DNA of 64,000 bases from an uncultured Bacteroidales bacterium. GTDB taxonomy: Bacteria > Bacteroidota > Bacteroidia > Bacteroidales > WCHB1-69. Below the pieces are notes generated by a model. It was not told where the DNA came from. It saw only the letters and a list, made by a program, of their open reading frames with translations, and made no database searches. Numbering within the stretch: position 1 is the first letter of the stretch; each line of letters begins with the position of its first letter. This document shows, piece by piece, positions 1 through 64,000 of this stretch. The DNA lies in NCBI GenBank assembly GCA_905233625.1, contig CAJOFJ010000019.1, positions 1-64,000 of the forward strand, in the 5' to 3' direction. A program made the position numbers and the translations under genes.

Positions 1-93
1 ATATCGCTCTACCACTTCAAGCCGTTCTTCGTTTGAGTGTGTTTTTCTCTTCATGCTGGACTCTTTTTTTTAGTGTCCAACTTTTGGGGTGCA
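1..93 (-). mobile_element. End of an IS3-family-like insertion sequence (partial, continues off left edge), with start of orfA at 54
   Basis: Reverse strand reads TGCACCCCAAAAGTTGGACACT (IS3/IS150-like terminal repeat) followed by ATGAAGAGAAAAACACACTCAAACGAAGAACGGCTTGAAGTGGTAGAGCG = MKRKTHSNEERLEVVE, typical of an HTH transposase OrfA N-terminus. Confidence 0.65.
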
Positions 94-142
94 ATACACG
101 ATAGCGCACTGTGTGGGGTGATGCCAACGCGGGTATGATCGG

Positions 143-347
143 CGTGCTGAAAGCACGATATTCTATTAACCCCGCACAACTCGTTGTGTGGGGTACGAGG
201 CTATCTCATCAACCTCTGCGTGCCGAAGGCACGCTACTTTATATGATGTCGTTGTTGTAGCGTGTCTTCGACACGCCGTATGTGATGGCAGATTCCCTAC
301 CCCACACTGACGTGCGGGGTTAATAGGATTTTGTGCCTTCGGCACAA
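143..347. repeat. Cluster of six short hairpins/palindromes
   Basis: CGTGCTGAAAGCACG (143-157), ACCCCGCACAAC-TC-GTTGTGTGGGGT (169-194), GCGTGCCGAAGGCACGC (218-234), GCGTGTCTTCGACACGC (261-277), ACCCCACA..TGCGGGGT (~300-320), TTGTGCCTTCGGCACAA (331-347). Confidence 0.75.
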
Positions 348-459
348 CTGCAAAACCAATTTACTGCCAAAAAAGTAAAGCAAAATTAGACAAAAACTAA
401 AACTTCATCCCTTTAAAATTCTTCCATCCTTTTAATGTAATATATAAAAGAAATTTTTG

Positions 460-467
460 TACTTTTG
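460..467 (+). promoter_or_regulatory. Putative Bacteroidetes -7 element (TACTTTTG)
   Basis: TTTTTGTACTTTTGCACG just upstream of the KilA-N ORF; matches TAnnTTTG consensus. Confidence 0.5.
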
Positions 468-475
468 CACGCTTA

Positions 476-1327
476 TTGGAGAAGATTCGAGCAATGACTA
501 AAGTTCAGGAAATAAACGTTAAGGACACCACAATTCGCACAATGAAAGTGGACGATGCAGATTATATCTGCATCACAGACATTGCCCGGCAGAAAAATCC
601 AATAGAGCCCAAGGATGTGGTGAAGAACTGGATGCGCCTAAAAAACACCATTGAATACCTTGGAATGTGGGAAATGCTCAACAACCCTGATTTTAAAGGG
701 TTCGAATTCGACCCCCTTTTAAGACAAGCGGGAAGTAATGCATTCACACTCAGTCCTTCTAGATGGATTGAACTCACCCACGCCATCGGGATTATTACGA
801 AAACAGGTGTCAAAGGCGGCACATACGCACAACGAGATATAGCATTCAAGTTCGCCAGCTGGGTATCAGTGGAATTTGAATTGTACCTCATCAAAGAGTT
901 TCAGAGGCTAAAAGAAGAAGAACAAAAATCTTTGGGTTGGTCGGTCAAACGTGAATTGTCAAAAATCAATTATCACATTCATACCGATGCAGTAAAGGCC
1001 AATCTTATTCCTGATGAAGTAGACTCTTACCATAGTTCTCTCATCTATGCAGAAGAGGCTGATGTTCTCAATGTGGCATTGTTCGGTATAACTGCCAAAG
1101 AGTGGCGCGAGGCAAATTCCGAAAAGAAAGGCAACATCCGCGACTATGCTACCATTAACCAGCTGATTTGCTTATCAAATATGGAAAACATCAATGCTGT
1201 ATTCATCAACGATGGAATGCCACAGCAAGACAGACTGCATAAACTGAACGAAATTGCCATTCAGCAGATGTCCGTGCTGGAAGGAGTCGGGAATAGAAAA
1301 ATGCTGAAACAAGAAAATGCTATATGA
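476..1327 (+). CDS. KilA-N domain-containing protein (start may be 494)
   Basis: MTKVQEINVKDTTIRTMKVDDADYICITDIAR...; GGTYAQRDIAFKFASWVSVEFELYLIKEFQRLK is a classic KilA-N signature. Confidence 0.85.
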   Translation: MEKIRAMTKVQEINVKDTTIRTMKVDDADYICITDIARQKNPIEPKDVVKNWMRLKNTIEYLGMWEMLNNPDFKGFEFDPLLRQAGSNAFTLSPSRWIELTHAIGIITKTGVKGGTYAQRDIAFKFASWVSVEFELYLIKEFQRLKEEEQKSLGWSVKRELSKINYHIHTDAVKANLIPDEVDSYHSSLIYAEEADVLNVALFGITAKEWREANSEKKGNIRDYATINQLICLSNMENINAVFINDGMPQQDRLHKLNEIAIQQMSVLEGVGNRKMLKQENAI

Positions 1328-1373
1328 GAAAATAAAAATGATGGATAAATCAACCTTTTAAAAAGTTATTAAT

Positions 1374-2039
1374 ATGGATTTTGTTCTAGTTGAGAATCAT
1401 AGAAATACACCAGATAAAGAATTGTTATCTGATGTTGTCTCTGTGTCTAAACTTTTAAACAAAAAATCGCTCACGATAGCAGAATACAACAAATATGGAA
1501 AATATCATTGTACTACCCTTACGAGAAGATTTGGCTCATGGTTTGAAATTTTAAAAAAATGTAATCTGATTCCCTCAAGATCTTTGATTAATATTCCCAA
1601 CGAAGAACTCTTTGATAATCTTGAAAATTTGTGGAGGCATTTTGGAAGACAGCCTAAATACCATGAAGTGAAGAAACCTTTATCAAAATATTCTGTTGGA
1701 ACATATGAAAAAAGATGGGGAACCTACTATAATGCACTCAAAGCTTTTGTCGAAGACATTAATGGTGTAATTGTTAATGAAAAAATTCATGCAAAAGGCA
1801 AGGATACTAATAATCCAAGATCCATTAATTATAGGACTCGATTTATAGTTATGCAGAGAGATGGATTCCGATGCAAAATTTGTGGTGCATCTCCTGCGAA
1901 TAATCATAATGTAATTTTACATATCGATCACATTATTCCTTGTGCTAAAGGAGGGGACGCAAATCTTGATAATTTGCAAACATTATGCTCAAAATGCAAT
2001 TTAGGCAAAAGTGATTTGAATATGTATAATGAAATTTAA
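1374..2039 (+). CDS. HNH endonuclease with N-terminal homing-endonuclease-associated-type repeats
   Basis: C-terminus RDGFRCKICGASPANNHNVILHIDHIIPCAKGGDANLDNLQTLCSKCNLGKSD (HNH with CxxC pairs); N-terminal repeats of YGKYHCTTLTRRFGSWFEILKKCNL type. Confidence 0.85.
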   Translation: MDFVLVENHRNTPDKELLSDVVSVSKLLNKKSLTIAEYNKYGKYHCTTLTRRFGSWFEILKKCNLIPSRSLINIPNEELFDNLENLWRHFGRQPKYHEVKKPLSKYSVGTYEKRWGTYYNALKAFVEDINGVIVNEKIHAKGKDTNNPRSINYRTRFIVMQRDGFRCKICGASPANNHNVILHIDHIIPCAKGGDANLDNLQTLCSKCNLGKSDLNMYNEI

Positions 2040-2105
2040 TCCTGCGTTAACAACATAAAAAATACACTATTTAACATAATAAACTTTTTTAACAACATTA
2101 AAACT

Positions 2106-5100
2106 ATGGCAGAAAAAAAATTTATGACATGCGACGGTAACTGCGCGGCTGCGCACGTAGCCTACATGTTTAGCGAAGTCGCCGCTATCTATCCTATTAC
2201 CCCCTCATCACCGATGGCAGAGTACATCGACGAGTGGAGTGCAGGCGGCAGAAAGAACATTTTCGGTGAGACCGTGAGAGTGGTCGAAATGCAATCAGAA
2301 GCCGGTGCTGCCGGTGCCGTTCACGGTTCACTGCAGGCTGGTGCCCTGACTACCACCTACACCGCTTCACAGGGTCTGTTGCTGATGATCCCCAACATGT
2401 ACAAGATTGCCGGTGAATTGCTCCCCGGTGTGTTCCATGTATCAGCACGTGCATTGGCTGCTCAGGCACTGTCTATCTTCGGTGACCACGCCGACGTGAT
2501 GAGCGCCCGCCAGACCGGTTTCGCCATGTTGGCTACCGGTTCCGTTCAGGAAATCATGGACTTGGCTCCTGTTGCCCACCTGGCAGCTATCGAAGGCCGC
2601 GTTCCTTTCCTGCACTTCTTCGACGGTTTCCGTACTTCTCACGAAATCCAGAAAGTGGAAGCCGCTGATCAGGATAAAATCCAGAAACTGGTGAACTGGA
2701 AAGCCCTGAAAGAATACCGTGACCGCGCTCTGAACCCCGAGCACCCTGTAACCCGAGGTACCGCTCAGAATCCGGATATCTATTTCCAGACCAGAGAATT
2801 GCAGAACAAATATTACGATGCTCTTCCCGACATCGTGGCCAAATACATGAAGAAACTGAGCAAAATCACGGGTCGTGAATATGCTCCGTTCACCTTCTAC
2901 GGCGCTAAAGACGCTACCGACATCATCATCGCTATGGGCTCCATCACCGACGTTATCAAGACCGTCATCGACAAGGAGAACAAGGCAGGCAAGAAACTCG
3001 GTCTCGTCAGCGTTCACCTCTATCGTCCTTTCAGCGTGAAATACCTCGGCGAAGTCCTTCCCGAAACGGTGAAGAGAATCTGCGTCCTTGACCGCACGAA
3101 AGAACCCGGTGCAAACGGCGATCCGCTGTATCTGGATGTGGTTGAAGCATTCGCCAACTGCAAAGACATCCCGGCCGAGAACAAACCCATGATCATCGGT
3201 GGTCGCTTCGGTCTCTCTTCAAAAGACACCACTCCTGCCCAGATTCTGGCAGTTTACAAGAACCTCGCCGCTCCCAAGCCGATGAACCAGTTCACCGTGG
3301 GTATCAACGACGATGTTACCCACCGTTCTCTCAAGGTTGGCAAGGAAATCTCCATCCTGCCGAAGGGCACTTTCGAAGCCAAATTCTATGGCCTCGGCGC
3401 TGACGGTACTGTAGGTGCTAACAAGAACAGTATCAAGATTATCGGTGACAACACCAACAAATACAGCCAGGCTTATTTCGACTATGACTCCAAGAAGTCA
3501 GGCGGTTACACCTGCTCACACCTCCGTTTCGGTGACCAGCCCATCCTGGCTCCTTACTTGGTAGGTACTCCCGACTTCGTAGCCGTTCATGTTCCTTCTT
3601 ACCTGAAGAAATATGACTGTCTGCGTGGTCTGAAGAAAAACGGTACTTTCCTCTACAACTCACCGTGGAGCGTAGCCGACACCAAGAAACATCTTCCCGA
3701 TTTCGTGAAGAAATACTTGGCTCTCAACAACATCAACATGTACATCATCGACGCTACCAAGATTGCCGCTGAGATTGGTCTGGGCAACCGTACCAACACC
3801 ATCCTGCAGAGCGCATTCTTCAAGATTTCAGGCGTTATTCCTTACGACCTCGCTGTACAGCAGATGAAGAAATTCATCGTTAAATCATACGGCAAGAAGG
3901 GTGAAGATATCGTTAACATGAACTATGCAGCTGTTGACCGTGGCGGTGAAATCACCAAGGTTGACATCCCCGCTGAATGGGCTAAATTGGATTGCACTAC
4001 CGACTTCGTTTTCGAACACAACGACAACGATCCCGAATTCATCAACAAGGTGATGCGCCCGATGGTTGCTCAGTGCGGTAACGACCTGCCAGTGAGTGCT
4101 TTCAAGGAAATCGTTGACGGTACATTCCCCGCTGGTACCACCGCTTACGAGAAACGTGGTGTGGCTACCGTGGTTCCCGAATGGAATCCTGCCAACTGTA
4201 TCCAGTGTAACCAGTGCTCCTTGGTATGTCCTCACGCTGCCATCCGTCCCGTGGTGATGACCGACGACGAAATGAAGAAAGCTCCTAAGGGCATGGCTGC
4301 CATCGACATCAAGGCTCCGAAGGAATTTGCCGGTATGCATTTCCGCATGCAGGTTTCCGTGATGGACTGCACCGGTTGCGGCAACTGCGCCGACGTATGT
4401 CCCGCCAAGGAAAAAGCATTGGTGATGAAACCTTTCGAAAGCCAGCTCGACGAAGCCAAGAACTGGGAGTATGGCCAGAAGAAAGTGACTTACAAAGACA
4501 ACCTCCTCGACAAATACGCCAGCGTGAAGAACAGCCAGTTCGCACAGCCGCTGTTTGAGTTCTCAGGCGCTTGCGCAGGTTGCGGTGAGACTCCTTATAT
4601 CAAGACTATCACCCAGCTGTTTGGCGAAAGAATGATCGTAGCCAACGCTACAGGTTGCTCCTCCATCTATGGTGGTTCAGCTCCCGCTACTCCGTACTGC
4701 AAGAACAACCGCAGCGGCAAGGGTGTTGCATGGGCTAACAGCTTGTTCGAAGACAACGCCGAATTCGGCCTCGGTATGGCTACCGCTACCCGCAAGATGC
4801 GCGACCGCGTAGAACGCATCATGAAGGAAGCTATCGCCAACTGCGAGTGCTGCAGCGCTGAATTGAAAGCTTTGTTCCAGGAATGGATTGACAACCGCGA
4901 ATGTGGTATCAAGACCGCTGAGTTGGCCGACAAGATCGTGGCCGCTTGCGAAAAATGCGGTTGCGACTACTGCAAGCAGATTGTGGACCTGAAAGACCAC
5001 TTGGTGAAGAAATCACAGTGGATCTTCGGTGGTGACGGTTGGGCATACGACATCGGTTTCGGCGGTTTGGACCATGTATTGGCCAGCGGCGAAGACGTGA

Positions 5101-5663
5101 ACGTGCTCGTACTTGACACCGAGGTTTACTCCAACACTGGTGGACAGTCCTCCAAGGCTACTCCCGCAGGTGCTGTGGCCAAATTTGCCGCTTCAGGTAA
5201 GAAGGTGCGCAAGAAAGACCTCGGCATGATTGCCAAGAGCTACGGCTATGTATATGTGGCACAGGTAGCTATGGGCGCCAACCAGGCACAGTACTTCAAA
5301 GCTATCAAGGAAGCTGAAGCTTATCCTGGACCGTCATTGGTAATCTGCTATGCTCCTTGTATCAACCACGGTATCAAGATCGGTATGGGTCACTCACAGA
5401 AAGAAGAGAAGCTGGCTGTGGATTGCGGTTACTGGCATCTGTGGCGCTTCAACCCCGCTGAGGAAGAAGCCGGCCAGAACGGTTTCCACTTGGACAGCAA
5501 GGAACCCAACTGGGCCGACTTCCAGAAGTTCATCCAGGGTGAGGTTCGTTACAACTCCCTGATGAAGACCTTCCCGGAAGAAGCCAAGGAACTCTTCGCC
5601 AAGACCGAGCAATTCGCTAAGCTGCGCTACGAAGGGTACAAGAAGTTGAGCGAAGGAAAATAA
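2106..5663 (+). CDS. nifJ: Pyruvate:ferredoxin (flavodoxin) oxidoreductase
   Basis: 1185 aa; YPITPSSPMAEYIDEW, 2x[4Fe-4S] CIQCNQCSLVCPHAAIRP / CTGCGNCADVCPAKEKAL, TPP domain GDGWAYDIGFGGLDHV. Confidence 0.97.
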   Translation: MAEKKFMTCDGNCAAAHVAYMFSEVAAIYPITPSSPMAEYIDEWSAGGRKNIFGETVRVVEMQSEAGAAGAVHGSLQAGALTTTYTASQGLLLMIPNMYKIAGELLPGVFHVSARALAAQALSIFGDHADVMSARQTGFAMLATGSVQEIMDLAPVAHLAAIEGRVPFLHFFDGFRTSHEIQKVEAADQDKIQKLVNWKALKEYRDRALNPEHPVTRGTAQNPDIYFQTRELQNKYYDALPDIVAKYMKKLSKITGREYAPFTFYGAKDATDIIIAMGSITDVIKTVIDKENKAGKKLGLVSVHLYRPFSVKYLGEVLPETVKRICVLDRTKEPGANGDPLYLDVVEAFANCKDIPAENKPMIIGGRFGLSSKDTTPAQILAVYKNLAAPKPMNQFTVGINDDVTHRSLKVGKEISILPKGTFEAKFYGLGADGTVGANKNSIKIIGDNTNKYSQAYFDYDSKKSGGYTCSHLRFGDQPILAPYLVGTPDFVAVHVPSYLKKYDCLRGLKKNGTFLYNSPWSVADTKKHLPDFVKKYLALNNINMYIIDATKIAAEIGLGNRTNTILQSAFFKISGVIPYDLAVQQMKKFIVKSYGKKGEDIVNMNYAAVDRGGEITKVDIPAEWAKLDCTTDFVFEHNDNDPEFINKVMRPMVAQCGNDLPVSAFKEIVDGTFPAGTTAYEKRGVATVVPEWNPANCIQCNQCSLVCPHAAIRPVVMTDDEMKKAPKGMAAIDIKAPKEFAGMHFRMQVSVMDCTGCGNCADVCPAKEKALVMKPFESQLDEAKNWEYGQKKVTYKDNLLDKYASVKNSQFAQPLFEFSGACAGCGETPYIKTITQLFGERMIVANATGCSSIYGGSAPATPYCKNNRSGKGVAWANSLFEDNAEFGLGMATATRKMRDRVERIMKEAIANCECCSAELKALFQEWIDNRECGIKTAELADKIVAACEKCGCDYCKQIVDLKDHLVKKSQWIFGGDGWAYDIGFGGLDHVLASGEDVNVLVLDTEVYSNTGGQSSKATPAGAVAKFAASGKKVRKKDLGMIAKSYGYVYVAQVAMGANQAQYFKAIKEAEAYPGPSLVICYAPCINHGIKIGMGHSQKEEKLAVDCGYWHLWRFNPAEEEAGQNGFHLDSKEPNWADFQKFIQGEVRYNSLMKTFPEEAKELFAKTEQFAKLRYEGYKKLSEGK

Positions 5664-5681
5664 TCCTTAATTGGAATTCTC

Positions 5682-5709
5682 GTAGAGACGTTTCATGAAA
5701 CGTCTCTAC
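5682..5709. repeat. Perfect 28-bp palindrome GTAGAGACGTTTCATGAAACGTCTCTAC
   Basis: Self-complementary by inspection; just downstream of nifJ. Confidence 0.85.
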
Positions 5710-5720
5710 AATATAACCAT

Positions 5721-5757
5721 AAAAAGCGCACCTGCAAGAATTTGTGGGTGCGCTTTT
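5721..5757. terminator. Bidirectional intrinsic terminator between convergent nifJ and 5764-6111 ORF
   Basis: AAAAAGCGCACCTGCAAGAATTTGTGGGTGCGCTTTTG hairpin with A/T tracts. Confidence 0.75.
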
Positions 5758-5763
5758 GTTATG

Positions 5764-6111
5764 CTATCTTCTAGTCGATGTCGGCAATAACATCAATGTT
5801 CCGTGTATTGTTATGAACAAATATGCTGAGAGCAAAAACCACTGCCCATCAGCTCCAATTCGCTCGTCACGAAGCAAAAAGAAGCCAAGTAGGGCAAATA
5901 TGACCCAGCAAATCAAACTAATAATATTCACTTTGCGAAAGTATTGATGTTCGGCTTCAGTGAATGGAGCCGATTTAATGCGTCGAATCATAATGACGGC
6001 TAATACACCGATAAGGACGCTAGGCAAATAAGCCAATTTTGGTAAAACGAGACAGAAGACCAGGCCAATGAGGCCTATGACCAATTGAATAATGCTTTCT
6101 TGCTTTTTCAT
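5764..6111 (-). CDS. Small membrane protein in sigma-factor operon
   Basis: 115 aa with several hydrophobic segments (IIQLVIGLIGLVFCLVLP...; NIISLICWVIFALLGFFLL). Confidence 0.7.
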   Translation of the reverse strand: MKKQESIIQLVIGLIGLVFCLVLPKLAYLPSVLIGVLAVIMIRRIKSAPFTEAEHQYFRKVNIISLICWVIFALLGFFLLRDERIGADGQWFLLSAYLFITIHGTLMLLPTSTRR

Positions 6112-6131
6112 TGTTGTAAGTTTTTTGATTG

Positions 6132-6686
6132 TTAATTATCTAATTGATTAATCTCTTCTTTGAGCTGTTTCATTTTGTGCCATTGAGGACGGCCGAATGA
6201 CAATAGCGCTACGATATAAAGACTGGTTGCAATAATCCAATATGTCATACTGTTTTTTATTCCAATGAATGAGGGTAGTGTAACCAACAGAACAGGAAGA
6301 AGAATCCATAGCCAAACCATTCTCTCGTAAACGAAATACAGGCGGTTATAGGCATTTGTAATCAAGTATTGATGTACACTGGTACCAAACTCGGTTTCTT
6401 TGGATTGGAACAAAAGCGTAAAGATGCCTTTCACCAGACAGTACAAGGACAAGACCATTATGACTGTCACAATACCAAAGTTGTATGGCGTCAGGAGAAT
6501 CTGTTTCAGTTGCAATACCATTAAAGTAGGTAGCAAAATTGCCACAACAAGGCAAACGACTCCTGAAATCCCATTTTTGTGCTGCTTAAACCATGATCTT
6601 GGAGGTAGTCTGAAGGATAAATCGGAATCTATCTTTGCTTCGTTTATGATGTTTTGTTTTAACAATGTCAAATTCTTGTCATTCAT
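6132..6686 (-). CDS. Membrane protein, possible anti-sigma/accessory factor
   Basis: 184 aa, multiple TM segments; start overlaps the 3' end of the sigma factor ORF by 8 nt. Confidence 0.7.
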   Translation of the reverse strand: MNDKNLTLLKQNIINEAKIDSDLSFRLPPRSWFKQHKNGISGVVCLVVAILLPTLMVLQLKQILLTPYNFGIVTVIMVLSLYCLVKGIFTLLFQSKETEFGTSVHQYLITNAYNRLYFVYERMVWLWILLPVLLVTLPSFIGIKNSMTYWIIATSLYIVALLSFGRPQWHKMKQLKEEINQLDN

Positions 6687-7170
6687 TATTGCTCATTTGT
6701 TTTAATTTCTGTTTAATACGTTGTATTTTCGTTCCCACGTTGCTAATTGATAGGCCCATGATATCAGCTATTTCCTTGTGGGATTTGTCATCCAAATAAA
6801 GGTATATCAAAGCTTGTTCTTCTCTGTTCAACTTGTGAATGAGTTGATAAAGCTGTTGTATCTGTTCTTGTTCTGTTGTAATTTCTGTAATTCTAATAAC
6901 TTCCTCGTTAATAGGTTTATGCAACAGATTGTCTTTTTTTCTGACTTGAGAGATGCAGACATTCAATGCCACACGATATACCCAAGTGGAAAGTTGACAA
7001 TCGGGACGTTTGACAAATTTCGGGTAACTTTTCCACAAATTGAGCGAAATTTCCTGAAACATGTCCTCGATAGAAAGGTTGGTACTCAATGATGCGTAAT
7101 AGCGACATACACTGATAATGCTTCGCTTATTTTCGTTGAGAAGTTTGAGAAATTGTTGTTCGTTAATCAT
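6679..7170 (-). CDS. ECF-type RNA polymerase sigma-70 factor
   Basis: ASLSTNLSIEDMFQEISLNLWKSYPKF...STWVYRVALNVCISQVRK...EEQALIYLYLDDKSHKEIADIMGLSISNVGTKIQRIKQKLK (regions 2 and 4). Confidence 0.93.
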   Translation of the reverse strand: MINEQQFLKLLNENKRSIISVCRYYASLSTNLSIEDMFQEISLNLWKSYPKFVKRPDCQLSTWVYRVALNVCISQVRKKDNLLHKPINEEVIRITEITTEQEQIQQLYQLIHKLNREEQALIYLYLDDKSHKEIADIMGLSISNVGTKIQRIKQKLKQMSNNE

Positions 7171-7431
7171 ACCTGCAAAGGTAATTTTTCTTGTTTATCG
7201 CATCAAGGAGAAAAAAATCACAAACAAAAATACATTTTTTAAAGATGATTAGTATGTTGCAATCGTGTTGTGCACTTTATTGGTTCTTTGTTTTGTTAAT
7301 ACTCTATGTTGTAGCCTCATATCACTAAATTATTCTTTAGTGTCTTTTCAAGTATTCAGCTTTATAGTTGATGTAATTTGTTTAATAAACTACCTTAAAA
7401 AGGAGGTGTTTCATATGAAAAATACAATTTC

Positions 7432-7544
7432 GGCTACTTTGGCGTTCGCGGCTATCCCGAACAGGGCATTGTAGTATAACAAGATGGAGAGCTTTAAGAT
7501 AGAGTGGTTGAATGCCAATGTGGGGTTCGAGTCCCCAGGTAGCC
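7432..7544 (+). ncRNA. tRNA-like/cloverleaf-like RNA element (not a canonical tRNA)
   Basis: Four helices by eye: GGCTACT(7432-7438)/GGTAGCC(7538-7544); GTTCG(7444-7448)/CGAAC(7458-7462); GGCATT(7465-7470)/AATGCC(7511-7516); T-arm TGGGG-TTCGAGT-CCCCA (7521-7537) with consensus GTTCGAGTC. Overlaps a 19-codon ORF (7415-7474) preceded by AAAAAGGAGGTG. Confidence 0.4.
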
Positions 7545-7662
7545 GCAAATGAAAAGAGTAACCCTTTTATGTTAAAGGTATTATTTTCTTTATTGTGTCA
7601 CAAACACCCGCAAACTCCACAGGTGACAGCCAGCCCTCTTCCTCAGCAGCATTGTACTATTG

Positions 7663-7690
7663 AAAAGGTTGTAGTGGTACAACCTTTTTT
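7663..7690 (+). terminator. Intrinsic terminator downstream of the tRNA-like element
   Basis: AAAGGTTGTA-GTGG-TACAACCTTTTTT. Confidence 0.7.
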
Positions 7691-7718
7691 ATATATTTTT
7701 ACTTCAATAGCCCCTATC

Positions 7719-7820
7719 TACATCTCATCTGCACCTCAACCTTCAGGCTGCCATTTTCATGTCCGAAGTGCATTTATTTTCCCCAAAAACTATAGTTGTC
7801 ATTGACCTGTCCCCTTGCCA
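7719..7820 (+). repeat. Dispersed ~100-bp repeat, copy A (direct repeat of 14732-14832)
   Basis: tacatctcatctgcacctcaaccttcaggctgccattttcatgtccgaagtgcatttattttccccaaaaactatagttgtcattgacctgtccccttgccat aligns to copy B with scattered mismatches. Confidence 0.75.
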
Positions 7821-7825
7821 TACAT

Positions 7826-9292
7826 TTATATCTCAACATAAATCGGCTCTTTATCTTCACATGCAGACTTGATTCCAAACAATACCTCATTATTTAGAAC
7901 TTTCCCCGAAAAATCTGCTGCTTTCAATAAAAGAATTGAACATAACTTATGTAGCCTTAAACTAACAGCAAACATTTCATCTTGCTGCGCTTGTATGGGC
8001 TTTTTCTCACTGCTTAAAGTACCATGGAAAGTCGAATTTCGCATATTTATAGCTTTCTTATCTGCTTTTGTCAACACATATCCATATTTAGAAAAACATG
8101 CCTCCAATTTGTTGCTATTGGGTGCACTGTTGAGATTGTTTGATATTCGCTTTGTGAAAATACGTTTTGCTTCTTCATCGAGCCTCTCTATGCCATCAAG
8201 TGCTTTCAACAAAACTGGAACAATTTCTTGATTATAACGGTCTTGTGGTACAGTTGGTGGCAAGTCTTCTTCATTCTTTAACAGCGTAGTCGTAATGGTT
8301 TCCAGCGTCACATGAAAGAATGGTTTCTGATACATAATATTCATCAAACTGCCATCTATCAACATACTGGTAGCAAGCAGTATATCATTTGATTTATAAC
8401 ACAGTTGAGCCAGTTTACTAAATGCGTCAATAGTAACTATTGACTCATCTTCATAATACCACTTCACCCCTTCACCAGGGTTGTTTTCAATCGATTCTAA
8501 GGCATATTGTTGATAATCATACTGTCTTAACCATTCAACTATAAGATTCTTTTGTGGGTTTAATATTTTATAAGGACAATACTTTGTCTTCCTCAAAGAC
8601 ATAACTTCAACTCCAATAATCTGAGAGAAATCCGACACATTTCCAGCTACATGAAAGCAATAATCACCATACCGCTTCCCCAGCACAAGACCCAACGCAT
8701 TAGTCACAGACAATACACGACGATCCATCTCGTCATAAGTAATAGCTTCAGTGGATTCAACAATCATCCAATGATGGTTCTCAACATTACTGGAATAAAC
8801 ATTCACCTCATGTCCATCCAAATTTGCGACAATCAAATTACTAAAATGATGCGAACCATAATCATCAGCGTAGTTACGACCTTTTACTTTTAGAAACCAT
8901 TCATTATTATCAATTGGATAGATAAAACGCCAATAATAGTTGTGTCCTTCTGCAATAGTGCTTTGCGTAAGCTTGTAAAAACGAACATCAAAGTGTTGTA
9001 CCAAATGACCATCCATTATTATTGTACCCTCAAAGGAAGCACTATAAGAAGGGGTCTTATAGATTGCATTATCTGTTTTTAGTTCCAGTTCAGGAAGATT
9101 CTCCATACTGGAAGCTGAAGGAACTACATTAATTGTCGAATCAAACTCCAAGTCAATATGTTCTGGATTAACAATCAACTTGTTGGAAACTGGCACACCC
9201 TCAATTCCGCCCACATTGCAATTTTCCATGTGGAGGATGTCATTAATGGCTTTTATAGTAGGTTTAATTATAAATCTGGATAATTCTGTCAT
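7826..9292 (-). CDS. HEPN-like (Apea-type) putative ribonuclease, last gene of four-gene putative defence operon
   Basis: 488 aa; C-terminal helical region with M-RNSTFH-G (Rx4H motif, 8024-8041); 4-nt ATGA overlap with upstream gene. Confidence 0.6.
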   Translation of the reverse strand: MTELSRFIIKPTIKAINDILHMENCNVGGIEGVPVSNKLIVNPEHIDLEFDSTINVVPSASSMENLPELELKTDNAIYKTPSYSASFEGTIIMDGHLVQHFDVRFYKLTQSTIAEGHNYYWRFIYPIDNNEWFLKVKGRNYADDYGSHHFSNLIVANLDGHEVNVYSSNVENHHWMIVESTEAITYDEMDRRVLSVTNALGLVLGKRYGDYCFHVAGNVSDFSQIIGVEVMSLRKTKYCPYKILNPQKNLIVEWLRQYDYQQYALESIENNPGEGVKWYYEDESIVTIDAFSKLAQLCYKSNDILLATSMLIDGSLMNIMYQKPFFHVTLETITTTLLKNEEDLPPTVPQDRYNQEIVPVLLKALDGIERLDEEAKRIFTKRISNNLNSAPNSNKLEACFSKYGYVLTKADKKAINMRNSTFHGTLSSEKKPIQAQQDEMFAVSLRLHKLCSILLLKAADFSGKVLNNEVLFGIKSACEDKEPIYVEI

Positions 9293-10518
9293 TTTGAGTC
9301 ATTTTCTTGCAATCTAAAAAACTCATCCACCAGATCACTCTTTGTAAAATACGCCATTAAAACTTTATACAGCACATTTTCGCTGGTTTCAGTTGTATAT
9401 GGTATTTTAGCATTATCAATCTTAAATGTTTTATAGCGAGTTCTTGCCTCGCCCTTGCTTTTAAGGCTGTTCCTTTTTGCCTCTATTCCGTTTTCGCTAT
9501 AAAATACATATTCATGGTCAATATGTGTGATATACTCTTTGCCACCAGCTTCAATATATTGCAAATGAACCACTTGCGTTACAAAATTATCCTGATCATG
9601 AGGCCCGTCCTCGAGAACTTCTTCAAACGTAATGCCTTTTTCATCTTGCTGGACTATCAGCCAGTCATTCACCCAATCTCTGTCATAATATTTGCTTATT
9701 CTGTCAATAGTAGTCAGTGAACCACTATAACTCACTCCAAAATCTTTTTCCTCAAACACACAACCTATTTCTGTGATTCCGTCTCCACAAATATTGTAAT
9801 CAGGTCTAATTGAAAGTTCAAACACATTTTCTTTTCGCCATCTGGCTATTAACATCAACAAATCCGATGGGATGTGACGTAAAAGCACGTGGGTGTTTAG
9901 TTGTGGTATATAAACCCTTGGAGGCATACAGTCTTTTAACTCCCAATCACTATCCAATTGCAACAGATGATAATGATCGTCTATGTGCCCTTCTACCTCT
10001 TTTGAATTAAGATAAGTTTCAAGTGGACACCCTTTATAATAATCCAAGAACTTACCGTATTGGCATTTCTTATAGTATTCAAAAAGATTTGAGAGTAGCA
10101 CCCATTTCCAATCTTTTAAATACGGTAAAAAATCGCAAAGTGAACGACAATTATTTTCCACATACCAATCCCAATCCAAAACAGAAAGATATTCCTTCGT
10201 TTTGACTATGGAGTTTTCACAATAGGCAAACTCATAATCATTCTCTGCCATCAATTGCTCCCTTGTCCGTTTGCTTATTTCCTCTTTTTTCTCCCTTCTT
10301 ACTTGTTCAAGGACAAATTCTCTAAACGATTTATCATTCACTAATAAAGAGATTTGTTCAATAATCTCGTCTTTCTGGGCTGTTTCATTGAATATCTTTA
10401 TGAAATCGAAATCGTTTTTTTGTCCAGCCCTTTGATAGATGGCTGTTTCGTGATCGAAATAACGTTTTCGACATTCTTCAAAAAATGTGACGATGGTTTT
10501 ACCGAGCAACTCTTCCAT
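9289..10518 (-). CDS. Hypothetical protein of putative defence operon (409 aa)
   Basis: Long ORF coupled at both ends (ATGA at 9289-9292; TAATG at 10518). No family recognised. Confidence 0.8.
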   Translation of the reverse strand: MEELLGKTIVTFFEECRKRYFDHETAIYQRAGQKNDFDFIKIFNETAQKDEIIEQISLLVNDKSFREFVLEQVRREKKEEISKRTREQLMAENDYEFAYCENSIVKTKEYLSVLDWDWYVENNCRSLCDFLPYLKDWKWVLLSNLFEYYKKCQYGKFLDYYKGCPLETYLNSKEVEGHIDDHYHLLQLDSDWELKDCMPPRVYIPQLNTHVLLRHIPSDLLMLIARWRKENVFELSIRPDYNICGDGITEIGCVFEEKDFGVSYSGSLTTIDRISKYYDRDWVNDWLIVQQDEKGITFEEVLEDGPHDQDNFVTQVVHLQYIEAGGKEYITHIDHEYVFYSENGIEAKRNSLKSKGEARTRYKTFKIDNAKIPYTTETSENVLYKVLMAYFTKSDLVDEFFRLQENDSK

Positions 10519-12800
10519 TACTTATCCGATTGATGGTTAACAAAAGGCTTTATCGTTTCCACATCGTCAGTTTTCCCTTCGTCCGTCGTCTTATAGTGAA
10601 CCTTCAAACATATCATATCATATTGTTCCTTAAAGAACAGCTTAGGTGCCCACAAAGCATGGAAAACGGAATACATATTTTTCTCGTCACCCAATTTCTT
10701 CAGGTATTCTTCTGTAATGGTATCTTCGTGTCCTTCCACTTTCTGAACCGACATCCATAACCCATATTCATTGAATTTATCAAGCTCCATTGATACCTTC
10801 TGTTCTTCACTAGGTTCTTGGAACTCAATGTAAGGTCTGTCTTCCTTTAGTGTTATATATATGCGCCTGGAGAAATATTGCGACGGGCAGTCCAACAGCA
10901 TGATTTTCATTCCCCGGTAGCTATATATGCGGTCTTGTTCTTTTTTCAGTTCTCCAACCCTGTCCATATAATAATCCAAGGAGATACCAAAAGCGATTGC
11001 ATAGTGCCTTCCGTTAACCTGTAGTTTGTCAAATGCATCAAAAAGAAGCCCTGAATCAATTGTGTAATCAGCTTGCATACGTTCTTGGAAGAATGAACTT
11101 GCAAAAAGATGACTAAACGTGTGCCACATACTGCCAAACTCACATTCTTCAATTCCAACATGACTTATATCAGGATTGTCTTGGAAGGCAGTACTGGGAT
11201 ACAATTGGCTAATTGATGAATCAAGATTATAGCATGTATTCCTATCAAACCTTTTACCCCATATATCACCGAAGGGTGACATTGCCATCAACAAACGACC
11301 ACTTACCTCATTTTCAAGCTTTTTAATCTTATCTGGATTATTATGTTGGTGCTGTTTGAGGTATTTGATTTTTTCGTCGATACTGCTTTGTATGCCTTTT
11401 AATATTTGTTCTGGCGATTGTATCACTTCATTTTCAAGGTTATTGGCCGGATCAAGAATCTCATCCATATCGTTTATTCGTATGGAAGCCAATGCTTCTT
11501 TGTTATTATTTATCCTTTCTATCCAATACTTCAACACGTCTAAATCCCTTTTATACTTGGCCAATTTTGCCTGGTTATCAGGCAATCCCATTGTGCGGAA
11601 AACAAAATCTCTTCCATAAGGGTAATCAATAACATACAATCGATAGAACAATAATGCCAAGTAAGAATTGGCAGCTCCTATTATCTTACCACCCGTTATG
11701 CCATGCATATTAGGCATTGGGTATCGTTCTTCATAATAAGTCACCTCCCATAGCCTGTCCTCATTCAAATAACCAAACAAATGGAGAATATGTGCTAAAT
11801 CGGACGGAACCAATGGATATTTGGGAGGCTGCGACTGGGTATAGAACAGCATTTGCTCAAGAAGACCATATTTACCCTGTTGAAGCAGCATAGCACACAG
11901 CATCACATGAAACTCTTCGAACTTTATGCGTTGTTTGTGTCTATCTTCAACTTGCTCTTCCGTGTAATGCTCGTTTGTTTCCTCATCAATTTCAAACTCT
12001 GAAATTTCATTCATGAAGAATTCAAACTTCTGTGAGGCTGATTTCCAGTAGGCCATTATCCACTCGTCTCTGTTGTAATACAATTGCAGACGAAGATTTC
12101 TCCAAAGTATTCTATATGTTTTGTCGGTTACTATGCTTTTGTATAAAATCAATGATGTAAGCAACGAATTCCCATTATTCACAGATATAGGCTTACGTTC
12201 CCCTTTGCAAAGGTTCTCGTTAATTCTTGTTACAGCATCATAGAAATAATCATCCAATTCAAGCGGTCTCCCCTTGCATAAGATTAGTTTTTTTGATACA
12301 TAATCATACCAGCGTTCATATACAGATTGAACTAAGTTCTCATCTGCCGAAGCAAGAAGCACTGATGTTAAGTCTGACCATTGGGTGAAATATTCTGCCT
12401 CTTTTTCTGTCTTTCCTGCTTTTGCTGAAGCATCGTAGTCGTCCAGAATACGAGTTTGCAGTTTGCCCGCATCATAATAAGTCAAGATCATATTGAAAAG
12501 ACGGAAGGCAAAATAGATCAACACTACTGCTGCCAAACATTGTACAGCAATCAGGTAACGTGCATGCTGACACCCATCCATCAAAAAAGGAAACAAAACT
12601 GCTAACACCAAATTGAGTATCAGCAAAACTTTGAAACCCTTAAAAGCTTTCTCCTCTAAAAAGCGTGCTGTTAATTTTGTGGAGTGATACTTAACATCAA
12701 TCTTTTCAATGCAGCCCAATATCAATGGATATGACAGACCAAATAGAGCAGATAATATCGATAAAACTCCGCTGTATGTGTAATTGAGAAAGTCAAACAT
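10518..12800 (-). CDS. Large protein with N-terminal TM helices, putative defence operon (760 aa)
   Basis: Hydrophobic segments near N-terminus (SILSALFGLSYPLILGCI; VLLILNLVLAVLFPFLM; LIAVQCLAAVVLIYFAFRLF) followed by a ~640-aa soluble region; no known domain recognised. Confidence 0.8.
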   Translation of the reverse strand: MFDFLNYTYSGVLSILSALFGLSYPLILGCIEKIDVKYHSTKLTARFLEEKAFKGFKVLLILNLVLAVLFPFLMDGCQHARYLIAVQCLAAVVLIYFAFRLFNMILTYYDAGKLQTRILDDYDASAKAGKTEKEAEYFTQWSDLTSVLLASADENLVQSVYERWYDYVSKKLILCKGRPLELDDYFYDAVTRINENLCKGERKPISVNNGNSLLTSLILYKSIVTDKTYRILWRNLRLQLYYNRDEWIMAYWKSASQKFEFFMNEISEFEIDEETNEHYTEEQVEDRHKQRIKFEEFHVMLCAMLLQQGKYGLLEQMLFYTQSQPPKYPLVPSDLAHILHLFGYLNEDRLWEVTYYEERYPMPNMHGITGGKIIGAANSYLALLFYRLYVIDYPYGRDFVFRTMGLPDNQAKLAKYKRDLDVLKYWIERINNNKEALASIRINDMDEILDPANNLENEVIQSPEQILKGIQSSIDEKIKYLKQHQHNNPDKIKKLENEVSGRLLMAMSPFGDIWGKRFDRNTCYNLDSSISQLYPSTAFQDNPDISHVGIEECEFGSMWHTFSHLFASSFFQERMQADYTIDSGLLFDAFDKLQVNGRHYAIAFGISLDYYMDRVGELKKEQDRIYSYRGMKIMLLDCPSQYFSRRIYITLKEDRPYIEFQEPSEEQKVSMELDKFNEYGLWMSVQKVEGHEDTITEEYLKKLGDEKNMYSVFHALWAPKLFFKEQYDMICLKVHYKTTDEGKTDDVETIKPFVNHQSDK

Positions 12801-12824
12801 GGTTCACTTCTTTAAGTTTAGTTT

Positions 12825-13127
12825 TTATCGCCCAACATTTCCACTTTGGTCAAGAAAACAATTGATAAAATCAACATCTCGTTTCATCATATCATTATGC
12901 TCATGTTGAACACGTCGAATGGAGTCCAATTGATCTGATACATTATTCAATATTGCCGTCAAACTGTCAGCTTGTGTGCGTGCAGTTGAATCCAGACTGG
13001 CCTTTTGCCTAACCTCTTGTTTTCTCGCTTTGTTAAATCGAATGTCATTTCTGATAGCAAGAAATACTATGGCTGCACCCAAAATGCCCAAAGCTAAGAT
13101 AACAATTTTATTTGCATTCTTCATCAA
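12825..13127 (-). CDS. Small single-TM/coiled-coil protein, first gene of putative defence operon (100 aa)
   Basis: N-terminal TM KIVILALGILGAAIVFLAI then charged helical region; 24 bp upstream of the 760-aa gene. Confidence 0.7.
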   Translation of the reverse strand: MMKNANKIVILALGILGAAIVFLAIRNDIRFNKARKQEVRQKASLDSTARTQADSLTAILNNVSDQLDSIRRVQHEHNDMMKRDVDFINCFLDQSGNVGR

Positions 13128-13257
13128 TTATCCTCTTTTAATACAAAACCCTTCCTACATTAGAAAATCATCTCCTCCACGACCAAAACAAATAGCTACA
13201 AACCACCCTCCTCCCCCACATACTTTCAAACCCTTCATAATTATCAACTGTCAATTA

Positions 13258-13659
13258 TCAATTGTCAACTATCAAAATCCCCTCCACCTCATGCTCCACA
13301 AACGGCCCTTCCTTGCACTCGAAGATGACGGAACCCGGCTCCAGGGCTTCTACGGTGTGCAAGACATTCTTTCCTACATTCACGCCGTAGCGGCCTTCCG
13401 ATGGGTTGAGGACCATGTCGTCGATAATGGTGCCGTCGTCGTTGTAGGTGATGACACGTATCCTACCACGCAACACAACAAATGTCTCCTCTTTCTCCGG
13501 ATGGCGATGAATGGGGATGTTGGCACCCGGTTCCACGGCATTCAGAAAACGGTGGCACTTCTCATCCAGACTCTGATGAAAGTTCAGATTCATCCGCAGC
13601 CGGGGCGATGCTTGGGCCCGGGCAGTCAAACAGTCAAGTATCTCATTGTCTATAACCAT
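13258..13659 (-). CDS. WbuC family cupin fold metalloprotein
   Basis: MNLNFHQSLDEKCHRFLNAVEPGANIPIHRHPEKEETFVVLRGRIRVI...HTVEALEPGSVIFECKEGPF. Confidence 0.88.
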   Translation of the reverse strand: MVIDNEILDCLTARAQASPRLRMNLNFHQSLDEKCHRFLNAVEPGANIPIHRHPEKEETFVVLRGRIRVITYNDDGTIIDDMVLNPSEGRYGVNVGKNVLHTVEALEPGSVIFECKEGPFVEHEVEGILIVDN

Positions 13660-13849
13660 ACTGCTTTCTCCTGATCTGAAAATGTGTCACCCCCTCCGTC
13701 TTCCCCCTTATTTTGTGTCATACAATTGGCAAAAATAAAAATTTTTCTTCTTCTGTCACTATGCTCCCTAAAACTTTTTGTCCTCCTTGAGATAAATATT
13801 CACCATACATCTTCCGTCTGACATCCGCCCTCCCCTTTCGGTTAATCCC

Positions 13850-14690
13850 TTATGGCTTCAACAAATTGATCGGAGCCACATACACTCCGTCTTCACGCCT
13901 GTATGCACCACCAACAGCAGTCAGCACCAACAAGAACGATGGTGCCTTCTCATCGCTTTTCTCCACAATCTTGTCACGAAGCGTCTTCAGCGATTTTGCC
14001 CCGTCGTCAATCAAGTCGTCACCGCCAAGCTTAATCTCAATACCACCCCAACGTCCATCGTGCGCTCATTGCTCTGGCGTATATCCGATATGATGGTCGA
14101 TACCGCCGCCTCGCTCGAAATATTGCGGGCATAGCTCCTCAGAATCATCCTCATCACCTCGGGTTTCTTGTTGCGGAACCGCTCGTTCTCGCTATCCTCA
14201 AACACGAATAATCCGTTATTAGTACTGTTGCGATAAATTTCTATAGGAATTAACCACTGGACAGGATATTACAGAAAGATGTAACCTCGGAGAGGTGTGA
14301 TGCAAGCAGTGCAATTAACACCACACAAGCCGTCAGGCGTAGTGTGGTGGATGAGACACTCACGCTATACAAGCATCTCGGAGAGATGCGACAAGCTATG
14401 CTGGATGGTAGAGAGATGTCGCATATCTCCGATATGCACCTGATGCATTGCCCCTATTGTCACCAAACTGCGCTTCGCTTGTATGGTGTTAATTGCGCCT
14501 GTCGGCACATCTCATGCCTTCGGCATGCCGTCATAGCCAATACAAAATATACTGTCATCATTGCACTTTCATTCAAATCAAAAAAACAAAAAAACCGCAC
14601 AAAAACATTTGAATCAACATGTTAAATATTGATGCTGAAAATTTATCGCAACAGTACTAATCCGTTATAATAGTTTTTCGTGATTTTAAA
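13850..14690 (-). pseudogene. C-terminal remnant of a DUF4143-like ATPase, frameshifted and interrupted by a MITE
   Basis: Reading across the MITE gives FKITKNYYNG|LFVFEDSENERFRNKKPEVMRMILRSYARNISSEAAVSTIISDIRQSNERTMD, then a different frame RWGGIEIKLGGDDLIDDGAKSL...EDGVYVAPINLLKP*. No intact upstream portion. Confidence 0.75.
14220..14659. mobile_element. 440-bp MITE-like non-autonomous element with 21-bp TIRs and 9-bp TSD
   Basis: Left end TAGTACTGTTGCGATAAATTT..., right end ...AAATTTATCGCAACAGTACTA; flanked by ATCCGTTAT (14211-14219) and ATCCGTTAT (14660-14668); no transposase ORF inside. Confidence 0.9.
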
Positions 14691-14731
14691 CTCCCAAGAT
14701 TTTCAATTAGAAATTCCCAAGATTTTCAATT

Positions 14732-14832
14732 TACATCACATCTGCACCCTGATCTTCAGGAAGCCATGTCCAAGTCTGAAATGCATTTATTCCCCAAAAA
14801 ATACAGGTGTCACAGACCTGTCCCCCCGCCAT
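14732..14832 (+). repeat. Dispersed ~100-bp repeat, copy B
   Basis: tacatcacatctgcaccctgatcttcaggaagccatgtccaagtctgaaatgcatttattccccaaaaaatacaggtgtcacagacctgtccccccgccat. Confidence 0.75.
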
Positions 14833-15224
14833 TTGAGCCCCTTCTCAGACATTCATGTGACACAGAAAAAGGCTAGACCCTTCATCGGAATCTGACCTTA
14901 AATTATAAGCTATAAACAGTAAGCGCTAAGCAACAGGTAGGCCGTAAGCCCCTAAGGCATCGCCGCAACTTGCGTCCAGCGTTTTGACGATTTGTGAGTG
15001 AGCTTTCCTGTATAACGGGAAAATTTCGGTTCGTTGTTGTGCAGGAAAGCAAACAAATTATCAAAACCTGACGGGAAAGTACATTTACCGATGTTTTTGT
15101 AATGCATAAAAACAACTTTTTGTTTAATAAAATTTTTATATTTTTGCAAAATATAATTGAAAACAGTGATAAAACTAAAGTATGCCATCACAAATTGAGA
15201 TCGCATATTTAGAATCAACAACTT

Positions 15225-15854
15225 ATGAACGAAAATTTATCAATCACCAGCAACACCATTGAAAACCTAATCTTCGAAATCAGAGGTGTGAAAGTTATGT
15301 TAGACTACGATTTGGCCGCTATTTACGGTGTGGAAACCAGAACGTTAAATCAGGCTGTAAAGAGGAATATCGAAAGGTTTCCCGAAGATTTTATGTTCAT
15401 GCTTTCAGACAAAGAATGGAGAGATTTACATGCTAACTTGTTGACTACTAATATGACATCACAATTTGTGATATCATCCATCAACAAACGGAAGAAATCC
15501 ACCCCTCCTTACGCTTTCACAGAACATGGTGCGGTGATGCTCGCTTCGGTGCTTCGGAGTCCGAGTGCCATTCAAATGAGTGTGATGGTGACGAGGGCGT
15601 TTATTGCCATGCGGCAGGCTATAACTAATATGCTATCTTTTGATTTTAAAGTCGAGCATTTGTCCCATAAAGTTGACCAATTAAACGCCTATGTTGAAGA
15701 AATCCTGCATGACCAAAATGACATCAACGATATACAAGAACAGATTAACAATGAGGTGGCCATACAAATCGAAGTAATTAACGAGGCTCTTGACCAGTTA
15801 CGAGAAAAGAAAGCATCCCCACAAAATCCAATAGGGTTTAAACTTGGAAACTAA
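15225..15854 (+). CDS. ORF6N domain-containing protein
   Basis: IENLIFEIRGVKVMLDYDLAAIYGVETRTLNQAVKRNIERFPEDFMFMLSDKEW...AFTEHGAVMLASVLRS. Confidence 0.92.
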   Translation: MNENLSITSNTIENLIFEIRGVKVMLDYDLAAIYGVETRTLNQAVKRNIERFPEDFMFMLSDKEWRDLHANLLTTNMTSQFVISSINKRKKSTPPYAFTEHGAVMLASVLRSPSAIQMSVMVTRAFIAMRQAITNMLSFDFKVEHLSHKVDQLNAYVEEILHDQNDINDIQEQINNEVAIQIEVINEALDQLREKKASPQNPIGFKLGN

Positions 15855-15914
15855 TACTGGAAATTTATGTACCTTTGCAGCTGAAATTCAGCTTGTCACC
15901 TAAAAAAAAAGATC

Positions 15915-16397
15915 ATGCCCACATTCACCATCCGGGCGGCGAGGGAGAACGAGGCCGCCACTGTTCTGGAATATATCAAGAAACTGGCTAAGTATGAAAA
16001 ACTTGCCCATGAGGTGGAGGCCACCGAGGAAGGTCTCCACGAGGCTCTCTTCGTGCGCCACGAAGCGGAAGTAGTGTTTGGGGAGGAAGATGGCAAAATC
16101 GTCGGCTTCGCTCTCTTTTTCCATAATTTTTCCACTTTTGTGGGACGAAAAGGCCTTTATCTGGAAGATCTCTTCGTGCTGCCAGAGAAGCGAGGCCTCG
16201 GTTACGGAAAAGCCCTGCTGCAACATTTGGCCAAGCTGGCACTGGAGCGCCACTGCGGCCGCATGGAATGGGTTTGCCTCGACTGGAACCAGCCTTCCAT
16301 CGACTTCTACAAGAGCATCGGCGCCGTTCCCATGGAGGATTGGACTATCTATCGCCTCACCGAAGATAAACTGAAAGAGTTTGCAGGAATAGTTTAA
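15915..16397 (+). CDS. GNAT family N-acetyltransferase
   Basis: FTIRAARENEAATVLEYIKKLAKYE...YLEDLFVLPEKRGLGYGKALLQHLAKLALERHCGRMEWVCLDWNQPSIDFYKSIGA. Confidence 0.93.
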   Translation: MPTFTIRAARENEAATVLEYIKKLAKYEKLAHEVEATEEGLHEALFVRHEAEVVFGEEDGKIVGFALFFHNFSTFVGRKGLYLEDLFVLPEKRGLGYGKALLQHLAKLALERHCGRMEWVCLDWNQPSIDFYKSIGAVPMEDWTIYRLTEDKLKEFAGIV

Positions 16398-16530
16398 CAC
16401 AGTCTGTAGAGACATGCCATGACGCATCTCTCCATTGCCAGAAATATTTTAGAGACGGGGAGCAACCCCGTCTCCACATTCCCTATAAAAACAAGGTGTA
16501 TCTATACTTTTCCTACGAAGTGTCGTGTCT

Positions 16531-17060
16531 TTATTTCAACAGCTGCGCTGTGTGGTTTTTGGTATCGACTTTGCCGATGGCGTCGATGATAACACCTTGT
16601 TCGTCAATAACGTAGGTGGTCCGTAGTGTACCTTCGGTCACCTTGCCATACATCTTCTTCTCGCCCCAGGCCTCATAGGCTTTCAGGATAGAATGATCGG
16701 TGTCGGCGATGAGATGGAAAGGCAACTCATATTTGGCAATAAACTTCTGATGTGAGGCGGCAGAGTCTCTGCTTACACCCAACACCTCATAGCCCATGGC
16801 GAGGCTCGCAGGTCGCAGGCCTCGGCGGTGCAACCCGGTGTACTATCCTTGGGTTAGAAATAAAGCACTAATTTCTTTCCTGCGAAATCTTTCAGGGAAA
16901 CGGACTTTCCGTTTTCGTCAACGCCCTCAAAATATGGGGCTTTTGTTCCAATCTGTAACATTTTTCTGTTTTTTTTGACTTTGAATGACAAAAATAGCAT
17001 TTTTTCAGGAAATGTCGTATTTTTGCATTCTAAATTATCAGGATTTCCGAAATGGCTCAT
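16531..17060 (-). pseudogene. bcp: Peroxiredoxin (BCP-like), disrupted by a stop codon and a frameshift
   Basis: N-part LQIGTKAPYFEGVDENGKSVSLKDFAGKKLVLYF then TAA (16854-16856) directly followed in frame by PKDSTPGCTAEACDLRA; remainder SLAMGYEVLGVSRDSAASHQKFIAKYELPFHLIADTD... is in another frame. Confidence 0.85.
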
Positions 17061-17118
17061 TTTATAACACCCCCATTTTGCTGTGCGGCATCCTGATTAA
17101 CATCACAAACAGAATAAA

Positions 17119-18153
17119 ATGACTCCTGACATACCAAAAGAAACACAACGAATCGCATATTTGGACATCCTCCGCATTTTGGCGACCTTCGGTGTGGTAT
17201 TTCTCCATGTCTCCTGCAGAGAGTATTACTCCGCTTTCATTTCCTTCGATTGGTATCTTGCCGCCTTCAATGGCAGTCTGGTGCGCTGGGCCGTCCCCAT
17301 TTTCGTGATGATCAGCGGAGCCCTTTTCCTAAACCCTACAAAAGACATTCCCATCAAAAACATTCTGAGCCAGAAAATTCCAAGATTACTACTGGCATAC
17401 GTTTTTTGGTGGCTGGTATATTCCGTTATCATGTCATCTTGCAGTCTGCTCTTTGGAGATGCTATCGGACTCCCCTTCAGCTACGAATTTCTCATGCCCC
17501 GCTTTCACCTGTGGTTTCTTCCTATGCTCATGGGGATTTATTTGCTCATCCCATTTCTCCGCAAAATTGCCGCCGACGAAAAACTTCTCCGTTTTGCCCT
17601 CGTTCTCTGGATTGTCTATCTTACCGGTAGTTTTTTCATGGTAATAGAAATCCCTCAAATCACACCGCTTTTTGACATGAACATCATTGTGGGACATACG
17701 GGTTATTTTCTGCTGGGTTATTATCTTTCAAAAACATCCATTAGCGCCAAACAACTGAAAATCATATACTTGCTAGGCATTCTTGGTTTTCTCCTAACTG
17801 TTACGGGCAATATTATTCTTTCCATTCACGATGGCGAAAGTAATGACATGTTTCTTAATACCTTGAGCATATTTGTGGTTTTGATGGCGGCCGCACTTTT
17901 TGTCTTCATAAAGGAAATCACCCCTGAAATTGAAAGCAAAACGGCAAAATTTGTGGCATATGTCCGACAAGATTTGTTTGGCATTTATCTCACCCACGCC
18001 CTATGGCTGACGGTGCTGAACAGGGCTGTCATCCGTAACCTATGTAATCAAGCTATCACTATCCCGTTGATTGCCATTGCGGTATTTGTGCTAAGCCTGT
18101 ACACCACCAAATTCATCAGAAAAATTCCCTTTTTGAAAAATTTTGTGGAATGA
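17119..18153 (+). CDS. Acyltransferase family 3 membrane protein
   Basis: RIAYLDILRILATFGVVFLHVSC...WAVPIFVMISGALFLNP; ~10 TM segments. Confidence 0.88.
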   Translation: MTPDIPKETQRIAYLDILRILATFGVVFLHVSCREYYSAFISFDWYLAAFNGSLVRWAVPIFVMISGALFLNPTKDIPIKNILSQKIPRLLLAYVFWWLVYSVIMSSCSLLFGDAIGLPFSYEFLMPRFHLWFLPMLMGIYLLIPFLRKIAADEKLLRFALVLWIVYLTGSFFMVIEIPQITPLFDMNIIVGHTGYFLLGYYLSKTSISAKQLKIIYLLGILGFLLTVTGNIILSIHDGESNDMFLNTLSIFVVLMAAALFVFIKEITPEIESKTAKFVAYVRQDLFGIYLTHALWLTVLNRAVIRNLCNQAITIPLIAIAVFVLSLYTTKFIRKIPFLKNFVE

Positions 18154-18188
18154 TGCATCTAAGCAAAACGACTGAAATAGAAAAATTG

Positions 18189-18196
18189 TATCTTTG
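18189..18196 (+). promoter_or_regulatory. Putative Bacteroidetes -7 element (TATCTTTG)
   Basis: TTGTATCTTTGTACC upstream of S46 peptidase. Confidence 0.55.
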
Positions 18197-18217
18197 TACC
18201 ATCAAATTTATACTATA

Positions 18218-20362
18218 ATGATAAAGAAAATCAACTTTTTAATCATCTTAGCGATGATGTTTGTTTTTGGGGCCCGGGCCGATGAAGGCATGTGGCTGCC
18301 CTACTCTATTAACGGTCAGAACTTGGCTGACATGCAGCGACTTGGCTGTAAATTGACCGCTGATCAAATTTTCAGTTTCAACCAGCCCAGCCTGAAGGAT
18401 GCTATCGTGCAGTTCGGCGGTGGCTGCACCGGCGAACTGATTTCTCCCGAAGGTCTGCTGCTCACCAACCATCACTGCGGTCTTTCCTACGTACAAACCC
18501 ACGCCTCTGTGGAACACGATTACCTGAAGGACGGTTTTTGGGCCAGAAGCAAGGACCAGGAGCTTCCCAACGAAGGTCTGACAGTTTCATTTTTGAATTA
18601 CATTGAAGATGTTACGGAACTGGTGCTGAGAGGCGTTACCGACAACATGTCGGAAGAGGCCCGTGCAGAGAAAATCGACGCCAACCGCAAGCAGCTGGCC
18701 AAAGAACGCAAGGGTGACAAGGCTATTAAAGTAGAAATTATTCCTTTCTACCATGGTAACCAGTACATTCTGTTTGTGTACGACGTATATAAGGATGTTC
18801 GCTTGGTGGCTTGTCCGCCCTGGGGCATCGGCAAATTCGGCGCCGACACCGACAACTGGACCTGGCCGCGCCACAAGGGTGACTTCTGCATCTTCCGCGT
18901 CTATACCGCTCCCGACGGCTCACCAGCGGAATACAGCAAGAAGAATATTCCCATGAAGTCCAAACATTTCCTGCCCATTTCCTTAAAAGGCGTACAACCA
19001 GGTGATTACACCATGATTTTGGGCTACCCCGGCTCCACCGACCGCTACTCTGCCTCAGGTTCAGTAAAGAATGTTATCGAACTGGAAGGTCCCGCCATTG
19101 TGGACTGCCGTACCACCAAGCTGGAGCAATATCGCAAGCACATGGATGCCGACCCCGCCGTGTTCATTCAATACGCTTCCAAACAAGCCAGCGTGAGCAA
19201 CTACTGGAAATATTATATCGGTCAGGTAAAGCAGCTGAAACGCAACAAAGTATATGAGAAACGTTTGGATCAGGAAAAAGCATTCCGCCAGTGGGCTGCC
19301 CAGGACAAAAACCGCAATGCGAAATATGCGGGCATCTTCGATGAAATGGACAACTATTGGGATCATCAGTCCAAATACACCAAAGCTTTGATTTATCACC
19401 GCGAGGCTGGCTGGCGTGGCGGTGAGGCCGTGTCTTTCGCACTGAAATTCAGAGCGGTAAACAATGCTTTCAGCGACAAATCGATTTCGAAAGATGATAT
19501 TAAAGCATACGTCAAAAGAATGAAAGGCTCCGTTCAGGACTTTTTCAAGGATTACGACCAGGCATTGGACCGTGATGTGACCATCGCTTTGTTGAACCTC
19601 TTCTACAAGGATGTCAATCCCGCACAACTCCCCGCCACCATCAAAAAAGTGGGTGACAAGACAGGAGGCGATTTTACCGCATTTGTGGATAACGCTTTCG
19701 CCAAATCCATTTTTGTGAATGCCGACAAATTATACGCTTGGATTGACAATCCGAAACCTATAGCTAAAGACCCGATATACGCTTTAATGCAGGAGTTGGT
19801 GGATTCTTATATCACTTTAAGCGACGAAGCGGAAAAGGTAAACTGCAGCCGTGCCGACCGCCTCTACATGGAAGGACTGATGGAAATGCAGAAAGACCGC
19901 AACTTCTATCCCGACGCCAACTTCACCATGCGACTCACTTACGGCAGCGTGCAGGATTGCAAGCCGGCTGACGGTGTCACCTACAACTACATCACCACTC
20001 TGGATGGTGTGATGGCCAAGTACGTACCTGGCAACTGGGAATTTGACGTGCCGCAAGACCTCATCAAACTGTGGGAAAGCCATGATTATGGCCGCTATGC
20101 CAACGAAAATGGCGATTTGGTGGTGAATTTCATCACAACCAACGACATCACCGGTGGCAACTCCGGCAGTCCGGTTATCGATGCGCAAGGTAACCTCATC
20201 GGCTTAGCCTTCGACGGAAACTGGGAAGCCATGAGTGGAGACATCGCTTTCGAGAACGAGGTGCAGCGTACCATCTGCATGGACATGCGCTACCTGCTAT
20301 TCATCATCGACAAAATGGCCAATGCCCAAAACCTGATGCAAGAATTGACTATTATTGAATAA
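18218..20362 (+). CDS. S46 family dipeptidyl-peptidase, DPP7-like
   Basis: Signal peptide; GGCTGELISPEGLLLTNHHCG and TGGNSGSPVIDAQGNLIGLAFDGNWEAMSGD; Gly after FD is DPP7-like rather than Arg of DPP11. Confidence 0.92.
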   Translation: MIKKINFLIILAMMFVFGARADEGMWLPYSINGQNLADMQRLGCKLTADQIFSFNQPSLKDAIVQFGGGCTGELISPEGLLLTNHHCGLSYVQTHASVEHDYLKDGFWARSKDQELPNEGLTVSFLNYIEDVTELVLRGVTDNMSEEARAEKIDANRKQLAKERKGDKAIKVEIIPFYHGNQYILFVYDVYKDVRLVACPPWGIGKFGADTDNWTWPRHKGDFCIFRVYTAPDGSPAEYSKKNIPMKSKHFLPISLKGVQPGDYTMILGYPGSTDRYSASGSVKNVIELEGPAIVDCRTTKLEQYRKHMDADPAVFIQYASKQASVSNYWKYYIGQVKQLKRNKVYEKRLDQEKAFRQWAAQDKNRNAKYAGIFDEMDNYWDHQSKYTKALIYHREAGWRGGEAVSFALKFRAVNNAFSDKSISKDDIKAYVKRMKGSVQDFFKDYDQALDRDVTIALLNLFYKDVNPAQLPATIKKVGDKTGGDFTAFVDNAFAKSIFVNADKLYAWIDNPKPIAKDPIYALMQELVDSYITLSDEAEKVNCSRADRLYMEGLMEMQKDRNFYPDANFTMRLTYGSVQDCKPADGVTYNYITTLDGVMAKYVPGNWEFDVPQDLIKLWESHDYGRYANENGDLVVNFITTNDITGGNSGSPVIDAQGNLIGLAFDGNWEAMSGDIAFENEVQRTICMDMRYLLFIIDKMANAQNLMQELTIIE

Positions 20363-20383
20363 CAGGATTTCTCAAAACAATAA

Positions 20384-20420
20384 AAAGAAAACGCCTCGTG
20401 TTTGACGAGGCGTTTTCTTT
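20384..20420 (+). terminator. Intrinsic terminator
   Basis: AAAGAAAACGCCTCGTGTTTGACGAGGCGTTTTCTTT perfect hairpin between convergent genes. Confidence 0.85.
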
Positions 20421-20442
20421 ATAATAGTAATGTAATTGTTGA

Positions 20443-20952
20443 TTATTTGAAAGTGTATCTTACACCGAAGCATAGAGCCCAATCAAAATAACTTCCACCG
20501 TATGTATTATAAAATAACATACCATAGCCAGGTCTAAAGTCGGCTTGCAGAGTCAATGGGATATTGAATTTATATTCGATACCACCGATGGCATTAATAC
20601 CAAATTTTCCGACTACTCCACCTCCAATAACTTGAGGAAGACCCATACCCAGACTTACACCACCACCAGCTAACCAATACAAGCCTTTGGAACCAATGGC
20701 AGACTCATACATAAAATTCGGATTTGCCTCGAAAGTCATGAATAATCCACTTCCACCAGTAGTTGCCCCAATTGTCCATTTGAAACCGAGATCCACACTT
20801 AAAGCCAAGTTGTCGTTAAAGAAAGTCTTGTAAGAAACGGCTTCCATGTTTACGAAAGTTCCACCAATACTGTGTTTGTAAGGTGCTTGTGCATTAACCG
20901 TCAGCATCATACCCATTACTAAACTCAATAAAATTACACTGATTTTTTTCAT
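20443..20952 (-). CDS. Outer-membrane beta-barrel-like protein
   Basis: Signal peptide MKKISVILLSLVMGMMLTVNAQ; GGIEYKFNIPLTLQADFRPGYG...DWALCFGVRYTFK. Confidence 0.75.
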   Translation of the reverse strand: MKKISVILLSLVMGMMLTVNAQAPYKHSIGGTFVNMEAVSYKTFFNDNLALSVDLGFKWTIGATTGGSGLFMTFEANPNFMYESAIGSKGLYWLAGGGVSLGMGLPQVIGGGVVGKFGINAIGGIEYKFNIPLTLQADFRPGYGMLFYNTYGGSYFDWALCFGVRYTFK

Positions 20953-21074
20953 AACTTTAGTTTTTTATGGTTTTAATTTTTTTGCAAATTTAGATTTTTT
21001 AACATTATAAATATATTCTTTGTTGAAAAAATTATGCACATATACAAGTTGAATATTTTTCGTATTTTTGCCGT

Positions 21075-21250
21075 GACTATTTGATGAGGATTTTCCACTG
21101 CGAAAATCCGTGAGGGAAACAGGTGCAAATCCCGTACAGCTCCCGCTGCTGTAAGTTTCATCAACCTTTTTGACAAAGGTCACTGTCGGCTCCAAAACCG
21201 ACGGGAAGACGTCAAAAAAAAGGGAAACGAGTCAGAAAACCTGTCAAATG
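21075..21250 (+). promoter_or_regulatory. Cobalamin (B12) riboswitch
   Basis: GAGGGAAACAGGTGCAAATCCCGTACAGCTCCCGCTGCTGTAA ... CGACGGGAAGACG ... GAGTCAGAAAACCTG (B12 box), upstream of a TonB receptor. Confidence 0.9.
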
Positions 21251-21373
21251 GTCCTGGTTGTGAACACCTCGGGATGCAGGTACAAGCAACGCTCCATCAG
21301 GAGATTGCCCATACTATATTCATTCCGAACAAGTTATAATAAAAGAGTCTTTCAGACTGCGAAAAAGAACATA

Positions 21374-23395
21374 ATGAGAAAATTTCTCATACTGATAATA
21401 ACTATAACACTCATTTCCAGTGTTTTATATGCCCAAGAAGACAGTCTTCGGCATCAACGTTTACAGGAAGTGGAAATTGTGGGTAAGGAAAGACCGAATG
21501 AATCGTCCGCTCCGATTCAGGTCATTAGGAATCAGGACCTTAAAGCCTTGCCCACTCTCCAACTTTCTGATGCACTGAAATTTATGTCGGGCATCGTCAT
21601 CAAGGACTATGGCGGAGTGGGCGGCATGAAGACCGTGGCGGTACGCGGTCTCGGCTCGCAGCATACAGGTGTGGCTTATGACGGCATTCCTCTTTCCGAC
21701 TGCCAGACGGGACAAATTGACCTCAGCCGCATTTCCACCGACAATGTGAAAGCCCTCTCCCTGCAAATCGGGCGCGAAGAGGATATCTTTGTTCCTGCCC
21801 GACTGTTTGCTTCCGCCAGCCTCATCAACATCGTCACCGAAGAACCCAAATTCAAGGATGACAAGCCCGTCAACCTGCATTTTGCCTTTACAGGCGGATC
21901 TTTCGGTCTCATCAATCCTTATCTTCTGATTGAAAACAGAATCAAGAAGAAAAAAAATCCCGAAGATTCATTCTATGCATGGTCGCTGAAAATCAACTAC
22001 TTGCAATCCAAAGGTAACTATCCTTTCGACCTGCACTACGGCTTAGGAGAGCATGACAGCGTGTCGCATGAGCGGCGCAGCAACTCCGATGTGCGCACCC
22101 TTCAAACCGAGGCCAATTTTTACGCGCATTTCAATCCCAAATCAAAACTGAATTTCAAAATTTATTACTACTGGTCCAACCGAGGTTTGCCCGGAGCCAC
22201 CATCTATTATAACCTGGAGAACGACCAGCGGCTCAGCAACCATAATGCCTTCGGACAGCTGCATTTCGAGCATCATTTCTCCGAAAAAGTGGCCTATCAG
22301 TGCAATGCCAAGTTCAATTATGACCAAACGCATTATCTGGATCCGAATTACCACAATTTAGAGGGAAAACTGGAAAACACCTATATACAACGGGAATACT
22401 ACCTCAGCAACAGCGTGCTGTACAAGCCCTTCCGCCAATGGCATCTATCTTTGTCTAACGACCTGTTTTACAACAACATGAATGCTAATTTGAAAGATTT
22501 TGCTGAGCCTGGACGTTTCAACTGCCTGACTGTATTGGCCAGCAGTTTCACCTCCAAATATGTCAACTTTTCCGCCAATTTGCTGCACACCTACGTCTTC
22601 AACCATGTAAAATACGGCGAAGCGCCCAAGAATGAGAACCATCTGTCGCCCTCGGCGGGACTCAGCATTATGCCCCTTGGCAAACATGACTTTACCATCC
22701 GCTTACTGTACAAAAACATCTTCCGGATGCCCTCATTCAACGACCTGTATTACAGGGAGGTAGGCAATATCAAACTAAAACCCGAAAAGACCAATCAATT
22801 CAATGCAGGCCTTTCGTATGAGCACTCCTGGTTGGGACGCATTGACCTTTCCGCCTCCGCAGATGTCTATTATAACTTAGTGAAAGACAAGATTGTAGCC
22901 ATTCCCAGCCGCAATCTTTTCGTATGGAGTATGCTCAACTACGGCAAGGTCAATATTCTGGGTTGCGAAATTAATCTGCAATTTTCATATAGAATTATTA
23001 AACAACTGAAAGTCAACCTGATGGGCTCCTATTCTTATCAGCATGCCGCAGATATGACCGACCCGAACAGCAAAACCTACGGGCACCAAATCCCCTATAC
23101 ACCTTTCCATTCAGGCTCTGCCGCCATCAACTTCGAAACACACTGGTTCACAGTTGGTTATGCGGTTATTGCGTCAGGCATCCGCTATGCTTTGGGGCAG
23201 AATACCCCAGCTAACCAGTTAGACCCCTACGCTGACCAAAGTATCTTTATCGGCCACGATTTCAACATCAAGGACAAGGTGATACTCGGATTCAAAGCCG
23301 AGATGCTGAATATCGCCAACGAGCAATACGAGATCGTCCGCAACTATCCCATGCAAGGCCGCAGCTTCCGTATCAAACTGACGTTGAGGTATTAA
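21374..23395 (+). CDS. TonB-dependent receptor, BtuB-like cobalamin transporter
   Basis: Plug domain LSDALKFMSGIVIKDYGGVGGMKTVAVRGLGSQHTGVAYDGIPLSDCQTGQIDLSRI; beta-barrel C-terminus; under B12 riboswitch. Confidence 0.9.
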   Translation: MRKFLILIITITLISSVLYAQEDSLRHQRLQEVEIVGKERPNESSAPIQVIRNQDLKALPTLQLSDALKFMSGIVIKDYGGVGGMKTVAVRGLGSQHTGVAYDGIPLSDCQTGQIDLSRISTDNVKALSLQIGREEDIFVPARLFASASLINIVTEEPKFKDDKPVNLHFAFTGGSFGLINPYLLIENRIKKKKNPEDSFYAWSLKINYLQSKGNYPFDLHYGLGEHDSVSHERRSNSDVRTLQTEANFYAHFNPKSKLNFKIYYYWSNRGLPGATIYYNLENDQRLSNHNAFGQLHFEHHFSEKVAYQCNAKFNYDQTHYLDPNYHNLEGKLENTYIQREYYLSNSVLYKPFRQWHLSLSNDLFYNNMNANLKDFAEPGRFNCLTVLASSFTSKYVNFSANLLHTYVFNHVKYGEAPKNENHLSPSAGLSIMPLGKHDFTIRLLYKNIFRMPSFNDLYYREVGNIKLKPEKTNQFNAGLSYEHSWLGRIDLSASADVYYNLVKDKIVAIPSRNLFVWSMLNYGKVNILGCEINLQFSYRIIKQLKVNLMGSYSYQHAADMTDPNSKTYGHQIPYTPFHSGSAAINFETHWFTVGYAVIASGIRYALGQNTPANQLDPYADQSIFIGHDFNIKDKVILGFKAEMLNIANEQYEIVRNYPMQGRSFRIKLTLRY

Positions 23396-23396
23396 A

Positions 23397-23440
23397 CAAC
23401 CCCTTACTTCGCTCACTTCATTCGCTTTTGTAAGGGGTTA
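23397..23440 (+). terminator. Putative terminator hairpin
   Basis: AACCCCTTAC...GTAAGGGGTT stem enclosing TTCGCTCACTTCATTCGC. Confidence 0.55.
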
Positions 23441-23473
23441 ATAAAATCCATCATGGGAAAAGTAACGGAAAAA

Positions 23474-24874
23474 CTATTCCTCAGGAGCGAACATCGGATC
23501 CCAAGGCGGCAGCATGATGGGTTTCTGCTTGGTAAGCACCAAGAATTTAGTCGGCAGGTATTTCTCTTCAATCACCACGCGGAACATATATTCGTTAAAC
23601 CACTCGTTGGTCATGATGAGAAAACCATTGTGTCCGTATGAGCTGCCCCAGCTGTTCTCCACCATCCATTTGAGGGGCTTGCCATTTTCATCCAAGTCCA
23701 CAGCGCAAAGGGTCATGGCATGGGAAGATCCACTGGCAAAAGTAGCCACTCTTTGCTTCTTCGTCATTTTAAAAGTAGTACCGAAAAGGGAAGCATAGTC
23801 GTAATTGTTAACATCTAACCAACCCTTGTCACGGTCCAGGAATTTGCCCACATCGCAGGAAAAATACATCATGGTGCTGTCCTTGATGGAAGCAATGGCC
23901 AGGGGAGCGATATCTTCCATCGGCAAGTTCAAGTAAACCCAGTTTTTGCCATCATACACATGGCGGTCATACTCGATTTCATATACTTTATAATACTCGC
24001 GAGTAGGATCATTCATGATCATGTAATACTTCGTAAAGTCTTCATTCACAAACTTTTTGAAGAAAGACTGGGGAGTGTAAGTGTCGGTGGACACAACCTT
24101 TCCGGAAGCGTCACGCTGGGTCCAGGTGAATTCTGTGGGAGGCTCGCCAATGGTCATCACCAAAATGCGGTAGATGGTCTTCAACATCTCAGTTTTACGG
24201 TCTTGCAACTGCTGTTCCGTAGTGCTCTTGTTGTTCGCCATATCACGCAATTCAAGGCCGAATTCGCGCAATTTCAGCGACAGAATATTGGACATTCTGG
24301 AAGTACTGTTGCTACTGAAAGTTTCTGGCATAACATCTTTCGGCACAAGACCGTATTTGGTCACCAAGTCGGCCACACCGGTGAACTGGCCACCGTCGCC
24401 AATAGGATTCTTGAACAGCCATTCCACATACTTGTCTTCCATAGACTTAGCTCTGTGATCCAAAATAGCCTGCAAAAAGAGATTGGATTTCTCCAACTGA
24501 TCCCAGAAGAAAGTATATGCTTGTGAAAATTGGAAATCGGCAGGCAGATTGTGCTTGGCAATGGCTTTGGAGCGCATCACGTTCATGCCGGTGAACATCC
24601 AGCAGCGCCCGGAAGATTTCTGGTCTGTGATTGCCTTGGAATTCACCCTATTGGAAAAATGGTCATCAAAGGCGGTACTATTGTCGGCATTGGCTGCCAA
24701 CTTGTTGATATCGTTGGCGATAATGGCATTCCGCAAAGCCTTGTTTTCAGGCGTATTCTGGTAGCTTAACTTGATTTTGGACAACATTTCAGGAGTGATG
24801 CCGCCGTTGGAGCTTTGGGCCTGAACACCCAATACGCAGAGTGCGGAAAAGATAAAAAGGAAAAGTTTTTTCAT
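23474..24874 (-). CDS. C1 family aminopeptidase C / bleomycin hydrolase-like
   Basis: DQKSSGRCWMFTGMNVMRSKAI (Cys), GSSHAMTLCAVDLDENGKPLKWMVENSWG (His/Asn). Confidence 0.92.
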   Translation of the reverse strand: MKKLFLFIFSALCVLGVQAQSSNGGITPEMLSKIKLSYQNTPENKALRNAIIANDINKLAANADNSTAFDDHFSNRVNSKAITDQKSSGRCWMFTGMNVMRSKAIAKHNLPADFQFSQAYTFFWDQLEKSNLFLQAILDHRAKSMEDKYVEWLFKNPIGDGGQFTGVADLVTKYGLVPKDVMPETFSSNSTSRMSNILSLKLREFGLELRDMANNKSTTEQQLQDRKTEMLKTIYRILVMTIGEPPTEFTWTQRDASGKVVSTDTYTPQSFFKKFVNEDFTKYYMIMNDPTREYYKVYEIEYDRHVYDGKNWVYLNLPMEDIAPLAIASIKDSTMMYFSCDVGKFLDRDKGWLDVNNYDYASLFGTTFKMTKKQRVATFASGSSHAMTLCAVDLDENGKPLKWMVENSWGSSYGHNGFLIMTNEWFNEYMFRVVIEEKYLPTKFLVLTKQKPIMLPPWDPMFAPEE

Positions 24875-24921
24875 ACTATATTTTGATTTTAAGATTATGC
24901 TGATGCAAAAGTACAACAAAT

Positions 24922-26424
24922 TTATTTCACCTGTAGCTTTTTTGTCACTATACCTTTCATTGTCCGTACCTCCAGCAAATAAATGCCTTTCGGCAAAGTT
25001 TCAAGCGACAAAGTGGCCTGGTCTTCTCCCTCTCCATTCTTACACAACAAACTCTGTCCCAACATATTATAAATAGCAAGCTGTAAAATAGGCTCAGAAG
25101 CACTGATATAACAACTTGAAGAGGCGGGATTCGGATAAAGCACTAAACTTAAATTTTCGTGATTTGCGGACACAGCAGTCTGTGTTGAATCCGGCACATA
25201 ACATGGCAATTGTTCGGATGCCAACGTAACCACCGGACTGTAACCCACAAGTCCTAAATTTGCCTGGTCCGGCTGATGGAAAATCACACTCTCAGCGTAT
25301 GATTCTGTGTCCTCGCCCCAATAATTGCCAATCGCTGTCAAATTGCTGTTGGCATTGTTGTACAAGTCATATTCCTCGCCGCCATTGCCATTGTCATAGA
25401 TGCAGTTATATCCATAATCTTCTGCTGTACCCATATCGACAGAATGATAATAAATAGCTGTAACACCCCATAAATTTCCCGTGATAATATTCCGACGCAA
25501 CTTGGCGGCACAAGTCTCATCACTGCCATAAATGCTGATACCACTGCCACCATTCATCGGGTTTGTTTCCAAGTTATTGTCTCTGAAAATATTATCTTCA
25601 ATAATAGAATAAATATTGTTTCCCTGTTGATTATAACCGTAACGGTTGTTTTCGATGACATTGCCTCGAATGACCGCCTTGGTATTCCCCACATTCATCA
25701 GGTTTGCGATGACAATGCCGCCAGACATGGAAGAACAGCCAACAATAGTATTATCTTCAATGAAAATGGTATCGTTGACACTACCGGGTCCCAAGTTGAG
25801 TTGTGGCTGATTAACATTACTTAAAACATTGTGATAGAATTGGTTATTTCTGATAATTGGAGATCCCATCACATTAACTCCTGAATTAACCGCTGCTGAC
25901 TGATTATCATGAAAATAGCAATTCTGGATAATCGGATTGCAATTCATATATTTGATAACCTGTGAGTTGAAATAACGAAATTCGCAATTGTCAAAAGTTA
26001 TCGGGCTGTTGCTTACCAAAATCTGCTGGCAAAATTCCACCAACAAGTTGGAAAGTATGGAGACCTCAGCATCTTCAAAGCGCAGTTCGAAAAGGGTGGA
26101 TGACGCATCTGTGGTGACGCCACTGACAATCAGCTTATCATCTCGTGATGCACAGCGCACACATCCGTGCACTTGGATAGAAAGCTCCGCATCCATATAA
26201 ATTTCCATTGTGGAAGCATCCAGCAACAATGTATCATTAGCCGCCAAAGTCAAATCCTGATGCACCTCATATACTCCTGGTTGGGAGGAAGTGACCGTTC
26301 CAGAAGGGTCGTATAACAAATCATTGAAAGTCAATGTTATGCCCGTTCCCGGACTTACTATTTGTGCGTATGTGATGGTACAACAAGCACAAAAAACAAA
26401 AAGTAAAATTCTTTTCATTATCAT
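24922..26424 (-). CDS. Right-handed beta-helix protein with T9SS type A sorting domain
   Basis: Repeats of NCEFRYFNSQVIKYMNCNPIIQNCYF type; C-term LVLYPNPASSSCYISASEPILQLAIYNMLGQSLL...GIYLLEVRTMKGIVTKKLQVK. Confidence 0.85.
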   Translation of the reverse strand: MIMKRILLFVFCACCTITYAQIVSPGTGITLTFNDLLYDPSGTVTSSQPGVYEVHQDLTLAANDTLLLDASTMEIYMDAELSIQVHGCVRCASRDDKLIVSGVTTDASSTLFELRFEDAEVSILSNLLVEFCQQILVSNSPITFDNCEFRYFNSQVIKYMNCNPIIQNCYFHDNQSAAVNSGVNVMGSPIIRNNQFYHNVLSNVNQPQLNLGPGSVNDTIFIEDNTIVGCSSMSGGIVIANLMNVGNTKAVIRGNVIENNRYGYNQQGNNIYSIIEDNIFRDNNLETNPMNGGSGISIYGSDETCAAKLRRNIITGNLWGVTAIYYHSVDMGTAEDYGYNCIYDNGNGGEEYDLYNNANSNLTAIGNYWGEDTESYAESVIFHQPDQANLGLVGYSPVVTLASEQLPCYVPDSTQTAVSANHENLSLVLYPNPASSSCYISASEPILQLAIYNMLGQSLLCKNGEGEDQATLSLETLPKGIYLLEVRTMKGIVTKKLQVK

Positions 26425-26437
26425 TAGATTACTTAAC

Positions 26438-26848
26438 TCAAAGTATTGTTATTTTTTCGGTATTAAAATCAACACTGAAGAAACGATTTTCTTTGCCATT
26501 GGTGATTCCTATTATCGGGGCACGCAATGTCTTATTATAGCGGCCTGCCTGCTCCATTACCTCCTGCGTAAGCTTGACATGCGGTGCTTTGCACTCCACC
26601 ACCATCCATGGCTTGCCCTCTTCGTCAAATACGACCAAATCATAACGGCGTGACAGTCCATTGACGGTAATTTCGCGTTCCACCGACAAGTGCGAAGCCG
26701 GAATATTCTTTACTGTGAGCAGAAACTGGATAAATTGTTGGCGCACCTCCTCTTCCGGCGTGGCAGGCACCCATTTCTTTCGCACAGGGTCGAAAAATTC
26801 CTTATTATTGCCTGTAATCCGCTGTCTGATCATAGAAGTAGAATTCAA
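26438..26848 (-). CDS. Type I restriction enzyme HsdR N-terminal-like (HSDR_N_2) domain protein
   Basis: TPEEEVRQQFIQFLL...YDLVVFDEEGKPWMVVECKAPHVKLTQEVMEQAGRYN. Confidence 0.85.
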   Translation of the reverse strand: MNSTSMIRQRITGNNKEFFDPVRKKWVPATPEEEVRQQFIQFLLTVKNIPASHLSVEREITVNGLSRRYDLVVFDEEGKPWMVVECKAPHVKLTQEVMEQAGRYNKTLRAPIIGITNGKENRFFSVDFNTEKITIL

Positions 26849-26913
26849 AGTTCAAAATTCAAATTATAATTTTCAACTTTCAGTTTTCAGTTTTCAACTT
26901 AAAAAAACTCCCC

Positions 26914-28011
26914 CTATACTTTATCCCGCAGATATATCTCTTCCAGCACCTTCTCCTCATTCTCCCAGCACAAGTCCTCCGCCGCCACCTTGCAGTTGGC
27001 CTTCATTTCGTCATACATTTGCTTGTCAGTCACCAGTCGGTTAATCTTTTCCGCAACATTTTCCGGCTGAAAATCCTCCACAATCAATCCCACCTGATAT
27101 TGCCCGACAATCCTTGCCCGCTCTATCAAATTGGAAACCACCATCGGCGTACCTGCCTTGATGTATTCAAAAAGTTTGTTAGGCAAACTGAAGCGCAAAT
27201 TCAAACTGAGGTCACGATCAAGGGCAATGCCTATATCGGCCATGTAGGTGTAATTGAACAGCATTTCCGGAGTCACACGTGGCACAAAACGCACCCGATG
27301 TTCCAAATGCAATTCTTTCACTCTGTCCTTCAATTGCGGAATCATGGTACCGTTGCCCACAATCAGCAACACCGCTTTCTCGTCAACAAAAGGCATGGCT
27401 TCCACCAATTCCTCACCTCCACGGCCTTCATTAATCCCATTGCCCTGAAGAATGATAATAGTTTTGTCTTCTGGTAATTGCAATGACGCACGTGTTTCCG
27501 TCACAGGAGGGGTGGCTTTCGGTGGAATATTGCGTACCAAATGCGGACGAATGCCATATTCCTCTTCATATTGGTCCACAATAGACTGACTGACCGTAAT
27601 GACATCCTTTAATTTCGGGAAACAGAATTTTTCAATACTTTGCCACACACGCTTTACAAACGGACGGTCGGCAATAGACAATTCCCCACAGAAATACTCG
27701 TGACTATCATATACCAATCGTTTTCTTTTCAGCTTACTAATCAAAACGTTAGGCAACAGCGTATCCAAATCATTGGCCACAAACAAGTCGAAATGATGAA
27801 ACAGCAGATAGAAAAACAGCCGGATATTGTATTCCGCATAAAAAAAAGCGCCTTTTCTGAACAGCAGGCGCATACGGTGCGTTTTATAAGCCCTTGGCGC
27901 CAAAACGGCGGAATCGCCGTAGCGACGGCCCACAAGGGTAACATCAAACCCGTTGCGTGTCAAAAAGTTACACACTTTATCGACACGCGGGTCTGTATAG
28001 AGGTCATTCAA
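26914..28011 (-). CDS. Glycosyltransferase family 4-like protein (apparent TTG start 2 nt after the secA stop)
   Basis: NDLYTDPRVDKVCNFLTRNGFDVTLVGRR...TIIILQGNGINEGRGGEELVEAMPFV...LFEYIKAGTPMVVSNL. Confidence 0.85.
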   Translation of the reverse strand: MNDLYTDPRVDKVCNFLTRNGFDVTLVGRRYGDSAVLAPRAYKTHRMRLLFRKGAFFYAEYNIRLFFYLLFHHFDLFVANDLDTLLPNVLISKLKRKRLVYDSHEYFCGELSIADRPFVKRVWQSIEKFCFPKLKDVITVSQSIVDQYEEEYGIRPHLVRNIPPKATPPVTETRASLQLPEDKTIIILQGNGINEGRGGEELVEAMPFVDEKAVLLIVGNGTMIPQLKDRVKELHLEHRVRFVPRVTPEMLFNYTYMADIGIALDRDLSLNLRFSLPNKLFEYIKAGTPMVVSNLIERARIVGQYQVGLIVEDFQPENVAEKINRLVTDKQMYDEMKANCKVAAEDLCWENEEKVLEEIYLRDKV

Positions 28012-28013
28012 CT

Positions 28014-31000
28014 TTATTGTTCGTCTTTGCCATGGCAGTTTTTGTATTTCTTACCGCTACCACAGGGACAGGGGTCATTACGGCCCACTTTCTTCTCCAC
28101 GCGGACAGGTGCGCTGCCCTTGCCTCCGGGAGCCACCTGACGGCCACTGCCCACCTCCTGACGGCCGGTTTGCAACTTCTTGGCATCTGACTCCGGCAGC
28201 TTGGCCTCTTTCACCTGAGCGTTTTCGGAAATCGGAATTGTACCCTTGGTCAGGAACGAAACAATCTCTGTACTAATACGTTCCAGCATCTGTTCAAACA
28301 AGCTGGCCGACTCAAGTTTATAAATCAACAGCGGGTCTTTTTGCTCGTAAGAGGCATTCTGCACCGATTGTTTCAAATCGTCCAAATCACGGAGATGCTC
28401 TTTCCATGCATTGTCGATAACTGCCAGGGTGATACCTTTTTCAATGGACAAACCCACCTCACGACCCTTGGTCTCATATGATTTCTTCAGCGGAGCCACC
28501 ACCGTCAGGGTTTTGAATCCATCGGTAAACGGAATGGCAATATTCTGGAAGCGATCGCCCTGCTCCAAATATACCCTCTCAATAATCGGGTAAGCCATAT
28601 TGCTCAGCTGCTGTATTTTAGCCTTATAATGCTCATAAATGAAGGGGAACAGCTCATCGGCCAGTTTCTGGGGACGCTCCTGCAGGAAGCGGTCGGAATC
28701 GAACGGAGACTCGCAGCCGAAAGTGGTGATCATCTCCTGGCAGAATCCCTCGTAATCCTTGGCACCCCAGTTGTTCTCCACTACCATCACACACACATCA
28801 TAGAACATCTCAGAAATATCAATGGCCAAGCGGTCACCGAACAAAGCATTACGACGTTTGTTGTAGATATTGCTACGCTGATGGTTCATCACGTCGTCGT
28901 ACTCCAGCAAACGCTTACGGATACCGAAGTTGTTTTCCTCCACTTTCTTCTGGGCTCTCTCGATAGATTTGGTAATCATGCTATGCTGAATCACTTCTCC
29001 CTCCTGCAGACCCAGGGTATCCATCACCTTGGCGATACGGTCGGAGCCGAACAGACGCATCAGGTTGTCTTCGAGGGACACATAGAACTGGGAGCTACCG
29101 GGGTCACCCTGACGACCGGCACGACCACGCAGCTGGCGGTCCACACGACGCGAATCGTGGCGCTCCGTACCAATGATGGCCAAACCGCCCTTCTCCTTGA
29201 TGCCGGGTCCTAACTTGATATCGGTACCACGACCTGCCATGTTGGTAGAGATGGTCACCGTACCCGCCTGACCAGCCTCGGCCACAATGTCAGCCTCTTT
29301 CTTGTGCAACTTGGCGTTCAGCACATTGTGTACAATACGGCGACGAGTCAAAATATTGGAAAGCAACTCAGAATCTTCTACCGAGGTGGTACCTACCAGC
29401 ACAGGGCGGCCTTCCTCGTGCAGTTCCAGAATCTTGTCCACCACGGCGGCCAGCTTTTCGCGCTTGGTCTTATAGACCATATCCTCTGCATCAATACGGG
29501 CGATAGGACGGTTGGTTGGGATCACCACCACATCCAGCTTGTAGATATTCCAGAACTCACCAGCCTCGGTTTCAGCGGTACCGGTCATACCCGACAGTTT
29601 CTTGTACATTCTGAAATAGTTCTGCAAAGTAATGGTAGCGTAAGTCTGCGTGGCGGCTTCCACCTTCACATTTTCCTTGGCCTCGATAGCCTGGTGCAAA
29701 CCATCAGAATAACGGCGGCCTTCCATGATACGGCCTGTCTGCTCGTCCACAATCTTCACCTTGCCGTCAATGATGACATATTCCACATCCTTTTCGAACA
29801 TGGTATAAGCTTTCAGCAACTGATGGATGGTATGAATACGCTCCGAAGCGATGGAGAAATTACGGTAAATCTCGTTTTTGCGTTCCTGCTTGGCCTGCTG
29901 ATCAAGGTCTTCTTTCTCCAGTTCTGCAATCTCAGCACCCACATCCGGCATGATGAACATCTTGGCCTCTTCCGCATCCTTGGAAATCAGTTCGATACCC
30001 TTATCCATGATATCGACGGTATTCTGTTTTTCCTCAATCACAAAATACAACTCGTCATCAATAAGGTGCATATTTCTATTCTGCTCCTGCATGAAGAATC
30101 CTTCGGTCTTCAGCAATATCTGCTTGATACCCTGCTCGCTGAGGAACTTGATCAAAGCCTTGTTTTTCGGCAGACCGCGCTGGGCACGGAGCAAGAGCAT
30201 GGCACCTTCGTCTGTCGGTTTCGGATCGGGATTCTCAGCCAGCAACTTCTTGGCTTTGGTCAGAATTTCAGCCACATAAACCTTCTGGGCATTGTATAAT
30301 TTCTCCACAACAGGTTTGTAGAGGTCGAATTCCTGCTGGTCGCCACGTGGGGTAGGACCTGAAATGATCAAAGGCGTACGGGCATCGTCAATCAACACGG
30401 AGTCCACCTCATCGACGATGGCGAAGTTGTGCGGACGCTGCACCAGCTCAGTAATGTTACGGGCCATGTTGTCACGCAAGTAGTCGAAACCAAACTCGTT
30501 GTTGGTACCATAAGTAATATCCGCGGCGTAAGCTTTGCGGCGGGCCTCGGAATTCGGCTCGTGCTTATCGATACAGTCCACTGTCAAACCATGGAATTCG
30601 TACAACAAACCCATCCACTCGGCATCACGCTTGGCCAGATAGTCGTTTACGGTCACCACATGTACACCCTTGCCTGGAAGCGCGTTGAGATAAACCGGCA
30701 AAGTAGCTACCAAGGTTTTACCTTCACCCGTGGCCATCTCAGCAATCTTGCCCTGATGCAATACCGTACCACCAATCAGCTGCACATCATAGTGGCACAT
30801 ATCCCATTTGATCATGTTGCCACCAGCGGACCATGTATTGTGGTAACGGGCCTTGTCGTCCACAATCTCAATGCAGTTTCTGTAGGCGGCAATATCCCTG
30901 TCCATCTGGGTGGCGGTCACTTCCACGATTTCATTGTCTTTGAAACGGCGGGCAGTCTCCTTCATCACCGCGAAAGCCTGCGGCAGAATATCATCCAGCA

Positions 31001-31304
31001 CTTCCTGCGTTTTCTTGTAGGAACGGTTTTCCAAGTTTTCCAATTCCTTGTAAAAATCCTCTTTCTCCTTGATGGGAATATCGTAATTGTTATCGAGATA
31101 GTCCTTGATTTCGGCTATTCTGTCCTCTTCCTCCTTCACCGTTTCCGCAATTCTCTGCTTGAATTCCACGGTTTTGTGACGCAACTCGTCATTGGAGAGA
31201 TTCTTGATGGTCTCGTATGCTGCCAGCGTTTTCTCGAGATAAGGCTTCAACTCTTTCATATCTCGGTCAGCCTTGGTCCCGAAAAGTTTACTTAAAAAAC
31301 TCAT
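28014..31304 (-). CDS. secA: Preprotein translocase subunit SecA
   Basis: [55 protein letters not shown]-term zinc motif [18 protein letters not shown]. Confidence 0.98.
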
Positions 31305-31366
31305 TATTGTCTATTTTAAAATTAGGGTGCAAAGGTACGGAAATTTTCCCGAATAAAGCATCTCTA

Positions 31367-33925
31367 CTATTCTAAAATCATCTCATCGCAGAAAATATAC
31401 GACGGCTGGCCAGGGGCCTGATGCCAAGAAGGCAAATTACCTCCGTTCTTCACCACCACACGAACATAGCGGCTCTTGAGGGAAAGCTCGTCTTCCTGAA
31501 GCGTGAAGATGCCCGTCTTTTCAGCGGTATATTCCACATTCGGCACTGTTAAAATTTTGTATAACTGATAATTAACACCGTCTTTTGAGCTATATAATTC
31601 CACCGTCTGCGGACACATAATCCAATCATGGATATTTTGCAAGAAACGGGTCTTGAAACTATGGAGAACCGTGGGTTTGCCAAAATCAAACACTACATCA
31701 ATATCGTTGCCCCAATAGCCCTGCCAGCAACCATCAAGATAACTTTCGCTGCCGATAACGCCATCTGCCAGTCCCATTTTTCCTGAAGCAGCATACTGTG
31801 GCCGGTATTCCGAATAGGCGGTATTCAGTTGGCTGATTTTATGCAAAGCCTTGTGTATCAGGATATATTTTTCTGATAAAACTTTCTCCTTGAAGGGATT
31901 AAAACACATCGCACGAACGGTGGCGGACTGTGAAAGTACGAGGGGAGCTTTATATTTCTCACCTAATTGCGGTTCGCGACCATCCACTGTATAGTAAATC
32001 TCCTGATCATTGAAAAGGGTTCTCATACTTACAACCACTTCATTCTTAGTATTTTGCTCTGAAGATATGACGACATGACAGGGAATATCCATCAGTTCTT
32101 GTGCCAACTGATTATACCGCTCCTCTACGATGTTTCTGCAATAAGGACGGCACTCTTCATCCCACAGCTTCATATAGGCTAACTTGGTTTCATGCAGCAA
32201 GTTGACCGTTGTTTGTATATCATCTTTTATTTCCTGTTCCGAAAACCGCTCATTGCCTTGCAGGCGCTGACTGATTTTATAACGTAAGATGCCGATTTTG
32301 GAGGCGGTCTGCAGCCTGAGGCACACATAGCTGGCTATCCGCTTGGCCGCATCATATTGGGGCTCCTGCAAGTTAATGGCCCCGGAGGACAGGTATTTTT
32401 CTTTCTGCTTTTCAATCAGCTGGCAGGTATGCAGATACTGCTGATACGTGGCCTCGCTGATTTTCGAAGGATAGAAATCCCACACACTTTCATAAAGGGC
32501 CAGGCTGTTGAAGAAATTAGGGATTTCAACATGCTCCAGTTCCTTCATCAGCTGGAAATCATTATCAGGCACTTCAAAAGCGGTAGCAAAAGCCTCATTG
32601 AAAGTTTTCAATCTATCTTCTCGCTCCTGATTGGCTTTGACCGGCTCAGTTTGTCGGATGGGTTGCCAGCTCATTTCGGCAGCCCAGGCCATGCCGTGCC
32701 AGGTGCTGTTGAACAGTGATTCGCCCGAATCATCCCAGGCCGTGTTCATCATACCGATAGCCCCATGCTGATAGCCATCGCGCACCAGATTGGCTATGTT
32801 TTTGGTATAGGTCTCCTCGCTCGGAAAGACGGAGCCCCACATGCTCATGCCAGGCGCTACCATAAATTCAAGTCCCTGTTTCTCAAATGGTTCCATCATA
32901 TCTACATAGCTGTCAGAAGGAGAATAACTCCACACCAACATCAGCATGTCTTTGGGCAACTGGGAAGTAATCACCGGGTCTTTGGCGGCTATATCGCCCC
33001 ACATCATCACTTTTTTGCCTAATGGTTTCAGCACATCGTACACCCACTGGATATGGCGGGCATAAACCTGCGACGCTCCCCCGTTTTGCTCCACATAATC
33101 CTTGGCCCGACCGCTACCCAAAGCCTCGGTTTCATCACAATTGATATTGAAAAAAGGTGACTGGTAAGCCTTAGCCACCGTTTCCAACTCATAACGCAAA
33201 AACTCGTAAGTCTTGGGCTCTCCCGGATTCCAATTGAATTTGGTATCCGCCATGTTCTGGTAAAAAGGAATCCTGAAGGTCTCCTCGGCATGGGCCAAAC
33301 ACTGCTGGTTGCCGAAAATTTCAATATGAAATAATTTGGCATAGTCTTCTAACTCTCTGATTTCCATATCAGTAAGTCCGTCTGTAGGCGAAATATCCGG
33401 ATATTGGTCCAGTTTGAAAACATGTTCAGTATAAAGATTGAAAAAATTCAGCTTATACTCGGCGAGGGTTGCGATAACCCGTTTCAGGAACTCCATATTC
33501 GGAATGGGACCACGGCTAATATCATCCATCCAGCCACGGTATTTCAGTTTGGGATAATCCACAATCTTCATGCAAGGAATATTTACAGCTCTTGTCTCAT
33601 CACTGAAATAGCGCAGCATCTGCTTCACACTCTGTTGTCCATAAAACAGACCCTGTTCCGTAATCGCCTGAATCAAAATTTTATCCGCTTGTACCTCCAA
33701 AATATAACCTTGGTCGGCATTGGTGTCAACAGGAAATGAAATTATCAATTGCGTTTCGATAACAGGCTGCTGGTAATCCTTCAAACTATAATAGCCCTCC
33801 TGAAAAGTCACGTGCTGAGGAGTGGGGATAATACCTGTTTTACTAGGAACAAGGAGATACTTCTGTGCTTGCGCGACCTGGAAACCAAGCAAAGCTAAAA
33901 TAATGACTATAAAATATTTACGCAT
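31367..33925 (-). CDS. GH20 beta-N-acetylhexosaminidase with C-terminal chitobiase/discoidin-like region
   Basis: GLFYGQQSVKQML...YRGWMDDISRGPIPNMEFLKRVI...NINCDETEALGSGRAKDYV; C-terminal F5/8-type region. Confidence 0.88.
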   Translation of the reverse strand: MRKYFIVIILALLGFQVAQAQKYLLVPSKTGIIPTPQHVTFQEGYYSLKDYQQPVIETQLIISFPVDTNADQGYILEVQADKILIQAITEQGLFYGQQSVKQMLRYFSDETRAVNIPCMKIVDYPKLKYRGWMDDISRGPIPNMEFLKRVIATLAEYKLNFFNLYTEHVFKLDQYPDISPTDGLTDMEIRELEDYAKLFHIEIFGNQQCLAHAEETFRIPFYQNMADTKFNWNPGEPKTYEFLRYELETVAKAYQSPFFNINCDETEALGSGRAKDYVEQNGGASQVYARHIQWVYDVLKPLGKKVMMWGDIAAKDPVITSQLPKDMLMLVWSYSPSDSYVDMMEPFEKQGLEFMVAPGMSMWGSVFPSEETYTKNIANLVRDGYQHGAIGMMNTAWDDSGESLFNSTWHGMAWAAEMSWQPIRQTEPVKANQEREDRLKTFNEAFATAFEVPDNDFQLMKELEHVEIPNFFNSLALYESVWDFYPSKISEATYQQYLHTCQLIEKQKEKYLSSGAINLQEPQYDAAKRIASYVCLRLQTASKIGILRYKISQRLQGNERFSEQEIKDDIQTTVNLLHETKLAYMKLWDEECRPYCRNIVEERYNQLAQELMDIPCHVVISSEQNTKNEVVVSMRTLFNDQEIYYTVDGREPQLGEKYKAPLVLSQSATVRAMCFNPFKEKVLSEKYILIHKALHKISQLNTAYSEYRPQYAASGKMGLADGVIGSESYLDGCWQGYWGNDIDVVFDFGKPTVLHSFKTRFLQNIHDWIMCPQTVELYSSKDGVNYQLYKILTVPNVEYTAEKTGIFTLQEDELSLKSRYVRVVVKNGGNLPSWHQAPGQPSYIFCDEMILE

Positions 33926-33946
33926 ATAATTATTTTTCATTCAATC

Positions 33947-35701
33947 TCAATTGTGCTTTTCTACAATGTTGTCATAATCGACTTCACCCCCGATAATTCG
34001 GCGGCTTTTTCGAAAGGAAGATGACAAAACATTCTGCTCTTCCAACGCCCATTGGCTATTGATGTCGGCAAGATAGAGCAACAACTGTGGTATGTTATCG
34101 GACATTAATGGTCGGCTTGTCGCAGCCTTAATTGAAACTATGATCTCGGGGTGAGCCTCAAAGTAACGTTGCGAGCACCATATCCACATAGGGACTTCGT
34201 ACTCGTTGCGAGCCTGAAACTTGTCGGGCTTCTGAAAAAGTCTCCCTTGTACAGGAAGATCGTCATAAACTTCTTCCCCATGGTCAGAAATGAAAACCAC
34301 AATTGATTCCATGCTCTCATAGAATAACAAAAGGCTGTCAAGCACACGGTCATTGTACTGTGTAGCATTGTCATAATGCATTACTGTCAACACAGAATTT
34401 TTGTCAAGACCACGGTCGGCGTAGTCTTCGACAGAGAAAAAAGACTCCTCGTTTGGATAACGGAGACTATAATCAAAATGCTGTCCTTTGAGATGGATGA
34501 TGTCAAGAGTAAACGGAATAGCAGATTTCTTGGCATAATATTCTGATAATTGGCGCACAATACCCATATCTCTCTGTGAGAACCGACTATTACGATAGGA
34601 AAAGAGAGAATCGCTCATTTCCCTATCAGATAGGAAAAAATTTCCGGTCTCACTGGTAGTTCCAGAAAAGAATCCTTTTATCCTATATTGATTAGAGAAG
34701 AATGTCACCTCGTAGCCTGCCCGTCGAAAGAGGATTGGGAAGAGTACGCGATTGGCTAAGGTTCTGTCAGGATCATTGGGACCTACGGCAAAAAGATGGA
34801 GAATAGCATTACTTGTAATATTCCATGGAGTCACTACATCTGTAAAAGGAAATAATTCCCCGTTCTCCATACGCCGTTGTTGCAATGGAGTGGTAGGAAG
34901 AGAATACCCATAGAGAGAGGAGTGATGCTTGTTGAAGCTCTCGCCGATGACAAGCACAATATGTGGAGAGCGATGGCTTGTGCTGTCGATAGTGGCACCA
35001 TAAGTATTGGCTCGCAACAATCCCATAGCTCGAGTGGACACGTTAGTTGTTTGCCACGAATATGCAAGCCGGTGCAATGGCGTGGGCATATCTTGATGAT
35101 AGTTGCGGAAAATAAGACTTTCCACAACATCAGAATTTGCACCAGGCCCGAAAAATTGCAGGAAACGCATTGTTGCTGGCAATTCGACTATCAGGCAGAT
35201 TATCAGGAGTGTTGTAACCACTATACTGACATATCGCCTCTTGGGAAAAAGTTGGAGAAACCAAGTTTCAAGCTTGAATCTTACTGCAGGAATATAAGTC
35301 AAGGGATACAAAATACCCACAAGCAAAAGTCCGATGATACGCCATTGGAGGAAAACATTCGGACTTATGAAAGTAGACAGGAACTCACTGGCCTCCGAAA
35401 GATTTGTCTGCGAAATAACACTAAAGATGTGGGGAGATATTGGTACTTTAAGGTAAATCTGACAATAAGCATCTACCAGACACACTGCCACCACAGCTTC
35501 TCCAATTACAACTTGCACCACTATACGAAAAATTCCAGGCAAAAAAGATGTTGGAACGCTGAGAAGAAAAGCTGTCAGGAGAGGAGTGGTAAGAGTATGC
35601 CACGACAAGTTTTTTGTGCAAATCAGACAGGCTGTCAGGATCGTGAAAAACAGGTATCCAAATTGCCACCGATTTTTATTGGAAGAATCAGCGATTTGCA
35701 T
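33947..35701 (-). CDS. Phosphoethanolamine transferase (sulfatase family, EptA-like)
   Basis: N-terminal TMs; HIVLVIGESFNKHHSSLYGYSLPTTP...VVFISDHGEEVYDD. Confidence 0.9.
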   Translation of the reverse strand: MQIADSSNKNRWQFGYLFFTILTACLICTKNLSWHTLTTPLLTAFLLSVPTSFLPGIFRIVVQVVIGEAVVAVCLVDAYCQIYLKVPISPHIFSVISQTNLSEASEFLSTFISPNVFLQWRIIGLLLVGILYPLTYIPAVRFKLETWFLQLFPKRRYVSIVVTTLLIICLIVELPATMRFLQFFGPGANSDVVESLIFRNYHQDMPTPLHRLAYSWQTTNVSTRAMGLLRANTYGATIDSTSHRSPHIVLVIGESFNKHHSSLYGYSLPTTPLQQRRMENGELFPFTDVVTPWNITSNAILHLFAVGPNDPDRTLANRVLFPILFRRAGYEVTFFSNQYRIKGFFSGTTSETGNFFLSDREMSDSLFSYRNSRFSQRDMGIVRQLSEYYAKKSAIPFTLDIIHLKGQHFDYSLRYPNEESFFSVEDYADRGLDKNSVLTVMHYDNATQYNDRVLDSLLLFYESMESIVVFISDHGEEVYDDLPVQGRLFQKPDKFQARNEYEVPMWIWCSQRYFEAHPEIIVSIKAATSRPLMSDNIPQLLLYLADINSQWALEEQNVLSSSFRKSRRIIGGEVDYDNIVEKHN

Positions 35702-36135
35702 TATTCTTTATGCAACAGGCATATTGTTTCTCTACTGCCGTAATGGTATCGATACAAAATCATATTTTCAGCGACGATTTCAAAATACAAAATTTCCGGA
35801 TCTCCCGCATAATAAGACCCATCATCATCGTGAAGGATGATTGTTCCCTTATCCTTGTCAGTCATTGTATAGTCAAAAGTCTCAAAATAATGTTCAGTGT
35901 TGCCAGAAGAAAGATGATAAAATTCTTCATACAAACCTGTTTTGTTTGATGCAAAAGTAAGTTTATAATCTGAGTCGCCTTCTGTGCCAGACCAAACACC
36001 TACTACAGCAGAAGAGAAGTCATCGCTTGATGACACATTGTTTTGGTCATTTTTTTTGCATGAGTACACCGTCACGCATATTATAGCCAGCAGCATTATA
36101 GCACCTGTGCTCCATGATAGTATTTTCTTTTTCAT
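35701..36135 (-). CDS. Lipocalin-like lipoprotein, coupled to phosphoethanolamine transferase
   Basis: Lipobox-like LAIICVTVYSCKK; GVWSGTEGDSDYKLTFASNKTGLYEEFYH; TAATG overlap with downstream gene. Confidence 0.65.
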   Translation of the reverse strand: MKKKILSWSTGAIMLLAIICVTVYSCKKNDQNNVSSSDDFSSAVVGVWSGTEGDSDYKLTFASNKTGLYEEFYHLSSGNTEHYFETFDYTMTDKDKGTIILHDDDGSYYAGDPEILYFEIVAENMILYRYHYGSRETICLLHKE

Positions 36136-36324
36136 GTTTATTAAATTTTTATTTGAAAAATATGTTCCATCGTCATTTATCAGCCATTAAGCCAGTATAA
36201 TCCCATTACCATCCATACTGTCCTAATTGATATGTAATTTGCGACTACAAAAGTACAATTTTCTCTGATAATTAAGAATAAAAAAATACAAACTTATCTA
36301 AAGGGCCTTTGTTAACAAAGAAAT

Positions 36325-36666
36325 TTACAAACTTTCCTTTACCTCTAATAGCAACTGTTTCACTTTCAGCAAAGTATCCGCAATATGGGCATTACAAGTC
36401 TCCTTCATGAAATTGCTTTTCATAGCTTCTTTCGCACCTTTCAAGGTATAGCCCTTGGTTTTCGTCAGGTAATGAATAGTTTTGATAATTTCAATATCCT
36501 GACGAGAATAATACCTCTCTCCTTTTTTATTCTTAAAAGGCTTTATCTCAGTGAATTCCTTCTCCCAAAAACGCAAGGTGGCAGGAGTGAGACCGAACAT
36601 TTTGGAGGTATCTCCAATGCTAAAATACGAGCGTTCAATATCCATATTCATTATGTCTGTTTCCAT
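36325..36666 (-). CDS. MerR family transcriptional regulator
   Basis: YFSIGDTSKMFGLTPATLRFWEKEFTEIKPFKNKKGERYYSRQDIEIIKTIHYL. Confidence 0.92.
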   Translation of the reverse strand: METDIMNMDIERSYFSIGDTSKMFGLTPATLRFWEKEFTEIKPFKNKKGERYYSRQDIEIIKTIHYLTKTKGYTLKGAKEAMKSNFMKETCNAHIADTLLKVKQLLLEVKESL

Positions 36667-36668
36667 AG

Positions 36669-37130
36669 CTATTCCTCCTCTCTGGCTGCGGCCCTGCGGT
36701 TGTCTTTTTCCTTGATGCTTTCGCGTTTGTCGTACATTTTCTTGCCTCGTGCCAAAGCAATGTCTAATTTCGCATAGCCTTTCTCATTGATCCACAGTAA
36801 AGTAGGAATGATAGTAGTCCCTCGGTCGTTGAGTTTACTCTGCAGTTTTTTCAGTTCCTTCTTGTTGAGCAGCAGTTTGCGGTCACGTTTGGGCTCATGG
36901 TTGTTGTAGCTGCCGTGGGCATACTCGCTGATGTGCAGGTTATGCACCCACAGCTCGCCATTGATGAAAGAGCAGTAGCTGTCCACCAAGTTGGCTTTGC
37001 CTGCACGGATGGATTTGATCTCGGTACCGCAGAGCACAATCCCCGCCGAATAGGTGGTCAGCAGGTAATATTCGAACTCGGCTTTCCTGTTTTTTATAGC
37101 GATTTGCGTAGTGTTTTTCTCTTTTGCCAT
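36669..37130 (-). CDS. smpB: SsrA-binding protein SmpB
   Basis: [60 protein letters not shown]. Confidence 0.97.
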
Positions 37131-37175
37131 CTTTGTTTAAATCAACCTACAAAATTACACAAATTTCTTGATTCA

Positions 37176-38615
37176 TCAATTGAGTTCTTCGACAGGTACT
37201 GGACGGCGGCGCAAGAAGAACCAGGCAATGGCGGCATAAACGCCGATACAGGCTGTGTTCAGCACTAAACGTAGCCACAGTGCATCAATGTTGTTCAAAC
37301 TCCATCGCAGACCAACGTAAACCAGGCCCATGAGCACAAAAATCAGGCCGATACGCACCCACTTATAGGGGATAGGATAATACTTGGCCCCCAAGGAAGC
37401 GCTCAGGATAAACATAACCAAATAGCTGGCCAAATGACCGAAGGCAGAAGCCCAATAAGAATAGAGCGGCATGAACACCACATTCACCACGGTAGTGACC
37501 ACCAAACCTGCCAAGGTAATCCAGATGGCCATATTGGTACGACCGGAAAGCTTGTACCACATAGACACATTGAAGAGCATACCCAACAACATGTAGCTGA
37601 GGAGCATAATCGGCACCACGCCCATTCCGGCACGGAAGTCGGGACCCAAAAAGAGGCATATAATGTCGATATAACCCACCACACCCAGGAATACCAAGCC
37701 GCAGAAAGCAATGAAATATTCCATCACCACGGCATAGAGCTCCTTGGAGTTTTTGTCCCGCGCGCGCTGGAAGAAGAAAGGCTCGGCGGCATAGCGGAAC
37801 ATCTGGATGAAGAGATTCATGATTACCGCTAATTTCACCGCTGCCTGATACACACCCAAAGAGGCGCGCCAGGCTTCGGCCGAAGTGTCAAAATAGCGGA
37901 AAAGAATACGGTCCATAAAATCGTTGGCCACACCGGGAAGCGCCGCCACCATAAGCGGCAATGCATATATCAGCATACGCTTTACCACAGCTCTGTCCCA
38001 GACCAGTCTGAGCCGCAGTATGTCGGGGATAAAAAGCAGCAGACACAGCACACAGCTGACAAAGATGGCGAAGATAGGATAGGTAAAGTCTGGCTGCTTG
38101 GGCCATACGAAAAAGAGCAGCAGATTGACACCGGTTTCGGTGAGGATTTTCACAGTCTTGATTATGGCAAACTTTACTGCCTTATGCTCCTGACGCAACT
38201 TAGCAAAAAGAATGGCAGTGATACTGTCGCAGAAAAGGATGGAAGCCACATAAATGATAAGGCTGCGATAGCCCTGATAACCCAATGCTGCCGAGATGGG
38301 CTCCGAAAAGGCCACCATACATGCGAGAAAAGCCAGATTGAGACCGAAAACCGTGAGCAGGGCACCACTATAGACCTTGCGTGGGTCCTCCCCTTCTTTG
38401 TTGGCAAAACGGAAACAACCCGTCTCCAATCCCAGTACCAGCACCACTTGCAAGATGGCAATATAGGCCATGAACTCGGTGACCACACCATACTGCACTT
38501 GCGTGAGCATACGCGTGTAAATAGGCACGAAAAGAAAATTGAGAATACGCGCCAAAATGGAACTGAAGCCATAGATAGCGGTCTCTCCCGCCAATTGTTT
38601 CAACGGATTTGCCAT
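37176..38615 (-). CDS. Oligosaccharide flippase / polysaccharide biosynthesis protein (MATE/MOP)
   Basis: LAGETAIYGFSSILARILNFLFVPIYTRMLTQVQYGVVTEFMAYIAIL; ~12-14 TMs. Confidence 0.9.
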   Translation of the reverse strand: MANPLKQLAGETAIYGFSSILARILNFLFVPIYTRMLTQVQYGVVTEFMAYIAILQVVLVLGLETGCFRFANKEGEDPRKVYSGALLTVFGLNLAFLACMVAFSEPISAALGYQGYRSLIIYVASILFCDSITAILFAKLRQEHKAVKFAIIKTVKILTETGVNLLLFFVWPKQPDFTYPIFAIFVSCVLCLLLFIPDILRLRLVWDRAVVKRMLIYALPLMVAALPGVANDFMDRILFRYFDTSAEAWRASLGVYQAAVKLAVIMNLFIQMFRYAAEPFFFQRARDKNSKELYAVVMEYFIAFCGLVFLGVVGYIDIICLFLGPDFRAGMGVVPIMLLSYMLLGMLFNVSMWYKLSGRTNMAIWITLAGLVVTTVVNVVFMPLYSYWASAFGHLASYLVMFILSASLGAKYYPIPYKWVRIGLIFVLMGLVYVGLRWSLNNIDALWLRLVLNTACIGVYAAIAWFFLRRRPVPVEELN

Positions 38616-38794
38616 ACTCCTTGCTGATTTAGCTTTTTTTCAGAAAGATGATTTTACCTGGTTGTTTTTACAAAATCACCAACTCATTTCCATCTGCAAA
38701 AATACACATTTTTATCCACCCGACAAAATATTTTCCCGCAAATTAGGATACCCTTCCACATCAAAAAAATGATTATTTTTGCAAAAAAATTTGA

Positions 38795-39583
38795 ATGATG
38801 AATTTATTCGCTTTAGGCTTTTTGAAATTCGGCATTTCCGATGCGGTGGATATCCTGCTGGTGGCCATCCTGATGTACTGGTTGTACCGACTGTTGCGGG
38901 GTACCGGCGCCGTGAAAGTTTTCTTCGCTATCTTCATAGTTTTCATCATCTGGACGGTGGCCCGCTACTTCCATCTGACCATGTTCGCCGATATTTTAGG
39001 CAAACTTTTCAGCGTGGGTCTGGTCGCGCTGATTGTCATCTACCAGCCCGAAATCCGCAAATTTCTCACCTATATCGGCAACACACATTTCACGAAGTTC
39101 ATCGAGAAACGGCGTAATAAGAATCTGAGTGCGGAAGACTATGCCGAAGACATCGATTCCATTGTCCGTGCCTGCAAACGCATGGCCAGTTCCAAAACCG
39201 GTGCCCTTATCATCATAGCCCGCGCCACTCCTCTCTATGATTATCTGCAAACCGGCGAGAAAATAGACTCACTTATCTCCCGCGAACTGTTAGAGAATAT
39301 CTTCTTCAAAAACAGTCCGTTACACGACGGGGCCGTCATTATCAAGGAACACCGTATCGCAGCAGCCCGCTGCATCCTGCCAGTGTCCAAAGATGAGGAC
39401 CTTCCCACCGACCTGGGTTTGCGCCACCGCTCCGCCATCGGATCCACCCAGTTCACCGATGCGCTGGCCATTGTGGTGTCCGAGCAGACTGGACAAATAT
39501 CTTTGTGCGAACAAGGTAAGATTACTCGCGACATATCCCTCACCGTGCTCAACCAGTTGCTGCAAGAGGCACTAAAACAGTGA
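38795..39583 (+). CDS. cdaA: Diadenylate cyclase CdaA
   Basis: N-terminal TMs, NSPLHDGAVIIKEHRIAAARCILPVS and LGLRHRSAIG (DGA/RHR motifs). Confidence 0.96.
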   Translation: MMNLFALGFLKFGISDAVDILLVAILMYWLYRLLRGTGAVKVFFAIFIVFIIWTVARYFHLTMFADILGKLFSVGLVALIVIYQPEIRKFLTYIGNTHFTKFIEKRRNKNLSAEDYAEDIDSIVRACKRMASSKTGALIIIARATPLYDYLQTGEKIDSLISRELLENIFFKNSPLHDGAVIIKEHRIAAARCILPVSKDEDLPTDLGLRHRSAIGSTQFTDALAIVVSEQTGQISLCEQGKITRDISLTVLNQLLQEALKQ

Positions 39584-39697
39584 AACGGAGAGACATGCAC
39601 TGCGTGCATTCGGTTATACGGTAAGACGTACACTGACGTGTACTCGGGGAGACGGGGAGACGTGAAAATGTGAAGATTTGGGACAATATCGTATAAC

Positions 39698-39848
39698 CGA
39701 GTGAACGAAGTGAACGACTTCCCGAACGAATGAAATGAGTGTCTCCCCGAGCGAACAAAGTGAGCGTCTCCTCGAACGAACGAAGTGAGTGTCTTCCCGA
39801 GCGAACGAAGTGAGCATCTCCCCGAGCGAATGAAACGAGCGTCTTAAC
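39698..39848. repeat. About six tandem ~25-bp units (gagcgaacgaagtgagcgtctcccc-like)
   Basis: cgagtgaacgaagtgaacgacttcc / cgaacgaatgaaatgagtgtctcccc / gagcgaacaaagtgagcgtctcctc / gaacgaacgaagtgagtgtcttccc / gagcgaacgaagtgagcatctcccc / gagcgaatgaaacgagcgtcttaac. Confidence 0.85.
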
Positions 39849-39883
39849 GTCACAAACGATTAAATGAATAAACAAACAACAAC

Positions 39884-40768
39884 ATGGCAATACTAAATTA
39901 CATCACTTGGACCGTCAACCCCTTAGCCATTTCATTAGGATCTATCGAAGTGAGATGGTATGGTCTGCTTCTGGCATTCGGCTTTTTCTTTTCGTATCTT
40001 ACTTTAAGCAAGATATTCAAAACCGAAAACATTTCCCAGCAATTGTGCGACAAGCTGTCCATCTGGACCATTGTATGGACCATTGTGGGCTTGCGCCTGG
40101 GACATTTTCTCTTCTACGAGCCGGAATATTTCACCAGTCTCAAGGGTATTACCGAAATTATTCTGCCCATCCAAGACGGACAGTTTGTGGGCTATCAGGG
40201 ACTGGCCAGTCACGGAGCGGTCATTTCCATCATTTTGTTTCTCTGCTATTTCGCCTGGAAATACAAGATGAACGCCTTATGGCTGCTTGACCGTCTGTCG
40301 TTGGTAATCCCGATTGCCGCCGGTATGGTGCGCATCGGCAACTTGATGAACCACGAGATTGTGGGTAGCATCACTACGGTGCCTTGGGCTTTCGACTTCA
40401 CCCTTGGCGGTCCCGGTATCGCGGGTACCCTGCGCCACCCCGCCCAATTGTATGAGGCCTGTGTTTATCTGCTGCTGTTTCTGGCTTTCTGCATATACTA
40501 TTTCAAATTTGCCAAAGGCAAAGTTCCCGCGGGAAGAGCCACCGGTTTACTTCTGTTCGTGATTTTCACCGCCCGTTTTATCATTGAGTTCTTCAAGGAA
40601 GTGCAGGTCAGCAAGGAAGTGGGAATGACCCTCGACATCGGTCAGAAACTGAGTATTCCTTTTATCCTTATCGGCCTTACCCTGCTGATATACTCTATCG
40701 TAAAGCGTGACAATATCCCTGTTTATAAGGAGATTAACTGGCAGAAAGACAAAGCTGTAAAAAAATAG
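39884..40768 (+). CDS. lgt: Prolipoprotein diacylglyceryl transferase
   Basis: EVRWYGLLLAFGFF, GLRLGHFLFYEPEYF, GLASHGAVISI, RIGNLMNHEIVG, RHPAQLYEA. Confidence 0.96.
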   Translation: MAILNYITWTVNPLAISLGSIEVRWYGLLLAFGFFFSYLTLSKIFKTENISQQLCDKLSIWTIVWTIVGLRLGHFLFYEPEYFTSLKGITEIILPIQDGQFVGYQGLASHGAVISIILFLCYFAWKYKMNALWLLDRLSLVIPIAAGMVRIGNLMNHEIVGSITTVPWAFDFTLGGPGIAGTLRHPAQLYEACVYLLLFLAFCIYYFKFAKGKVPAGRATGLLLFVIFTARFIIEFFKEVQVSKEVGMTLDIGQKLSIPFILIGLTLLIYSIVKRDNIPVYKEINWQKDKAVKK

Positions 40769-40772
40769 TATT

Positions 40773-41609
40773 ATGTGGCTCAATTTCAAAGGAAAACTCT
40801 GTGACTTGTCCCACCCTTTGGTGATGGGAATCCTGAATTATACGGAAGATTCCTTTTTTGACGGAGGCCGCTATACCAGTGAAAAAGCCATTTTGGACCG
40901 TGCTTCCCATCTACTGGAAGAAGGAGCGGATCTGATTGACATCGGGGCCATGTCCACCCGTCCCGGAGCCGCCGACATTGACGAAATCACCGAAATGAAA
41001 CGCATTAGCCAAGCGGTGACACTTATCTTACAACATTTCCCTGACACCGTTATTTCAATAGACACCTGGCGGGCATCGGTTGCCCAAGTGGCTTTGGACC
41101 ATGGAGCCGCCATGATCAATGACGTGTCAGGCGGCACTTTCGACGAAGAGATGATCCCTACCGTGGCCAAGGCCAGAGTGCCCTACTGCCTGATGCACAC
41201 TCCCGCCAAACCCGATGTGATGCAGCAACACACCCACTACGACAACCTCATCGGCGAAATGCTGCGCTTTTTCGGCACCCAAGTGGCCAAACTGAAAGAA
41301 TTGGGTGCCAATGACATTATTCTTGACCCAGGCTTTGGTTTCGGTAAAACCTTGGAACAGAATTATTTCTTGATGAACAACCTGAATGCATTTGACAGTT
41401 TTGGTTTACCCATACTGGTAGGCATCTCAAGAAAGTCGATGATATACAAATTATTAGATACCGATGCCCAGCTTGCTTTGAACGGCACCACCGTGCTGAA
41501 CACCCTGGCTTTGATGAAAGGCGCCCACATCCTTCGGGTGCACGATGTACGGGAAGCCAAGGAATGCGTAAAGATGGTGGAAATGTGCCGTAAGGCAAGC
41601 GATGCGTGA
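40773..41609 (+). CDS. folP: Dihydropteroate synthase
   Basis: LVMGILNYTEDSFFDGGRY, GADLIDIGAMSTRPGA, INDVSGG, ILDPGFGFGKTLEQN. Confidence 0.96.
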   Translation: MWLNFKGKLCDLSHPLVMGILNYTEDSFFDGGRYTSEKAILDRASHLLEEGADLIDIGAMSTRPGAADIDEITEMKRISQAVTLILQHFPDTVISIDTWRASVAQVALDHGAAMINDVSGGTFDEEMIPTVAKARVPYCLMHTPAKPDVMQQHTHYDNLIGEMLRFFGTQVAKLKELGANDIILDPGFGFGKTLEQNYFLMNNLNAFDSFGLPILVGISRKSMIYKLLDTDAQLALNGTTVLNTLALMKGAHILRVHDVREAKECVKMVEMCRKASDA

Positions 41610-41770
41610 AGACGTGAAGAAACTCGCTTCACTCGCACGTAAAGACGTGGAGACGTGGAGACGTGGAGGCGGAATAAAAGAGATATGACGAAATTTTTTC
41701 GTCTTAACGAATGCACACTGTGCATGTCTTAACGCCTTAACGCATAACCGAATAAATAAAACACATTAAC

Positions 41771-42850
41771 ATGAAAAAACACCTACTACTGATAACCTCT
41801 CTTCTCTTGGCCTTCTCCCTCTCCGCCCAAGAGCCCGCCGGCTACTACAATGCCGCCAACGGCAAGAAAGGCCGGGCACTAAGGATTGCGCTGTCGCAAA
41901 TCATCAATACCAACACAAATTCATTGACATACAGTGGATTATGGAATGCTTTCACGCAGACTGATGTCAAGAGCAATGGTAAAATCTGGGATATATATTC
42001 CGATATTCCCGGCGGCACCCCACCCTACGAATACACCCCCGGCACTGACCAATGTGGCACTTATACTGCCGAAGGTTCCTGCTACAACCGTGAGCATGTG
42101 GTACCCAAAAGCTGGTTCAACGAACAGACTCCCATGTACACTGACTTGTTTCACATGTACCCTACCGACGGCTGGGTGAACAACAAACGGGGTAACCTGC
42201 CCTTTGGCGAAGTAGGCAATGCAACTTGGACCAGCCGCAACGGCTCCAAAATCGGTAGTTGCTCCACCCCTGGCTTTTCGGGCACCGTTTTCGAACCCAT
42301 TGATGCCTTCAAAGGCGACATTGCCCGACTGCTGCTGTACATGTGCACCCGCTACTACAACCGCGATTTCGACCAAAGCACCCCTTCCATGTTCACCGAC
42401 GGCAACCTCAACCCCTGGGCTTTGGCCATGCTCATTCGCTGGCATGAGGAAGACCCCGTCAGTCAGAAGGAAATTGACCGCAACAATGCCGTTTATGCCC
42501 TCCAGCACAACCGCAACCCTTTTGTGGACTATCCTGAGTTAGTGGGCAAAATCTTCGGTGCCGATTCGGTCAACGCCTTCCAATACGGCAGTGCGGTTGC
42601 CTTGATTGATCCAGCCCTGGTGGCGGTGTATCCCAACCCTGCCCATGAGCAGTTCACCATTCAGAGCAATTCGGTGGAAATCAATGAAATCGTCATTTTC
42701 GACCTGATGGGAAAAGAAGTGCTCCACACCGAGGCCCTCAACAATCAATGTACCACCAATGTATCCCACCTTCCCGCTGGACTCTACCTCTTAAAAATCC
42801 ACAGCGAAAACCAAGCGGTCATTATCAAGAAGCTGGTGATTGATCGTTAA
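41771..42850 (+). CDS. Secreted endonuclease I family protein with T9SS C-terminal domain
   Basis: YNREHVVPKSWFNEQTPMYTDLFHMYPTDGWVNNKRGNLPFGEV; C-term VYPNPAHEQFTIQSN...GLYLLKIHSENQAVIIKKLVIDR. Confidence 0.92.
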   Translation: MKKHLLLITSLLLAFSLSAQEPAGYYNAANGKKGRALRIALSQIINTNTNSLTYSGLWNAFTQTDVKSNGKIWDIYSDIPGGTPPYEYTPGTDQCGTYTAEGSCYNREHVVPKSWFNEQTPMYTDLFHMYPTDGWVNNKRGNLPFGEVGNATWTSRNGSKIGSCSTPGFSGTVFEPIDAFKGDIARLLLYMCTRYYNRDFDQSTPSMFTDGNLNPWALAMLIRWHEEDPVSQKEIDRNNAVYALQHNRNPFVDYPELVGKIFGADSVNAFQYGSAVALIDPALVAVYPNPAHEQFTIQSNSVEINEIVIFDLMGKEVLHTEALNNQCTTNVSHLPAGLYLLKIHSENQAVIIKKLVIDR

Positions 42851-42857
42851 TCGGATA

Positions 42858-43247
42858 TTATATCAGACACACCTTTTGCAACTCTTCCGAAAATCGTGTA
42901 ATTCCCTCCTGGATGCGCTGAACCGTCTTGGAGGAAGGGCGACTTTTCCCTGTGGCATAGTGGCTGAGTTGATGGCGGTTTATCCCGGTAATGGCTTGCA
43001 AATCAGCAAGATTAAGTTTTCCATTAATATATTGCAGAAAACTGGCTGTGTCAAACTTGTATGTAAACTCCATTGCAGGCAACGTAGGAAGCATCTTTTT
43101 CGCCTCCGTGTAGGAGTTCCTTAAATCATCCATGGCTTCTTCTTCTGTTTTTCCCATTCCGATAAAGCCAATTTTGTGCTTGTGTTGGGGTATTGCTGTG
43201 TAACTCCCATCATTGTTACGCTCTATGATCACCTCGATGTTTTCCAT
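42858..43247 (-). CDS. hicB: HicB family antitoxin with C-terminal HTH
   Basis: MENIEVIIERNNDGSYTAIPQHKHKIGFIGMGKTEEEAMDDLRNSYTEAKKML; HTH DLQAITGINRHQLSHYATGKSRPS. Confidence 0.85.
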   Translation of the reverse strand: MENIEVIIERNNDGSYTAIPQHKHKIGFIGMGKTEEEAMDDLRNSYTEAKKMLPTLPAMEFTYKFDTASFLQYINGKLNLADLQAITGINRHQLSHYATGKSRPSSKTVQRIQEGITRFSEELQKVCLI

Positions 43248-43264
43248 TTCTCATTCAAATTAAA

Positions 43265-43456
43265 TTATTTCACATTAATTCCCGACTGTTCCCTAACATA
43301 TTTCATTAATTCCTTGCCAACATCTGCCGTTGAGTGTCTTGGAAGTTGAAATCTTTGTTCGGTAACTGGGCTCCATCACCATTCGTGATTCTTTCCATCA
43401 CATACGAAATAACACCCTTTTGTTTTCAGTTTCTTTTTGAGTTCTGATATTTTCAT
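43265..43456 (-). pseudogene. hicA: HicA toxin with an internal TGA stop
   Basis: MKISELKKKLKTKGCYFVCDGKNHEW*WSPVTEQRFQLPRHSTADVGKELMKYVREQSGINVK; TGA at 43376-43378, frame otherwise intact; directly upstream of hicB. Confidence 0.8.
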
Positions 43457-43763
43457 AGGATTATTCAAATGCAAAAATATACAATTGTTAATTACTAACA
43501 ATATACAAATGATTATTTTTATAAACAGGATTATGAACAATTTTCACTTGAAGGTTTCTAAGAGAGATTTTTTTTCTTTTCCACTTCGGGGAGTAAATTG
43601 TTGTCCATCGTATTTTAAAATTGAGGGTTTGTTCTGCTGGCAAAATTACAATATCTGAACCATAAAATCAATAGTGAAAACATGGTCAATTTTCTGAAAA
43701 ACAACAGTTTAACAAATTACAATTTTCAGTCAGAAAGTTACGCTAATTGGTTGGAATTTTCCG

Positions 43764-43771
43764 TATCTTTG
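43764..43771 (+). promoter_or_regulatory. Putative Bacteroidetes -7 element (TATCTTTG)
   Basis: CCGTATCTTTGCACC 9-20 nt upstream of the endonuclease/exonuclease/phosphatase gene start. Confidence 0.6.
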
Positions 43772-43779
43772 CACCCTAA

Positions 43780-45078
43780 TTGACTGCAATGAAAAAAATA
43801 TCCCTTGTTATCGTTTTTGGATTATTGCTGGCATCCTTTGGCTTCGGCCAGACGCAGACCATCAGGATGATGCACTACAACCTTTTGTATTACACCAATC
43901 AAGGGGCAACGGGATGTACTTCGACCAACAACAATTTGAACAACAAAGATTTGGCGCTGTGCACCATTATCGACTACGTGATGCCCGATGTGCTTGTTGT
44001 CAACGAAATAGGCAGCAATGTGAGCTATGCCGACCGTATCGTCAACAATGTGCTGAATACCAACGGACGTCAAGGCTATCAGCATGGTCCCCTGACTAAT
44101 TATTCTGGTGGCTCTATTGCCAACATGCTGTTCTACAACTCCGCTAAATTAGCGTTTCACAGTCATTTTTACCTTTCTACTGTCAACCGCGATATCAATG
44201 GCTACAAGATGTATTATATCTCGCCGAACCTGGCATACGGCGACACCGTTTTCACCACTTTCATTCTGATGCATCTGAAAGCGGGTACCGGCTCTGAGAA
44301 TGAACAAAAGCGCTATAGTCAAGTAGAGAAACTTATGACTTATATCGAAACCAGAGCTATGTATGGAAATATCTGTCTGTCTGGTGATTTCAACATCTAT
44401 GGTGCTTCAGAAGACGCCTACCAGCATCTGATTAACTATTCCAACAGCTTGTATAAATTCTACGACCCCATTAATATGGAAGCGGAATGGAACAACTCGT
44501 ACAGCTCCCGATACGTCCATACCCAATCGACCCACAGTGATGATAACGGCTGTGCCGCTTCAGGAGGCCTGGACGACCGCTTCGATTTCATTTTGGTTTC
44601 CTCTCCTATCTATTACGGCAGTCGAAAAGTGAGCTGTATAACCAACAGCTATCATGCACTGGGCAACGATGGCAATCATTTCAACAAAAGTGTCAATAAT
44701 CCTAATCCTGCCAATCAAGATGTTCCGTCCAATGTAGCCGATGCTTTATACACCATGTCCGACCACTTGCCCGTAATCATGGATTTGGCGGTGGATCTAA
44801 CCCCCGTTTCCGTATCTTCCACTGAATTAGCTGATTTTGAGGTACGTGTGGTTAACCCTATTGATAACAGTCTGAAAATAAATATTTTATCTTCCGTTGA
44901 AGAAGATATGTCTTTTGATTTATATTCCCTGGAAGGAAAGCTGTTGATGCGTACCCAACATCGTGTGAATGCAGGCGACGACCGCCTGGAGCTGGACTTC
45001 CCCTACCCTTCAGGATTTTATATACTGAAAATCAGCGACAGCAGAAATGCCTGTGTCATCAAGAAGCTGGTGAAATAA
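43780..45078 (+). CDS. Secreted endonuclease/exonuclease/phosphatase family protein with T9SS C-terminal domain
   Basis: RMMHYNLLYYTNQ...CLSGDFNIYGASEDAYQ...SDHLPVIMDLAVD; C-term LEGKLLMRTQHRVNAGDDRLELDFPYPSGFYILKISDSRNACVIKKLVK. Confidence 0.9.
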   Translation: MTAMKKISLVIVFGLLLASFGFGQTQTIRMMHYNLLYYTNQGATGCTSTNNNLNNKDLALCTIIDYVMPDVLVVNEIGSNVSYADRIVNNVLNTNGRQGYQHGPLTNYSGGSIANMLFYNSAKLAFHSHFYLSTVNRDINGYKMYYISPNLAYGDTVFTTFILMHLKAGTGSENEQKRYSQVEKLMTYIETRAMYGNICLSGDFNIYGASEDAYQHLINYSNSLYKFYDPINMEAEWNNSYSSRYVHTQSTHSDDNGCAASGGLDDRFDFILVSSPIYYGSRKVSCITNSYHALGNDGNHFNKSVNNPNPANQDVPSNVADALYTMSDHLPVIMDLAVDLTPVSVSSTELADFEVRVVNPIDNSLKINILSSVEEDMSFDLYSLEGKLLMRTQHRVNAGDDRLELDFPYPSGFYILKISDSRNACVIKKLVK

Positions 45079-45180
45079 CGCTCTAAAGAATCCAAAATCC
45101 AAAGTTCAAGATTCATTAAACCAGTTAGCAAATATAGAGTACTTATTGAAATTTGAATTCTGAATTTTGAATTCAAATCA

Positions 45181-46080
45181 CTATAGATTCAGAATCGCGA
45201 TAATCTCCGACTCCATAAATTCTCCGCCAGGATAGCGGGCGGTATAGTCCAGATTCAACCAAATCTGTTTTTGGTTGTCTATATGATAATGAAGCCTTTT
45301 TCCATTAGACTCGTTTTTAAACATCACCTTCTTGACGATGTAATTGATATCCTCCAGATTTTGTTTGTCGCCAATCAAAATTTCAGGATAGACATGCTCG
45401 GTGGTATGTACCAGCCGCATGGTTCCGCCAATCGACATAATAGCCGCGGCCATCATGATGGAATGATCGTCACAGTCACCCGAAAACACACCTAGATTGT
45501 CGCTGGCCCTGACCAGATACTCCTGACCAAGAGGATCATTGACATAATTCCAGCGGCGGTTCACATCACGGAACACGGCAAAACATTGTATCAATCTTCT
45601 ATAATCATGATAATCAGCAATATACTTCCTTAAACTATCATCCGTAGTCAAAGAAACCGCATAATTTCTAATCTCGGGATTATAGTAATCTACCGCTTGG
45701 ATATATTTGGTTTTATGTGGAAAAGGCCGAAGGTTTCGGGGAGTACTATTGGGTTCAGGTTCAGTAAAAATGCCATACACCATTTCCTTGTAATCCTTGA
45801 ATGCCAAACGGAATCCATAACTATTGGTGAGAGAGCCAACGGTCAACAATCCCAAAATCAATAGCCAAAGCACTGCCACCACAATTTTCCGCTTACGAAG
45901 CACAAACTCCACCAAGGCCACCAGAGCCAGAAACAGCAAGACGCGGTCGATGTTAGCAGGCCAATACGCATCAGGTACATATCTGAACACAATAAAGGCA
46001 AACGGAATCAGCAGCAGATACGCCAGCACGCCGAAAATGATTCGCAGGGATAAAGTGTCCGGTAACTTTTTCATTATCAA
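45181..46080 (-). CDS. Transglutaminase-like domain membrane protein
   Basis: N-terminal TMs; SDNLGVFSGDCDDHSIMMAAAIMSIGGTMRLVHTTEHVYPEILIG (Cys...His). Confidence 0.8.
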   Translation of the reverse strand: MIMKKLPDTLSLRIIFGVLAYLLLIPFAFIVFRYVPDAYWPANIDRVLLFLALVALVEFVLRKRKIVVAVLWLLILGLLTVGSLTNSYGFRLAFKDYKEMVYGIFTEPEPNSTPRNLRPFPHKTKYIQAVDYYNPEIRNYAVSLTTDDSLRKYIADYHDYRRLIQCFAVFRDVNRRWNYVNDPLGQEYLVRASDNLGVFSGDCDDHSIMMAAAIMSIGGTMRLVHTTEHVYPEILIGDKQNLEDINYIVKKVMFKNESNGKRLHYHIDNQKQIWLNLDYTARYPGGEFMESEIIAILNL

Positions 46081-46205
46081 AATTGAAGCTGCAAAAATAC
46101 AAAATTATCTTATTTTTTTCATTCGGATAAGTGATTTTTTTGTACTTTTGCGCTTTCCTTACAAGGTAGTAGCGGATTGGATAACCTATTTATTTTTAAT
46201 TACTT

Positions 46206-47606
46206 ATGGGAGGTTTTTTTGGAATAGCATCTAAAAAAGATTGCGCTTCCGATTTATTTTATGGTATTGACTACCATTCTCACCTTGGAGCAAAACGAGC
46301 CGGTATGGCCACCATGGAAGGGGAAAACTTCTTCCGCTCCATCCACAACATCGAAAACACTTATTTCAGAACCAAGTTCGCCGACAGTCTGCCGAAATTC
46401 AAAGGCACGCACGGCATCGGAGTCATCAGCGACACCGACGCCCAGCCTATTGTGGTGAACTCGCATCTGGGCCGTTTCGCCATCGTTACGGTGGGCAAAA
46501 TCAACAACCTGGCGGAACTGGAAGCGGAATGTCTGAGCCTTAACCAGCAGTTCACCGAGCTGAGCTCCGGCAGCACCAACCCCACCGAGCTGGTCGCCCT
46601 GCTGATTACACAAGGCAAGGACTTCGTGGAAGGTATTCAGAATGTATACCGCAAAGTGCAAGGATCCTGCACCATGCTGATTCTGACCAACGACGGACTG
46701 ATTGTCGCCCGTGACTTTCTGGGCCGCACCCCTGCCATCATCGGCAAAAACCATGAAGGTTATGCAGTGGCTTTCGACAGTCACAGTTTCGACAATCTGG
46801 ATTATCAGGTAGAACATTATGTAGGCCCTGGTGAAATCATGAAGGTGACTGCAGACGGTTTCAAGCAGTTGCTCGCTCCCAACGAAAAAATGCAAATTTG
46901 CTCTTTCCTGTGGATATACTATGGTTTCCCCTCCTCATCCTACGAAGGCATCAGCATTGAACAAATGCGTTACCAAGGCGGTTATGAGATGGGCAAGGAA
47001 GACGATGTAGAAGCCGATTTCGTATCAGCCATCCCCGATTCAGGTATCGGTATGGCTTTAGGTTATGCCACCGGCAAGGGCATTCCTTACCAGCGCGGCA
47101 TCGTCAAATACACCCCCACCTGGTCGCGCAGCTTTATGCCCGTCAACCAGGAGACTCGCGAGCATGTGGCCAAAATGAAGCTGCTGCCCAACGCCGCTAT
47201 TCTGAAAGGAAAACGTGCTGTTTTCTGCGACGACTCCATCGTGCGCGGCACCCAATTGCGTGACAATGTGCGCAAATTATACGATTACGGGGCCAAGGAA
47301 GTGCACATCCGCATCAGCTGTCCTCCCCTGCTCTACGGCTGCAAGTTCATCAACTTCTCGGCTTCCAAGTCGGAAATGGAGCTGATTGCCCGTCGTGTGA
47401 TTGAGGAACTGGAAGGCGACAGCAAGAAGAACCTGCACCTCTATATGGACGACACCACTCCTCAATACGCCAACATGGTGGAGAAAATCCGCCAGCACCT
47501 GGGTGTGGACTCGCTGAAGTTCAACAAGCTGAGCACCATCGCCAAGGCTATCGGCCTGCCGAAGGACCGTCTGTGTACCTACTGCTTCGACGGAGCGGAG
47601 ATTTAA
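46206..47606 (+). CDS. purF: Amidophosphoribosyltransferase homolog lacking N-terminal Cys nucleophile
   Basis: MGGFFGIASKKDC...; PRT site KRAVFCDDSIVRGTQLRDNVRKL; C-terminal LCTYCFDG. Confidence 0.9.
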   Translation: MGGFFGIASKKDCASDLFYGIDYHSHLGAKRAGMATMEGENFFRSIHNIENTYFRTKFADSLPKFKGTHGIGVISDTDAQPIVVNSHLGRFAIVTVGKINNLAELEAECLSLNQQFTELSSGSTNPTELVALLITQGKDFVEGIQNVYRKVQGSCTMLILTNDGLIVARDFLGRTPAIIGKNHEGYAVAFDSHSFDNLDYQVEHYVGPGEIMKVTADGFKQLLAPNEKMQICSFLWIYYGFPSSSYEGISIEQMRYQGGYEMGKEDDVEADFVSAIPDSGIGMALGYATGKGIPYQRGIVKYTPTWSRSFMPVNQETREHVAKMKLLPNAAILKGKRAVFCDDSIVRGTQLRDNVRKLYDYGAKEVHIRISCPPLLYGCKFINFSASKSEMELIARRVIEELEGDSKKNLHLYMDDTTPQYANMVEKIRQHLGVDSLKFNKLSTIAKAIGLPKDRLCTYCFDGAEI

Positions 47607-47925
47607 TGTGCTAATGAGACAATGTGCTAATGTGCTAATTTAATTCAGGGGAGTCTCGTGCTACGCACTCAAAGGGAGTCATGCCAAGCATGAGGGGAGT
47701 CTCACTTCGTTCGAGGGGAGAATTTGATGTGCTAATTGATCAGTTAATTAATTAGTTAATGAATTATATACGGGGGCTTTTGCTCTCGTTTTTTTGTGCT
47801 CAATCTACACAGCTTCGAGGCATGACAATTTACTGCATCAGCACCTCCTTTCAAGAATGAAATTTATTATATCGGAAATTTATTGTATCTTTGCAAAATC
47901 GAATTCTAATATTAAAATAAATGCA

Positions 47926-48510
47926 ATGAAAACGACAAGATTTTTAATGATGATTGTGGCAGTAATGATGATGTTCACTGCCTGCAAGAAAGACAAACCT
48001 CAACCTGACAATGGTAACAATGGTAATAACGAAACTCCCACCGTTACCGAGGCAGCAGAGAACACGCTGGTATTTAACGGAAGAGTATATCAGCTGAATT
48101 GTGGATACGGCATAGATGTGGCACAAAACCGCAGTTACGCCAGCGGTCGCACCTTGGAAACTGATGCGAATGGTGATTTTCTGTATGAAATCATGAGTGA
48201 TGTAGAGGATTTCTGCCTGAACCGCACTTTTGATCTTACCACAGCATATGAAGATGCTACCTATTACTTCGCATTTAGAAAACCTGATTACAGTGAGGAA
48301 TACTCGCAAGGTAATACCGGAGGATTCGGTGTCAACGGCGCAATTAATGGAGAATACTATGAGGACAGCTCCATTTTCTCAAGCGGTACTTTGACAATAA
48401 CCCGAACCGAAACCGACTTCACTTACAAGGTGACTGGCACACTGAAGACTGGCCAAAATCTGAGTTTCCATATTCACGTACCCGCTTCCGAATGGGTTTA
48501 CGAGAATTAG
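47926..48510 (+). CDS. Hypothetical lipoprotein
   Basis: MKTTRFLMMIVAVMMMFTACKKDKPQPDNGNNGN (lipobox); promoter TATCTTTG upstream (~47886). Confidence 0.75.
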   Translation: MKTTRFLMMIVAVMMMFTACKKDKPQPDNGNNGNNETPTVTEAAENTLVFNGRVYQLNCGYGIDVAQNRSYASGRTLETDANGDFLYEIMSDVEDFCLNRTFDLTTAYEDATYYFAFRKPDYSEEYSQGNTGGFGVNGAINGEYYEDSSIFSSGTLTITRTETDFTYKVTGTLKTGQNLSFHIHVPASEWVYEN

Positions 48511-48535
48511 CACATTGGCACATCGAAAAATTTTG

Positions 48536-48543
48536 TATCTTTG
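48536..48543 (+). promoter_or_regulatory. Putative Bacteroidetes -7 element (TATCTTTG)
   Basis: TTTTGTATCTTTGCAG upstream of TraR/DksA-like gene. Confidence 0.6.
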
Positions 48544-48575
48544 CAGAATTATTATTCACCAAAATTTAGAAGATT

Positions 48576-48959
48576 ATGTCAGGAAAAGCAATGGTAAGAT
48601 ATTCAGATGAAGAATTGGCTGAATTCAAGGAATTGATTGAAGGCAAGATTGCTGAAGCCAAAGAAAACCTGGCTGCCTACTTGGAGGCATACAGCAATGC
48701 CGGAAACGACACCATGGACACCGCCCCCACTTTCAAAAACCTGGAGGAAGGCAATATGGTGCTGTCAAAAGAGGAAAACGGACAATTGGCGGCTCGTTTG
48801 GAGAAATATATCAAGAACCTGGAGGCTGCCCTCATCCGTATCGAAAACAAAACCTACGGTATTTGCCGCGTCACAGGCAAACTCATCCCGAAAGAACGCC
48901 TCAGAATCGTCCCCCACGCCACATTGAGCTACGAAGCTAAAATGAACCAGAACAAATAA
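48576..48959 (+). CDS. TraR/DksA family protein
   Basis: YSDEELAEFKELIEGKIAEAKENLAAYLEAY...IENKTYGICRVTGKLIPKERLRIVPHATLSYEAK. Confidence 0.9.
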   Translation: MSGKAMVRYSDEELAEFKELIEGKIAEAKENLAAYLEAYSNAGNDTMDTAPTFKNLEEGNMVLSKEENGQLAARLEKYIKNLEAALIRIENKTYGICRVTGKLIPKERLRIVPHATLSYEAKMNQNK

Positions 48960-48965
48960 GACTCT

Positions 48966-49583
48966 GTGAAAAAAAGTAACAAACTCTACCTGCTCTCTGG
49001 CTGCATCATTGTCCTCTTCATCATTTTAGACCAGATACTGAAGATTTGGGTCAAGACGCACATGGCGTTAGGTGAGCACATTTCTGTGCTCGGTAATTGG
49101 TTTTACCTTTATTTTATCGAAAATGAAGGCATGGCGTTCGGCTTGTCCTTCGGACAGAATATCGGCAAATTGCTGCTTACTGTGGGACGTGTCCTCATTG
49201 TGGGTTTCCTGATCTACTACCTTATCAGACTGATAAAGAAGGACAAAACCGACTGGATTGGGGTAACTGTGCTGTCGCTGATTATCACCGGTGCGGTGGG
49301 CAATATCATCGACTCGCTGTTTTACGGACTGATATTCTCCGAAAGTACCCCTCTTGCGGTGGCCACCCTTTTCCCCGAAGGCGGAGGCTATGCCCCCATG
49401 CTCTTCGGCAAGGTGGTGGATATGTTCTATTTCCCGCTCTTTGTTATCCCGGATTGGTTCCCATTATGGGGTGGCGACTACTTCTTCCCCGCCATTTTCA
49501 ACCTGGCCGACAGCTGCGTCACCGTGGGTATTGTGTTGGCACTGATTTTCTATAAACGCATCTTTCCAGAAAATAAAATTTGA
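48966..49583 (+). CDS. lspA: Lipoprotein signal peptidase
   Basis: DQILKIWVKTHM, ENEGMAFGLSF, GAVGNIIDSLFYG, FNLADSCVTVG. Confidence 0.95.
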   Translation: MKKSNKLYLLSGCIIVLFIILDQILKIWVKTHMALGEHISVLGNWFYLYFIENEGMAFGLSFGQNIGKLLLTVGRVLIVGFLIYYLIRLIKKDKTDWIGVTVLSLIITGAVGNIIDSLFYGLIFSESTPLAVATLFPEGGGYAPMLFGKVVDMFYFPLFVIPDWFPLWGGDYFFPAIFNLADSCVTVGIVLALIFYKRIFPENKI

Positions 49584-49742
49584 TTTTTTCGTGAAGACGT
49601 CAAGACGTTAAGACATGCACTACGTGCATTCGTGAAGACGACATCCGACTTCACGTCTCCACGAACGAGCGAAGCGAGTGTCTCCACGTCTTAACGTATA
49701 AACGATTCAACAAAAAACTAATAAATACTTTCATCAACATCC

Positions 49743-50984
49743 ATGAGTATCGAAATCATGTCCCCTGTGGGCTCGTATGAGTCACTGATGGCAGCCATCC
49801 AGGCTGGTGCCGGTTCCGTGTATTTCGGTGTGGGCAAGATGAACATGCGCTCCCGCTCCGCCGCCAATTTCGACTACGACGACCTGCAACAGATCACACA
49901 GATCTGCAAGGAACACCAAGTACGCTCCTACCTGACCGTCAACACAATCGTCTATAACGACGAGGTGGAGGAGATGAAAAAACTGGTGGATTTGGCTAAA
50001 AAATGCGAGGTTTCCGCCATTATCGCCTCCGACTGGGCAGTGATTCAGTACTGCCGGAAAATCGGCATGGAAGTGCACATTTCCACCCAGTGCAACATCA
50101 CCAATATCGAGGCGGTGCGTTTTTACGCCCAGTTTGCCGATGTCATGGTGTTAGCCCGCGAAGTGAGCTTGGCTCAGGCCGCAGAAATATGTCAAACCAT
50201 ACGGGATGAAAATATCTGTGGACCTTCAGGACAACTGGTTCAAATTGAAATGTTTATACACGGTGCTCTTTGCATGGCCGTTTCTGGCAAGTGCTATCTC
50301 AGCCTCGACAACATGGGCTATTCCGCCAACCGCGGAGCCTGCCTGCAACTCTGCCGCCGCAAATACACCGTCAAAGATACCGAAACTGACTTGGAACTGG
50401 TGGTGGATGGAAAATATATCATGTCGCCGAAAGACCTGTGCACCATCGGTTTTCTGGACAAAATCATCAAAGCCGGAGTAACCATCCTTAAAATCGAAGG
50501 CCGAGGCCGCTCCGCTGAATATGTCAAAATGGTGACAGAATGCTACCATGAAGCATTAAAAGCTATTGAAGAGGGCTGTTTCACGCAGGAAAAAGTCTCC
50601 CAATGGATGGAACGATTGCGCAGTGTCTTCAACCGGGGTTTCTGGGATGGCTATTATTTAGGCCGCACCATGGGCGAATGGTCAGAGCGCTACGGCTCGC
50701 AGGCTACCCGCGTGAAAACCCATATCGGCAAGATCACCAATTACTATACCAATATCGGTGTGGCTGAAATTCTGATAGAAACCGATGAGCTCAAATTAGG
50801 CGACAACATTCTGATTACCGGTCCTACTACTGGGGTTTACGAAGACACCCTCCAAGAGATCCGTGTGGATCTGAAACCCTGTGAAAAAGCGGAAAAAGGT
50901 GTATATTGCTCCATCGCCACCAAAGAGCTGGTGCGCCGCGGGGACAAGGTGTATAAGTGGGTGGAAGTTGCGGATGAGTTTTAA
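49743..50984 (+). CDS. U32 family peptidase (tRNA/rRNA hydroxylation-type)
   Basis: IEIMSPVGSYESLMAAIQAGAGSVYFGVG...MFIHGALCMAVSGKCYLSLDNMGYSANRGACLQLCRRKY. Confidence 0.94.
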   Translation: MSIEIMSPVGSYESLMAAIQAGAGSVYFGVGKMNMRSRSAANFDYDDLQQITQICKEHQVRSYLTVNTIVYNDEVEEMKKLVDLAKKCEVSAIIASDWAVIQYCRKIGMEVHISTQCNITNIEAVRFYAQFADVMVLAREVSLAQAAEICQTIRDENICGPSGQLVQIEMFIHGALCMAVSGKCYLSLDNMGYSANRGACLQLCRRKYTVKDTETDLELVVDGKYIMSPKDLCTIGFLDKIIKAGVTILKIEGRGRSAEYVKMVTECYHEALKAIEEGCFTQEKVSQWMERLRSVFNRGFWDGYYLGRTMGEWSERYGSQATRVKTHIGKITNYYTNIGVAEILIETDELKLGDNILITGPTTGVYEDTLQEIRVDLKPCEKAEKGVYCSIATKELVRRGDKVYKWVEVADEF

Positions 50985-51104
50985 GAAAACTATACGTGGA
51001 GACGTGAAGACACTCGCTTCGCTCGTTCGGGAAGGCGTGGAGACGGATTTCGTCTTCACGAATGCACATAGTGCATGTCTTAACGCCTTGACGTCTTGAC
51101 GAAA

Positions 51105-51971
51105 TTATAGCGCAACCTTCATCCTCCGTTTATAAATCTCGAAGGTATTCTCTAACAAAGAAGCAATCGTCATGGGGCCAACGCCGCCGGGAACGGGTGT
51201 GATCGCCGCCGCTTTTTTCTCAATACTCGGCACATTGATACTGTTGTAGATATCGCCTACCAGCTTGTTGTCCACGCTGTTGATGCCCACATCCACCACC
51301 ACGGCTCCGGGTTTGATCATGTCAGCGTTAATCAGGTCGGGACAGCCAATGGCCACAATCAGAATTTCGCCTTGTCGTGTCAGGTAGGACAAATCACGGG
51401 TTTTGGTATGGCAAACCGTCACCGAGGCATTCTCGCGCAACATCAGTTGCGCCATGGGCTTGCCCACCAAATTGCTGCGGCCAATCACCACTGCATGTTT
51501 CCCCGCAATGTCAATACCTTCAGACTTTAGCAACGACAAAATGCCCTTGGGCGTGCACGGTATGATGCAATCTCCTGCCGTACTCAGCAAACCCACATTC
51601 ATCGGATGCAGACCATCTACATCCTTATGATAGTCTATCGAACTGAGAATCACGTTTTTATCAATATGTTTAGGGATGGGCAACTGTACCAGAATGCCGT
51701 CCACACCATCATCTTCATTCAACTGTTGAATCAGGTCCAACAATTCTGATTGCGAAGTGGAAGAAGGCAGAAAATGAAGGTCGCTTTCAATACCGATTTC
51801 ATTGCATGCCTTGCCCTTGTTTTTCACGTATGTTTTGCTGGCAGGATCGTTGCCCACCAAAATGATGGACAATTTAGGCGCGCGGCCGTATTTGTTCTTG
51901 CAAAATTCTATCTCAATGGCCAATACCGACCGGATTTTGCGGGCCAAAGCCGCTCCGTTCATGATTCTCAT
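51105..51971 (-). CDS. folD: Bifunctional methylenetetrahydrofolate dehydrogenase/cyclohydrolase
   Basis: VGNDPASKTYVKNKGKACNEIGI, GILVQLPIPKHID, VVIGRSNLVGKPMAQLM, PVPGGVGPMTIASLLENT. Confidence 0.97.
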   Translation of the reverse strand: MRIMNGAALARKIRSVLAIEIEFCKNKYGRAPKLSIILVGNDPASKTYVKNKGKACNEIGIESDLHFLPSSTSQSELLDLIQQLNEDDGVDGILVQLPIPKHIDKNVILSSIDYHKDVDGLHPMNVGLLSTAGDCIIPCTPKGILSLLKSEGIDIAGKHAVVIGRSNLVGKPMAQLMLRENASVTVCHTKTRDLSYLTRQGEILIVAIGCPDLINADMIKPGAVVVDVGINSVDNKLVGDIYNSINVPSIEKKAAAITPVPGGVGPMTIASLLENTFEIYKRRMKVAL

Positions 51972-52044
51972 AACTGTTTTTTTTGAGTGTGCAAAGATAC
52001 GGTTTTTTTACTATCTTTGCAAAATCATTAAAAAACAAAACATC

Positions 52045-52293
52045 ATGAAAGCTTCACAATTAATCACATTCTTAGGCGGCGCTTTCCTCGGTGCCATTAT
52101 CGCTCTTTTGTTAGCTCCCGAAAGCGGTGACGAGACCCGCGAGAAAATCAAATCCAAACTGGAAGAGAAAGGCATCAAACTCACTAAAGAACAATTAGAT
52201 GATTTTATTGATTCTATCAAGGAGAAATTAAACCTCAAGAAAGGTCAGGAAGTCATTATCGACGATGAGCCTACCAAGGCCGAAGAAGCATAA
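52045..52293 (+). CDS. YtxH domain-containing protein
   Basis: LITFLGGAFLGAIIALLLAPESGDETREKIKSKLEEKG. Confidence 0.9.
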   Translation: MKASQLITFLGGAFLGAIIALLLAPESGDETREKIKSKLEEKGIKLTKEQLDDFIDSIKEKLNLKKGQEVIIDDEPTKAEEA

Positions 52294-52296
52294 ACT

Positions 52297-52782
52297 ATGA
52301 TATTTGATTTTTTCAAAAATTCCGGAGACAAGCACGATGCCTACAAAAGCATCGCCAAAAATGCCAAAGAATACGGAGAGTTGTACCTGCAACTGTTCAA
52401 ACTCAACGCGGTAGGCACATTGTCGCAATTCGTCTCCTACCTTATTGTCATCATCGTCGGCGCCATGCTTTTGGTGACGGTACTTATCTTTTTGGCCATA
52501 ATTATGGTACTTTGGCTGAAGAACGTGACCGGCAGCCTGATATACAGTCTGCTGATCATGAGCGGCATCTTTTTGCTGTTGTTCCTTATCCTGCTGCTTT
52601 TCCGCAAAAAGCTCATGCTCAACCCCATCATCAGAAAGATGAGCTCTATTCTTTTCAACAAAGAAAGAGAAACTCTTCATGACACGGATTTTGAGGACAT
52701 CTCCGGACATGATATAAGCACCACTTCCAGCCAAGATCCTATTGTTGACCCATTATTTCATAAGGAGGATGTCCATGATTAA
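52297..52782 (+). CDS. Phage holin family/membrane protein
   Basis: EYGELYLQLFKLNAVGTLSQFVSYLIVIIVGAMLLVTVLIFLAIIMVLWLKNVTGSLIYSLLIMSGIFLLLFLI. Confidence 0.75.
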   Translation: MIFDFFKNSGDKHDAYKSIAKNAKEYGELYLQLFKLNAVGTLSQFVSYLIVIIVGAMLLVTVLIFLAIIMVLWLKNVTGSLIYSLLIMSGIFLLLFLILLLFRKKLMLNPIIRKMSSILFNKERETLHDTDFEDISGHDISTTSSQDPIVDPLFHKEDVHD

Positions 52783-53029
52783 CAAAAGAGTTTCTTCCTA
52801 TCACAACATTTCGAACCTCGACGAGCTCGAACGTGAGAAACAATATGTCAAACAGCTGATTCAAAAGCAAGGCAACTCTGTGGAGAAAGACTGGGACGAG
52901 ATCTACGGTTTTTGGAGTTTTATACCCAAAACCGCCAACTTTGTCTCGAATTTCGTCACTAATATCCCTATCAACCTCAATGTGTTGACTTTCATTTTTG
53001 ACATTTTGCGTAAAAGAAAGAGAAAATGA
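52769..53029 (+). CDS. Hypothetical protein in YtxH-holin operon
   Basis: MSMINKRVSSYHNISNLDELEREKQYVKQLIQKQ...; overlaps upstream CDS end. Confidence 0.7.
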   Translation: MSMINKRVSSYHNISNLDELEREKQYVKQLIQKQGNSVEKDWDEIYGFWSFIPKTANFVSNFVTNIPINLNVLTFIFDILRKRKRK

Positions 53030-53517
53030 ACGGAGACCCCCGACTATACCAGCTATTGGACGAACTACACATTCCCTACGAATACATCGAGCATCCGCCA
53101 GCACCCACCATCGAAGTCGCCAAGCAATACTGGGCAGGCCATGACGCCCAACACTGCAAGAACCTGTTTTTCCGCAACCATAAGGGAAACCGGCATTATC
53201 TGGTCATTCTGAATTGCGACCAGGACATGGCGATTCACGACATTGAGAAACAACTGCATCAGGGCAAATTGAGTTTCGCCTCCGAAGCCCGTATGGACAA
53301 ATATTTAGGTGTGAAGCCCGGTTCTGTGACTCCTTTCGGTCTCATCAACGACCAAGAGCACCATGTCACAGTATTCCTGGACCATACATTGCAACAGGCT
53401 GAAAAACTGAGTTTTCACCCCTGTATCAACACTGCCTCCCTGATCATCAAACGGGAGGATTTAATTAAATTCTTGGATTACTGCGGAAATCAGTATATTT
53501 GGATGGAGGTATACTAA
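53026..53517 (+). CDS. YbaK/prolyl-tRNA synthetase-associated (ProX-like) editing domain protein
   Basis: ELHIPYEYIEHPPAPTIEVAKQYWAGHDAQHCKNLFFRNHKGNRHYLVIL...LGVKPGSVTPFGLINDQEH. Confidence 0.93.
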   Translation: MNGDPRLYQLLDELHIPYEYIEHPPAPTIEVAKQYWAGHDAQHCKNLFFRNHKGNRHYLVILNCDQDMAIHDIEKQLHQGKLSFASEARMDKYLGVKPGSVTPFGLINDQEHHVTVFLDHTLQQAEKLSFHPCINTASLIIKREDLIKFLDYCGNQYIWMEVY

Positions 53518-53523
53518 CGACGC

Positions 53524-54243
53524 TTAGCGGCCCATCCATTTTTTGGAAGGCACCGGAGTTGTCGTCCATACCGCATTGTTAAAGACGATTTGAATGTCTT
53601 TCTCTTCCGATGTGGTTCTGTTGCGCATTTTGCCCGTTTGAACCGCTGTGAGAAAATGTGAATCCAGATCTACCACCTCTGTCGTGGTATTCAATTCCAC
53701 AGCCTCCCAATTCGGGTAACCCGACTGATCCACATCATTTTCATTATCCATATAATACAGGTTTGCGTTGACATTTCCGGTAGTACTGATATCTATCCAA
53801 CCCTGGAACTGAGGATATTCCTCATCCTCAATAGGATACAGCCAGAATCTGATGATACCCGGCATGGACTGATCGTCCACTTGAAAAACAGCCGCTTCCC
53901 ATTGTTCCGTACCCAGGGTGACAAAAACGCCGTCTTCTTGTGGTGGCTCAGGATCCACTCCTGTTTCCACAAATATGGCTTGGTAAGTGGCATTGGAGGT
54001 AACCCTCACGGTACGAATATTGTCGATGATGCCATCATCCCACTGAACAAACTCATAACCGGTATTGGCAGTAGCCTCAAGGGTTATTGTAGTGTTTTCA
54101 TCATATATGCCACCACCCGTAGCGGAACCCATGCGGGCATCGTTGACATAAACGACAATATTATATTGTTTTTTCTTTTTACAGGATACAAACAGAAGTG
54201 AACAGGCCAGCAGAACTAAACCAATGATTCTCAGCGTTTTCAT
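53524..54243 (-). CDS. Hypothetical lipoprotein with bacterial repeat (InlB B-repeat-like) domain
   Basis: MKTLRIIGLVLLACSLLFVSCKKKKQ; ENTTITLEATANTGYEFVQWDDG. Confidence 0.75.
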   Translation of the reverse strand: MKTLRIIGLVLLACSLLFVSCKKKKQYNIVVYVNDARMGSATGGGIYDENTTITLEATANTGYEFVQWDDGIIDNIRTVRVTSNATYQAIFVETGVDPEPPQEDGVFVTLGTEQWEAAVFQVDDQSMPGIIRFWLYPIEDEEYPQFQGWIDISTTGNVNANLYYMDNENDVDQSGYPNWEAVELNTTTEVVDLDSHFLTAVQTGKMRNRTTSEEKDIQIVFNNAVWTTTPVPSKKWMGR

Positions 54244-54344
54244 ATTATTCAATTTATTTCGATGATGAAAAGAATATAAAAGCTTTTAAATTGCAAAGAT
54301 ACTATTTTTTCTTATAATCTTCAGTTAGGTTTATCCTGAAATAC

Positions 54345-54821
54345 CTATTCATTCTCTATTTTTTTCTTTAACGGTAGCGAATGTATTGCTTCTCCTTCTT
54401 TTACTGTTGTATGTGTTTTTTCGGGTTCTTTCATTACATTCAAAGGAGTATGAGCATACCATTGTCCATTGCGTTTCCTTAATTCCAAAGTACCTGTCAT
54501 ATCCTTGATCGGAGTAGTTTTATGATATGTCGCTATGGCACAGGTATCCGATATCATTTCCACCTCCACAATTTCAATTTCCGCAGGAGTATCAGACTGA
54601 ATATACGCCTCTCCCACTGCCTTCACCAAACCACGGGCTTTAACCAGTGTGGTATTTCTGGTCTCTTCGGTAGCATACTCTTCCGCCTCATCCACATGAT
54701 AATTGGCCATCGCGTAGGAATAGGCATAGGCCACCTGTTGAACCATCTGCTCATCGTTTTTACATGAAAACAAAATTCCCGCACCCAATACCAATATGAA
54801 AACGATGTATTTTGAACTCAT
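54345..54821 (-). CDS. Hypothetical lipoprotein
   Basis: MSSKYIVFILVLGAGILFSCKNDEQ lipobox; 158 aa. Confidence 0.7.
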   Translation of the reverse strand: MSSKYIVFILVLGAGILFSCKNDEQMVQQVAYAYSYAMANYHVDEAEEYATEETRNTTLVKARGLVKAVGEAYIQSDTPAEIEIVEVEMISDTCAIATYHKTTPIKDMTGTLELRKRNGQWYAHTPLNVMKEPEKTHTTVKEGEAIHSLPLKKKIENE

Positions 54822-54890
54822 AATTTTTCATTTTAAAAGGAAAGAGACTACCCAATGGCAGTCTCTTTCAATATTATATTCTTTTTAAGC

Positions 54891-55589
54891 TTAAAACTTT
54901 TTCAAAAAAACTTGTTGATTCTGATTCATCTTGTCAAAAGAAAAATTAGCTTTAGCTCCTGAACTTTGAGCCCAAGCCCATTTTGCATCCTTCATCGTTC
55001 CTGACAAGGTTTTTGAAGGAATACCCTCTGGCAAATATGTTTGACCATCGTGTTCTTCATAACCACCAGCAGCAACCACATCCGCAACGTCAAACACCTC
55101 TTCTGTAAAAGTGGCATTGAGGGTTAGAGCATTCAAATCTACTGCTGTAACGTTTGCTTCATAAGTATTAATAATCACTTGCCATCCATAATGTGTTACT
55201 CCAGCTTGTCCAATCACACCATTTTCATCTTTATAAGTATAAGTGGGATCGAAATATTGCATATAATGTTGTGATGACTGGTAACTATCACTTCCGTTTG
55301 TTTTTTTGATATATCCAACCAAATATTTATCTGTTGGATTTGTTTGAGTGGCAATAGCATTAACTCCACAATTTGCGGTTTTCTCTATAATACAAACGAA
55401 ATAATTATCATCATTAATGTCTACACCAACCATATCTGCTGCTTTCCAAGTGCTACCATTGAAAGTAATGGAGGTGCCAGTGGTATCTTCATTGTTTACT
55501 TCATTAGTCTTTTTTTCTTCTTTTTTGCAAGAAACAAACAACATACTGCCTGCCAATAAAGCAATGCCTAAAAATCTTAAAGCTTTCAT
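54891..55589 (-). CDS. Hypothetical lipoprotein
   Basis: MKALRFLGIALLAGSMLFVSCKKEEKK lipobox; 232 aa. Confidence 0.75.
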   Translation of the reverse strand: MKALRFLGIALLAGSMLFVSCKKEEKKTNEVNNEDTTGTSITFNGSTWKAADMVGVDINDDNYFVCIIEKTANCGVNAIATQTNPTDKYLVGYIKKTNGSDSYQSSQHYMQYFDPTYTYKDENGVIGQAGVTHYGWQVIINTYEANVTAVDLNALTLNATFTEEVFDVADVVAAGGYEEHDGQTYLPEGIPSKTLSGTMKDAKWAWAQSSGAKANFSFDKMNQNQQVFLKKF

Positions 55590-55723
55590 TTTTTTATTTT
55601 TGGTTATTATTAAATGGATTTTTACTTTGTTTTGATGTTTTTAGAAAAACGATGCAAAGATACATTTATTATCTGTATTCTGAATAAAAATATTTTTAAA
55701 AGTTTATTCTTGCTATGATTTTT

Positions 55724-56299
55724 TTATGATTTTTTGAGATAATCCATCATTTTTCGCATGGCTCTGCCCCTGTGGCTAATGCTGTTTTTTTCCTCGTCGC
55801 TCATCTCCGCGAAAGTACGGTCAAAGCCATCGGGCAGAAATACAGGGTCATAGCCGAAACCTGACACACCGCGCTGGTCTTCAATGATCTGTCCATCCAC
55901 ACGGCCTTCAAAAAGATATTCTTGTCCATCCAAAATCAAGGCAATCACTGTCTTGAAACAGGCCTTACGCTTGGTCTTCCCTTTCATTTCGTGGAGCAAC
56001 TTATCCACATTGTCCTGATAGCTGCAATGTTCACCGGCATAGCGCGCAGAATATACGCCTGGTTGCCCGTCCAAGGCTTCCACCTCCAAACCTGTGTCAT
56101 CGGCAAAGCAGTTGACATGATAGCGTTCGAAAACAAAGCGGGCTTTCTGTAAGGCATTGCCGGACAGCGTGTCGGCAGTCTCCGGAATTTCTTCAAAACA
56201 ACCGATGTCTTTCAGGTTTTTTATCTGGATGAAAGACGCGGCTATTTCGCGAGCTTCCTCGGTTTTATGCTGGTTGTGGGTGGCAAAAATCAGTTCCAT
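55724..56299 (-). CDS. rdgB: Non-canonical purine NTP pyrophosphatase (RdgB/HAM1)
   Basis: MELIFATHNQHKTEEAREI, CFADDTGLEVEALDGQPGVYSARYAGE, SGFGYDPVFLPDG. Confidence 0.96.
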   Translation of the reverse strand: MELIFATHNQHKTEEAREIAASFIQIKNLKDIGCFEEIPETADTLSGNALQKARFVFERYHVNCFADDTGLEVEALDGQPGVYSARYAGEHCSYQDNVDKLLHEMKGKTKRKACFKTVIALILDGQEYLFEGRVDGQIIEDQRGVSGFGYDPVFLPDGFDRTFAEMSDEEKNSISHRGRAMRKMMDYLKKS

Positions 56300-56376
56300 A
56301 GTTTTTAAAACAAGAAAAGATGACATACATCCTGTACATCATCTATGGCTAAAATTATTGATTTTTTTGACATCTA

Positions 56377-56565
56377 CTACTGAGCGGCACCTTCCACTTC
56401 AATAGCCTGTTTGCCTCTGTAGTAACCACATTCGGGACAAATACGATGAGGCAGAACAGCTGCACCACAATGACTGCAAGTGGTGAACTGAGGAGGAGTC
56501 ATAAAATCATTAGCTCTTCTCTTATCTCTTCTCGTTTGAGAATGTCTTCTTTTCGGATTCGGCAT
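56377..56565 (-). CDS. rpmF: 50S ribosomal protein L32
   Basis: MPNPKRRHSQTRRDKRRANDFMTPPQFTTCSHCGAAVLPHRICPECGYYRGKQAI. Confidence 0.97.
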   Translation of the reverse strand: MPNPKRRHSQTRRDKRRANDFMTPPQFTTCSHCGAAVLPHRICPECGYYRGKQAIEVEGAAQ

Positions 56566-56584
56566 AACTTTATATTTTTATGTA

Positions 56585-57130
56585 TTAATCTAACTTTAAG
56601 TCTTTCAACGCGGCCCAGCGTTCATCGATTTCCTGAGGTTTCTCGGCTTGCGACAACGATTCCAACTTCTTCAAAACCTCAGGATTGCATGTTGAATTGC
56701 CGTTCTCGTCATCAGGATGCACAATACGGTGCGGTAGCGCCAGACGGATGGTCTCATAAATGAAGTGGAACAAATCCAATTCATAGATATTTTCGTCTAC
56801 CATCCAGATATTCTCGTCATTTTCAAAATCCTCCTCCACTTCTGGCACGAGATTCACAATCAGCTGCTCTTCAAAGTCCATCGGGATGGTCACCGGATCG
56901 AGGCAGCGGTCACATGGAGACACCACTTCACCGTCAAAATGGAACTTCAAATCCAACATTTTCTCACTTTTGTCCATTTCAATCTGCAAATTCAACAAGC
57001 CATCTTCCACTTCTGAAATTTCGGACAATTCAAAGAACGCTTTATCGCAAATCATTGAATACGAATAAGTTCCAATCTCAACACCCGCAATTCTAATCTT
57101 GTAATCGTCTCTTTTTTCCTTCGTCTTCAT
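56585..57130 (-). CDS. DUF177/YceD family protein
   Basis: LKFHFDGEVVSPCDRCLDPVTIPMDFEEQLIVNL; adjacent to rpmF as typical. Confidence 0.92.
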   Translation of the reverse strand: MKTKEKRDDYKIRIAGVEIGTYSYSMICDKAFFELSEISEVEDGLLNLQIEMDKSEKMLDLKFHFDGEVVSPCDRCLDPVTIPMDFEEQLIVNLVPEVEEDFENDENIWMVDENIYELDLFHFIYETIRLALPHRIVHPDDENGNSTCNPEVLKKLESLSQAEKPQEIDERWAALKDLKLD

Positions 57131-57371
57131 GCTGCGATTTTTGGGGTTGCAAATATACAAAGTTTTTTGATATAAACTACTCTGTGTTAATTTTTTTTGG
57201 AGGAGGTTTCGCACTGCGTGTATTCGTCAAGGCGGGAAGTCATTCGCTTCGCTCATTCGTGGAGACGTGGAGTAACTCGCTTCACTCGTTCGTGAAGGCG
57301 GGAAGACGAATTACGTCTTAACGAATGTACAAAGTACATGTCTTCACGTCTCCACGTCTTAACGTCAAGCC

Positions 57372-58583
57372 TTACGCCTTGCATATATTCACAATCACCT
57401 CAACCGCCTTCTCCATGGATTCAAGGGGCACATACTCGTACTTGCCATGGAAGTTGTGGCCACCGGCAAAGATATTGGGACAAGGCAGACCTTTGAACGA
57501 CAGGTTGGCACCGTCGGTTCCGCCACGAATGGGTTGCACCTTGGGCTCGATGCCGGCATCGCGCATAGCTTTTTCGGCACGCTCCACCACATAGAACACC
57601 GGCTCCACCATCTCGCGCATATTGTAGTACTGATCCTTGATTTCGCAGCTGACACGGCCTGGATACTTGACATTCAGGAAATCTACAATCTGCTGAATCA
57701 GTTGCTTTTTCTCCTCGAATTTCTGGCGGTCATGGTCGCGGATGATATATCTGAGCTGAGAATTCTCCACGGTACCTTCCATGTGAATAAGCAAGAAGAA
57801 ACCCTCATAATCCTGGGTATTTTGCGGTCTTTCGAATTCAGGCAACAAAGCATTGAACTCCATGGCTATCAACTGTGAGTTCACCATCTTTCCCTTGGCA
57901 TAACCGGGATGGATATTGCGGCCTTGTATTTTGATACAAGCGGAAGCGGCGTTGAAGTTTTCGTATTCCAGCTCGCCAATAGCGCCACCATCCATGGTAT
58001 AGGCAAAATCACAACCGAATTTCTCCACATTGAAGAAAGCCACACCCTTGCCGATTTCTTCGTCGGGAGTGAAACCTACCCGAATCTTGCCGTGCTTGAT
58101 TTCAGGGTGTTTCAGCAGATATTCCATAGCACAAACTATCTCGGCGATACCGGCCTTGTCGTCCGCTCCCAGCAGGGTTTTGCCGTCGGTGGTCAGCAGC
58201 GTCTGTCCCTTATATCCACTCAATTCCGGAAAGTCCACCAAAGTCAAGGCGGTATTGCTTTCGGCATCCAGCATAATGTCGCCGCCATCATAATTCTCGA
58301 TGATTCTCGGAGCGGCGATGCCTGGCATGTCGGGAGCGGTGTCAAAATGGGAGATGAAGCCTATCACAGGCTGCTTTTCTTCGCAATTAGCTGGCAGTGT
58401 AGCTGTTACGTAACCATATTGGTCTTTTTCAACTTCCTGCAAACCCAATTTTTTCAATTCTTCTACTAAAAAATCACCGAAAACCAACTGTCCCGGAGTG
58501 CTGGGATAGGTTTCGGAATTTTCGTCAGAAGTGGTGGCATACGAAATATACTTCGTAAAACGGTCTAATAAGTTCTTTTTCAT
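57372..58583 (-). CDS. pepT: Peptidase T
   Basis: FTKYISYATTSDENSETYPSTPGQ, GFISHFDTAPDMPG, LLGADDKAGIAEIV, FTPDEEIGKGV, IRGGTDGANLSFKGLPCPNIFAGGHNFHGKYEYV. Confidence 0.97.
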   Translation of the reverse strand: MKKNLLDRFTKYISYATTSDENSETYPSTPGQLVFGDFLVEELKKLGLQEVEKDQYGYVTATLPANCEEKQPVIGFISHFDTAPDMPGIAAPRIIENYDGGDIMLDAESNTALTLVDFPELSGYKGQTLLTTDGKTLLGADDKAGIAEIVCAMEYLLKHPEIKHGKIRVGFTPDEEIGKGVAFFNVEKFGCDFAYTMDGGAIGELEYENFNAASACIKIQGRNIHPGYAKGKMVNSQLIAMEFNALLPEFERPQNTQDYEGFFLLIHMEGTVENSQLRYIIRDHDRQKFEEKKQLIQQIVDFLNVKYPGRVSCEIKDQYYNMREMVEPVFYVVERAEKAMRDAGIEPKVQPIRGGTDGANLSFKGLPCPNIFAGGHNFHGKYEYVPLESMEKAVEVIVNICKA

Positions 58584-58626
58584 GATGTTATATTTTTTGA
58601 TTCTTGTTTTTCGTTTTAAGTGTCCT

Positions 58627-61600
58627 TTATTTTTTTACAAAACTAATCGTTTTTGTTTCGTTTTTAGAAACGACTCGTACGAAGTACATACCTGCGGCAA
58701 GATTGGACACGTCTATTCGCATTGAATGGCTGTTGGCTTCCAAAGTTTGCAGCAATCTGCCACAAACGTCGTAAACTTGCACTTGTTTGATGTTATCGGT
58801 GTTTTCTGTACGCACCTCAATGTGGTTGTTTGCCGGGTTGGGAAATAAACTCACATTCCATGAATCTTTTGCTGAAAAACTCTTGTTTTGCAAAACATAC
58901 CAAGGAATGGTCTTGAAAACCAACTGACCACATGCATCTTGCACACTCAAATACAAATACATGTTTTCTCTAAGATTGACATTGCATACGTAATAATCCA
59001 TGGACTCACAATTAGGATTGGAAGGAGAAGTGCCATTGGGAAGGCTATAAAACCAGCAGATTTGGTATGGAGTTTGCCCTCCTGAAATATTGGCGACAAG
59101 CTCTCTCTTGCAATGCCCCAAATCTGGGAATAGTGGAATGGGGCTACAACCTGAACCAATTCCAACAATACAGACTTGCAATTCTTCGATTGTTGACAAA
59201 ACGGTGTCTTCCAATTGTAATTGACAACCAACACTATCAGTGAGTGTAAGGTAATAGGTTCCTGTTTCGAGGTTGTTAATATGGGGAGTGTCGGATGGAG
59301 TAATTCCATTGCCTGACCATTGGTAGGTATAGGGCGGATAATTGCCTGTAACCTGCGCCATAATGGAACCATCTGCCCCATTGGGACATGTGGTGGGTGT
59401 TGTTGCCAAATTAGCCTGCAAGGCTGAGTTGTCTATTTGAATGGTATCAGAGAGTGTGCATGCCCCATCAGTGATGGAGAGCGTATAGGTTCCAGCATTC
59501 TGTATGATGATAGATTGGGTAGTTTCTCCCGTTGACCATAGATGGGGTTCGGTGGGATAATTAGACTGTAAGGTGAGTGAGGAGGTGCCTGGTTGTTGGC
59601 CACCGTAATTTTGGGCTGACGCACGCCTATAGGATAGAGACCGCTATTGCTTGGCCAGTTTATGTTCCTACTCGCTTCTATATTGGCCAACACCCCTTTC
59701 ACCGCCCAACTGCTGGTGTCGGGAACGATAATGGGACTATTTATACTTATTCCATAATACATAAGTTCTTCTTTATTGCAAACGTGACCTAATAAAAGGA
59801 TATGCCCAATCTCATGTAAAAATGCGTGGTAAAAACTTATGCTATCTCCAACAGATTCCGACAAAGCATAACTCCATGGTTTAGGAGGTTGTCTTTTAAT
59901 TCGAATATTAGAATTTGTATCCCTATAGTCAATGGGGCTATTGTTTATTTGGACAACATTAGTTCTTAACCGGGTAGCCATAGCCCCTCTGTCATTTGGA
60001 TTTGATGTAAAAAAAATAATATTTTTCCCTATCACATTGACTGAATCCTCAAAGACTAAATCTCCAATATCATTCCGTTCCAATTGCAATGTCAATCCTG
60101 TTAATCTTGACCACAATTTTAATGCTGTATCTATCACTGAAATTTGAATAGGATTCTGTTCAAACTCACGATGTAAAGTGAATTGATAATCATAGTCACA
60201 ATTTTGACGCACTAAATATACACGACGAATAATACTGCCGTTTTTTTTAGTATTCGTAATTGAATAAGAAACAAAAACAGAGTCTATGTCTGCCCTTTCA
60301 TTCGTATCTCCATTAATTGTTTGTATTTTAATATTCCCAGATCCTGCACCACCACTCCAATTATGATTATATCCTTTATAAACCAATGAAGGAACAATCA
60401 CTTGAATTAAAGTGTCGCTCCAATAGAGGTGATATTGGTCATCCAAGCCACGCAGATAGTTTTGTCCGCCATCATCTGCCGCTTTGAAATAGAGTTCTCC
60501 CTTAGTATTACCAAAATTAACACCTCTGATACTTAATGTATCACCTATACCGGCAAATTTTGTTGTGCTATCTTTGCTTAAAATCACAGGAGTATGATTA
60601 TTAGGCAGTCGAATTGTGTCTGATGATAGATGAAAGATATGATCAAAATAGATATGGATATCAGTTGGTGCAGTGGCGGAATCAGAATACATGAGTGAAT
60701 AATCCTTTGTGTTAACAGTCTGAAAATATATTTCGGATTCTGCACTATCCAAATCAACAACAAAGGAAAGATGCAAAAAAGGTTTTGGATTAGTGTCTAA
60801 TTCCACTCTTTGCATATTTGGAACAGGCATAAAAGCACCAAAAACAGAGAGTGTATTTGGTGTCACATTAGTTGATGATATTAACCAATAACTATCACTT
60901 ATGAATTCTGAGCAGAATGAAACATCAAATGATTCGGTATTCGCAATCTCAGTTCCAAATGCTGTTGTGTCGTAAACGACACATATAGAACCTCCATCAA
61001 AAAACACATTCGTTCTGTTTGTATGTACGCACAAATCCACCTCCACACAAACTCTATTAAGACTATGATTATATTGGAGTTGTGGTGCACTGAACGATAT
61101 ATAAAGATCAGTGTTGTTTTTAGAAGGCTTTATTTTTTTTTTGCTTCCCCAGCGTTTTTCAACTTCAGGTGGAAGGGGTTTGTCGGGATAACAGTCCGCT
61201 TTTTGATTTTTTTCATTAGGATATCTTGGTGGACCAACTTTTATCATTGGATATTTCGACTTCTCAGAGTTAGATTGATTATTCTTAATCGTGTCAGCCC
61301 CAATCACAGTCAAATCATATCCTCCCGCTTTACGCATAAATGCATACAAATCTTGTCTGGAATTGAACAAAGTATCGTTCAAACCAGCAAATCTACCTCC
61401 TGATACATATAGCTTAGTCCCTTCATCATAGAAGACATACGGGTATAAATATTGATATTGTTTTAGAGTCGAATATCTTTCATCTTGTGTTGTAGGATAG
61501 GTAGATGTCTTAAAAAACATAACACAATCATTCTGAAAATGATCAAAAACGGATATGTTTTTTGTCCTGGCTATATATGGAAGCACATATAACACGTCCC

Positions 61601-61979
61601 ATTCAATAAAAAGAGAATCTCCTGTATCTTCATCATAGTATTTCTCTTTTACATAAGGATAAGAATCAAATGGATAAGAAAGAGCTTCCTCTACAGAAAG
61701 ACTTTCCTGAATAACATAAACGGTATCCCCAGCTTTGGCATCGCCTTTGAACACACGGTAGGTAATCACGGGGCAAATGCCATAGTAATGTTCCTTGCCA
61801 TCGGCATCTTTCACGGCGTAGGCGTGCAATGGTTTCAGAAATCGACCTTCCACCACCAACTCGGCTTCCTTAAAGAACGACATGTTATCTTTGTCCAAAT
61901 GATAGTCTATCTCTTGCCCTATTGCTATCTGACAAATGGCTAATAATAAAATGCTTAATGTAAAAACGGATTTTTTCAT
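58627..61979 (-). pseudogene. Large secreted metzincin-like T9SS protein split by a frameshift near 59595
   Basis: N-terminal frame 61979->59433 includes FLHEIGHILLLGHVCNKEELMYYG (59784-59816 for HEIGHILLLGH) and PKITVANNQ; the -1 frame continues PGTSSLTLQSNYPTEPHLWSTGETTQSIIIQNAGTYTLSITDGACTLSDTIQIDNSALQANLATTP... to a T9SS C-terminus (VSLFPNPANNHIEVRTEN...MYFVRVVSKNETKTISFVKK). Confidence 0.8.
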
Positions 61980-62029
61980 AATGTTTGTTCTTTTTACAAC
62001 TGCAAAGGTAAGCAAAATTTTTGAAAAAC

Positions 62030-62908
62030 TCACTGCTTTTTGCCTCCCCAACGTTCTTCAATTTCAGGAGGAAGAGGTTTATCGGGATAGCAGTCTGCCT
62101 TTTGATTTTTGTTGTTAGGATAGCTTGGGGGTCCAACTTGAATCATTGGATACTTCGATTTCTCAGATTCGTTTGAATTATTTTTTGTTGTATCAGCCCC
62201 AATCACAGATAAATCATACCCTCCCGCTTTACGCATAAATGCATACAAATCTTGCCTGGAATTGAACAAAGTATCGTTCAAACCAGCAAATTTTCCTTCA
62301 GATACATATAATTTCGTGCCTTCATCATAAAAAATACAAGGATAAAGGTATTGGTATTGCTTTGTTGAGAAATATGTGCTATCTTGTGTTAAAGGATAAG
62401 TGGAAGTCTTAAAAAACATAACACAATCATTCTGAAAATGGTCCAAGACATATATGTCTTTTGAAAAGACTATTTCTGGATGTTCATATTGTACATGAAG
62501 TTCTAGGACAAGAGAATCTCCGGTTCTTTCATCGTAATACTTATCTTTCTTATATGGATAATGATCGAAAGGGAAAAAAAGAGCTTCCCCTATAGATGTA
62601 CTTTCTCGTGTAACATAAATAGTATCCCCAGCCTTGGCATCGCCTTTGAATACACGGTAGGCTATCACAGGACAGATTCCGTAGTAATGTTCCTTGCCAT
62701 CGGCATCTTTCACAGCGTAGGCATGCAAGGGTTTCAGAAAACGACCTTCCACCACTAACTCGGCTTCCTTAAAGAACGACATGTTGTCTTTACTTAAATA
62801 GTATTTAGTACTTTGGTAACAATCCATCTCTTGTGACATTACTATTTGGCAAAAGGCTAATAATACGATGCTTAATGTAAAAAGGGCTTTTTTAATAATG
62901 TTGATCAA
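62030..62908 (-). pseudogene. Truncated tandem paralog of the upstream metzincin-like protein, start codon lost
   Basis: IIKKALFTLSIVLLAFCQIVMSQEMDC...NMSFFKEAELVVEGRFLKPLHAYAVKDADGKEHYYGICPVIAYRVFKGDAKAGDT... ends PPEIEERWGGKKQ*; equivalent Met of the neighbour (AACATTATGAAAAAA) is ATT here (AACATTATTAAAAAA). Confidence 0.75.
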
Positions 62909-62960
62909 CTTCACAACTGCAAAGGTATTGAAAATTTCTGGAATATTCACACATAAAGAA

Positions 62961-63530
62961 TTACTTAATAATTCTGTCGGCATTTTTTGACAGGAAACTT
63001 TCCCAGCCGGAGAAATGTTGTTTGGTGCCAAGCTGCACACGGTTTTGCAGGTGATGGCACACCGCCACGGCCAAGGCATCGGTGGCATCCAGGTATTTGA
63101 TGTCATCGGGAAGAGGATACATCCGCTGCAACATCGCCGACACTTGCTCTTTGGCAGCGTTGCCATTGCCCGTGACCGACTGCTTGATTTTTCGGGGCGA
63201 ATACTCGTTGATTTCCAACTCTTTATGGATGCATGCCGCAATCACCACCCCTTGCGCACGGCCCAATTTTAACATGGATTGCGCGCTCTTGCCCAAAAAA
63301 GGCTCCTCAATGGCCAGAATAGTGGGGTGATACTGATCAATCAAGGCAGTGACAAATTCAAAAATCTGCCGCAATTTGGACGACTGATCAGGCAGTTTCT
63401 TCAGGTTCAGCACATCCAAGGTGATGAGCTCGGACTTGACGGGAGTAGCCTTCAGCAAGGCATAGCCCATAATCTGGGTGCCGGGGTCAATACCTAAAAT
63501 GATGTGTTCGTCCATACTATTTAAATTCAA
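62961..63530 (-). CDS. ruvC: Crossover junction endodeoxyribonuclease RuvC
   Basis: ILGIDPGTQIMGYALL, AIEEPFLGKSAQSMLKLGRAQGV, YSPRKIKQSVTGNGNAAKEQV, DATDALAVAVCH. Confidence 0.97.
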   Translation of the reverse strand: MNLNSMDEHIILGIDPGTQIMGYALLKATPVKSELITLDVLNLKKLPDQSSKLRQIFEFVTALIDQYHPTILAIEEPFLGKSAQSMLKLGRAQGVVIAACIHKELEINEYSPRKIKQSVTGNGNAAKEQVSAMLQRMYPLPDDIKYLDATDALAVAVCHHLQNRVQLGTKQHFSGWESFLSKNADRIIK

Positions 63531-63649
63531 AATTCAGAGTTCAAAGTTCAGAGTTTAATGTTTAATGTTTAGAGTTTAGGGGTTAATGGTAAGGAGAGTT
63601 TGGAAGGACATTTTCAGTTTTCAGTTTTCAACTTTCAGTTTTATATCTC

Positions 63650-63719
63650 CCCTCGAGCACGCAGTGCGAGACTCCCCTTTGGACGAAGTCCACTCCCCTC
63701 GAGCGTAGCGAGACTCCCC
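63650..63719. repeat. Palindrome-rich intergenic repeat (ctcccctcgag...gagactcccc)
   Basis: ctcccctcgagcacgcagtgcgagactcccctttggacgaagtccactcccctcgagcgtagcgagactccccc; similar words at 47645-47720. Confidence 0.75.
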
Positions 63720-64000
63720 CTAATTTCTATCCCTTCGCAATGCCAACACCCTGCTACTATAATCAATCACCGCCTGGTATTTCATCAGGAAATCGCTACC
63801 TATAATGCCATGAATCAACGGTTTATGCATCATTTTATAAGCCTCATTGATATTGCTCATATCCAACAACACGATATCATATTGTTTCAGCAGGAAGCGT
63901 CCCAAACGCAGATTCTGGATAGTGCTGAGTTTGCTCTCGAAATCAGAAGTGCCCACCCCCACATTCAGTCCGTCGTTATCTTCCATGCTCAATTCCGGCA
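63720..64000 (-). CDS. Retropepsin-like aspartyl protease domain protein (C-terminal part; continues off right edge)
   Basis: LRLGRFLLKQYDIVLLDMSNINEAYKMMHKPLIHGIIGSDFLMKYQAVIDYSSRVLALRR. Confidence 0.7.
   Translation of the reverse strand, partial: PELSMEDNDGLNVGVGTSDFESKLSTIQNLRLGRFLLKQYDIVLLDMSNINEAYKMMHKPLIHGIIGSDFLMKYQAVIDYSSRVLALRRDRN

Follow-up and report, generated by a model that had tools for sequence, protein, structure and literature searches.

A four-gene cassette with an ApeA-like HEPN protein in a defence hotspot between nifJ and wbuC of an uncultured Bacteroidales bacterium

Between nifJ and a wbuC-type cupin gene, the genome of an uncultured Bacteroidales bacterium carries four closely packed minus-strand genes, here designated P100, P760, P409 and P488, that have been exchanged as one unit. 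They are very probably phage-defence cargo, because the same slot holds other anti-phage systems in related species; this assignment is drawn from their position and from a single recognizable domain. The account that we favour, and consider somewhat better than an even bet, is that they form a co-transcribed, horizontally exchanged defence cassette of separately mobile genes, in which P488 is an ApeA-like abortive-infection RNase. The principal features are as follows, with coordinates referring to the window, the whole stretch of 64,000 nucleotides that was analysed.

2106 to 5663, plus strand: nifJ/PFOR, the left core flank, named from its sequence
5764 to 7170, minus strand: ECF sigma factor and two small membrane proteins, common to the congener G300
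7592 to 13278, no strand: exchanged segment, from blastn of the window against locus L089; the cargo in G300 is unrelated
7826 to 9292, minus strand: P488, 488 aa, ApeA-like HEPN protein and predicted RNase effector (Pfam, PADLOC and an eight-member alignment)
9289 to 10518, minus strand: P409, 409 aa, soluble, of a family without a name, with solitary members on plasmids, prophages and ICEs of proteobacteria
10518 to 12800, minus strand: P760, 760 aa, inner-membrane protein with three N-terminal TM segments and a soluble region of about 650 aa, of a sporadic Bacteroidota family
12825 to 13124, minus strand: P100, 99 aa from the ATG at 13124, small single-TM protein with a charged helical tail
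13258 to 13659, minus strand: wbuC-type cupin, the right core flank (NCBIfam TIGR04366, 7.6e-44)

The ORF list bears out the four packed minus-strand ORFs of the preliminary description, and the spacings it gave are also correct: 24 bp separate P100 from P760, P760 and P409 overlap by 1 bp at TAATG, and P409 and P488 overlap by 4 bp at ATGA, in support of the translational coupling that had been proposed. The only adjustment is at the start of P100, where the ORF at 12825-13127 encodes 100 aa from a TTG and the next codon is an ATG, making 13124 the likely start. The four-gene unit has a GC content of 36-38%, versus about 45-54% for the regions of nifJ and wbuC on either side. A promoter scan gave no excess over shuffled sequences (24 found versus 32.5 expected).

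The limits of the unit are evident from comparison with the congener G300, in which homology to the window extends up to 7591 and resumes at 13279, with unrelated genes between, including a PDC-M56A gene. Homology thus breaks just outside the four genes, and we therefore conclude that the exchange involved all four as one unit. The sigma-factor block lies outside that unit because it is common to G300, where the DNA is 93% identical to window positions 5936-7256 and the upstream ECF sigma factor is 89% identical. A search of the genus recovered the wbuC cupin in five of eight congeners at 87-93% identity, and homology with these five stops at the wbuC stop codon or within about 20 bp of it; in G304, G305 and G307 it breaks off at the stop of nifJ (5653-5670) and picks up again at that of wbuC (13260-13273).

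The wbuC flank is present in seven other species of the family, and five of them (L090, L091, L093, L105 and L106) have nifJ at the opposite end; the contig of G300 stops short of nifJ, with the sigma-factor block as left flank, and in G303 a PFOR fragment lies beyond wbuC on the other side, at the contig end. In these seven species (three genera) the interval contains different cargo, mostly defence, and none of it matches 7826-13127 at the DNA level. The PADLOC scan identified a type II restriction-modification methyltransferase in G304 and G307 (MTase_II, 2.7e-162 and 1.1e-221), accompanied in G304 by PDC-S49 (6.4e-120), and the PDC-M56A match in G300 (4.7e-161); PDC-S49 and PDC-M56A are PADLOC candidate systems. 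The scan covered G300, G303, G304 and G307, and the gene set of G305 is the same as that of G307. Of the two genomes from other genera, G324 carries a TIR-TPR-like protein (PDB 9m0n, 6.4e-70; the TIR part recognized by reading the sequence) and G312 a HamB-like helicase (PDB 8vx9, 1.6e-29), and both carry a CcrM-like methyltransferase (3.7e-116). The 283-aa partner of the G312 helicase has no PDB match, and the pair is likely a Hachiman system, judging from the helicase. G303 has a 1210-aa protein with a hydrophobic N-terminus beside wbuC (L092:1212-4844), which has no PADLOC or PDB match and is a candidate new defence gene. Defined from eight species with one genome each, the nifJ-wbuC interval fits the description of core defence hotspots in PMC10250203, and no report of it was found among the papers searched. 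The defence association suggested in the preliminary description is thereby made stronger, because the slot in which the four genes sit is a defence hotspot.

A 106-bp repeat at 7716-7821 on the plus strand lies 4 bp past the P488 stop, and its sole other genomic copy, at 14729-14832, is 79% alike; these direct repeats bracket the cassette together with wbuC, the right copy also occurs natively in L090 (8217-8320), and the pair is possibly a trace of exchange. Fragments of nifJ, mostly of its 3' end, occur in or beside the cargo at L089:3838-4129, L105:3688-3930, L093:6445-6531 and L091:11113-11161, as if they were end scars of repeated cargo arrival. The stretch TTGACAATTGATAATTGACAGTTGATAATTA, repeat-like and unique in the window, occupies 13238-13268 at the wbuC stop, the right limit of exchange. 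A KilA-N ORF at 476-1327, left of nifJ, has relatives of 68% identity within the slot to the right of nifJ in three species (L090:17773-18588, L093:17440-18255 and L105:432-1247). A perfect 23-nt inverted repeat (14218-14240 and 14639-14661, 398 bp apart) is MITE-like and encloses a 93-aa ORF that is 98.9% conserved in two congeners. The ORF6N neighbour of the preliminary description is also found by Pfam.

The preliminary description had recognized a HEPN-like motif in P488, RNSTFHG, which corresponds to residues 418-424. The features of this region are as follows.

7907 to 8251, minus strand: HEPN_Apea match, P488 residues 348-462 (Pfam)
8024 to 8041, minus strand: predicted HEPN catalytic motif R418-N-S-T-F-H423 (family alignment, and hhalign columns against ApeA)

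The Pfam match to HEPN_Apea (PF18739; E=7.6e-5) scores 23.6 bits and so falls 0.8 bits short of the cut-off of 24.4, and the PADLOC Cas13-ApeA model matches at E=3.1e-4. Within the P488 family, P488 itself is the sole member to match PF18739 at E<0.01, and it does so below cut-off. The eight members are about 20% identical (17-21% overall identity for the relatives of P488), and only 11 columns of their alignment are invariant, among them R418, N419, H423 and G424. HEPN motifs follow an Rx4-6H rule with a polar residue after the arginine (PMC3710099), a rule that RNSTFH fits, and the RN...HG pattern is kept in all eight members. Because of the Pfam and PADLOC matches and the invariance of these four residues, we take the predicted motif to be more than a chance match. 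The HEPN region is C-terminal; the N-terminal 270 or so residues have no family match, and hydropathy gives no TM segment. An AlphaFold model of the C-terminus alone, from a single sequence, is nearly all-helical with a mean pLDDT of 38.4, too low to interpret. Pfam does not find ApeA_NTD1 in P488, and two genuine ApeA proteins of the same order have strong matches to both ApeA models; when P488 is aligned to ApeA by hhalign the RN...H residues correspond column for column, and the match as a whole is weak (E 0.091). P488 may therefore work like ApeA, yet we do not class it as ApeA, because ApeA_NTD1 is absent and the profile-profile match is weak.

Relatives of P488 were found in G170, in five other genomes of the 396 sampled in the phylum, and on two plasmids (Chryseobacterium and Hymenobacter); those in Bacteroidota are solitary, with neither P409 nor P760 nearby. 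The preliminary description had suggested looking for proximity to known defence genes, and such genes lie near some relatives of P488, P760 and P409. For P488, strong PADLOC neighbours occur at four of eight loci: Gabija and AbiD (L026), a type II methyltransferase (L036), an AriA/HEC-01-like ATPase (L039) and PDC-S73 (L040). At E<=1e-15 the regions around P488 relatives gave matches to 189 PADLOC models, versus 25 in control loci (eight stretches of 16 kb, taken at fixed positions in four of the genomes concerned), where the matches were mostly to one type I methyltransferase and to AriAB and mad2/mad3-like genes. The enrichment is modest, because the control loci also hold some defence genes and related models match the same gene.

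Hydropathy supports the earlier description of P760 and P100 as membrane proteins. P100 has one TM segment (residues 7-25); P760 has three (residues 13-31, 56-74 and 83-101), followed by the soluble region.

12498 to 12764, minus strand: P760 residues 13-101, three predicted TM segments (Kyte-Doolittle)

P760 matches no Pfam, PADLOC or NCBIfam family, and a circular tendon repeat match in the PDB was discounted, as no single matched stretch passed the limit. Sampling of 246 other genomes from the order turned up relatives of P760 in 7, and sampling of 395 others from the phylum turned them up in 6; their identities range from 67% to below 20%, and all of these loci are without P409 and P488. 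The closest, in a sheep omasum MAG (L012), is an intact ORF of 759 aa that sits between clpP-like and Sel1-like genes. Most relatives are flanked by unrelated chromosomal genes (L012, L016, L018 and L051), while others neighbour type I restriction-modification genes (L053), AbiL-like genes (L054) or PDC-S26 (L020). The relative at L053:7946-10328 is split into two ORFs directly upstream of the type I restriction-modification operon and is probably frameshifted, and an array of repeats with near-identical ORFs of 76-85 aa lies near the relative in L020 (1-3700). P100 has no sequence relative that we could find. The P760 relative in L055 has, 2 bp upstream, a gene for a 202-aa protein with one TM segment and a coiled-coil-like tail; homology of this protein to P100 was rejected (E 2.2), the similarity being one of architecture only, and a match of P100 to the BhlA holin family in Pfam is unsupported (E 0.088).

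P409 has no TM segment by hydropathy and no significant Pfam, NCBIfam or PADLOC family; a match to Noda_Vmethyltr (E 0.0019) is far below cut-off and was dismissed as chance, and an AlphaFold model from five sequences (mean pLDDT 43.7) is too poor to give a fold. Its alignments define the following region.

9316 to 9873, minus strand: conserved C-terminal region of P409, residues 216-401, containing H318, H332-x-D334-H335-E336, KTFKIDN and IP (alignments)

The conserved H318, H332-x-D334-H335-E336 and KTFKIDN suggest a putative active or binding site. Proteins encoded on 60 plasmids, mostly of Enterobacteriaceae and Vibrio, share 32-37% identity with this region, and relatives are present in 102 of 5,426 complete E. 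coli genomes, 100 of them chromosomal; both of the E. coli loci inspected adjoin a MobQ relaxase within an integrated element. Other relatives are in prophage or ICE-like contigs. In Bacteroidota P409 is rare: among 396 genomes of the phylum and 104 of the family, it was found in the window only. In the viral contigs searched P409 is the only cassette protein with relatives, those of P760 and P488 both being absent, and the phage records searched contain no relative of P409 or P488. Neighbours of P409 relatives include Shedu and Gabija (L014 and L024), an nSTAND-like ATPase (L042) and, in a prophage, umuDC (L025); no relative of P488 or P760 was found near them.

As several defence genes joined in one operon, the cassette might operate as follows. 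The N-terminal region of P488 would sense a cue of infection, upon which the C-terminal HEPN domain would be activated, probably as a dimer, and would cut RNA by means of R418 and H423, leading to translation arrest; this sequence of events is modelled on the HEPN family. P760, perhaps with P100, would be a separate membrane-anchored defence protein, presumably with a trigger and an effect of its own, since P760 appears to act alone elsewhere. P409 would be a separate soluble protein, drawn from its plasmid, prophage and ICE family, with a role in defence or counter-defence.

We find this arrangement more likely than a single new four-part machine, and we favour separate genes stacked together over one system by a fair margin. 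The preliminary description had assigned the parts of sensor, adaptor and RNase, and an integrated system of that kind, with P100 and P760 as membrane sensor, P409 as relay or restraint and P488 as RNase effector, would have to have been assembled recently from three older families. The location in a defence hotspot is in keeping with it, and it is kept in contention by the overlapping starts of P760, P409 and P488 and by the fact that these four genes alone were exchanged as a single unit; overlaps of 1 bp and 4 bp point to a shared function and count against mere stacking. However, all relatives found are solitary, P760 being intact without partners in L012 and relatives of P409 and P488 occurring without each other and without P760, and no pair of these genes was seen a second time among the genomes searched. 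Across these genomes the four-gene synteny is consequently rejected as a conserved feature, and the proposed division of labour lacks comparative support because relatives of P760, P409 and P488 each occur without the other two. We therefore regard the integrated system as rather unlikely. It is a still more doubtful proposition that the cassette is a new defence system in which P760 with P100 and the phage- or plasmid-derived P409 control the ApeA-like HEPN RNase, three independent genes having been recruited into a coupled operon; the membrane may on this proposal govern RNase activity.

HEPN RNases are common as toxins of toxin-antitoxin systems (PMC3710099), and the 4-nt overlap of P409 with P488 and the presence of P409 relatives on plasmids, ICEs and prophages would suit a toxin-antitoxin or element-maintenance cassette in which P409 would act as antidote to a P488 toxin and defence would be a side role or no role at all. 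We think this improbable, as relatives of P488 are found where P409 is missing and those of P409 lack a HEPN partner, and P488, with its large N-terminal region and HEPN domain, resembles single-gene ApeA and not a small toxin. That the four are ordinary accessory genes, with a role in housekeeping or at the cell surface, and lie in a variable slot by chance would agree with the unrelated chromosomal neighbours of most P760 relatives, but is very improbable given that most congeners have defence cargo in this slot, that P488 has the HEPN motif and that defence genes lie near its relatives.

Three protein families are available for direct test: P488, a HEPN protein outside ApeA, the membrane protein P760 and the mobile-element protein P409, whose family is common to Bacteroidota and Enterobacteriaceae. 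What is new here is that the four genes fill a defence hotspot. P760 and P409 represent two families without a name. More broadly, cargo cloned species by species from the nifJ-wbuC hotspot of this Bacteroidales family should yield anti-phage systems, and should the parts act together, the cassette would be an example of single-gene defences being welded into multi-gene systems.

No named system is known to have this gene set, in agreement with the preliminary description, but three known arrangements resemble parts of it. ApeA, a single-gene anti-phage HEPN protein (PF18739 with ApeA_NTD1, PF18862), is like P488 in its length of about 450-490 aa, its large N-terminal region and its C-terminal HEPN Rx4H motif, and relatives of P488 are likewise solitary genes near other defence genes; P488 differs in the ApeA_NTD1 that it lacks, in its sub-cut-off HEPN_Apea and weak profile-profile matches, and in its place here at the end of a coupled set of four genes. 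Membrane-associated HEPN proteins combine TM segments and HEPN in one polypeptide (PMC3710099) and share with this locus the idea of HEPN RNase activity at the inner membrane, whereas here the TM protein has a gene of its own, and its relatives never turned up together with the HEPN gene. Finally, in cDHS1 and cDHS2 of P. aeruginosa conserved core genes flank a variable segment whose defence systems differ between isolates and whose GC content is below that of the chromosome (PMC10250203). The hotspot described here belongs to another phylum, has nifJ and wbuC as its flanks and often carries one system as cargo, but it has the same organization of core flanks, varying defence cargo and lower GC content.
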